Source: a virus
Direction: 5' to 3' (one strand)
Virus record (IMG/VR): IMGVR_UViG_3300024520_000319
Span: 1-32,222 of that record
Length of the DNA stretch: 32,222 bases
In this document: positions 1 through 32,222 of the stretch, piece after piece
Layout of the letters: each line of letters opens with the position of its first letter
How positions within the stretch are numbered: position 1 is the first letter of the stretch
Notes under the pieces: generated by a model
Databases searched by the model: none
Seen by the model: the letters and a program-made list of their open reading frames with translations, nothing else
What the model was told of the DNA's origin: nothing
Made by a program: the position numbers and the translations under genes

Positions 1-806
1 TGAACTACGCCGTCGATGGCGGTCTGCCAGAACGAGGCGATATTCTGATCCGCCGCGATTACCCTAGTTCCCGTTGCGGTGAGTAGGTTGACTACGACGT
101 CTTCCAGGGACTCCGCGAGACACTCGACGGTCTGGATGAGTTGATGAACGCCGGTCCCCGCGTCGGCCAGCGCTACCGCCGTGCCGGCGATCGCGTTCGC
201 CTTCGTGGTCGCCAGCGAGAACGTGTTGGCCGACAGGCCGATCACGTAGTAGTCGGTCCCCGTCGCGCCGTTCGCCAGGACGGTCCCGCCGCCGGCCCAG
301 GACCCGGCCGCGGCCTCGGCGACCGCGATCGCGTCGCCGATCGCCGAGTCGAGCGTCTCCGCGTAGACCGTGCAGACGTCGCCGGCAGCGACGGCGTACA
401 CCGTCGGATTACCGGTCATCGAGACGCCGTACGCCGACGCGGCGCCGGCTCCGAGGTTGATCGCCGCGGCGAGGTTCTCGGCCGCCGTCGCGTCGGCCGC
501 GTTGACGTCGACCTCGCCGTCAGCACTCGGAGCGTTCTTCCAAGTGTAGACCTTGCCGGCCACCGTCACCGTCTCGTCCTCGATGTCGGTCGCCGGCGTG
601 TAGGCCAGGCTAGACCTGACCGCGACGACGAGCCCGGACGGCGCGTCGGCGTTGGTCGTCATGACCCGGAACGGTCCGGCGCCGGTCTGAAGACCGTGCG
701 CCGTCGCGGTCAGGATGTTCCCGGACGATCTCACGAACTCCTTCGGGAGACCGGTAGGGATCTTCGCACCGCCCATGGCGGTGATGAACAGTGCCTTCGT
801 CGTCAT
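1..806 (-). CDS. Phage structural protein, 3' end outside window
   Basis: This leftward reading frame starts at ATG 806, just downstream of the major capsid gene, and stays open to the left edge, so its C-terminus is missing. A GGAG lies about 7 bases before the ATG. The translation begins MTTKALFITAMGGAKIPTG and contains ATAHGLQTG, a VTVAGKVYTWKN segment, AENLAAAIN, and later TDYYVIGLSANTFSLA followed by GTAVALADAGTGVH. Combinations of 'HGL-TG', 'YYVI--NTF-LA' and 'GTGVH' are familiar in phage head, decoration and tail-fibre proteins, but I cannot assign a specific role. Its place right after the capsid gene fits a head decoration, head-tail joining or fibre protein. The rightward frame opposite it is Arg-rich and looks like a shadow. 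Confidence 0.7.
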   Translation of the reverse strand, partial: MTTKALFITAMGGAKIPTGLPKEFVRSSGNILTATAHGLQTGAGPFRVMTTNADAPSGLVVAVRSSLAYTPATDIEDETVTVAGKVYTWKNAPSADGEVDVNAADATAAENLAAAINLGAGAASAYGVSMTGNPTVYAVAAGDVCTVYAETLDSAIGDAIAVAEAAAGSWAGGGTVLANGATGTDYYVIGLSANTFSLATTKANAIAGTAVALADAGTGVHQLIQTVECLAESLEDVVVNLLTATGTRVIAADQNIASFWQTAIDGVV

Positions 807-852
807 GACTACTCCGTGGTTCTTCTGAGAGGGGGAACTCAGCTCGCGCGCG

Positions 853-1974
853 CTAAGATTCTCGCGTGATCAGTCGAGCAAACTTCACCTGCTTGCGCTC
901 CGGGTAGACCCGGTTCCAGCTCGTCGCGATGTTGATGTTGTTCGTCGTCGCCGCGTTCGTCGGACCGCCGTTCGGAGCCGTTCCCGTGTAGGCGTGACCG
1001 ATCGGGTGGATCGACCACTCGACGCGCGAGTAGAGGACCTCCTGACCGCCGCCGTTGCCCGCCTGGGGCTCCCGCGTGATCTCGGTCGCGACCTTCGGCG
1101 TGCCGACGCCGAGCTGAATGGCGCCCGGTCCGAAGAGCCAGGTCTCGAACATGCCGGCCGCTCCCGCGGTGCCGGCGCCGAGGACGACGTTTGTTCCGCT
1201 CGGCATGTTGTCGTCCACGACGACTCGCCGACCGAGGAACGTCGCGATCATGACCTCGCCGCGAGCGTCCGGAATGAAGTCGATTAGGTTGTTCTTCTGC
1301 GCTCGGTTGTAGACCGTCGAGTGGAACATGGCGATCCCGAGATCTTCCTGGGAGTCTCCCATCGTGACCGCGGCGTCGAGGAACGCCTCCGCGCTGAAGT
1401 CCGTCACGCCGGCGACGTAGGCGCCGCCGGAGATGTCGTTCGCGTAGTCGCCGGCATCGTTGACCCCGTTGTCCTTCGATACACCCTGCATCGTGGCGAT
1501 GACCGCGGCCTGAAGTCTGCGCGCCCAGTAGTTCGACACGCGACCGGCGATCGCGTCCGCGGGATCGTCCCCGGCGAGCTGGCCGGCGAGGTCCGAGGTG
1601 CCCCAGACCTGATTGCGGTTCAGACGAACCGCGATCTCGGTGTCCGTGTCGATCGCCAGCGGACGAGCGTCGTCGAGCTGCTCGGTGAACGTCGCCGCGA
1701 GGACCTCGACCGCGTCTCCCGACATGGTTTGCTTGAAGTGGTCCGCCGTCGAGTCCGTCGACGTGTTCTCGGCGTCGTTGTCGAGATCACGCCAGCTCGG
1801 CACGTTGAAGGTAAGTCCACCACCAGCGAGCAGGCCGTCGATGAAGGGGGATCTCTGGAGCGCCCCCGCCTGAATCAGGCGAGTCTTGTCCTCGGTGAGC
1901 TGCTGGACGTAGGGCGTGAAGACTTCGGGAACGACGAGGTCCGCGACGTTCGTGGTCAGTAGGGCGTCGGACAT
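853..1974 (-). CDS. Major capsid protein
   Basis: A 373-residue protein that should assemble the icosahedral head. The N-terminal pattern VVPEVFTPYVQQLTEDKTRL, then LLAGGGLTFNVPSWRDL, and later AVRLNRNQVWGTSDLAGQL and NYWARRLQAAVIATMQGV, is typical of one family of HK97-fold phage coat proteins. A segment with MFHSTVYNRAQKNNLIDFIP and the strand RRVVVDDNMPSG fits the P-domain/A-domain region seen in that family. It follows the scaffold gene, as expected in a head module. The start has a GGGAG about 10 bases upstream. The family assignment is from sequence resemblance only; the position and length support it. Confidence 0.85.
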   Translation of the reverse strand: MSDALLTTNVADLVVPEVFTPYVQQLTEDKTRLIQAGALQRSPFIDGLLAGGGLTFNVPSWRDLDNDAENTSTDSTADHFKQTMSGDAVEVLAATFTEQLDDARPLAIDTDTEIAVRLNRNQVWGTSDLAGQLAGDDPADAIAGRVSNYWARRLQAAVIATMQGVSKDNGVNDAGDYANDISGGAYVAGVTDFSAEAFLDAAVTMGDSQEDLGIAMFHSTVYNRAQKNNLIDFIPDARGEVMIATFLGRRVVVDDNMPSGTNVVLGAGTAGAAGMFETWLFGPGAIQLGVGTPKVATEITREPQAGNGGGQEVLYSRVEWSIHPIGHAYTGTAPNGGPTNAATTNNINIATSWNRVYPERKQVKFARLITRES

Positions 1975-2183
1975 TTGGAGTGATCTCCCGGGGAGTTCCT
2001 GGATTCCAGTTCAATCCGGAAGTCGAACCCCATGGCCGATAACCGTCCGACGAAAACTCTCGGCGCCCTCCCATGAGGACCGAGCCCCGATCGCCGGGTC
2101 TGGCGGGAGCGTCACAACGCCCATGCGCTGCTCTGCGCGCTATACCCTACGTCCGATGACACGGGGAGTGCAAGGCCCGAAAG

Positions 2184-3035
2184 CTACTTCTTCGCAGACG
2201 GGCGACGACCGCCGACCGTCGTGCCCGCCGCCTTCGCCATCTGGCCGGCCACGTCCCGACCCTCAGTCTGGATGACCTGACCCTGCTTCGTGACGTTCCA
2301 ATCCTCGTGCGAGAACGGGTTTGAACCTCTTCGACCACTCACTCCTCTTGACCCCTGAGATCCGGCGCCGCGGGGTTCCCCCCACCAGAGTGGGCGGAGC
2401 TGCTGCTTCTCGATGTCCAGCATGAGCTGCTTCGGCGAGAGACCCGGCTTGAAGTCGGCGAGTCCCTCCTTCGTGACTACCGCCTCGTCGTCGTCGCGAA
2501 CCTCGAAGATCGAATTCGCCAAGAGGAGAGCGTCGGGCCTGGCCTCCTTGAGTGCCTTCGCGCCCTCGAAGGCCTTCGTGAACTCGTCGCCGATCTTTCG
2601 CGACTTCTTCTCCTTGACCAGGCCGTCATTCGTCGCCAGGAGAATATCACGCTCCTCCGTGACCTCGTCGAGCTGACGCTGAACGGGCGTGAGCTTGCCG
2701 GCGATCCTCGCCTCTACCCGCTTCGTGACGATGCCCTCGATCTTATCCTCGTCGAGCTTGTCTCCCGCCGCGGCCTCGAGCTCGGGGAATCGATCGAGCT
2801 TCTCCTGAACGTCGGAGAGCTCACCGAGCGTGGTCCAGGACTTCAGGTCACTCTTCGCCTTCTTCCTGTCACTCTTCTCCTTCCTCAGGCTCTCCTGGAC
2901 CCGATCGACGTCGGCCTGAGTCCGGATGCCGCCGACCTCCGTCAGCTCCCAAGCCCCGTCCTTCTCGGTGAATAGGGCCTTGTAGTCCTCGGGAACGTCG
3001 TCTTCGCTGTCGTACTTGGCCTCCAGAACTGGCAT
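2184..3035 (-). CDS. Capsid scaffold protein
   Basis: A 283-residue, highly charged protein. The N-terminal part (PEDYKALFTEKDGAWEL) is followed by a long predicted coiled coil from about residue 45 to 150, rich in Lys/Glu (SLRKEKSDRKKAKSDLKS, QLDEVTEERDILLATNDGL). This is the usual build of gp20-type phage scaffolds, which guide capsid assembly and then leave the head. It sits between the minor head protein and the major capsid protein, the normal place for a scaffold. The ATG has a good AAGGAGA about 10 bases upstream. The last 70 residues are Gly/Arg/Ser-rich and probably unstructured. About 210 bases between its stop and the capsid gene hold no gene I can support. Confidence 0.75.
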   Translation of the reverse strand: MPVLEAKYDSEDDVPEDYKALFTEKDGAWELTEVGGIRTQADVDRVQESLRKEKSDRKKAKSDLKSWTTLGELSDVQEKLDRFPELEAAAGDKLDEDKIEGIVTKRVEARIAGKLTPVQRQLDEVTEERDILLATNDGLVKEKKSRKIGDEFTKAFEGAKALKEARPDALLLANSIFEVRDDDEAVVTKEGLADFKPGLSPKQLMLDIEKQQLRPLWWGEPRGAGSQGSRGVSGRRGSNPFSHEDWNVTKQGQVIQTEGRDVAGQMAKAAGTTVGGRRPSAKK

Positions 3036-3074
3036 CTATTCGCGTCTCCTTGAAATCTTGGTTTCCGTTCGATC

Positions 3075-5177
3075 CTAGTCGAAGAAGTCCTCTGGATCCA
3101 AGCCCGCGCGGCGGAAGGAGTCGGGTTCGAGCTTCGCGAGCTCGTCGAGCCGGAGCTCGCGGCCCGACTCGTCGACGAACTTGTCGAGCGTCAGGTCACC
3201 GCGACGGAATAGCCTGCCCTTCGTCTTCCCCAGGATGTCGTCCTGATTCGCCGCACTCTGACGCTTCAGGAACTCCGAGTAGGTCGTCTTCGCGGGGACC
3301 TGGCCGGTCAGCTCCCTCATCCTCTTCCTGGCGAACGCATCGAACGCGCCCTTCGTCCCGCGAGGGAGCTTCGCCCGGCTCGTCGGAGCGTCGAAGCCGT
3401 TCTCGGCGGCGAACTCGCGGAGGAGCTGCTTCTGAGTGAAGTTCCGCGCCGGGCGAGTCCCCATCGGCTCCGGGTCGAGCGTCGGGAGGATCAGCGACCG
3501 CTCCCGGTGGTGGAGGGGCAGGACCGGGCGCTTCTCGTCGTCGAGCTCGAAGGTCTCGCCGTCCAGCGACCGGCAATTATGGACCAGGAGACCATTGGCA
3601 ATGTAGACTCCTCGACAGGTCTCTAGGTTATAGACATGGGTCGATCGAAACTCTCTCCGCACGCTCACGACATCATCGCCGACTACCGAGCAGGGAAATC
3701 CGCCAGGTCGATCGCTATCGATCACGAAACGACCACGACCACTGTCACGAGTCTTCTGAAGAAGGCTGGCGTCATGCCACATCGGGAGCGCGGCGTCGTC
3801 GACGACATGATTGGCGAGGATCGACGATGCATCGTTCGCATGTTCTGCGAAGGCACCAGGCCTTCCGAAATCATTCGCCTTACAGGACGAAGTAAGTCCT
3901 GCGTCTACGCCGTGCTCAAGAGAAATAGAGTGCCTCTCCGAGGTCTTACTAACTGGTCTCCTAGCCATTCTCAGAAGCTCAGAGCCGCAAAGACCAGGGA
4001 GACTCGAGGAATCCTGAACGAGACGGAGAAGGTTGTCCTCAGACTTCTCCGTGCCGCGAAGGTACGCGGTAAGGCGCAGTGGGCATTTGGCTACCAGAAC
4101 GTCGACTTCGCCATCCGTTCCCACTCCGTCGCCGTGGAAGTCTGCTGCCGAGGGACATTCTCGAAGTACGTGCGAGAAGGCTGGATCGTTCGCCGCATCA
4201 AAGAGCTCGGCAATGCTGGGTGGCACGTCTACGTCTTGAACGCCTTCGATCGCAGAACTATCGAGACCTACGGAATAGAGGATCTGCTTTCCTGGCTCGA
4301 CTTCCTCAAGGGACAACCAACCATCCGACGTCAGTACCGGGTGATTCGGTGTCCCGATCAACTCCTTTCCACTGGCTGTTGTGACGATGATTACGTCGCC
4401 GCGATATCGACGCCGATAAAGCTTCTCGACTAGACCGATCGGACGAACCTGAGTCGATCCTTCGACGCAAATCGCCGTGGTCCGCGAATCGAGCGTCGCG
4501 ATGAAGAGGAGGACCTCGAAGAGATCGTCGTTCGTCGCGATGAAGATGTCGCGGCCGCGGGACGCGGCGTGGTTCGACGCGGTGACCGCCAGGGTCTCCA
4601 TCTGGCGCCGCGTCCTCGCCGTCGCGCCGCCGGCGCCGCCGGTCGCCCTCGTTCCCACCACCCGAGCGGCGACCTCTCGCGGCGCCTCGCCCTGGGTCAC
4701 GCCGATCGTAATCTGATCGGCGATCGCCCGCGCGTCGCCGTTCCGCGTCGCGGCGATCCACTCGCCGAGCGTTCGACCGAGGAAGGGGTCCTTCAGCGCC
4801 GCGCGCCGTAGGTCCTTCGCCGCCGGCAGGATCGTCTGAAGCTGCGCCGGCGAGACCGTCCGAGCGGCGGCCTCGACGAACCGCGCCTCGGCGACCGAGA
4901 CGTCGCCCACGCCCTTCCGCATGATTCGCCCCACCTCGCGCCACGCTCCGGCTCGGATCTCACGAACCTCGTCGAGCAGCGCCCTCAGGCGCAGGACTTG
5001 GCCGGCACTCTTGAGCCCGACCCTTCCGCTGCCGAGCCGGTCGCGAATCGCTCGACGGAGGTCGCGCTCGGTCCCGTCGAGGACCTCGAAAGCCTCGTTC
5101 CGAAGCCCCCGAGAGACGCGGAGGAGGTTGATCTGACGCCGGACGAACGCGTCGAGGAGATCCTCATTCGCGGTCAC
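3075..5177 (-). CDS. Minor head protein (SPP1 gp7/Mu F type) interrupted by an intein
   Basis: 700 codons as translated; about 402 residues after removal of a 298-residue intein. Extein N (residues 1-236) is helical and ends in FIATLDSRTTAI. Extein C begins at Cys535 with CRSLDGETFELDD. The joined sequence LDSRTTAIC-RSLDGE is the signature of the SPP1 gp7/Mu gpF minor head domain, which works with the portal during head assembly. The intein runs from Cys237 to Asn534. The GTG start overlaps the TGA of the preceding 95-residue gene (GTGA). Order portal, zinc-ribbon gene, this gene, scaffold, capsid fits a head operon. Function of the spliced protein depends on intein splicing. An opposite-strand gene lies inside the intein (3636-4433). 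Confidence 0.85.
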   Translation of the reverse strand: MTANEDLLDAFVRRQINLLRVSRGLRNEAFEVLDGTERDLRRAIRDRLGSGRVGLKSAGQVLRLRALLDEVREIRAGAWREVGRIMRKGVGDVSVAEARFVEAAARTVSPAQLQTILPAAKDLRRAALKDPFLGRTLGEWIAATRNGDARAIADQITIGVTQGEAPREVAARVVGTRATGGAGGATARTRRQMETLAVTASNHAASRGRDIFIATNDDLFEVLLFIATLDSRTTAICVEGSTQVRPIGLVEKLYRRRYRGDVIIVTTASGKELIGTPNHPVLTSDGWLSLEEVEPGKQILYSVGLDSSAIEGVQDVDVPPSIAELFDAANDPAFSHVLRECPSAADFHGDGVGTDGEVDVLVAKCPLRLTAYLRGTEKSEDNLLRLVQDSSSLPGLCGSELLRMARRPVSKTSERHSISLEHGVDAGLTSSCKANDFGRPGAFAEHANDASSILANHVVDDAALPMWHDASLLQKTRDSGRGRFVIDSDRPGGFPCSVVGDDVVSVRREFRSTHVYNLETCRGVYIANGLLVHNCRSLDGETFELDDEKRPVLPLHHRERSLILPTLDPEPMGTRPARNFTQKQLLREFAAENGFDAPTSRAKLPRGTKGAFDAFARKRMRELTGQVPAKTTYSEFLKRQSAANQDDILGKTKGRLFRRGDLTLDKFVDESGRELRLDELAKLEPDSFRRAGLDPEDFFD
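3576..4469 (-). other. Intein in the minor head protein
   Basis: 298 residues, Cys237 to Asn534 of the host ORF. Splicing block A is CVEGSTQV. Block B is GTPNHPVLTSDGW, with the expected Thr-x-Asn-His. Block F is THVYNLETCRGVYIANG and block G is LLVHN followed by Cys (+1), so all class 1 splicing residues are present: Cys1, block B His, penultimate His533, Asn534, Cys+1. Between blocks B and F is about 210 residues with a DFHGDG...GEVDV segment, which I recall from other phage inteins, but no LAGLIDADG or HNH motif. A sense-strand endonuclease is therefore missing from the centre. Instead nearly all of this interval is occupied by an opposite-strand ORF. Predicted splice-competent; not tested. 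Confidence 0.88.
3636..4433 (+). CDS. Antisense HTH-Vsr/EDxHD-like homing endonuclease nested in the intein
   Basis: A 265-residue protein encoded on the opposite strand wholly inside the intein coding sequence. Two helix-turn-helix units are visible: residues 11-46 (DIIADYRAGKSARSIAIDHE, ending LLKKAGV) and 62-100 (IVRMFCEGTRPSEIIRLTGR, ending VLKRNRV). A C-terminal Vsr/PD-(D/E)XK-like core follows: GYQNVDFAIRSHSVAVEV (Asp157, Glu168), then IVRRIKELGNAGWHVYVLN. This order of tandem HTH plus Vsr-like nuclease is known from free-standing phage homing endonucleases of the I-Bth0305I/EDxHD group. The His that usually follows the 'AVEV-GG-W' stretch is not obvious here (CCRGTFSKY), so activity is uncertain. 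ATG 3636 lies opposite the conserved block F His codon. Codons on the two strands are in exact register. No strong ribosome site was seen. Confidence 0.72.
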   Translation: MGRSKLSPHAHDIIADYRAGKSARSIAIDHETTTTTVTSLLKKAGVMPHRERGVVDDMIGEDRRCIVRMFCEGTRPSEIIRLTGRSKSCVYAVLKRNRVPLRGLTNWSPSHSQKLRAAKTRETRGILNETEKVVLRLLRAAKVRGKAQWAFGYQNVDFAIRSHSVAVEVCCRGTFSKYVREGWIVRRIKELGNAGWHVYVLNAFDRRTIETYGIEDLLSWLDFLKGQPTIRRQYRVIRCPDQLLSTGCCDDDYVAAISTPIKLLD

Positions 5178-5461
5178 TTAGGTGGCTCCCAACCTTCGAG
5201 AATGACGTGCTCGTGGAATGAGCACGTATCCGTGAACGGGCACACCACTGACGGCGTGACGACTCCGTCGTCGGAGATGTCGTGACTTGGATGGTCTTCA
5301 TCAGTGGGCGGACGCTGAAGGGTTCCACCCTGACCGCACTGTGGACACTTGAACGTGACGATGACGAAACCATCACCGTCGACGTCGTAGCGAATCCACG
5401 TGCCCGGAGGCTGCTCGCGCTGAGGGCCAGTAAATCTCGGATAGCTCCGACGGTTCGTCAC
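5174..5461 (-). CDS. Small zinc-ribbon-like protein in head operon
   Basis: 95 residues with Cys39-x2-Cys42 (FKCPQCGQGG) and a second cluster Cys74, Cys80, His83 (VVCPFTDTCSFHEHV), giving one possible zinc site. It ends in VILEGWEPPK. The GTG start overlaps the TGA of the portal gene, and its own TGA overlaps the GTG of the minor head gene, so it is translationally coupled on both sides. I do not recognise a named family. Small Cys-rich proteins between portal and minor head genes are common in phages, and no function is assigned. Confidence 0.7.
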   Translation of the reverse strand: MTNRRSYPRFTGPQREQPPGTWIRYDVDGDGFVIVTFKCPQCGQGGTLQRPPTDEDHPSHDISDDGVVTPSVVCPFTDTCSFHEHVILEGWEPPK

Positions 5462-6993
5462 CTACTCGCCCCGACCGGCTCCTTCTCCGCCTCGACCTCC
5501 TCCTCCTCCTCGTCCTCGTCCTCCTCCGGACCCTCCGGATCCATACTCGGCGGCGGCGGATTGAGGTCCTCGTTCTCGCGCTCCTCGGCGAGTTGGGCGA
5601 TCTCCTCCTCGAAGGTCATCTCGGTCACGCCCTTCTTCTGCATGTTGCCGTGAATCGTACGCGACGAGAGCGGAGCGCCCATGGTCTTCGCGCCCTGAAG
5701 CTGAGTGAGCTCCTGGCCGCTCATCGTGTCGTCGACGAAGTCGAGGTTCGGCTCGACAGCGACCGCTTCCGGGTCGGCTCCCATCCATCGAGCCCCGATC
5801 CTCAGGAGCTTCTCCAGAGCGTGGGCGGAGGCCTTCGCGACGTGGTTCAGCGTGGCGGTCCGAGCTGAGACTCGAATCTTCAACGCCTCGCCGGATTCGG
5901 CGTCGCGCGAGGTCGACTCCATCGGATCGCTCGTCATCGAGCGAGCCTCGGTCCGATCGTTCTCCAACGACTGACGCTGCTCCGGTATACCGGCGGAGTT
6001 GACGCCGATGTACCTCGCGTCGCCACCGATGGGCAGAGCGATCTCCGCGTGAGCGCCGACCCTCCGATTCGGCTTGTCGTCGACGTCGCCGATCACGACG
6101 AGCGTGTCCTGACCCGTCATGAAGAGACTCTGGCGATAGTCGGCCTCGCCGCGGTAGATCGTGAGCGAGATGTTCGATAGACCGAGAAGCGGCGGTCGAT
6201 CCGGAGTCGCCAGCGCGTCTTTCGAGTTCACGAAGACGAACGGGACCTCGTTCGACGTGCCTCGGCCCGTTCGGGGCTCCTCGAGCTTCGACGGATCGAA
6301 GCTCTGATCCTTCTCGAAGACGGCCTGACGATAGATCCCCTCACCCTCCGGCTCGTTCTCCAGAGGATCGCCGAGGACGAGGACTCGATACTTCTCGACG
6401 TCGCGCCAGGTGAACGGGTCGGCGCCCGCCTCCTCGCCGCCGCGCTCCGCGCTCGACTCGTCGAGGACGACGAGGTTCAGGTTCGACCTCTCGATCTCCT
6501 CGCGCTGTCCGTCGTCCCAGTTGATGATGGTCTCCGCCTCGTAGAGGGAGACGTAGAAGTCACCCTTGCTCGCTCCGACGTCCTGAACGTCGAGCAGGAG
6601 GCCGAGCCGGCCCGCGACGAGCTGAAGCTCGGTCATCTTCTGGAGGAGCATCTGGAGAGACTCTCCCTCCAGCGTCGCGCTCTCGATTAGGTGCTCCATC
6701 TGAGAGGGGAGCTCGATCGTCGCATCCTTGTTGTGCATCACGCCGAGGAGCCCGGCGACGGCCTGACGCACCAGGTCGGGGAATACCGATCGAGTCTTGT
6801 ACGCGCAGTACGCGAGCCAACCGCCCGAGCTGGCGTTCAGCGTGAGCGCCCCGTCCTTGATCATCCCGTCGGTCGCCGGGAGGTACTCGAAGCCCGCGTT
6901 CTTGACCTCCCGCTCCCCCTCGTAGGTCACGCGCATCTGGCGCCAGTCCTTCAGGCACTTCGAGTAGAGCGGATGGGGAGTACTGATGCTCAT
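5458..6993 (-). CDS. Portal-like protein (DUF4055 type)
   Basis: 511 residues. The N-terminus (HPLYSKCLKDWRQMRVTYEG, REVKNAGFEYLPATDG) and the following YCAYKTRSVFPDLVRQAVAGLLGV match the pattern of DUF4055 proteins, which occupy the portal position in many siphovirus and podovirus genomes. The middle part LGLLLDV and ETIINWDDGQ is also typical. The C-terminus is a long acidic tail (DPEGPEEDEDEEEEEVEAE), encoded by repeated ctc/gag codons. It lies directly after the large terminase gene and before the minor head gene, as a portal should. It would form the dodecameric ring for DNA entry at one vertex. ATG start; stop overlaps the next gene's GTG. Confidence 0.82.
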   Translation of the reverse strand: MSISTPHPLYSKCLKDWRQMRVTYEGEREVKNAGFEYLPATDGMIKDGALTLNASSGGWLAYCAYKTRSVFPDLVRQAVAGLLGVMHNKDATIELPSQMEHLIESATLEGESLQMLLQKMTELQLVAGRLGLLLDVQDVGASKGDFYVSLYEAETIINWDDGQREEIERSNLNLVVLDESSAERGGEEAGADPFTWRDVEKYRVLVLGDPLENEPEGEGIYRQAVFEKDQSFDPSKLEEPRTGRGTSNEVPFVFVNSKDALATPDRPPLLGLSNISLTIYRGEADYRQSLFMTGQDTLVVIGDVDDKPNRRVGAHAEIALPIGGDARYIGVNSAGIPEQRQSLENDRTEARSMTSDPMESTSRDAESGEALKIRVSARTATLNHVAKASAHALEKLLRIGARWMGADPEAVAVEPNLDFVDDTMSGQELTQLQGAKTMGAPLSSRTIHGNMQKKGVTEMTFEEEIAQLAEERENEDLNPPPPSMDPEGPEEDEDEEEEEVEAEKEPVGASR

Positions 6994-8457
6994 CTACCAC
7001 ATCCCGGATGTAGTTCCTGAACGAACTCGGAAGCCCTCAGACCTGATCCGATACCGGGTCTCGTCGGCGATGTGATCCTCGGCGTCGGTGTCCACATCCT
7101 CAAGGTTCTTCTCGTCTCGCGGAAGGCTCAGCACGGTCCGGAGGAAGTCCGGACACTCCGATCCTACCACGAAGAGCCCGGGCGCCTCACGCGGTAGTCC
7201 GTCGATCCTGTGAGCCGCCTTCATCATCTTTCGCATGAGCTCCCACCCCTGGACGCGAGAACCCGGCCGCTTGTCGGCGTGGGCCCAGGAGATACCGCGA
7301 TAAATCGACCCGTCGAACCGAACCGGCTTCGCCATGTCCGAGCCGATGCAGTGGCCGCTCTCCACGGTAAAGATCGACGAGTCAGCCGGACCGGGCTGGA
7401 CTATACAGCGATCTCCCCTCCTCCAGCCCCAGAGGATCTCGCGCTCGATAATCCCCTGAGAGATCTCCGTCGCGAGCATCTCGACGCCCTGGTTCGGCTT
7501 ACCCGAGCAGCCGTACCACTCCTTGACCCGGAAGAGATCGCCGGGAACCGTCGAGCGCCAGGACCCGTCGCGCATCAGGAGATCCGACCCGTCCGACCTC
7601 GCCCACCACCCGACGGCGAAGGGCTTCGTCGATCCCCAGTCGAACGACCGGTCGACGCGCCAGCCGATGGGAACCTCGAATCGCTCCATCACGTTGAACT
7701 CCGACTTCCAGACCGCGGAGAACATGCCGCCGACGGGAATGTCCCAGTCACCGTCGAACCACGCCTTCGCCTGCTCCGGACTCGTCGCCGCCGCGGCCAG
7801 GTTGTCCTTGTAGTTCGGGTCGGCCTCGAGAAGGACCGTATTCTCGTCGACGTGGCTATGAATCGCGCATCGGATGGGTTCCTTCCTTCCGCTGTCGTCG
7901 ACCGCGTCGGTGATCGTGCGCGTTCGCCACCAGTCGCCGTGCAGCTTGTAGCGATCCTGAACCCAGCCGTGACCGACGCCGTACGGGTTCGTCGTCGCGC
8001 GGATCATGCGCGGCACTCCCTGCTTCGACGAACGACAGCACGCGAACATCTTGCGGAAGCACTCGTCGTCCCTCCAGTTCGTCAGCTCCTCCCAGCCGAT
8101 GAACGGGTACTCGTGTCCCTGGTAGTTCTCGCAGTCCTCCGGCCGCGCCATGTGGCGAAGGAGGAGCGCCTCGCCGGTCGGCCACTCCCACATCATCTTC
8201 GAGCGATTGAACTTCGCCTGCGGGAAGATCTGCGAGAACCACTTCTCGGTCTTCGCCTGAACGTCCGCGAGTTGCGGGTAGGTCTGCCTGAAGATCACAC
8301 CGCGCCACGCGTGACCGTGTCCCTTGTCGACGTGCTGGGCGTAGGACATGATCATCCCGTCGGTCTTCGCCGCGCCGCGCGTACCGTGGTTGAGCACCTC
8401 GACGAACGGGCACGACATGAACGCAGTCTGCGACCCCTTCAGCGGCATCCACGCCAC
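6994..8457 (-). CDS. Terminase large subunit
   Basis: 487 residues. Walker A is GTRGAAKT (25-32), in the context EVLNHGTRGAAKTDG typical of phage terminases. Walker B is PFIGWEEL (118-125) and the coupling motif is ATTNPYG (154-160). The C-terminal nuclease domain starts with RSFDWGSTKPFAVGWW (first metal-binding Asp273). The enzyme cuts concatemeric DNA and pumps it into the head. The start used is GTG 8457, the only usual start codon between an in-frame TAA at 8512-8514 and the conserved AWMPLKGSQTAF. The in-frame sequence before the GTG (VERYVDGKR) also resembles terminase N-termini, so the true start is slightly uncertain. Its likely small-subunit partner lies about 9.5 kb away (17873-18331). 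Confidence 0.92.
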   Translation of the reverse strand: MAWMPLKGSQTAFMSCPFVEVLNHGTRGAAKTDGMIMSYAQHVDKGHGHAWRGVIFRQTYPQLADVQAKTEKWFSQIFPQAKFNRSKMMWEWPTGEALLLRHMARPEDCENYQGHEYPFIGWEELTNWRDDECFRKMFACCRSSKQGVPRMIRATTNPYGVGHGWVQDRYKLHGDWWRTRTITDAVDDSGRKEPIRCAIHSHVDENTVLLEADPNYKDNLAAAATSPEQAKAWFDGDWDIPVGGMFSAVWKSEFNVMERFEVPIGWRVDRSFDWGSTKPFAVGWWARSDGSDLLMRDGSWRSTVPGDLFRVKEWYGCSGKPNQGVEMLATEISQGIIEREILWGWRRGDRCIVQPGPADSSIFTVESGHCIGSDMAKPVRFDGSIYRGISWAHADKRPGSRVQGWELMRKMMKAAHRIDGLPREAPGLFVVGSECPDFLRTVLSLPRDEKNLEDVDTDAEDHIADETRYRIRSEGFRVRSGTTSGMW

Positions 8458-8511
8458 GCGCTTCCCGTCGACGTATCGCTCGACCGGAGCCTTCGCCGCC
8501 TCGACGCGAGC

Positions 8512-8628
8512 TTAACGGAGACGAACGCCGTACTCCTTTATCTCCGCCTGGCTCGGCTCGTGAGTCGACGCCTCGACGGCGCGAACCGTGCTCGGATTCG
8601 TGTAGCCCCTACGACTTCGTAGCTTCAA
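8512..8628 (-). CDS. Possible 38-residue peptide before terminase
   Basis: A short frame with a TTG start, reading LKLRSRRGYTNPSTVRAVEA then STHEPSQAEIKEYGVRLR and ending at TAA. It overlaps the end of the 61-residue gene by 20 bases and is in the same frame as the large terminase, separated from it only by the TAA and 18 codons. The composition is protein-like. It could be a tiny real gene, or the remnant of a longer terminase N-terminus cut by a stop codon. Weakly supported because of the TTG start. Confidence 0.35.
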   Translation of the reverse strand: MKLRSRRGYTNPSTVRAVEASTHEPSQAEIKEYGVRLR

Positions 8629-8794
8629 GCCTTCGCCTCGCCTCCTGGCCGGCCCACTGAAGTCTCTGCGCGGCAGTAGCTCTCGACTGAGCGTTGCATC
8701 CCGGCCGGTCGACGTAGCGCTCGACCTCGATCAGGAGAAAGTTGAGGACGACCTCGAGCTTCTCGGTTTCCGTAGACTGGACGCCGTCGCTCAT
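8609..8794 (-). CDS. Small hypothetical protein, first gene of head operon
   Basis: 61 residues from ATG 8794: MSDGVQSTETEKLEVVLNFL continuing into a Gln/Arg-rich helix (AQRLQWAGQEARRRLEATKS). GGAG lies about 14 bases upstream of the ATG, which is rather far. It is the first leftward gene and diverges from the rightward island at 8847, so the roughly 50 bases between them must hold promoters for both directions. Function unknown. It is too short and lacks the features of a small terminase. Confidence 0.6.
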   Translation of the reverse strand: MSDGVQSTETEKLEVVLNFLLIEVERYVDRPGCNAQSRATAAQRLQWAGQEARRRLEATKS

Positions 8795-8810
8795 TTCTAG
8801 AGAAGCACTC

Positions 8811-8846
8811 CTACAGTTTCGCGGCCGAGCGGTCGAAGAACCCTCC
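8811..8846 (+). promoter_or_regulatory. Leaderless promoter motif, copy 1
   Basis: CTACAGTT, a 16-base spacer, GAAGAA at 8835-8840, then six bases ccctcc directly before GTG 8847. It belongs to a family of six matching sites, each placed 5-7 bases before a start codon with no ribosome site between. This copy is the least perfect in the upstream box but shares the bases CGGTC just before the downstream box. Confidence 0.6.
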
Positions 8847-9068
8847 GTGGGAATACTCAAGAAACTACTCGGCATAGGAAGGCGGAATCCTATCTGGATC
8901 GGCCCTCCCCGTCATCGTCCTCGTCCTCGTCCTCGTCCTACGATCACGGTAACGAGGTCGGACAGGGACGCGATCACGCACGGTAAGCTCAGCGACGAGA
9001 AGCTCGCCGACTTCGCCGCGGCGATTCACCACAGCATCCGAATCGAGGCCGTCGTCTTCCGACAATGA
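8847..9068 (+). CDS. Small basic/charged hypothetical protein
   Basis: 73 residues starting with GTG directly after promoter motif copy 1. It begins VGILKKLLGIGRRNP, then has a Pro/Arg repeat (PPRHRPRPRPRP, from repeated cctcgt units), and ends KLADFAAAIHHSIRIEAVVF. The start is chosen because the motif spacing (six bases between downstream box and start codon) is the same as in the other copies. The longer in-frame extension upstream would run through the promoter. Function unknown. Confidence 0.55.
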   Translation: MGILKKLLGIGRRNPIWIGPPRHRPRPRPRPTITVTRSDRDAITHGKLSDEKLADFAAAIHHSIRIEAVVFRQ

Positions 9069-9093
9069 AGCACTAGGCCGGACGTGGGTCGAC

Positions 9094-9150
9094 GCCTTCC
9101 CGAACGAGGTGCGACGGGTGTGGTGACCCGTCGGTTAGTGGCGGGAAGGC
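9094..9150 (+). ncRNA. Nested hairpin element
   Basis: A 9-bp outer stem, GCCTTCCCG (9094-9102) with CGGGAAGGC (9142-9150), encloses a perfect 8-bp inner hairpin, CGACGGGT (9112-9119) with ACCCGTCG (9126-9133) and a 6-base loop. It lies in a roughly 200-base gap between the 73-residue gene and the 34-residue gene. A T-run (ATTTTTCT) follows at 9182 and a clear terminator at 9213-9250, so it may be part of a short structured RNA or a 3' UTR structure. The Arg-rich frame across it does not look like a protein. Confidence 0.45.
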
Positions 9151-9212
9151 CATCTTTGGCGAGAGCGATCCGCGGCCGGCCATTTTTCTACGCGACACGA
9201 ACCCCCTCTAAA

Positions 9213-9250
9213 GAGGCCGTCGGTCCCCGCCGGTCGGCCTCGCTTTTTCT
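9213..9250 (+). terminator. Rho-independent terminator
   Basis: Stem GAGGCCG (9213-9219) with CGGCCTC (9235-9241), extended inside by CGG/CCG, followed by gCTTTTTCT. It should end transcription from the 8847 unit before the next gene at 9266. Confidence 0.7.
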
Positions 9251-9265
9251 AACAGGAGAGCCCGC

Positions 9266-9370
9266 ATGGCGGCATACGTGATTATTAGAACTCTGCTCAT
9301 CGGTCTTTTTATCGTCGGTGTGATCGGCCTCCTGCTCCTGATCCCGCGAGGCCGTCGTCGTTCAAATTGA
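9266..9370 (+). CDS. 34-residue membrane peptide
   Basis: Starts at ATG with AACAGGAGAGCCCGC upstream (a good ribosome site). The sequence MAAYVIIRTLLIGLFIVGVI then GLLLLIPRGRRRSN is one hydrophobic helix (about residues 4-26) with a basic C-terminus, so it should sit in the inner membrane with the tail in the cytoplasm. Its 3' half lies in the first copy of a 101-bp tandem duplication. It could be a tiny holin-like or regulatory membrane peptide; nothing shows which. Confidence 0.6.
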   Translation: MAAYVIIRTLLIGLFIVGVIGLLLLIPRGRRRSN

Positions 9371-9508
9371 GAGGTAGACTTGACCATGGAAGAAATTTTC
9401 CTGATCCTTTTATCGTCGGTGCGATCGGCCTCCTGCTCCTGATCCCGCGAAGCCGTCGTCGTTCAAATTGAGAGGTAGACTTGACCATGGAAGAAATTTT
9501 CCTGATCC
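9307..9508 (+). repeat. Tandem direct duplication, 101 bp x 2
   Basis: Copy 1 is 9307-9407 and copy 2 is 9408-9508, end to end, differing at two bases that I can see. Each copy holds the 3' end of the 34-residue membrane peptide gene, the ribosome site GAGGTAGACTTGACC, and the first seven codons of the next gene. Copy 1 therefore carries a false start (9386-9442, 18 codons reading MEEIFLILLSSVRSASCS) and copy 2 carries a membrane-peptide fragment without its start. The intact downstream gene uses the copy 2 start at 9487. Confidence 0.95.
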
Positions 9509-9918
9509 CGAACTCGGACGAGTTCATTCGCGAGTACTGGTGCCAGAAGTGCCGCCAGCTCCGCCTCTGGGCGAAGCCCGAACTCCTGCGAGCCTGCTCC
9601 CAGTGCAATAACACGGACCTCGTAGTAGCACTCCCGGGCGAACTCGACGCCGACGAGCTGAGGGGCAACGACAGGATGAGCGTCGAGCTCGCGATGAGGT
9701 GGAGGAAGATCTGCTACCTCCTCGTCGCCCTCGACTCCGCAAGCATCGAGCTTCGAGACATGAAGCGAGCCGCCGTCGAAGACTGGACCAACCTCGCGAA
9801 GATCGCCGGCGTCCGGCCTCCGAGTCCGAAGACCGTCGCCCTCATCCTGCGAACGCTCGCGGAAATAGAGAATAGGGTCTCCAGTCCCTCGAGCGACGAG
9901 CCGAAGAAGAAGACATGA
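9487..9918 (+). CDS. Zinc-ribbon protein
   Basis: 143 residues. Cys19-x2-Cys22 (EYWCQKCRQL) and Cys37-x2-Cys40 (RACSQCNNTD) form a classic zinc ribbon in the first 40 residues. The rest is helical, with a C-terminal Ser/Lys tail. The start is ATG 9487, 6 codons after the repeat's AGAGGTAG ribosome site region; an in-frame TTG at 9481 is less likely. The stop overlaps the next start (ATGA). Function unknown, possibly nucleic-acid or protein binding. Confidence 0.7.
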   Translation: MEEIFLIPNSDEFIREYWCQKCRQLRLWAKPELLRACSQCNNTDLVVALPGELDADELRGNDRMSVELAMRWRKICYLLVALDSASIELRDMKRAAVEDWTNLAKIAGVRPPSPKTVALILRTLAEIENRVSSPSSDEPKKKT

Positions 9919-10061
9919 AACCTCTGTCAGAAATTCTCCCTGTAGTCCGCAATGGATCAATCTGGTTCAAGATCTACGTCGACGGCCGCCCTCGCAGGGG
10001 TGTCTACCCGACGATCAAGGCCGCCGAGCAAAATCTAGATAAGGAGAGAAGAAGGCCCTGA
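9915..10061 (+). CDS. 48-residue hypothetical protein
   Basis: Starts at ATG overlapping the previous TGA (ATGA). It reads MKPLSEILPVVRNGSIWFKI, then YVDGRPRRGVYPTIKAAEQN, and ends in a basic tail. The pattern of a short strand (SIWFKIYVDGR), a turn and then a helix (TIKAAEQNLDKE) resembles small phage-integrase arm-binding-like or AP2-like DNA-binding folds, but this is only a resemblance. It is translationally coupled to the zinc-ribbon gene. Confidence 0.55.
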   Translation: MKPLSEILPVVRNGSIWFKIYVDGRPRRGVYPTIKAAEQNLDKERRRP

Positions 10062-10083
10062 GACCTCTTCTTTCGAATCACCC

Positions 10084-10120
10084 CTTCAGTCGGAGCGCTC
10101 CGAACGCCGATAGAGCTATC
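10084..10120 (+). promoter_or_regulatory. Leaderless promoter motif, copy 2
   Basis: CTTCAGTC, a 17-base spacer, GATAGA at 10109-10114, then gctatc and ATG 10121. The spacer ends in ACGCC, as in copy 6. No Shine-Dalgarno sequence fits in the 6 bases before the start. Confidence 0.7.
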
Positions 10121-10588
10121 ATGCACGCAATCAAGAAAACCTGGCGGATCGCCGCCTTCTACCTCTCTCTGGCCGCCGTTTGCCTACTCACCTCCTGCAG
10201 CAGGAGCCGCCACCCGGTCATTTCCAGTGACCCGGTCGCTGATCTGGTGGTCTACGAGATGATCCGCGCGGGAAGCGGCGCCGAAGGGCCTGAAGTCACC
10301 TTCGAGTTCAGGCGGTACACTTACTACATTGACGAGCACGGCGAGAAGCGGGAGCGCGTCGCCAGCTTCCACCACCAAGGCGGAATCGACTGGGGTCCGT
10401 GGGCCAGGCCGGGGCTCGCGTTGAACCTTTCGCAGATGATCATCGGAGACCGCTTCGATCCGGACGTGGCGTTCGAACTAGTCGGTCCCTTCGTCGTCGA
10501 CGTCCTGTTCGCGGTCGAGGAGGACCGGTGGGACATCACCGGCGCCGAGCTGGACAGGTTCGCTCAGGACTACTCGAGCAGGATGTGA
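10121..10588 (+). CDS. Lipoprotein
   Basis: 155 residues with a lipoprotein signal: basic MHAIKKTWR, hydrophobic core AAFYLSLAAVC, and lipobox LTSC with the acylated Cys at 26. The mature part has VTFEFRRYTYYIDEHGEKRE and ends in a helical segment (ELDRFAQDYSS). No known family was recognised. A phage lipoprotein here could act in superinfection exclusion or lysis, but nothing proves it. The gene begins directly after promoter motif copy 2 and its TGA overlaps the next ATG by one base (TGATG). Confidence 0.75.
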   Translation: MHAIKKTWRIAAFYLSLAAVCLLTSCSRSRHPVISSDPVADLVVYEMIRAGSGAEGPEVTFEFRRYTYYIDEHGEKRERVASFHHQGGIDWGPWARPGLALNLSQMIIGDRFDPDVAFELVGPFVVDVLFAVEEDRWDITGAELDRFAQDYSSRM

Positions 10589-10872
10589 TGAGTAAGCACA
10601 AAGACGAAGCGGAGAAGCTGACGAAGAAGGTCATCGACGCAATCCGAGATCTCAAAAAGGCACACAAGAGAACAGCCAGAGCTGCCGTCGAGATGCTTAC
10701 CGAAACAGTGCTTCAAGCTGAGCAGTCGCGGCGCTGCGCGCGAGTCTGCGAGACGAGGAGAAAGAGTAATGCCGAGCGTAACGGACTGGGAATTCATGCG
10801 GCTCATTCTGATCGAGACGTTCCGCGTCGCCGTTCGGTCGGCCACGCTGGAACTGGGCAACGAGGAGAATGA
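10588..10872 (+). CDS. Small helical hypothetical protein
   Basis: 94 residues. The first 65 are a convincing charged helix (MSKHKDEAEKLTKKVIDAIR, then HKRTARAAVEMLTETVLQAE). The last 30 or so are Arg/Gly-rich and overlap the next frame by about 100 bases, where the other frame looks more protein-like. Either the C-terminal part is low-complexity, or the next gene starts later (ATG 10878) and there is no overlap. Coupled to the lipoprotein gene (TGATG). Function unknown. Confidence 0.55.
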   Translation: MSKHKDEAEKLTKKVIDAIRDLKKAHKRTARAAVEMLTETVLQAEQSRRCARVCETRRKSNAERNGLGIHAAHSDRDVPRRRSVGHAGTGQRGE

Positions 10873-11107
10873 CGTGATGCGCGCATTCGATTGCGCGCAA
10901 TTCTACGGATGGGACTACGAGAACGACTCAGACTGGTATTCGTGGACGATAAAAGCAACGCAACCAGAGATCGCCGCCGCGGGACTTCGCCGCGCCTTAG
11001 AGAATTGCCGTCCCCGCAAGTGTTCAGCGTGCGGTGCCGAGATGCACGACAGCGAATATCTCTTCGTTCACGAATACGAGCACAAGCAGTTCTGCTCAAG
11101 CGAGTGA
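10769..11107 (+). CDS. Small Cys-rich hypothetical protein
   Basis: 112 residues from ATG 10769, with GAGGAGAAAG upstream. An alternative start at ATG 10878 has its own GAGGAG 10 bases upstream, begins MRAFDCAQFYGWDYENDSDW and would avoid the overlap with the preceding gene. The C-terminal part has CSACGAEMHDSEYLFVHEYE followed by a final Cys, a possible zinc site. Its TGA overlaps the GTG start of the methyltransferase (GTGA), so the two are coupled. Function unknown. Confidence 0.6.
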   Translation: MPSVTDWEFMRLILIETFRVAVRSATLELGNEENDVMRAFDCAQFYGWDYENDSDWYSWTIKATQPEIAAAGLRRALENCRPRKCSACGAEMHDSEYLFVHEYEHKQFCSSE

Positions 11108-11739
11108 AGGCCCTCGACCTATTTTGCGGAGCCGGCGGCGCGTCGATGGGACTGCATCTTGCTGGGTTCCAGGTAGTCGGAGTCGACTTGAAACCTCAAC
11201 CGAACTACCCGTTCGAGTTCATTCAGGCCGACGCCATCGATTTCTCCTCGTCGTCGCTGTCCGGCAAGTTCGACCTGATCTGGGCCTCCCCTCCATGCCA
11301 GGCATTCACCGCCTACAAGAGGAGGAGAAACCACGTCGCCGACGCGCCGAATCTGATCCCAATTACTAGAAGGACTCTCAGGATGATCGGCGCCCCGCAC
11401 GTCATCGAGAACGTGCCCGGGGCGCCTCTCTTCGATCCCGTAACGCTATGCGGTTCATCATTCGGTCTTGACGTGAGGAGACATCGAATCTTCGAGTGCA
11501 GCTTTGGCGTCGATGCACCCCCCTGCGATCACTCGTGGCAGACCCCGAGGTTTCCGCCCGCGACGAACCGCACGAACCTACGTTCCACCGTGGAGATCGG
11601 TGTATGGCGCATTGCCCTCGACGTTCAGCGGAAGGCAATGGGGATCGACTGGATGAGCAGAGAGGAACTCTCGCAAGCGATTCCTCCGGCTTACTCGGAG
11701 TTTCTCGCGAAGGAGTTGAAGCAAGGCGATCAAGCATGA
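11104..11739 (+). CDS. DNA cytosine-C5 methyltransferase (copy 1)
   Basis: 211 residues from GTG 11104: VKALDLFCGAGGASMGLHLA is AdoMet-binding motif I. Motif IV is ASPPCQ with catalytic Cys65, motif VI is IENVPGAP and motif VIII is RRHRIF. The C-terminus ELSQAIPPAYSEFLA is the motif X-type closing segment. It is short and has the compact form often seen in phages. It transfers a methyl group to C5 of cytosine. It is closely similar to the second copy at 25178-25783, except in the segment between motif VIII and the C-terminus (about 142-180), where target recognition is expected. The start is set by the GTGA overlap and by the family's usual N-terminus. Confidence 0.92.
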   Translation: MKALDLFCGAGGASMGLHLAGFQVVGVDLKPQPNYPFEFIQADAIDFSSSSLSGKFDLIWASPPCQAFTAYKRRRNHVADAPNLIPITRRTLRMIGAPHVIENVPGAPLFDPVTLCGSSFGLDVRRHRIFECSFGVDAPPCDHSWQTPRFPPATNRTNLRSTVEIGVWRIALDVQRKAMGIDWMSREELSQAIPPAYSEFLAKELKQGDQA

Positions 11740-11891
11740 GCGAGCCCCTCTGGAGAGCACTGATCCTCGCGGCGCTCGCCGCCACGTGGTGGTGCTTCGA
11801 GCACCTGATCCTCTGGCTGTCTCGAAGGGAGACGATGAGGACGAAAACGAAGGGAGGGCTCTCCAGCTCGACGACGGAACGGTCGACGTAG
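11736..11891 (+). CDS. 51-residue membrane peptide
   Basis: Starts at ATG overlapping the methyltransferase stop (ATGA). MSEPLWRALILAALAATWWC plus FEHLILWLS is one membrane-spanning helix, followed by a Thr/Lys/Ser-rich tail. Predicted inner-membrane peptide of unknown function. Confidence 0.55.
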   Translation: MSEPLWRALILAALAATWWCFEHLILWLSRRETMRTKTKGGLSSSTTERST

Positions 11892-11896
11892 TAGTA

Positions 11897-12139
11897 ATGA
11901 AAGCCGCCGCACTACGAGAAGTCACCGACACCTTTTCCAGCGCCCTTCGGGCCGCCATCGAGACTGAGAACACGACCGCCAAAGAGGTCGAGAAGATCGA
12001 ATCGATCCTATCGATGGCGGCCTTCAACTTGCAGATGGCCTACCAGGAAGAGTCCGCTACCAAGAAGAACCTGACCCTCCTGGGTCACGCCGAGTTACTC
12101 GACTTCCTCTCCGGAGCAGCCTACCTGGCACGAAGGTAG
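11897..12139 (+). CDS. 80-residue helical hypothetical protein
   Basis: Begins MKAAALREVTDTFSSALRAA and is nearly all predicted helix (TAKEVEKIESILSMAAFNLQ). The frame is open upstream to a GTG at 11786, and the upstream part (ALQLDDGTVDVVV) also looks protein-like, so the start could be earlier, overlapping the membrane peptide gene. No good ribosome site was seen for ATG 11897. It is the last gene of the 10121 unit. Function unknown. Confidence 0.5.
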   Translation: MKAAALREVTDTFSSALRAAIETENTTAKEVEKIESILSMAAFNLQMAYQEESATKKNLTLLGHAELLDFLSGAAYLARR

Positions 12140-12184
12140 CGAGTCCCGCAACGAGACGGTCGACGTCGAAACATAGAGCTACCG

Positions 12185-12220
12185 CTCCAGCTCGGCGCCC
12201 GATGCGTCGATATATCTACT
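12185..12220 (+). promoter_or_regulatory. Leaderless promoter motif, copy 3
   Basis: CTCCAGCT, a 16-base spacer ending GCGTC, GATATA at 12209-12214, then tctact and ATG 12221. Confidence 0.7.
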
Positions 12221-12415
12221 ATGAGCACCTCGCAACTAATCATCACCGACGCCGAACTCGAAGACCTAATGGCGGTCCTGCCCGCGCCAGTCGCCGAAGA
12301 GCCGAAGCGCAAGCCGCGCCCGAGCATCCGCCAGACCGAGGACCTGACCTTCCTGATGCAGCTCTCGGCCGCCGACGACGTCCGCGACGCCTTCCGGAGC
12401 CGCAAGTCCCGATGA
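12221..12415 (+). CDS. 64-residue hypothetical protein
   Basis: MSTSQLIITDAELEDLMAVL followed by a Pro/Lys-rich middle (EEPKRKPRPSIRQTEDL) and a helix (ADDVRDAFRSRK). It starts directly after promoter motif copy 3, and its TGA overlaps the ATG of the metzincin-like gene (ATGA). Function unknown. Confidence 0.6.
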   Translation: MSTSQLIITDAELEDLMAVLPAPVAEEPKRKPRPSIRQTEDLTFLMQLSAADDVRDAFRSRKSR

Positions 12416-13101
12416 AGATCAAGAACGAGACGCACTGGCGGACCGACGACCTGAAGAAGATTCTCCGCGCCGCGATCCTCGCCGAAGGAATGGATCCGAA
12501 CGAACGCTGGTCGATCAGGATCTACTACGGACGCCGAACCAACGACACGAGCGGATACGCCTACTACCACTCGCGGACGTTCCGGATCGGCCTGCCGAAG
12601 AGGATCTGGCGTCACGAAAAGGACGGAACGACGTTCTGGAACTACGACTTCGTCGACGAAGTCAGCAAGAAGACCTGGACACGCTACGCCGCGACGGAGG
12701 ACGACATCCCGGAGCACGCCATAGCACGGCGAGAATCTGACAGGTACGTCGGAGCATTTCACGACGTCGACGAACTCCCCAAGAGAATCGTCGAGGAAGC
12801 GGCTCGGACGATCATTCACGAGATCGGTCACTGCCAAGGGCTCCGGCACGAGGACATGGTCTGCAGCTCATCGATCGAGGTCCCCTGGGCCGATGGATTG
12901 AAGATCCGGAAGAAGACCGCCGCGAAGCCGAAGCCGAAGCCCGACCGCGAGGCGAAGGCCATCGCTGCCGTCGAGCGCCTCGAAGATCTCCTCGCCGAGG
13001 AGGAGAAGCGCCACCGCGCGCGAACGAAGTCCCTGAAAACGCGCCTCTCGAAGGCGAAGAGATCGATGAACTACTACGAGAAGAAACGAGTCTCGGACTA
13101 A
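12412..13101 (+). CDS. Metzincin-like zinc metalloprotein
   Basis: 229 residues. The core IIHEIGHCQGLRHEDM holds HExxHxxGxxH (His136, Glu137, His140, His146), the metzincin-type zinc-binding motif. The N-terminal 130 residues include strands such as RWSIRIYYGRR and RTFRIGLPKR. After the core comes a Lys/Pro linker (KPKPKPD) and a C-terminal coiled coil (AVERLEDLLAEEEKRHRART). No signal peptide is present, so it should act inside the cell, or it may have only the fold. Coupled to the preceding gene (ATGA). It could be a host-directed protease; substrate unknown. Confidence 0.65.
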   Translation: MKIKNETHWRTDDLKKILRAAILAEGMDPNERWSIRIYYGRRTNDTSGYAYYHSRTFRIGLPKRIWRHEKDGTTFWNYDFVDEVSKKTWTRYAATEDDIPEHAIARRESDRYVGAFHDVDELPKRIVEEAARTIIHEIGHCQGLRHEDMVCSSSIEVPWADGLKIRKKTAAKPKPKPDREAKAIAAVERLEDLLAEEEKRHRARTKSLKTRLSKAKRSMNYYEKKRVSD

Positions 13102-13131
13102 GACGAACCGAACGAGAACGAAGAGCTACCG

Positions 13132-13167
13132 CTTCAGTCGGCGGCCGATCGCGTCGAAGTACCCTCC
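13132..13167 (+). promoter_or_regulatory. Leaderless promoter motif, copy 4
   Basis: CTTCAGTC, a 16-base spacer ending GCGTC, GAAGTA at 13156-13161, then ccctcc and ATG 13168. The downstream region ccctcc is shared with copy 1. Confidence 0.7.
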
Positions 13168-13335
13168 ATGAGGGGAACCTACGAACCACGTTGCGGCGAC
13201 TGCGGCCGCCCGTCCGACTTCGAAACCTGCGACGACTGCGCGCGCGAGATGAACGACTACTTCAACCCGCCGACGGTCGACGAGCCGCCGACGAAGCACT
13301 ACGAGATCCCGGAAGAGTGGAGGAAGGGAGCATGA
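13168..13335 (+). CDS. 55-residue zinc-ribbon protein
   Basis: Starts directly after promoter motif copy 4: MRGTYEPRCGDCGRPSDFET, then CDDCAREM. Two CxxC pairs (CGDC and CDDC) give a complete zinc ribbon. An acidic/Pro C-terminal half ends IPEEWRKGA. Stop overlaps the next start (ATGA). Function unknown, probably a small zinc adaptor. Confidence 0.65.
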   Translation: MRGTYEPRCGDCGRPSDFETCDDCAREMNDYFNPPTVDEPPTKHYEIPEEWRKGA

Positions 13336-13577
13336 TCAGCCGCCAAGCACAGAAGGAGATCCGCTTCATCGAAGGATGCGGCGACGACCGCGGCGGCGCC
13401 TACTCGGTCATCGACCTGAAGGGTCGCTCTTCGAAGGGCTCGATCGCCTACGTCGGCTGGCGCCCGACGGGACCGAACTCGATGGGATCCGGAACCGGGA
13501 AGTCCTACGACGACATCGAGGACGTTCGCGCCCTGGTTCGCGCGCTGCGCGCTCGCGGCTACCGGAGGGATCGATGA
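13332..13577 (+). CDS. 81-residue hypothetical protein
   Basis: MISRQAQKEIRFIEGCGDDR with a following strand-rich middle (AYSVIDLKGRSSKGSIAYVG) and a C-terminal helix (VRALVRALRARGYRRDR). Starts with an ATGA overlap and ends with an ATGA overlap. No family recognised. Confidence 0.6.
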   Translation: MISRQAQKEIRFIEGCGDDRGGAYSVIDLKGRSSKGSIAYVGWRPTGPNSMGSGTGKSYDDIEDVRALVRALRARGYRRDR

Positions 13578-13903
13578 GCACCGTCGATCCGAACGCGACC
13601 GAATTCGAAGGACAAGACTGCGCCGACTGCTTCAAGCCGTTCGACGAGCTCGACGCGCTCGACCGCTGCGAGGACTGCGCCGAAACGGCCTACGAGAACG
13701 ACAAGACCGAGCGCTGCGATTGCTGCGGCGAGATCTTCCCCTCGGGCACGTTCGCGGAGTCGGACGGCTGCGCCGAACGCGAAGAATGCGAGGACTGCCA
13801 CGCACATAACAACGTCCAGCGCGCGCGACAGGAACGCGAGGGCGACGAGTGGGCCGAGGTCGACTACCGCCTAGATCAGTGGAAGGACGAGGGCCGACGA
13901 TGA
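13574..13903 (+). CDS. Double zinc-ribbon protein
   Basis: 109 residues with four Cys pairs: CADC and CEDC in the first 40 residues, then CDCC and CEDC further on. They could form two zinc ribbons, or one treble-clef pair. The C-terminus is acidic and helical (EWAEVDYRLDQWKDEGRR). It closes the unit started by promoter copy 4. No enzyme motif is visible. Confidence 0.62.
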   Translation: MSTVDPNATEFEGQDCADCFKPFDELDALDRCEDCAETAYENDKTERCDCCGEIFPSGTFAESDGCAEREECEDCHAHNNVQRARQEREGDEWAEVDYRLDQWKDEGRR

Positions 13904-13945
13904 GTCTCGAGATGAGACGAAGCGCGCGAGAACGGAGAGCCGTCG

Positions 13946-13980
13946 CTTCAGTCCACGCCCGAAAGCGTCGATGAGTGAGT
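13946..13980 (+). promoter_or_regulatory. Leaderless promoter motif, copy 5
   Basis: CTTCAGTC, a 16-base spacer ending GCGTC, GATGAG at 13970-13975, then tgagt and ATG 13981. The gap to the start is one base shorter than in most copies. Confidence 0.65.
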
Positions 13981-14196
13981 ATGAGCAACGCAGCACACGT
14001 CACCATCTCGACCCCGAACGCGATCAAGACCCGGCACGTCTCGAACCTGAAGGAGGCCCGTCGGATCGCACTCTCCTCCCTCGACAACTCGCCGAACGGC
14101 TCCTTCGCCGTCGCTACCTGCGGCGGAACGAGCTGCGCCTTCGAGCGCCGCGCCGGCCAGACGCTGCCGGCCCGTCCCGTCCGATTCTCGAGGTAG
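13981..14196 (+). CDS. 71-residue hypothetical protein
   Basis: Begins MSNAAHVTISTPNAIKTRHV, then SNLKEARRIALSSLDN and VATCGGTSC. The short strand-helix-strand pattern is protein-like. The start was chosen at ATG 13981 because of promoter copy 5; an in-frame GTG lies two codons upstream. Function unknown. Confidence 0.55.
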   Translation: MSNAAHVTISTPNAIKTRHVSNLKEARRIALSSLDNSPNGSFAVATCGGTSCAFERRAGQTLPARPVRFSR

Positions 14197-14204
14197 ACTT
14201 AGCC

Positions 14205-14258
14205 ATGGTCGATCCAAGAGCAGCATCCAAGGTCCGCGCCACGAAGTGCGAGCACTAA
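14205..14258 (+). CDS. 17-codon leader-type ORF before RadC-like gene
   Basis: MVDPRAASKVRATKCEH, preceded by GAGGTAGACTTAGCC, almost the same 15 bases as before the zinc-ribbon gene at 9487 (GAGGTAGACTTGACC). Its TAA overlaps the next ATG (TAATG). The strong ribosome site on a tiny ORF suggests translational coupling or regulation of the RadC-like gene rather than a working protein. Confidence 0.4.
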   Translation: MVDPRAASKVRATKCEH

Positions 14259-14746
14259 TGAGGACCTACCGAGGCTCCGGTTTCCGAGTCCTCTACGAGG
14301 TCATCCGCGACGCGGAGCCTCACCCGAAGAGCTCTATCGGAGATGGCGACGACGTCGTCCTTCACTTCAGGATCCTTCAGGGCCTCGGCCTGGTGCCGAC
14401 GATGAGGGAGGCGACCGGCGCGGTTCTGCTGGACGCTCGACACCGATCGATCGGCTTCCACCCGATCTCGGTCGGAACCCTGAACTCCTCGCTCGTTCAT
14501 CCGCGCGAGGTCTTTCGAATGGCGATCTCGGTCGGAGCCAAGGCCCTGATCCTCGCTCACAATCACCCGAGCGGCGACAGCACCCCGAGCGACGAGGACC
14601 GCCGCATGACGGAGAGGATTACCAAGGCCGGCGAGATCCTCGCGATCGAACTCATCGATCACGTCGTGATCGGCGAGAAGAGCTACTTCTCCTTCGTCGA
14701 AGCGCGCCACCGACCGATCCCGAAACGAGACGAGCCGTCCGAGTAG
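14258..14746 (+). CDS. RadC/JAB-domain protein
   Basis: 162 residues. Near the middle is ALILAHNHPSGDSTPSDEDR, the RadC-type JAMM motif (His101, His103, Asp114). ISVGTLNSSLVHPREVFRMA and IELIDHVVIGEKSYFSFVEA are also classic RadC segments. The upstream helix-hairpin-helix part of bacterial RadC is missing, as in many phage and mobile-element versions. The biochemical role of the RadC family is unsettled; anti-restriction and recombination roles have been proposed. Coupled to the 17-codon ORF (TAATG). Confidence 0.85.
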   Translation: MRTYRGSGFRVLYEVIRDAEPHPKSSIGDGDDVVLHFRILQGLGLVPTMREATGAVLLDARHRSIGFHPISVGTLNSSLVHPREVFRMAISVGAKALILAHNHPSGDSTPSDEDRRMTERITKAGEILAIELIDHVVIGEKSYFSFVEARHRPIPKRDEPSE

Positions 14747-14758
14747 CGACTCCTCGCG

Positions 14759-14795
14759 CTCCAGGTCGAGGCTCGAAACGCCGATAGAACTATCA
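14759..14795 (+). promoter_or_regulatory. Leaderless promoter motif, copy 6
   Basis: CTCCAGGT, a 16-base spacer ending ACGCC, GATAGA at 14783-14788, then actatca and ATG 14796. The downstream box and following bases are almost the same as in copy 2. Confidence 0.7.
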
Positions 14796-15557
14796 ATGAG
14801 CACCTACACCGTCACCGTCAAGGGCCGCGAGGTCACGTTCAAGTCCGCGTTCAACTCCGATGGCGAGGCCCTCGACTACCTCGACGCTCGCGAGCTCGGC
14901 GGAAACCTGAGCTCCTTCGCGGTGGACCTGAAGAGCAAAGCTCGCACTCGCGGTCTCTCGTCGATGCAGTGGGCGTGGGTCCACAAGCTCGCGACCGACG
15001 CGAAGGCGAAGGTCGAGCGCTCCGAGGGCCTCGACGTCGACCTCCTCCCCGTCGTCGAGATGATGGCGCTCGCCGCCGAGGCCCAGAAGCGACTACCGAA
15101 GATTGTCCTGACGACCTCGGCTACCGGACCGGTGGTCCTCAAGCGCGCCGGATCGCGCTCCTCCCGTGAGGGAACGATCAACGTGACCGACGGCGGCGAC
15201 TTCGGATCGAACGCCTGGTACGGCCGCGTCGAGCTCGACGGCTCGTTCACCGCCGGCCGCGACCTGACCGTGCCCATCCGCGAGCTGCTCACCGAACTCG
15301 CCGCCGACCCGGCGAAGGTCGCCGGTCAGAACGGCGTGGCCACCGGGGCCTGCTGCTTCTGCGCGAAGCTCCTCTCGACGCGCGAGTCGCGCTCGGTCGG
15401 ATACGGCCCGGTCTGCGCTGAGAAATTCGGCCTGCCCTGGGGCGATACCGCGGCGGCCGACGAGGAAGACGAACGCGCGCGACGCTGGCAGGAAAAACTC
15501 GACGCCGCTCCGGTCCAGCGGCTCCCACCCGTCGATACCACACACGAGCCAAGCTGA
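14796..15557 (+). CDS. DUF6011-like zinc protein
   Basis: 253 residues. The C-terminal part has GACCFCAKLLSTRESRSVGY followed by GPVCAEKFGLPWG (Cys186/187, Cys189, Cys207), which matches the DUF6011 type of small zinc domain common in phage and actinobacterial proteins. The N-terminal half is helical (LSSMQWAWVHKLATDAKAKV), then a strand-rich middle (AWYGRVELDGSFTAGRDLTV). It is a single-gene unit between promoter copy 6 and the terminator at 15585. Probably nucleic-acid related; function unproven. Confidence 0.75.
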   Translation: MSTYTVTVKGREVTFKSAFNSDGEALDYLDARELGGNLSSFAVDLKSKARTRGLSSMQWAWVHKLATDAKAKVERSEGLDVDLLPVVEMMALAAEAQKRLPKIVLTTSATGPVVLKRAGSRSSREGTINVTDGGDFGSNAWYGRVELDGSFTAGRDLTVPIRELLTELAADPAKVAGQNGVATGACCFCAKLLSTRESRSVGYGPVCAEKFGLPWGDTAAADEEDERARRWQEKLDAAPVQRLPPVDTTHEPS

Positions 15558-15561
15558 AGCG

Positions 15562-16830
15562 CTAATCCCAGGCGCTCGCTGGCGACCCGTCACGATTAGC
15601 AATCTCGTGACGGGTTTTTTTACCTACAGACTCTATGTCTCGCCCATCCCGGTTCCACTCCTCCATCTTCCTGTAAAGGGTCGCTCTGCCCACGCCCAGT
15701 TTCTTGGCTGCTTTCTTCACGTTGCCATTACACGCCTTCAGCGCCTCTAGATAGGTCTCTTCGATAACGTCGTCGATCGGTCTGATCTCCTTCACCTCTC
15801 GCGGCACGCTGAACACGCGCTTCGGCCTAACTATCTCACCCCACCGTTCGAGCTTCTTGTAGATTCCACCCTTCGTGTGACCGAGATGCGGAACCGAGGC
15901 CACCACCGCACCGCGCGGGTGTCCGTCGAAGTATCGTAGGGTCTCGAGGACGAGATCGCGCTCGACGTCGCGAATCGGCTTCGGATCAAATCCCTCGGGA
16001 ACGACCACGTCGGTCAGGTAGAGGTCCTCGAGATTTCCGACGGCTCGACGGATCCTCTCACGACTGATCCCGAGCGCGGCGCTGGTCTTGGTATAGGTGG
16101 CCCTCTGTCGGCCACCCTTGTCCCCGGCCGGAGCCGTCGCCAGCCTGAAGTGAGCCAACGTCCTGAGCAGGTGCTCGCGCAGCACGTCGTCGATCCTTCG
16201 CAGAACGAAGCCCGCCTCCGTCATCGTGCGCTGGCGCCGCTCGGTCTCCGCGTCTATCCGGATCCGAGCCTCCCGCTTCGCGGTGGGAGTTCCTGGCAGG
16301 ATCCTTCCAAGGTCGTCGCGCTTCCGTTTGGAAAGAGCCTTACTGATCAGTCGCTCTCGATGAGGCGTGTCGCGGAGATCACGTCTCCTGCGCTTCAGGG
16401 CGGAAACCTTGGCGTAACCGCGCGTCTTCCACCGGAGATAACGATCGACGCCCTCTCGAACTTCGATGTCGCGGAAGCCCGGATCAATCACCCCAATCTC
16501 TTCGGGCTCGAACTCCTCGCCGTCCTCATTCATGCACGATGACAACGGGAAAATCTGGAAGTTCAACACCATGCGCCGTTTCGCCTGTCGAGATGGACCG
16601 CAAAGAGGCTTCCATCCAACCGTATGAGCTAATCTCCCGTGTTTAGCAACCGCGCGCGCTATCCAGATTGAGCGACCTCCATTGGCCCAGTACTCCCAAA
16701 GCCTAAGTTTCACGTATTGCGCGCAGTCTTCGTTCTCGTGAAAATCTCCGAACCAAGAGCGACGAAGCCGAACGCCGGCGAGCATCTCCTCGAACGTGTC
16801 GGCGAACTCCTCTTCCTCAGCGTCGGACAT
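15562..16830 (-). CDS. Putative sigma-factor-like/Fis-type regulator
   Basis: 422 residues from ATG 16830. The C-terminus (about 362-392) holds ACNGNVKKAAKKLGVGRATL followed by YRKMEEW, a clear Fis/NtrC-type helix-turn-helix. A second HTH-like stretch is KTSAALGISRERIRRAVGNL, and a third possible one is VPHLGHTKGGIYKKLERWGE. The N-terminal part FHENEDCAQYVKLRLWEYWA resembles sigma-70 region 2, but this is by eye only. The middle is Arg/Lys-rich. It could be a phage sigma factor or activator for the six-copy promoter family next door. Its 3' end overlaps the rightward terminator. The start follows the lipoprotein stop closely. Confidence 0.55.
   Translation of the reverse strand: MSDAEEEEFADTFEEMLAGVRLRRSWFGDFHENEDCAQYVKLRLWEYWANGGRSIWIARAVAKHGRLAHTVGWKPLCGPSRQAKRRMVLNFQIFPLSSCMNEDGEEFEPEEIGVIDPGFRDIEVREGVDRYLRWKTRGYAKVSALKRRRRDLRDTPHRERLISKALSKRKRDDLGRILPGTPTAKREARIRIDAETERRQRTMTEAGFVLRRIDDVLREHLLRTLAHFRLATAPAGDKGGRQRATYTKTSAALGISRERIRRAVGNLEDLYLTDVVVPEGFDPKPIRDVERDLVLETLRYFDGHPRGAVVASVPHLGHTKGGIYKKLERWGEIVRPKRVFSVPREVKEIRPIDDVIEETYLEALKACNGNVKKAAKKLGVGRATLYRKMEEWNRDGRDIESVGKKTRHEIANRDGSPASAWD
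15585..15621 (+). terminator. Strong rho-independent terminator ending the rightward island
   Basis: Perfect 11-bp stem ACCCGTCACGA (15585-15595) with TCGTGACGGGT (15605-15615), a 9-base loop and a run of seven T. It ends rightward transcription. The same DNA also encodes the last residues of the converging leftward regulator gene, so the terminator lies inside coding sequence of the other strand. Confidence 0.92.
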
Positions 16831-16833
16831 CAA

Positions 16834-17553
16834 TCAGAGCTGCACTTCCCATACGTTAGAAACCTGGAACGTCTGCTCGCCGATCTCGACCGCGGCCTGA
16901 ACGTAGACTTTGTGACCGGCAAATAGACTCTCTTTGAAATAGAGACGGTAATCGACGACCTCGTCGGCCGGACCCGACCAGTACGCGTCGAGGTTGATCA
17001 CTCCGCCGCCGAACGGGTCCTCGTGCGCCTCCGTGCCGTTCGCCTTGTTGATCTTCAGCCAGGCCATCGGAAACGTCCGCATGACCTGCGACTCCTTCTG
17101 AAATGTCAGGTCCGCCTCGGTGACTACCTTGTCGAACCGCTCGAGTCCGACGCCGAGCCAGATAATCTGATACGTCTTACCGGGATTCGTGGGGTCGTTA
17201 TCGATCACGCTCGGCCCAACTCGCGTGCCGATGATCCCCATGCAATCCAGCCAGCCATCCTTCAGCTTTCTCTCCGATGGCGACACGTTCGCTCCGGCAA
17301 CTACCGGAGGAAGATCGAGAGGATCCTGGGTACAAGTGAACTCGAACCGCGGATTCAGGTCGTCTAAAAAATGCCCGGTGAATACCGGCGCCGCGGACTC
17401 CTCCCCCTCAGCGGCGAGCGCGACCGGCTGGCTCAGGATCTCGACGATGCTGTCGTAATCCATCACCGAGAGCGGTGGACCCGAACCACCCGGCGGCGCC
17501 TCGCATGAGCTGAAGCTGAAGAGCAGGAGGACCTCCGGTACGATGAGTCGCAT
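16834..17553 (-). CDS. Lipoprotein
   Basis: 239 residues with N-terminus MRLIVPEVLLLFSFSSC; the lipobox ends at Cys17. The mature part starts EAPPGGSGPPL, has PRFEFTCTQDPLDLPP, and ends in strand-rich sequence (VYVQAAVEIGEQTFQVSNVW). It looks like a beta-rich exported domain. No family recognised. It lies in the operon of the small-terminase-like gene, 11 bases after the previous stop, and its stop is three bases before the regulator's ATG. Phage lipoproteins of this kind can act at the cell surface; the role is unknown. Confidence 0.72.
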   Translation of the reverse strand: MRLIVPEVLLLFSFSSCEAPPGGSGPPLSVMDYDSIVEILSQPVALAAEGEESAAPVFTGHFLDDLNPRFEFTCTQDPLDLPPVVAGANVSPSERKLKDGWLDCMGIIGTRVGPSVIDNDPTNPGKTYQIIWLGVGLERFDKVVTEADLTFQKESQVMRTFPMAWLKINKANGTEAHEDPFGGGVINLDAYWSGPADEVVDYRLYFKESLFAGHKVYVQAAVEIGEQTFQVSNVWEVQL

Positions 17554-17564
17554 GAACTTGGATT

Positions 17565-17873
17565 CTATGCGTCGCCGCCGAGCTCCTCAACTTCTCCCGG
17601 CGTGGTTCCCTCGTCGACTCCGCGAATCTCGAGCTTCGGCCTCTTCAGGTAGCCGTTCTTCCAGATCCAGCGAATCAGCGGATCGACGTCGGGGTTCCTC
17701 TGATCCCTCGAATCGACGAGGCTGATCGTCCCGCCGGTCGACAGGTTCAGGACGACGAACCGCTGCTCGGCGTTGGCCGGCGACATGATGATGGAGACGA
17801 CCCGAGCCTCCTCGCCCGGGGCGAAGTAGATGTGGCGACCGATGAACGGCTCGGGTTCGGGTTCGTAGGCCAT
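17565..17873 (-). CDS. 102-residue hypothetical protein
   Basis: MAYEPEPEPFIGRHIYFAPG, then strands EARVVSIIMSP and RFVVLNLSTGGTISLVDSRD, then IRWIWKNGYLKRP. It looks like a small beta-barrel fold. The ATG overlaps the stop of the small-terminase-like gene (ATGA). Function unknown. Confidence 0.65.
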   Translation of the reverse strand: MAYEPEPEPFIGRHIYFAPGEEARVVSIIMSPANAEQRFVVLNLSTGGTISLVDSRDQRNPDVDPLIRWIWKNGYLKRPKLEIRGVDEGTTPGEVEELGGDA

Positions 17874-18331
17874 CAGTTCCGACTCGAGGAGCCCGGCTTC
17901 ATCCTGGAACGCTCGGTCTCGGACGCGACCCAGTCGGTCGGTTCAACCGCCGCCGGCGCGACGAGGACCCCCGCACCCTTGTGCTCGTGGACGACCTGCT
18001 CCTTCCAGCCGTAGCGCGTTTTCAGCATGAAGATCTGAGCCGTAAGCTCGTCGCGCGGAGCGGCGTCCGGGTTCAGCCCCATCGCGGTGCGCGCGAACCG
18101 ACCGACGACGCGGGCGTGGACGTGAGCCCCGCCGGCGTCGAGCTCGGTCCGGAAATGACGCTGGAGCGTCTTCTCGCCGATCGGCCTCGGGAGCTCCCCG
18201 TCCTCGACCGGCCAGTAGATCACCTTGGCGAGCTCCTCGTCGGTCAGGCCGCAGCCGCGGAGCACCATCACGCGCGCGCGGTCCTCCGCCGTCGGCTCGT
18301 ACTTCTTGAGCTTCCTCTTCGTCTTCGTCAT
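17873..18331 (-). CDS. Small-terminase-like HTH protein
   Basis: 152 residues: a basic N-terminus, then YEPTAEDRARVMVLRGCGLT with DEELAKVIYW forming a helix-turn-helix, EKTLQRHFRTELDAGGAHVH, and FMLKTRYGWKEQ. The combination 'HF-ELD-G--A--A' plus 'LKTR-GWKE' is what I associate with small terminase subunits of tailed phages, which bind DNA and recruit the large subunit. The large terminase gene is in the same direction but separated by the whole rightward island. No close ribosome site was seen; the start is just after the glycosyltransferase stop. Confidence 0.65.
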   Translation of the reverse strand: MTKTKRKLKKYEPTAEDRARVMVLRGCGLTDEELAKVIYWPVEDGELPRPIGEKTLQRHFRTELDAGGAHVHARVVGRFARTAMGLNPDAAPRDELTAQIFMLKTRYGWKEQVVHEHKGAGVLVAPAAVEPTDWVASETERSRMKPGSSSRN

Positions 18332-18340
18332 CGCTCGCGC

Positions 18341-19213
18341 CTACTCGATCGGCCTCGCGCCGTCGACTCGGAGGATCTTCGGCGCCGTCGCGTTCCAGTT
18401 TATCTTATGGTGAATCCGGTGGGAGAACCTCCCGATCGTCGAGATCTTCGCGCAGGACGGCGCGTACATGACCGTGTAGAAGCTCTTGAGGTAGGTCCCG
18501 TTCTCTCGGTAGAGCTCGGAGATGCCGCCCCCCCCGGACTGCGTCATTTCCTGGTTGAGCTGAAGCGGCCGGTAGGTGAAGAAGAGGCGGCCGCGACGGC
18601 TCCTCGACGTGTAGGTGTTGACGTCTTCGTTCATCCGACCGACGAACTCGAACGGACGCGTCGCATCGCAGACGAAGGAGTTCATCGCCTTCCGCATGAG
18701 CTTGATCGGCGAGCCCTCCGACGTTCCTCCCATGTGATCCCCGCCCTGAGATAGCGCGACCGAATCCGCTCCGCTCGCGCCGAGGAAGTCCACGAGTGCC
18801 TCGAAGACTCCGTCGAGACTCCGAATGATCCAACCGTGAAACCGCGGCGCCGGATCGTCGTCGCGCTTCCCGAGCCAGCGGTAACCGATCCAGCCGTAGT
18901 CGTCGTCGAGCTCGACGAAATAACGAACCCCCACTCTCTCGGCGAGATCGAAGCAGGCGTTACGAGCATAGGTAATAGTTCGGCGATCACCTCCGCAATC
19001 GCCCTCGTCGATACGCGATCCGACCTCGCTCTTCGAGAAGACGAGCACCTTCTCCTTCCCGAACCGCTCGACGTAGTCGTCGAGCGCGTCGTCCTCGTCG
19101 TCGACCGCGAGGAAGACCTTCCCCGTGTAACCGCACTTTTCCAGGGTCGAAATCGTGAGGACTCGATCGGGTCGACCGTGAGTCAGGATGAACGCGGCGA
19201 AGTCGTCACGCAT
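18341..19213 (-). CDS. TET-associated-type glycosyltransferase (TAGT-like)
   Basis: 290 residues. The N-terminus AAFILTHGRPDRVLTISTLE leads a GT-A fold: VFLAVDDEDDALDDY, then YARNACFDLAERVGVRYFVE with ELDDDY (101-106) as the metal-binding region. Later come MNSFVCDATRPFEFVGRMNE with DVNTYT, LFFTY and YLKSFYTVMYAPS. This string of motifs matches the phage TET/JBP-associated glycosyltransferases, which are thought to add sugars to modified cytosines. It overlaps the end of the ParB-like gene by 8 bases. In the same genome are two C5-cytosine methyltransferases. No TET oxygenase was found in this window, so the acceptor base is inferred. Confidence 0.82.
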   Translation of the reverse strand: MRDDFAAFILTHGRPDRVLTISTLEKCGYTGKVFLAVDDEDDALDDYVERFGKEKVLVFSKSEVGSRIDEGDCGGDRRTITYARNACFDLAERVGVRYFVELDDDYGWIGYRWLGKRDDDPAPRFHGWIIRSLDGVFEALVDFLGASGADSVALSQGGDHMGGTSEGSPIKLMRKAMNSFVCDATRPFEFVGRMNEDVNTYTSRSRRGRLFFTYRPLQLNQEMTQSGGGGISELYRENGTYLKSFYTVMYAPSCAKISTIGRFSHRIHHKINWNATAPKILRVDGARPIE

Positions 19214-20018
19214 CGGGATAGTCGGTCGCGAAGAGATCGCCGATCCGGGAATTGAGCTCGACGAATCCGCGCTCGATCGCCTGATCTGCGTCCAGGATCA
19301 CGAGGACCGATCGCTCGAAGAGAGCCTTGACCTCCGGCGTCGCCTGAGCGTAGTAGTTCGCGATCTGATCGTAGCGGAAGACGGTGTGGCGCTCGGCGGC
19401 GGAGAGCATGAAGTCCCGGAACTCCGAGTCGGCGATGTCCATCGCCTCGATCTCGGCGACGAGTTCGTCCGTGAACGTCCGGTCGGCGAGCTCGGCGACC
19501 TCGGGCGCCGGACCGCTCGGCTCGTAGACCGGCGTGACGATCTTCTGAGTGTACTCGGGCGCCTCGCCGCCGGGCTCCTCCTCACCTCCACCCAGCCCGT
19601 CCGAGCCGTCGAGGAACGAGAGGTCGTCGAACCCGACGAGGTCGACGTCGAAGTCGAGTCCCCTCAGGTCGTCGAGCTCGCCCCTCAGTAGGTCGAGATC
19701 CCAGCCGGCGTCTAGCGCCAGTTGGTTGTCGGCGATCACGTAGGCGCGCTTCTGAGCCTTCGTCCAGCCGCGGGCGGTCGAGCAGGGGATCTCCTCGATC
19801 TCGAGCCTCTCCGCCGCGAGCACTCGACCGTGGCCGGCGATGATCCCGCCCTCCTCGTCGACGAGCACCGGATTCGTCCAACCCCACTCGCCGATCGACG
19901 CGGCGATCTTCTCGACCTGGCGATCCGAGTGGGTCCTCGGGTTCCTAGCGTAGGGGGCGAGATCCTCGACGCGACGCATCGAGACGTCGCACGCCGGCCA
20001 GTCGTTGGCGATGATCAT
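19206..20018 (-). CDS. ParB/sulfiredoxin-domain protein
   Basis: 270 residues. Residues 14-80 form a ParB N-terminal domain: VEDLAPYARNPRTHSDRQVE, IGEWGWTNPVLVDEEGGIIA and GHGRVLAAERLEIEEIP, with the GxxxGHGR motif. The rest is acidic and Gly/Glu-rich (about 140-165), then a helical C-terminus. ParB-like proteins placed just before terminase and DNA-modification genes are common in phages; some act as nucleases or NTP-using regulators and are not partition proteins. Roles here could be in modification or packaging. No ParA is nearby. Confidence 0.82.
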   Translation of the reverse strand: MIIANDWPACDVSMRRVEDLAPYARNPRTHSDRQVEKIAASIGEWGWTNPVLVDEEGGIIAGHGRVLAAERLEIEEIPCSTARGWTKAQKRAYVIADNQLALDAGWDLDLLRGELDDLRGLDFDVDLVGFDDLSFLDGSDGLGGGEEEPGGEAPEYTQKIVTPVYEPSGPAPEVAELADRTFTDELVAEIEAMDIADSEFRDFMLSAAERHTVFRYDQIANYYAQATPEVKALFERSVLVILDADQAIERGFVELNSRIGDLFATDYPDA

Positions 20019-20062
20019 TCGCTCGTAACCCTACTTCAGCCGAGCTCCCCTCCCTGGGAGTT

Positions 20063-20236
20063 TCACGCTTTATCCTCTCCGAGGTCGCGCAACTTGTCGC
20101 GGGCAGCTAGTGCCTCGTCAAGAGCCTGGCCCGAGGGGGCCAGGCCTACACGGTAGGCGGCCAGGATCCGACCACGTGCCAGGGCGAGTCGTTTCCAGTT
20201 CATCAACTTCTTCTTCAGGATCTTTACGTCTTCCAT
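20063..20236 (-). CDS. 57-residue helical protein
   Basis: MEDVKILKKKLMNWKRLALA, then RGRILAAYRVGLAPSGQALD and EALAARDKLRDLGEDKA. It is a charged helix-turn-helix-like hairpin. The ATG lies three bases after the T-run of the terminator at 20240-20279, so it may depend on read-through. 44 bases separate it from the ParB-like gene. Function unknown. Confidence 0.55.
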   Translation of the reverse strand: MEDVKILKKKLMNWKRLALARGRILAAYRVGLAPSGQALDEALAARDKLRDLGEDKA

Positions 20237-20239
20237 TAC

Positions 20240-20279
20240 AAAAACGGCCGGGTCGACCTCTCTCCGATCGACCCAGCCG
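20240..20279 (-). terminator. Rho-independent terminator, leftward
   Basis: Read leftward: CGGCTGGGTCGA (20279-20268), an 11-base loop, TCGACCCGGCCG (20256-20245), then TTTTTG. A 12-bp stem with one G-U pair. It should end transcription of the exported-protein gene upstream (20297-20710). Confidence 0.8.
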
Positions 20280-20296
20280 CCTCGAGTCGTCCCCGC

Positions 20297-20710
20297 TTAC
20301 TTGGCTCCGAGAGTCATGATCGACGTGAGCCCAATCAAGTCCCTCACGGATTGAAGGTGAGCCTTGGCACATGCCGATCGCGTCTTGAAATCCGCGCAGT
20401 CCGTCACGACTCGATGAGTGACGACCACCGTCTTACCATTCCTGTTCACCGGCATCTTCGATTGCCACTCGGTCTCGTACTTACCGGGAACGAAGCTCGA
20501 CTGAGCGAAGCTCGAGCCCGAGCGCAGCACGTGACGACCGAGTAGATCGACGCGAACGTCCGCGACCTCGGCGAGGGTTACTCCCTCGTGGTGATACAAC
20601 GCGACGTGAGTCGGTGAAATTATGTTCGCGTGAACGACCTCCGGGAGCACGGTCGGGTCGGGAGGAATAGAAAGCGCGACGACTGCCGCGAGGATCAGCG
20701 AATTGAACAT
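20297..20710 (-). CDS. Exported hypothetical protein
   Basis: 137 residues from ATG 20710, which has AAGGAGA about 8 bases upstream. The N-terminus MFNSLILAAVVALSIPPDP is a short signal sequence. The mature part contains VALYHHEGVTLAEVADVRVD, GKTVVVTHRVVTDCADFKTR and a Cys pair that could form a disulfide. Longer in-frame extensions to 20785 are Arg-rich and rejected. Predicted periplasmic; function unknown. Diverges from the u-spanin candidate at 20849. Confidence 0.65.
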   Translation of the reverse strand: MFNSLILAAVVALSIPPDPTVLPEVVHANIISPTHVALYHHEGVTLAEVADVRVDLLGRHVLRSGSSFAQSSFVPGKYETEWQSKMPVNRNGKTVVVTHRVVTDCADFKTRSACAKAHLQSVRDLIGLTSIMTLGAK

Positions 20711-20848
20711 TCGGGGGTTCTCCTTTCGATGGTTCGCCCCCTCGATCCGAGCTCGCGGTCGGGGACATCTCCGCGGACTAGCCAAGCCTAACGCACAAAA
20801 ACCAACACGGGAAGCGGGGTCTCCCGGTTTCCATGTATTCTCGCGCCG

Positions 20849-21250
20849 ATGAGGATCCCAGCAATCGCCCTCGTCCTAATCACCGGGTGCAGCGGACCAC
20901 AGCTCAACGAGGCGGTCGAGTATATGAGGATGATGAACTCCCTCGAGTCGCCGATGCAACGCGACCAGCGACTCGGCAGGGACGCCGCGCCGGCGAACTT
21001 CCCACCGGTGGAGCTGCCGCCGGAGACGCTACCCGAGCTCGTGCCGCTGACCCTCGACGAGGAGGTGAAGGAGTCTCCCGACGCCGACGAGATCCTTCAC
21101 GCCGCGTTCCCCGAGATCGTACCGGCGAAGATTCCGGACCCGCCGAAGCCGTTCACCTGGCAGAGGTGGCTAGTGATCTTCGGCGCCGCGTTCTGCGGAG
21201 TAGTCCTCGGCGTCGCGATCTGGTTCGGCGTCTTCAAGAAGAGGAGCTAG
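20849..21250 (+). CDS. Candidate unimolecular spanin (u-spanin)
   Basis: 133 residues. The N-terminal MRIPAIALVLITGC is a lipoprotein signal with lipobox Cys14. The middle is Pro/Glu-rich (ELPPETLPELVPLTLDEE), and the C-terminus is one membrane helix, WLVIFGAAFCGVVLGVAIWF (107-129), with a basic tail FKKRS. An outer-membrane lipoprotein joined through a stretched periplasmic part to a C-terminal inner-membrane helix is the layout of u-spanins such as T1 gp11, which fuse the two membranes at lysis; T1 gp11 is of about the same length. No holin or endolysin was recognised nearby. Alone on its strand, between divergent and convergent leftward genes. Confidence 0.6.
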   Translation: MRIPAIALVLITGCSGPQLNEAVEYMRMMNSLESPMQRDQRLGRDAAPANFPPVELPPETLPELVPLTLDEEVKESPDADEILHAAFPEIVPAKIPDPPKPFTWQRWLVIFGAAFCGVVLGVAIWFGVFKKRS

Positions 21251-21302
21251 TCACGCCTGTTCTGCTGAGCCGCGGCCTCGGCCTGCATCGACGAGGAATG
21301 CT

Positions 21303-22604
21303 TCACCTCGCCCCCACCAGCGCGCGAAGGAACCCCTGAACGCCGTGTTCCATGTAGTGCGCGATCTCGTCGTCGAACGTGAAGCCTCCCGGACTGTTGA
21401 TCAGCTTGCCGCGCGCGACGTTGCTGCTCGAGACCACGCCTCTCGAGCCGCCGTGGAACGTTCCGGCGAGACCGGTCAGTGAGCAGACCTGATTGTCCTC
21501 GAACCTCATGTTCTTGCGGTCATTCCAGCTGTAGATCTCCATCGCGTTTCCGATCGCGACGAAGGTGTTTCTGAGCACCCAGAGATCGTCCGTGCGCTCC
21601 TGGTGGTTGTGACTGACGAACGCCGCGTCCTTGAACCCGAGCACCACGTTCCCCGACACGATCGCGTCGCCCTGGACCTGGAGCACGGCCTCGCCCGATC
21701 CGTAGACGAGGTTGTCGGCGACGATGTTCACCCCGTTGTCGCGCGTGCCACCGACCAGGATCCCGGGGTACTGAGTGCAGTGAACGTGGTTACGAAGGAT
21801 CCAGCAGTGGTGGCTACCGTCCTTCAACTCGATCCCGTCGCCCTGCTCCCCGCTGGTGTGGTGAACGTTGTTCTCGGCGATGACCCAGAACGAGGCGATG
21901 ACGCTCGCGTCGTTGCCGCCGATGTAGAAGCCCTCGCCCTTCCCCTCGGTATTGTTCACCTCGCAGTTGGTGACGTAGCAGTGATGCGTATGCATCGGCG
22001 TCGTCGGCTTGCCGTTCACCCAGAGGACGACGTTCGCGGCGATCGCGGTTCCCGTGGTGTGGTGGACGTGGCATAGGTGAAGCCAGACGTCGTGGCAGTC
22101 GTAGAACTTGACGCCCTCGTCGCCGCCGGTGATCTCGAGCCCGCGGAAGCAGACGTACTCGCACTTGCCGGTTTCCCCGCCGAGGTTCAGGACGTTCTGA
22201 TTGAAGTGGGGGAGAGTCAGCGTCGGCTTCTTCGCCAGGTCGAGCGCCTGAATCCAGATCGGCGCGTCCGACCTACCGCGAAGGTCGACCGCCCACTTAT
22301 CGCGGCGCAGCACCCAGCGTCCCGGCCCGACGAGGAGCGAGTCGCCCGGAATCAGGCGCTCGATCGTGGTGACCAGCTTCTCGCCGTTGACCTGATTCGT
22401 GAGCGTCGGGTCGTGCAGGATGACGAGCTCCCTGAGCGGCGCGACGTTCTGCCACGGTGGGTAGATCGAGATCGACGGCTGAGGGATCGCCGCCTCGCGG
22501 AGCAGTTGGGCGACGATCTCCGTCGCCTGATCTAGGTGAGGAGTTGACGAGGGGTACGAGCAGACGGCCAGGAGGAAGACCGCCGCGGTGAGTAGTTTGC
22601 GCAT
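21303..22604 (-). CDS. Secreted right-handed beta-helix protein
   Basis: 433 residues. MRKLLTAAVFLLAVCSYPSS is a signal sequence, with a possible lipobox LAVC. From about 140 to 370 there are parallel beta-helix rungs: VCFRGLEITGGDEGVKFYDC, NCEVNNTEGKGEGFYIGGN, RNHVHCTQYPGILVGGT, ADNLVYGSGEAVLQVQGD, RNTFVAIGNAMEIYS. Such folds are found in polysaccharide lyases and phage tailspikes. A signal peptide is unusual for a tailspike and suggests export by the infected cell, perhaps to act on polysaccharide or at the surface. No catalytic residues could be assigned. No clear ribosome site; the start is near an AAAAACCAACA element. Confidence 0.75.
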   Translation of the reverse strand: MRKLLTAAVFLLAVCSYPSSTPHLDQATEIVAQLLREAAIPQPSISIYPPWQNVAPLRELVILHDPTLTNQVNGEKLVTTIERLIPGDSLLVGPGRWVLRRDKWAVDLRGRSDAPIWIQALDLAKKPTLTLPHFNQNVLNLGGETGKCEYVCFRGLEITGGDEGVKFYDCHDVWLHLCHVHHTTGTAIAANVVLWVNGKPTTPMHTHHCYVTNCEVNNTEGKGEGFYIGGNDASVIASFWVIAENNVHHTSGEQGDGIELKDGSHHCWILRNHVHCTQYPGILVGGTRDNGVNIVADNLVYGSGEAVLQVQGDAIVSGNVVLGFKDAAFVSHNHQERTDDLWVLRNTFVAIGNAMEIYSWNDRKNMRFEDNQVCSLTGLAGTFHGGSRGVVSSSNVARGKLINSPGGFTFDDEIAHYMEHGVQGFLRALVGAR

Positions 22605-22629
22605 AACGGAGACACTACCCTGTTGGTTT

Positions 22630-22842
22630 TTATTCGTCCAGTGGGTTGAGACTCTGAGCGATCGTCTTCTCCAGCACGTCCTGAAGCCAGCCGATCGGCG
22701 GCGGATCGGTCACGAAGTACTCCAGGGCCGCGAACTCCGCGCCACTGATTCGACCCCGCTCGAAGAGGGTGCGGAGCGTCTTGCAGTAGAGCACGACGAG
22801 GTGCTGCTCGCGCGGGTTCACGACTCCGGCGTCCAGGCCCAT
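22630..22842 (-). CDS. 70-residue hypothetical protein
   Basis: MGLDAGVVNPREQHLVVLYC, then KTLRTLFERGRISGAEFAAL, EYFVTDPPPIGWLQDVLEK. Mostly helical. It starts 25 bases before the end of the preceding gene (22818). Function unknown. Confidence 0.6.
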   Translation of the reverse strand: MGLDAGVVNPREQHLVVLYCKTLRTLFERGRISGAEFAALEYFVTDPPPIGWLQDVLEKTIAQSLNPLDE

Positions 22843-23765
22843 GGCTCCGTGATCGGCGGCTTACCGGACGGCTCGACGCCGAGCAGCCACGCGCACCACT
22901 CCTTCATCGTCGCCGTGTGGAAGTGCTTCGAATTCTTCTCGCCCTTATAACAGACGCCGGCCCGATCGGAAGCCATGACCCTGCGATGCTCGCCGTTGAC
23001 GACGTAGGTCTCGTCCGCGCGCGGCGGCGACTTGCCCCAGGTATCGAGAGCCGACTTCTTCGCTCTCTTCTTCGCTCTCTCATCCGCGAGCTGACCGACG
23101 GCCTTGAAGAAGCACTCCCTCGTGAGGCAGTAGACCTCCGCGCGGAAGTCGTCGAGCGACCGTCCAGTCAGAGCGGCGAGCTTCAGCGTCAGCGTCGGCA
23201 GGAAGTCTTCCACCATGGCGAGGTCATTCTCGCGCAGGTAGCCGGAGACTAGGGCTCGTCCGATTCGAGTCAGCACGTATTCCTTAGCCGTAGTGCTAGA
23301 CTCGCGAACCAGCGCCTCCATCTCCTCGACAAAGGAGATGGGAGCATTTAGATCGTCGTACCAAACCTGATCGGTCTCGCCGCTCCCGTCTCGAGTCCGC
23401 TCGCGGAGTTCCTTCTTCAGCTTATTGAGTTTCAGACCTTTCGACTTGGCCAGCTTCCGCCATCGATCGCGGTCGTCCTCGAGCGGCGGCTCCGACGCGA
23501 ACTCGGACGGTGGTGCGCAGCGAAACCGCGCGTGGGGAGCATTTAGATCGTCGTACCAAACCTGATCGGTCTCGCCGCTCCCGTCTCCGACCTTACGCTC
23601 GCGAACGACCTCGTCCGGGTAACCGTCCGGGTACATTGGGTCCGAGTCCTCGAGCGGCGGCTCCGACGCGAACTCGGACGGTGGTGCGCAGCGAAACCGC
23701 GCGTGACCGAACATCCGAGCGATCGGCTCCGGGACGGTTGATAGGAAGTCTCGAGGATCGTTCAT
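22818..23765 (-). CDS. Hypothetical protein with internal duplicated segments
   Basis: 315 residues from ATG 23765 (MNDPRDFLSTVPEPIARMFG); the longer frame to 23984 has an Arg-rich, shadow-like start. The segment HARFRCAPPSEFASEPPLED occurs twice and GDGSGETDQVWYDDLNAP occurs twice, alternating with two unrelated middle pieces (one acidic/Pro, one Lys-rich). After residue 130 or so comes a normal helical domain (FVEEMEALVRESSTTAKEYV, LPTLTLKLAALTGRSLDDF) and a C-terminus with YKGEKNSKHFHTATMKEWCA. I do not recognise a family. The repeats may be real or an assembly product. Confidence 0.65.
   Translation of the reverse strand: MNDPRDFLSTVPEPIARMFGHARFRCAPPSEFASEPPLEDSDPMYPDGYPDEVVRERKVGDGSGETDQVWYDDLNAPHARFRCAPPSEFASEPPLEDDRDRWRKLAKSKGLKLNKLKKELRERTRDGSGETDQVWYDDLNAPISFVEEMEALVRESSTTAKEYVLTRIGRALVSGYLRENDLAMVEDFLPTLTLKLAALTGRSLDDFRAEVYCLTRECFFKAVGQLADERAKKRAKKSALDTWGKSPPRADETYVVNGEHRRVMASDRAGVCYKGEKNSKHFHTATMKEWCAWLLGVEPSGKPPITEPWAWTPES
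23340..23705 (+). repeat. Tandem unit with identical flanks and different centres
   Basis: A 53-bp block occurs at 23340-23392 and 23535-23587, and a 60-bp block at 23475-23534 and 23646-23705, apparently without mismatches. They alternate: block 1, 82-base centre, block 2, block 1', 58-base centre, block 2'. Block 2 abuts block 1' exactly at 23534/23535. Both offsets (195 and 171 bases) are multiples of three, so the frame is kept. The two centres are unrelated in sequence. Confidence 0.93.
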
Positions 23766-23942
23766 GGTCTGGTTCTCTCGGGAAGGAATTCGTCGAACGG
23801 GAGCGCGGGGACAGGTCTGAACCACGTCGATTCCCGCCGCCACTGGATAAGTAGGCCAGCGCGCGGTCCGCTTGCGGGCGGAACTGGCTCCGTCTCGACC
23901 GGCCCGCGGGGCCGCAACCCCGGAAGCCGACTCGGCTCCCGG

Positions 23943-24236
23943 TCGACGTCCCTGTAAAACTCTGCGAGAGCCGACGTCGAACAAAAACCAAGTGCCGAAA
24001 GTCTACCCCATCGAGAAGGATTTTGAAGGGGGCCGGGACCGGAATCTCGACCCGGCTATGATCACGACGTGTTGGGCGGTCACCCTGGGAGGGGTACCAC
24101 GACGCGATTGCGGACGCCGCGGCTCCCGGCTTGGCGGCCAGGGGAGCCGCGGCACTTTCTATTCAATGCAAGCTGGCTGTTACAGCTTGCGAGGCCCCCT
24201 CTGGAACGCGAACTAGAGGTGGGCCTCTTTTCTTGT
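23943..24236 (+). ncRNA. Candidate multi-hairpin RNA ending in a terminator
   Basis: Five stems in a row on the rightward strand within a 479-base gap of leftward genes: TCGACGTC (23943-23950) with 23973-23980; GCCGGG (24032-24037) with 24051-24056; a perfect 12-bp stem GCCGCGGCTCCC (24116-24127) with 24142-24153; a perfect 8-bp hairpin GCAAGCTG (24168-24175) with 24183-24190; then directly adjoining, GAGGCCCCCTCT (24191-24202) with 24215-24227 followed by TTTTCTT. The last is a rho-independent terminator facing right. No protein-like frame crosses it. This suggests a small structured RNA; its 5' end and promoter are unknown. The remaining bases 23766-23942 show nothing beyond short palindromes. 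Confidence 0.5.
24191..24235 (+). terminator. Rho-independent terminator of the RNA candidate
   Basis: GAGGCCC pairs with GGGCCTC and CCTCT with AGAGG, with a single bulged T between, a 12-base loop, and TTTTCTT after. The leftward reading has no T-run, so it acts rightward, away from the direction of all neighbouring genes. Confidence 0.75.
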
Positions 24237-24244
24237 CCACCACC

Positions 24245-24736
24245 TCAGAGCGGCCTGATCCGAACGAAGGCGCCGTCCTCCCGACCCCAGAGCTTCTCGA
24301 CGTCCACGTAGCTCGCCACCTGACAGTCGTCCGACCAGACCAGCGCTCCCCGCTTGCGCCAGTCGCCGAGCGCGTCCTCGACGGCCTTGACCAGGTTGCT
24401 CAGGTCCGGCTTCTGATCGTGGGAGAGCGAATTGAGGTCCATCAGTGCGGGGCCGTCCCCGATAGCGAAGAAGAACCGGCACTCCAGGGAGACCGGCCCG
24501 TAGGGAAACGGCACCTCGAAGCCCGGCGGCGTCCAGATCGGCGAGCCCGCCCGCTGCCGACTCGGTCCTCCCGCCGGCGTCACCTTCAGCGCTCGAAATG
24601 CGGCGGTCCGAACGGCCACCATCCACTCGTCGGCCGAGGCGTCGGGCCTCCCCCTCCCACGATCGACGCGCGCTCGGGGCGCCGGTCTCGGGATTCCGGG
24701 TACGGTGAAGTGCAGCTCTGATTTCTGATCGCTCAT
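24245..24736 (-). CDS. RusA-like Holliday junction resolvase
   Basis: 163 residues. The start TVPGIPRPAPRARVDRGRGR matches the RusA strand 'PG-P-PK-R'. The catalytic region is KPDLSNLVKAVEDAL (109-123) with Asp111 and a conserved Asn/Lys, then WSDDCQVASYVDVEK with paired Asp 136/137. It resolves branched DNA in replication and before packaging. It lies next to the iteron cluster and downstream of the prim-pol/methyltransferase pair. There is no clear ribosome site before the ATG (cTAAAAAaccgtcATG), so it may also be leaderless. Confidence 0.85.
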   Translation of the reverse strand: MSDQKSELHFTVPGIPRPAPRARVDRGRGRPDASADEWMVAVRTAAFRALKVTPAGGPSRQRAGSPIWTPPGFEVPFPYGPVSLECRFFFAIGDGPALMDLNSLSHDQKPDLSNLVKAVEDALGDWRKRGALVWSDDCQVASYVDVEKLWGREDGAFVRIRPL

Positions 24737-24777
24737 GACGGTTTTTTAGGGAACATTTGCCGGATTTCAGCCAAACC

Positions 24778-25051
24778 AGCCCAGTAGCCCAACCCCCTAA
24801 GAGAGAGAGAGTGGGCTGAAGCCCCACTCTCCTCGGACTCTCTCTGGGCTGGGTTGGGCTACTCTGGGCTGCTCGACGCTATATAGTAACTTAGGACCGT
24901 TCGAAGTGGGCTACCCTGGGCTACCCCGGGCCCAAAAGCAGCCCAGATCACCCAAAATCGGCCGGAGACCCGCCTCCCACCGTGGGCTACATAAACCACG
25001 TTCCGGTAAGGACTTCCAACCGAAAAAACGGGCGTAGCCCAGCGTAGCCCA
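24778..25051. repeat. Iteron-like cluster of TGGGCT(AC) repeats, candidate origin
   Basis: The hexamer TGGGCT or its complement AGCCCA occurs at 24778, 24786, 24812, 24845, 24855, 24865, 24907, 24917, 24940, 24983, 25036 and 25046, most extended to TGGGCTAC/GTAGCCCA. Several pairs are exactly 10 bases apart (24845/24855/24865, 24907/24917, 25036/25046), one helical turn. The 441-base gap has an AT-rich spot (gctatatagtaactta, 24879). No protein-like frame is found. Its place in the replication gene block makes a replication origin or initiator binding site the best reading; an autoregulatory operator is possible. Confidence 0.72.
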
Positions 25052-25111
25052 CATATGAACGAAACCCTAACACTCCGAATCGGCCGATCTGGCACGGTTT
25101 TCGAGTCCCGG

Positions 25112-25129
25112 CCGGAACGGTCGTTCCGG
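25112..25129. promoter_or_regulatory. 18-bp palindrome
   Basis: CCGGAACG, two bases, CGTTCCGG: a near-perfect dyad between the repeat cluster and the methyltransferase stop. It could be an operator or part of the origin. Nothing else supports a role. Confidence 0.35.
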
Positions 25130-25177
25130 AACGGATATCGAGCGATTATCGAGTCGGCGGAGCCCGTATCCCGAAGC

Positions 25178-25783
25178 TCACTCCTCCCCCAGGAACCGCT
25201 CGGCGAGAAATTTCGAGTACGCCGGAGGAATTGCCTGAGAGAGCTCCTTCGCGCTCATCCAGTCGATTCCCATGGCTTCTCGCCAGGACTGAAGACTTCC
25301 CGGAAGCATAGTCGGGTACGCACCCCTCCCCCCGTGGGGGTGGCCGTAGACGCCCACAACGGGGTAGGTGTGATCGCAGGGGGGCGGTTCTGGAGGCGAA
25401 AACGAGAGTTCGAATACCCGATGACGCCTGAGCTTCAGCCCGAAGTGTGACCCGCAGAGAGTGACGTCCTTCCGGAGAGGGGCGCCGGGGACGTTCTCGA
25501 TGATCCACTCGACCTTCGCAGATCCCAGTCGATCGCGGACGTCTCCGATGAGGTCCGGAGTCCCCTCGCGATTGACGTTGCCTCCCGTCATGTATCTCTG
25601 GCATGGTGGAGAGGCCCAGATCAGGTCGAAACCGTCCAGCGAGAAGGTCAGCGCGTCGGCCTGAACGAACTCGAACGGATAGCTTGGTTGAGGGAGGAGG
25701 TCGACCCCGGTGACTTCGAAGCCGGCCTGATGTAGTCCCATGGAGACCCCACCCGCTCCGCAGAATAGATCTAGGGCCCTCAC
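25178..25783 (-). CDS. DNA cytosine-C5 methyltransferase (copy 2)
   Basis: 201 residues from GTG 25783, which overlaps the prim-pol stop (GTGA) and has GGAGGAG directly upstream. Motif I is LDLFCGAGGVSMGL. Motif IV is ASPPCQ with catalytic Cys61, motif VI is IENVPGAP and motif VIII is RRHRVF. The closing segment is ELSQAIPPAYSKFLA. Longer starts up to 26095 read through prim-pol coding DNA and give Gly/Asp/Arg-rich sequence, so they are rejected. It is paralogous to the gene at 11104, but the stretch after motif VIII (CDHTYPVVGVYGHPHGGRG) differs, which suggests a different target. It is placed for expression with replication genes. Confidence 0.92.
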   Translation of the reverse strand: MRALDLFCGAGGVSMGLHQAGFEVTGVDLLPQPSYPFEFVQADALTFSLDGFDLIWASPPCQRYMTGGNVNREGTPDLIGDVRDRLGSAKVEWIIENVPGAPLRKDVTLCGSHFGLKLRRHRVFELSFSPPEPPPCDHTYPVVGVYGHPHGGRGAYPTMLPGSLQSWREAMGIDWMSAKELSQAIPPAYSKFLAERFLGEE

Positions 25784-27990
25784 TCCTCCTCCGGGAACCG
25801 CTCCTCCAGCCCCAGCTTCGGCGTCGGCCACACGTACCGCCGACTGCCCTTTACTTCCGTCCGGATCAGGTCCGCGCCCTCCAGGTCCCGCACGATCCGC
25901 TGAAGCGTCGACCTCAGCACGCCGCGCAGCGCCACCTCCTCGAGTAGCTGCGAGAACGTGATCGCCTCCAACTCGCTGAACGGCTCTAGCACCTCGAGTA
26001 CCGCCACGATCTGTGCCTTCCGAGCCGGGTCCCGCGTCATCGCGTTGATCGCCGCGAAGCTCTCCGCGTCCGTCTCCGGCCTGATCAGCCGGCACGAGCT
26101 CTGCGGATTACCGAAGTCGTCCGGCGGGAGTTGTCCGAGCTGGATCGTCTCCAGCTCCAGCGAGATCCCCTCGAACTCGGCGTCGTCCTTCGCCTTTTCC
26201 CCAACTACGTGGACCTGCGGACGCCGCTCGCCCGGCGTCTTCAGCACCCGGATCTTCGCCTCCACCGCGCCCGCCATCACCGTCGACCCCCGCTCCGAGT
26301 CACCCGCCTTCCGGGTGTGGTGGACCAGCGCCACCGCGACCTCGTAGTCCCGCTGAAGACCGCGGCACCGCTCGACGATCTCCGTCACGTCTCGCGCCTG
26401 GTTCTCGTCCACCCCGGGGATTGCCCGACTCAGCGTGTCCACCACGATCAACGCCGGCTTCTCCTCCATCTCCTCGATCTTCCGCCGGATCCAGTTCAGC
26501 CGAGCCGGGTCGCTCAGCCGGATCCCCTCCGTGAACGCCAGCCGACCGTCCAGCTCCGCCGGGTCGCCGTCCCAGGCCGCCAGCAGTCGCTTTCGCATGC
26601 CCACCAGGCCCTCGAGCGCCCCGTAGAGCACCACGCCCGGCTTCGTCGGCAGCTCGAACCAAGGACGCCCGGAGGCCACCGCGATCGCCATCGACAGTGC
26701 CACGAAACTCTTGCCCGAACCCGGGGCGCCGTAGATCATCGCCAGCTCGCCGCGATTCAGGATCTGATGGATCAGCGCCGGCGGGGGTCGCAGCGCCATC
26801 AGGTCCGACGGCCAGAGGATCTCCGGCTCCTCGATCGGGATTTCCTGAGAAAGTATCGGGATTTCCTGAGAAAGTGGGGACGTCCCAGGCGTAGCGGTCG
26901 TTCCTCTCTTGACGAGCTGAAGATGCCGCCCGCGCTCCCGCAGCGCCGCCCGGTAGGCCGGACTCTCCGCCGCGATCCCGAAGACCGTCTTGATCGTCCG
27001 TCCCCGTCCCCCGGCGAAGGACGCCCAGTGCTTCCGACAATCCGCGTCGCCGCCGAACTTCGAGCCCCGCGAGCTCCAGTCCACGAACAGACCGAAGCCC
27101 TCCTCCGAGCCGCCGAACTCGTCGTGGATCCCCATCCCGACCTTCACCCAGTCCTCGTACCCGAGATCGGGTTCCACGTGGAGCAGCGCCTCCCGGACCT
27201 CGTCGACCCGGTCGGAGTGCGTCGGCGCCGCCACCGGGTAGGATGCCTCCCCCACCGAATCCAGCACCACGCCCCCCCGATTACCGGTGAGGTCCCGCGC
27301 GAAGGTCAGCCCGGGCGGCCCAGGGACCGGAGTTCCGGCCGCGAGGGGCTCCGACGCAATGACCCCTCGAGTACTCGAGCGGGAATCCGGCAACCGGGCC
27401 GGGACCCTCAGCGCGTCGATCAGCCAGTCCGGCGCCGGCGCGACGGCCTGACCGCTCATCTCCGGTAGGTCGGGCGGGAAGTCCCACTCGTAGAGGTTCC
27501 CGCTCGCGTGGTTCGACGGCGGCAGGATCACGTAGCCGCCCTCCCCGCGCACGTCGAGACCAGACTCCCGCCGCGCCAGGTTCTTCATCGGCCGATCCGG
27601 GTCCCAAGTGAAGAACAGGTGGTGGGATCCTCCGCCCGACCCGGTCACCGCCAGCGGCGTCTCGGGCAACTCCCGCCCGGCGCAGAGGTCCGCGAGCTCC
27701 TGACCGCCCGACTTATCGCCGCGCTCGTCGACGTCGAGCACCCAGACTCCCGAGCCCGCGCCGGTCGCCAGACCGATCGAAGCGTCGGGGAACTTCTCCA
27801 ACCACCAGGTGCAGAGCCAGCTCTCGTCCGTCGTCGCGTTCTTGCATCCCCGCGGCGTTCGCGGGTGCTTCCCCGCGTCCCGGCAGCCGACCTTCCCGCA
27901 CGAGCACTCGCCGTTCTCGAGCATGCTGTACACGGGAAACACTCTCCAACCGAGAGCGGCGTACCTCCTTGCCCAGACGAGATTCGACAT
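25780..27990 (-). CDS. Prim-pol/RepA-like helicase fusion
   Basis: 736 residues from ATG 27990 (MSNLVWARRYAALGWRVFPV); a TTG 19 codons upstream is less likely. The N-terminal prim-pol domain has LDVD at 85-88, SGGGSHHLFF (118-127) and LDVRGEGGYVILPPS (145-159), the three active-site motifs. A CxC...C cluster near residue 30 may bind zinc. At 260-345 is a PriCT-2-like region (YEDWVKVGMGIHDEFGG). From 390 a RepA/AAA_25-type ATPase follows: GAPGSGKS (421-428), ALIVVDTLS (513-521), LVHHTRKAG. A winged-helix C-terminus closes it. It primes and unwinds DNA for replication. A 21-bp tandem repeat encodes the linker at about 374-387. Confidence 0.88.
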   Translation of the reverse strand: MSNLVWARRYAALGWRVFPVYSMLENGECSCGKVGCRDAGKHPRTPRGCKNATTDESWLCTWWLEKFPDASIGLATGAGSGVWVLDVDERGDKSGGQELADLCAGRELPETPLAVTGSGGGSHHLFFTWDPDRPMKNLARRESGLDVRGEGGYVILPPSNHASGNLYEWDFPPDLPEMSGQAVAPAPDWLIDALRVPARLPDSRSSTRGVIASEPLAAGTPVPGPPGLTFARDLTGNRGGVVLDSVGEASYPVAAPTHSDRVDEVREALLHVEPDLGYEDWVKVGMGIHDEFGGSEEGFGLFVDWSSRGSKFGGDADCRKHWASFAGGRGRTIKTVFGIAAESPAYRAALRERGRHLQLVKRGTTATPGTSPLSQEIPILSQEIPIEEPEILWPSDLMALRPPPALIHQILNRGELAMIYGAPGSGKSFVALSMAIAVASGRPWFELPTKPGVVLYGALEGLVGMRKRLLAAWDGDPAELDGRLAFTEGIRLSDPARLNWIRRKIEEMEEKPALIVVDTLSRAIPGVDENQARDVTEIVERCRGLQRDYEVAVALVHHTRKAGDSERGSTVMAGAVEAKIRVLKTPGERRPQVHVVGEKAKDDAEFEGISLELETIQLGQLPPDDFGNPQSSCRLIRPETDAESFAAINAMTRDPARKAQIVAVLEVLEPFSELEAITFSQLLEEVALRGVLRSTLQRIVRDLEGADLIRTEVKGSRRYVWPTPKLGLEERFPEEE

Positions 27991-28114
27991 CGAGATCCAC
28001 CAGTAGACCCGCTCGACTCCGGCGAGTCCCACCCTCGTTTCGAACAAAATGAAGGCGGAGGATTCGCGCCCGAACCGCGCGTCGCGCGCCGGTAGCGTCG
28101 CGCCGACGACCCCG

Positions 28115-28354
28115 CTAGATGTGGGGGTGACTCATGTCAGAATTCTCGCGACGCGTAATTTCACGATACGAAAATCCGACTAGGACGTCACCCGAAGTGC
28201 AGCGATTGAAGATCACTCCCCGGAGACCTCTTCTCGTCGATCTCTGGTAGAGATTGTAGAGGTTTCGACGACAGACGGCCGCCCTCGGAATGGCGGTCAC
28301 CCCATTCAACTCGACCTCGTCGAGCACCTTCTCGTAGTCGATCTTCAGCGTCAT
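28115..28354 (-). CDS. 79-residue hypothetical protein
   Basis: MTLKIDYEKVLDEVELNGVT, then a basic middle (AVCRRNLYNLYQRSTRRGLR) and GDVLVGFSYREITRR. The start overlaps the previous stop by one base (TAATG). The basic centre might bind nucleic acid. About 120 bases with no gene separate it from prim-pol. Confidence 0.6.
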   Translation of the reverse strand: MTLKIDYEKVLDEVELNGVTAIPRAAVCRRNLYNLYQRSTRRGLRGVIFNRCTSGDVLVGFSYREITRRENSDMSHPHI

Positions 28355-28656
28355 TAGAACGGGATCCCGTCGAGCCACTCGTCGCAACCCTCCACGACGA
28401 ACGTCTCGGGAATTACCCGGTTACCGAACTTCGTGCAGTGATGACGATGATCGAATGTCGAGCAGTAATCGCACGTTCGGCACGAACGCTCCTGCTTGAA
28501 CGGTAGGTATGTACTCAGCGCCCGCGAGAGGAGATCCTTCGCGATCACGACGTCCCGGTCCTCGCCGTGACCCTCCCGGTACCGCTCGAGTAAGATGCGA
28601 GAGAGGCGCGCGAAGACTTCGAGGTCGTCCTCGCTGAGTTCCTGACTCTCGCTCAC
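28354..28656 (-). CDS. Cys-rich metal-binding small protein
   Basis: 100 residues: an N-terminal helix, then RSCRTCDYCSTFDHRHHCTK with Cys59, 62, 65, 74 and a final VVEGCDEWLDGIPF with Cys91. The 'CxxCxxC ... C ... GCDEW---PF' pattern recurs in small phage proteins and fits a zinc or iron-sulfur site. The start overlaps the previous stop. Function unknown. Confidence 0.68.
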   Translation of the reverse strand: MSESQELSEDDLEVFARLSRILLERYREGHGEDRDVVIAKDLLSRALSTYLPFKQERSCRTCDYCSTFDHRHHCTKFGNRVIPETFVVEGCDEWLDGIPF

Positions 28657-29048
28657 GGGCCTACCACGCTCCCGTCCAGGTTCAGCCCACGGTCGCTCCA
28701 GTGCTTCTTCGTCTTCGCGATTAGCACGCGCATGTCGACCGCCTCACTCCTCAGCGAACCGACGACTAAGTCGATCACCAGCCCGACCACGTCGCCCGGG
28801 TGGCAGATGCCCTCGAACCGACGAGCGCAATCGACTTGCAGCGCGGAGTTCGCGTGCCCGGGTCCTTCGCTCAGTCCCCAGTGATGCTTCATCCACCTCC
28901 CCGCGGTCAGGTAGAGGGCCTTCGCGACGTCGCGCGACGCGAACTGCCGGTCGCCGATCTTGAAGTGATCCGCGGGTTCGAGAGCACCTATAAAGAGAGC
29001 TATCGCCTGGGGAAACTCCCTCGGCACGACGTCGTTTCGAAACTTCAT
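28653..29048 (-). CDS. 131-residue protein, DUF6794-like pattern
   Basis: From ATG 29048 (MKFRNDVVPREFPQAIALFI). The Gly/Arg-rich extension to 29294 reads through the next gene in another frame and is rejected. The part RWMKHHWGLSEG followed later by EGICHPGDVVGLVIDLVVGS recalls phage DUF6794 proteins ('RN-WGLW ... GI-HPDDMS'), by eye only. Overlaps its neighbours by ATGA junctions on both sides. Confidence 0.6.
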   Translation of the reverse strand: MKFRNDVVPREFPQAIALFIGALEPADHFKIGDRQFASRDVAKALYLTAGRWMKHHWGLSEGPGHANSALQVDCARRFEGICHPGDVVGLVIDLVVGSLRSEAVDMRVLIAKTKKHWSDRGLNLDGSVVGP

Positions 29049-29308
29049 GACGTAGCCTCGAAGCAGTCGTGGCCGTCCTCGTGACCGTCGACTGATCCGT
29101 CCTCCATGCTGTGAACCACGTTCGGCATCGGTCCGGGCTTCACATCCGCCGCGCACGGCTCCCGCGCGACGTCCGGCGACCAGGTCAACTCGCAGCGCTC
29201 GCAGCCCGGCGCCGAGACCTTGAGCAGACTCTTCGCGCGGAGCTTCAGGTCTCCGCTGCCGGGCGACACGCGGTAGGAGCAGACGACGATCCATTGGTGT
29301 CCGTTCAT
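29045..29308 (-). CDS. 87-residue hypothetical protein
   Basis: MNGHQWIVVCSYRVSPGSGD, GCERCELTWSPDVAREPC, and a His/Asp/Glu-rich end (SVDGHEDGHDCFEATS). The CxxC with a later Cys could bind a metal. The ATG overlaps the helicase stop (ATGA). Function unknown. Confidence 0.6.
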   Translation of the reverse strand: MNGHQWIVVCSYRVSPGSGDLKLRAKSLLKVSAPGCERCELTWSPDVAREPCAADVKPGPMPNVVHSMEDGSVDGHEDGHDCFEATS

Positions 29309-31395
29309 GCTAGCTTCTCCCTACTACCCTCGGCGTAGAGGTGCGCGATGATCTCCTCGAAGCCGCGAGCGTTCTTCACGACGCGAATGACGTCGGGAGT
29401 CTTGAATTCTGAATTCGGATCGGCCAGGACGTTCGTCGACAGCTCGATCGCCGCGACGGCCTCCTCGACGGTCTTCGGGTAGGGAGCGTCGCCGGCGTGC
29501 TTCCGCCACCACTTCTCGGCCTTCTTCCTCATGTTGCCGTCGCGCTCGAAGTGGACCCACTCCCGGATCCGCCGGCGACCGCACCAGTAGACCACGAGCA
29601 TCGAGTTCGGCTGGAACGGCTTCCGATGAATGGAGACCTCCATCGAGTCGACGCGGTGCTCCTTCGGCATCGGCAGGGAGATCCTCTTCCCATCGCCGTC
29701 GAAGTCCATCACGGCGAGCGTCGAGGCCTCCGCCTGATGGTTCGGCCGAATCTCGAAGGTCGGCCAGACGTAGCCGCAGGGGATCGGCGGGATGCCGGGG
29801 CAGGCGAGGACGCCGACGAGGGAGATCGTTCCGCACTCGGGGCAGACCCGAACCGACGGCTCGGCGACCGACGCGCGCTTCGACCTCGGGCGGATCTTAT
29901 TGATCGGCCCGTGACGAAGGACGTTACTTCCGTAATCTAAAACTAAACAATTTGAAACGATCAAGCCCTCGACGACGAATCGATGTCGAGGTCCAGCATT
30001 CAGGACGTCGTAGACCGTCGCGATTGCTTCCTCGTGTTGAGCTGCTGCTGTGACCTCGTAGTCCATCGAAGATTCCCCGGCTCGTAGTGACCAGCGCGCA
30101 CGTTGAACTTGAATCTGGAGCGAACGGCACTCTCCGAGAGTCTTCCAACCATAGTCAGTCACCACTTCGTGGTCGGGGGTAGCCCAGAGCCCATCGTAAT
30201 AGATCACGCGTTGAGGACCCATGCACATAACGCCGTCATGAGATATGAACTCAACGCCGTCCCACAGGAGATCATCGCCGCGAACCTGTTCAATCGGCAC
30301 CAGACCGCGATCAGTCAGGACGCGCTGACCCTCGGCAATACAATTCTTCTTCCCGGGAGAGTTGCGCATCCCGCGCCCCATGATCTGCACGTAGAGCCCC
30401 GGGCTCTGCGTCGGTCGCATGACGATGAGTAGATCGATCAGCGGCGAGTTGAAGCCGGTCGTCAGGACTCCGACGTTCACGAGGCACGTCAGTTCGCCAG
30501 CCCTGAACTTGTCGGTCAGGTAGTCGCGCTCGACCTTCGGGGTGTTTCCGAAGACGACCTCCGCGTCGACGTCGCAGTCCATCATCGTCGCGCGGATCTG
30601 GAGCGCGTGCTTCCTCGTGCAGGCGAACGCAAGCCAGTGCCTCCGATCGTGATCGCGAGCGATCGAGACGGCCTCGTAGGTCGCCGCGATCGTCTTCGGC
30701 ATGATCTTCGACTCGAGCTGCTTCCGATTGAAGTCGCCCGCGGAGATCGCGACGCCGCGGACATCGAACGACTCCTTCGGCTGCTTCACGACGAGCTCGC
30801 AGAGGTGATCCGGGACGAGATCCTCGAGCCTGACCTCGTGCGCGACGTGCGTGAAGATCCGATCGTCTCCGCGGTGGAGGTAGCCGCCGTTCATCCGGTA
30901 GTGCGTCGCGGTGTAGCCGACTCTCCGGACCTTCGGGTTCAGCTCACGCATCGCGTCGAGGAAGGTAAGGTAGCGACCTTGCCCCCTCTTGGGCACGAGG
31001 TGAGCCTCGTCGACCAGGACCAGGTGGTAGGGACCGAGTTCCTCGACGCGATTATAGACGGACTGGATGCCGGCGAAGAGCACGGGGCTCCCGAGGTCGC
31101 GCCGCTTCATGCCAGCGGAGTAGACGCCGGCGATCGAGTTCAGCGGCGAGTCCCACTGACCGAGGAACTCCTCGTAGTTCTGTCGGATCAGCTCGCGCAC
31201 GTGGGTGAGCACGAGGAATCGGTTCTTCGGGAACCGCCTCAGGCTTTCGCGGATGAACTCCGCCATGATCAACGACTTGCCGCCACCGGTGGGTACGACG
31301 AAGAGGGGATGGGCGTCCGGTTCCTGGTGACGCTCGAAGAACTCGTAGTGCTCGTCGAGGCTCTCGCGCTGATAGGGCCGGAGGGTCAGGGGCAC
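29305..31395 (-). CDS. SF2 DNA helicase with a mini-intein
   Basis: 696 codons as translated, about 565 residues after removal of a 131-residue intein. Q-motif-like start LTLRPYQRESLDEHYEFF; motif I is VPTGGGKS (34-41), motif II is VDEAH (128-132), motif III region GYTAT (160-164) and motif VI QIMGRGMRNSPGKKN. The intein sits right after motif VI (Cys352-Asn482). After it come a Cys4 zinc site (CPECG...C...C, about 518-540) and a C-terminal domain with VEEAVAAIELS. It unwinds or remodels DNA during replication or recombination. GTG start, one base after the stop of the previous gene. Confidence 0.88.
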   Translation of the reverse strand: MPLTLRPYQRESLDEHYEFFERHQEPDAHPLFVVPTGGGKSLIMAEFIRESLRRFPKNRFLVLTHVRELIRQNYEEFLGQWDSPLNSIAGVYSAGMKRRDLGSPVLFAGIQSVYNRVEELGPYHLVLVDEAHLVPKRGQGRYLTFLDAMRELNPKVRRVGYTATHYRMNGGYLHRGDDRIFTHVAHEVRLEDLVPDHLCELVVKQPKESFDVRGVAISAGDFNRKQLESKIMPKTIAATYEAVSIARDHDRRHWLAFACTRKHALQIRATMMDCDVDAEVVFGNTPKVERDYLTDKFRAGELTCLVNVGVLTTGFNSPLIDLLIVMRPTQSPGLYVQIMGRGMRNSPGKKNCIAEGQRVLTDRGLVPIEQVRGDDLLWDGVEFISHDGVMCMGPQRVIYYDGLWATPDHEVVTDYGWKTLGECRSLQIQVQRARWSLRAGESSMDYEVTAAAQHEEAIATVYDVLNAGPRHRFVVEGLIVSNCLVLDYGSNVLRHGPINKIRPRSKRASVAEPSVRVCPECGTISLVGVLACPGIPPIPCGYVWPTFEIRPNHQAEASTLAVMDFDGDGKRISLPMPKEHRVDSMEVSIHRKPFQPNSMLVVYWCGRRRIREWVHFERDGNMRKKAEKWWRKHAGDAPYPKTVEEAVAAIELSTNVLADPNSEFKTPDVIRVVKNARGFEEIIAHLYAEGSREKLA
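29950..30342 (-). other. Mini-intein in the helicase, at motif VI
   Basis: 131 residues, Cys352 to Asn482. Block A is CIAEGQRVLTDRGLVPIEQV, block B is WATPDHEVVTDYGW with the Thr-x-x-His, block F is TVYDVLNAGPRHRFVVEG and block G is LIVSN followed by Cys. The penultimate residue is Ser instead of the usual His. There is no room for an endonuclease, so it is a HINT-only mini-intein. The local sequence is less GC-rich than its surroundings (for example aactaaacaatttgaaacg at one border), a sign of separate origin. Confidence 0.88.
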
Positions 31396-31396
31396 T

Positions 31397-31645
31397 TCAG
31401 GTTCCCTCCGCGACGAGTCTTTCGAACTCCTCTTCAGTGACCGATCCGACGTGACTACCGCAAGCGTCGAGTCGTTGATAATTGATCGTCTGATTCACGT
31501 CGTCGATCTCGGCGTCGAGCTTCCTGAATACTCCTCCGGAGTATCGAGTGGTACTCCCGTCCGATCTACCGCCACCGGACGGCGCGAGGAGAACGAGCAG
31601 CTTGCCGTTGAATCTCCAGATCGCTCCCGCGTCGTAGGGTCTCAT
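31397..31645 (-). CDS. Small hypothetical protein
   Basis: 82 residues from ATG 31645 (MRPYDAGAIWRFNGKLLVLL), with GGACAGGA upstream; an in-frame ATG at 31693 would add 16 residues (MGCCERFPGGLHGQDA) and overlap the preceding gene by 14 bases. Later residues FRKLDAEIDDVNQTINYQRL and a Glu-rich end EEEFERLVAEGT. Stop lies one base before the helicase GTG. Function unknown. Confidence 0.6.
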   Translation of the reverse strand: MRPYDAGAIWRFNGKLLVLLAPSGGGRSDGSTTRYSGGVFRKLDAEIDDVNQTINYQRLDACGSHVGSVTEEEFERLVAEGT

Positions 31646-31679
31646 AGCATCCTGTCCGTGAAGCCCACCGGGGAATCGT

Positions 31680-31952
31680 TCACAGCAACCCATCCTTTAT
31701 CACCTTCTCCACAGCATTCGCGACCAGCCGTCTCACTATGAAGCGAGTGAGAATGCTCGTCACTCCGGATGAGAGATCCCTCGAAGCTTCGAGAACTTCT
31801 TCGTGATGCTTCTTCAAACTGATCTCTCCCTTCACGTAGTTCGTCTCGGAATCAACCTCGCGCGCGCGATAGGTCGCCGCAGCGTCGTTGATCGCGGCCG
31901 TCAGGTCGTTGATCGCGGCCGTCAGTTCTGGATCTATCTGTTCTTCAGTCAT
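31680..31952 (-). CDS. 90-residue helical protein with 21-bp repeat
   Basis: From ATG 31952 (MTEEQIDPELTAAINDLTAA). A 21-bp tandem repeat in the DNA (about 31887-31927) encodes LTAAIND twice. The rest is a charged helix (YVKGEISLKKHHEEVLEASR) and an amphipathic C-terminus (FIVRRLVANAVEKVIKDGLL). Function unknown. The start overlaps the previous gene by 8 bases. Confidence 0.62.
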   Translation of the reverse strand: MTEEQIDPELTAAINDLTAAINDAAATYRAREVDSETNYVKGEISLKKHHEEVLEASRDLSSGVTSILTRFIVRRLVANAVEKVIKDGLL

Positions 31953-32073
31953 CGATCTTCTCCGGCAAATCCTCCGGTGCGAGTGGCCGACAGTCCACAT
32001 GGTAGGGCTTGCCACCGACGACGACCTCGTGTCCGCCGGATATCGCGACGCCGCACTTCGCGCAGCGGATCAC
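31945..32073 (-). CDS. 42-residue zinc-binding peptide
   Basis: GTG start (overlapping a TGA, GTGA). VIRCAKCGVAISGGHEVVVG continues to GKPYHVDCRPLAP. Cys4, Cys7, His and Cys28 make a LIM/zinc-ribbon-like site ('CxxC...YHxxC'). The charged C-terminus ends EKIDD. The frame across it in another phase is Arg-rich and a shadow. Confidence 0.6.
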   Translation of the reverse strand: MIRCAKCGVAISGGHEVVVGGKPYHVDCRPLAPEDLPEKIDD

Positions 32074-32222
32074 GTCTCCCTCCTGATCTCCGTTCCGCTG
32101 AATCCCTCGACCTCCGGGTGCTCGACGACAGTGAACCCGGGATCGCGCCCGTAGTGGATCGAGTCAATGTCGGGCATTGGAAACACAATAGCGTCGAGTC
32201 CGTCGAGACCGTCGCGGAGCAT
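32070..32222 (-). CDS. Small hypothetical protein, 5' end at or beyond window edge
   Basis: The frame is open to the right edge, with an ATG exactly at 32222-32220 and another at 32177. It reads LDGLDAIVFPMPDIDSIHYG, then RDPGFTVVEHPEVEGFSGTE. Its TGA overlaps the next GTG. True start and function are unknown. Confidence 0.5.
   Translation of the reverse strand: MLRDGLDGLDAIVFPMPDIDSIHYGRDPGFTVVEHPEVEGFSGTEIRRET

Follow-up and report, generated by a model that had tools for sequence, protein, structure and literature searches.

A class 1 intein in a phage head gene and an in-register, predicted homing endonuclease gene on its opposite strand

Results

Genes and features at the locus

We analyzed a 32,222-nucleotide stretch of viral DNA (IMG/VR record IMGVR_UViG_3300024520_000319, positions 1 to 32,222; hereafter the window), in which a head gene on the minus strand contains an intein whose DNA also encodes, on the plus strand, a nuclease-like protein. 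The features concerned are:

3075-5177, minus strand: MuF-like minor head/head morphogenesis gene, comprising exteins and intein (PHROG 241, E = 2e-89)
3576-4469, minus strand: class 1 intein, 298 aa (splicing motifs, Pfam Intein_splicing, AlphaFold2 Hint domain, Foldseek)
3618-3638, minus strand: intein block F, HVYNLET, which also serves as start region of the nuclease gene
3625-3628, plus strand: weak Shine-Dalgarno-like AGGT, opposite NLE of block F
3636-3638, plus strand: ATG start codon of the nuclease gene, formed by the CAT codon of the block F His (sense residue 278)
3636-4433, plus strand: predicted homing endonuclease gene, helix-turn-helix (HTH) plus Vsr/EDxHD-like, 265 aa, in register with the intein
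3654-3764, plus strand: helix-turn-helix unit 1, residues 7-43 (AlphaFold2; HTH_58)
3789-3923, plus strand: helix-turn-helix unit 2, residues 52-96 (AlphaFold2; HTH_23, E = 2e-6)
3966-4385, plus strand: nuclease domain, residues 111-250 (AlphaFold2; Foldseek to I-Bth0305I and Vsr; profile matches 3HRL and 3R3P)
4026-4028, plus strand: conserved Glu131 of the nuclease (35/37 sequences)
4098-4106, plus strand: N155-V-D157 of the nuclease core, with N and D invariant in 37 sequences
4125-4142, minus strand: sense DFHGDG segment, opposite nuclease residues 164-169 (SVAVEV), with codons frozen on both readings
4317-4352, minus strand: intein block B, TPNHPVLTSDGW, doubly coded with nuclease residues 228-239

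The head gene is a single uninterrupted ORF of 700 codons, and the coding of its intein is not split. The intein runs for 298 codons from Cys1 to a terminal HN, which an extein Cys follows, and shows the features of class 1: the N-terminal Cys, a block B of T-x-x-H type (TPNHPVLT), block F (HVYNLET) and the C-terminal HN|C junction. In its AlphaFold2 model both Hint halves are confident, with ten-residue block means of pLDDT mostly at 85-95 (77-95 over residues 1-70 and 88-95 over residues 261-298), and Foldseek matches this fold to the GyrA, RecA, RadA and DnaB inteins with probabilities of up to 1.0. The centre, residues 134-258, has pLDDT almost entirely below 50 and is predicted to be disordered. 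Searches with Pfam and PHROG-type profiles found no sense-strand endonuclease domain in the intein; where a canonical endonuclease-bearing intein has such a domain in frame, the nuclease here is antisense. An earlier note, made from the sequence alone, had described a 298-residue class 1 intein with its motifs present and no sense-strand endonuclease, and motif reading, Pfam, the Hint fold and the disordered centre bear out both statements.

The plus-strand ORF has 265 codons, starts with ATG and lies wholly inside the intein, of which it fills 798/894 nucleotides (89%, against roughly 90% in the earlier note), with its stop codon opposite sense Leu13. As that note had also proposed, both frames use the same triplet boundaries: the lowest base of each codon falls on a position divisible by 3 in either frame, and every codon of one frame is therefore reverse-complementary to one of the opposite frame.

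ORF length carries no weight

The length of the plus-strand ORF was considered as evidence and rejected, in keeping with the earlier caveat that long antisense ORFs are common in GC-rich DNA. The window is 63% GC, the codons that create antisense stops (TTA, CTA and TCA) account for about 0.6% of sense codons, as counted in six coding stretches nearby, and other genes in the window carry antisense ORFs of up to 470 aa, another being of 445 aa. These observations are what one would expect if the antisense ORF were no gene at all and either stayed open by chance, given the high GC content, or was only the passive shadow cast by a conserved intein centre. Against this explanation, the other antisense ORFs of the window have no Pfam match, and the nuclease model is confident where that of the sense centre is not.

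A two-HTH protein with a Vsr/EDxHD-like nuclease core

Modelled together with 35 relatives, the plus-strand protein reached a mean pLDDT of 89.4 and folds into two three-helix HTH units followed by a mixed alpha/beta nuclease domain. Foldseek matched the model to the homing endonuclease I-Bth0305I (3R3P, probability 0.90) and to Vsr (1VSR, 0.90; 1CW0, 0.80), with the CRISPR repeat-binding HTH protein 2LVS also among the best PDB matches; E-values of these matches were 0.04-0.3, so that they rest on fold probability. A PDB search with the single nuclease sequence gave nothing significant, and against Pfam the window protein alone matched MTES_1575 weakly (E = 0.012). The family profile reached 3HRL, a DUF559-type endonuclease, at E = 2e-7, 2LVS at E = 6e-7 and I-Bth0305I (3R3P) at E = 9e-5, and among 37 family members Pfam matched MTES_1575 in 26, DUF559 in 17 and Vsr in 2. 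Given the weak single-protein match and the high Foldseek E-values, the assignment rests on the family profile and the fold probabilities.

Residues N155, D157, A166, E168 and R187 are invariant in 37/37 family members, so that acidic residues and fold together agree with an EDxHD/Vsr-like core. On these grounds the protein can confidently be predicted to be a two-HTH nuclease of Vsr/EDxHD type related to I-Bth0305I, much as the earlier note had read it by eye; homology to HTH/Vsr-like nucleases, whose lack would have counted against that reading, was found. A GG-x-W-H stretch beside the catalytic Glu, where the EDxHD motif calls for a conserved His, is common in relatives; the window copy has CCRGTFS there, and its three closest relatives have related residues at the same position. 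Since GG-x-W-H is replaced, catalytic activity of the window copy is uncertain, and could be altered or lost. The nuclease-based matches, obtained by core-pattern searches that were not exhaustive, included no free-standing member of the family.

The two-strand arrangement recurs across phage and bacterial genomes

Matches to the nuclease in four E. coli phages cover 94% of its length at 42.6% identity, compared with 26.8% for the intein encoded by the same DNA. A nuclease reading that is more conserved than the sense reading argues against a chance frame, and it is this homology, not ORF length, that we take as decisive on the point. In a nuclease-based search of viral contigs, a long open in-register opposite frame was present in 68/68 loci (67 found through the nuclease alignment plus one Snoke-like locus); this frame exceeds 500 codons, spans the nuclease and is recognisably an intein in nearly all of them. 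The same arrangement appeared in 13/13 prokaryotic loci from bacterial genomes. Pfam Intein_splicing matched 42/49 representative opposite-strand proteins, whose extein families include MuF, minor capsid 2, portal, DNA polymerase A and uracil-DNA glycosylase. A pattern search of viral contigs with patterns from the E. coli phage nuclease returned no match.

Searching from the other side, with an intein alignment, we found the nuclease profile antisense and in register in 80/80 of the best loci (E = 1e-46 to 1e-92), 70/80 without any stop in the nuclease match, and no significant profile match in either of the other two antisense frames of these 80 loci. A search with the 68-aa N-terminal splicing domain alone, which is blind to the centre, recovered the antisense nuclease in 79/80. 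Both intein-based samples comprise best-scoring matches, not random ones, and the locus sets overlap and are not additive. The exception, locus L217, is a 172-aa mini-intein without the nuclease, in which the splicing motifs are intact, DFHGDG is kept and antisense stops are many. In Snoke, a related E. coli phage, an intein interrupts the corresponding head gene at another position, again with an antisense nuclease, and this nuclease matches 103 phage records. Judged by these homologies, the intein with an antisense nuclease is a large family and not a single case.

Codon usage points to constraint on both strands

In 67 non-redundant loci selected by their inteins, we counted 0 antisense stops in 14,337 sense codons versus 322.5 expected from extein codon use, and across all 106 loci 0 in 22,954 codons versus 467 expected, where probabilities treat related loci as independent and ignore shared ancestry. 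Frequent antisense stops in related inteins, which would have spoken against the earlier proposal, were thus not found; their lack where hundreds are expected, together with their appearance in L217 after nuclease loss, argues against a chance frame.

Position 1 of each codon lies opposite position 3 of its partner on the other strand, and this pairing reveals which strand is constrained. Across 37 members, a sliding window gave a nuclease-type pattern at intein residues 54-263 and an intein-type pattern at residues 14-53. Salmonella and E. coli phages differ in the centre mostly at third positions of nuclease codons. In one typical pair, the centre differs at 39, 18 and 76 sites in nuclease codon positions 1, 2 and 3, respectively, and most of the Salmonella-versus-E. 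coli differences in the centre alter the sense protein. Where conserved nuclease residues do not overlap splicing motifs, synonymous codons are used freely, whereas the nuclease's codons opposite block B and those for A166-V167-E168 are frozen (GCC in 37/37, GTG in 29/30 and GAA in 34/37), and this freezing opposite block B and DFHGDG indicates constraint from the sense strand. Conversely, within block B, Val is GTA in 39/50 (background 0.11) and Ile is ATA in 44/47 (background 0.15), each choice preserving a Tyr in the nuclease. Such two-way biases imply that both proteins constrain the same codons and agree with the earlier claim that both strands are protein-coding. As read from codon use, double coding is strictest at block B, DFHGDG and block F; elsewhere in the intein centre the nuclease reading mostly prevails.

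The sense DFHGDG...GEVDV stretch had been taken for a retained segment that also occurs in other phage inteins. Read on the opposite strand, it encodes the nuclease core (AVAVEV, YNVDFA), and we reject it as simply an intein motif; what stands of the claim is that the segment seems to be constrained on the sense strand as well, with codon freezing in excess of what the nuclease needs.

The same codon data bear on a further explanation, by which the head gene took up a nuclease gene in antisense orientation and only vestiges of intein motifs are present, in a host protein that either tolerates the insert or is dead. The sense centre does resemble non-structured read-through. Set against this are the conservation of Cys1, the block B Thr and His and HN|Cys in the set, the codon constraint on splicing residues against the nuclease's own preferences, and a head gene that is essential by its role and whose exteins align contiguously with intein-free relatives. 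We therefore regard vestigial splicing as very improbable.

A splicing motif doubles as the nuclease start site

Block F could be recognised in 101 non-redundant loci. In 90 of them the codon at its His position is a start codon on the other strand (81 ATG, 7 GTG and 2 TTG), and in 45/101 a suitably spaced GAGG or GGAGG precedes this position, compared with 3.4% of other antisense ATGs. The sense codons are skewed to match: CAT accounts for 78/85 codons of the block F His (background 0.36), and CTC for 57/77 of those of the Leu whose codon forms the Shine-Dalgarno sequence (background 0.26). Scans of the window's own nuclease gene found no sigma-70-like promoter nearby and no terminator; the missing promoter and the window's weak Shine-Dalgarno match count against the two-strand reading. 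A conserved start codon and Shine-Dalgarno sequence are the last of the observations that speak against a chance frame or passive shadow, to which we give almost no credence.

Distribution of the intein among related phages

Close E. coli and Salmonella phage relatives have intein-free head genes, with contiguous matches of up to 97.8%, so that intein-free alleles exist for the Kagunavirus/Jerseyvirus head gene. Other E. coli and Salmonella phages have the intein at either of two sites of that gene, each with its own divergent antisense nuclease. This patchy distribution fits homing, although it is no proof of it.

The gene could also be a real nuclease-like gene with a role other than homing, such as exclusion of co-infecting phages or HTH-based transcription regulation, or be inactive in some lineages including that of the window. 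The replaced GG-x-W-H stretch in the window's clade favours this, and the HTH units could serve regulation. However, the catalytic Glu/Asp/Glu positions are near invariant in 37 diverse members, the relatives are homing or Vsr-type nucleases, and the element occurs patchily, at fixed sites that are empty of the intein in close relatives, as homing predicts. On balance we consider a non-homing role unlikely.

Discussion

Taken together, we think it highly likely that the locus holds a two-strand mobile element, in which a class 1 intein on the minus strand and an independent, in-register gene for a two-HTH Vsr/EDxHD-type endonuclease on the plus strand share DNA, with homing as the probable function. 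We infer that the nuclease is expressed, cleaves the insertion site and acts as a homing endonuclease. The intein would be synthesized within the minor head protein of the phage and splice itself out; a transcript of the opposite strand, with its translation start inside block F, would yield the nuclease, which would probably cut intein-free head genes of co-infecting phages; and repair would then copy the entire intein with its nested nuclease gene into the cut site. As the nuclease starts in block F and ends in the N-terminal splicing domain, selection would be split regionally between the two proteins: it would act on the nuclease across the intein centre, on both products at block B and DFHGDG, and on the start region in block F.

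More broadly, the family is probably an obligate bidirectional intein/endonuclease gene pair, old enough to occur in Caudoviricetes of both Gram-negative and actinobacterial hosts, in which one partner's splicing motif is the other's translation start and in which block B with the nuclease C-terminal strands, and DFHGDG with the nuclease core, are co-selected codon by codon, middle base to middle base. If so, nature would hold a large family of protein pairs encoded sense and antisense in one register, with selection acting on either member. The in-register arrangement offers a modern system for asking how two folds can share DNA with complementary codons.

Comparison with known systems

Canonical inteins carry their homing endonucleases in frame, as LAGLIDADG or HNH domains. 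The present element shares with canonical class 1 inteins blocks A, B, F and G, an endonuclease within the element, conserved insertion sites, a patchy distribution and intein-free alleles, but its endonuclease is a separate opposite-strand gene that overlaps the splicing motifs. By profile, fold and the conserved E, N-x-D and A-x-E core, the nuclease resembles I-Bth0305I/EDxHD, DUF559, MTES_1575 and Vsr proteins; it differs in its two N-terminal HTH units, in its antisense position inside inteins and, in the window's clade, in lacking the GG-x-W-H stretch. In the fractured genes reportedly described by Dassa et al. in 2009, a free-standing endonuclease gene lies between the halves of a split intein. 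These too combine an intein with a separately encoded Vsr-like endonuclease, but there the intein is split and the endonuclease has DNA of its own, whereas here the intein is continuous and its DNA codes for both.

A preprint on actinobacteriophage inteins by Gosselin, Arsenault and Gogarten is cited elsewhere for overlapping frames, and it may describe part of the antisense-nuclease family. In the literature searched, whose scope lay outside that preprint (2025, "non-canonical architecture") and Gorbalenya's 1998 "Non-canonical inteins", we found no description of antisense or opposite-strand endonucleases in inteins. Descriptions of the vKMB36 intein (PMC11162368) and of mycobacteriophage inteins (PMC5050341) do not mention an antisense gene. 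In the annotated records that we examined, only the head gene is annotated over the nuclease, and the intein is marked in one record. The nuclease gene, present in more than 100 public phage records, is thus absent from the annotation of all annotated records examined.

Endonuclease genes concealed by another reading are known from other elements. The ShiLan-type insertion hides an out-of-frame HNH endonuclease (PMC11855218) and likewise has its endonuclease in a second frame of inserted DNA through which the host frame stays open, although on the same strand, of HNH type and without a splicing domain. The homing endonuclease I-DsqI is encoded antisense in a nuclear group I intron and cleaves the intron-lacking site (PMC9548176); here too the endonuclease gene is antisense to its host element, but the host is a self-splicing RNA in rDNA, with no second protein in the overlap. 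With protein splicing motifs present, an RNA intron is unnecessary for the window element.

Finally, bacteria offer an example of DNA with a protein gene on each strand in pop, a long antisense overlapping gene opposite ompA (PMC7103648). Antisense overlapping genes have been reviewed as typically young, and whether antisense proteins in prokaryotes are functional is regarded as an open question (PMC7457138). With many alignable members and an endonuclease-less control, the present family is a natural test case for that question. Genes of the pop/ompA type are single or young and debated in function, whereas the intein/nuclease family is widespread, shows homology to known folds and bears codon constraint in both directions.

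Host genes and the head-protein profile

All 49 of the representative intein-bearing host proteins, encoded opposite the antisense nuclease, matched phrog_15127, a profile annotated as "head protein". Within the window intein, this match fell on intein residues 1-127, so the profile itself appears to include intein sequence, and the head annotation thereby appears to be spread among intein-bearing genes. The 49 host proteins include two non-head hosts of this intein group: a single DNA polymerase A and a single uracil-DNA glycosylase, the latter apparently being the host at locus L011. Inteins of the group were located outside head genes at L011, L060 and other loci.

Control ORFs in the window

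As a control for the antisense nuclease ORF, we searched other long antisense ORFs of the window against Pfam:

7210-8622, + strand, no Pfam match; opposite a terminase-like gene
26131-27468, + strand, no Pfam match
30607-31440, + strand, no Pfam match

These ORFs look like by-products of GC-rich DNA.

Variation among related loci

At L217 (about 1640-2520), we observed a mini-intein of 172 residues that has lost the antisense nuclease and carries many stops in the antisense frame, with the sense-strand DFHGDG segment still present despite this loss; another intein, with HN|S at its end, seems to be present in the host gene upstream. Loci L001 and L003 share the same Kagunavirus head gene, in which the inteins occupy two non-allelic insertion sites, each with its own antisense nuclease, and these nucleases are mutually divergent. 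At L046 (1225-2085), proline replaces the block F histidine, and the nuclease start appears to be shifted 15 bases downstream, to a GTG that has a GGGAGG of its own. Finally, window positions 1-8430 are nearly identical to IMG/VR contig 3300024518_006724 (L004), with 3 differences in 8,430 bases.
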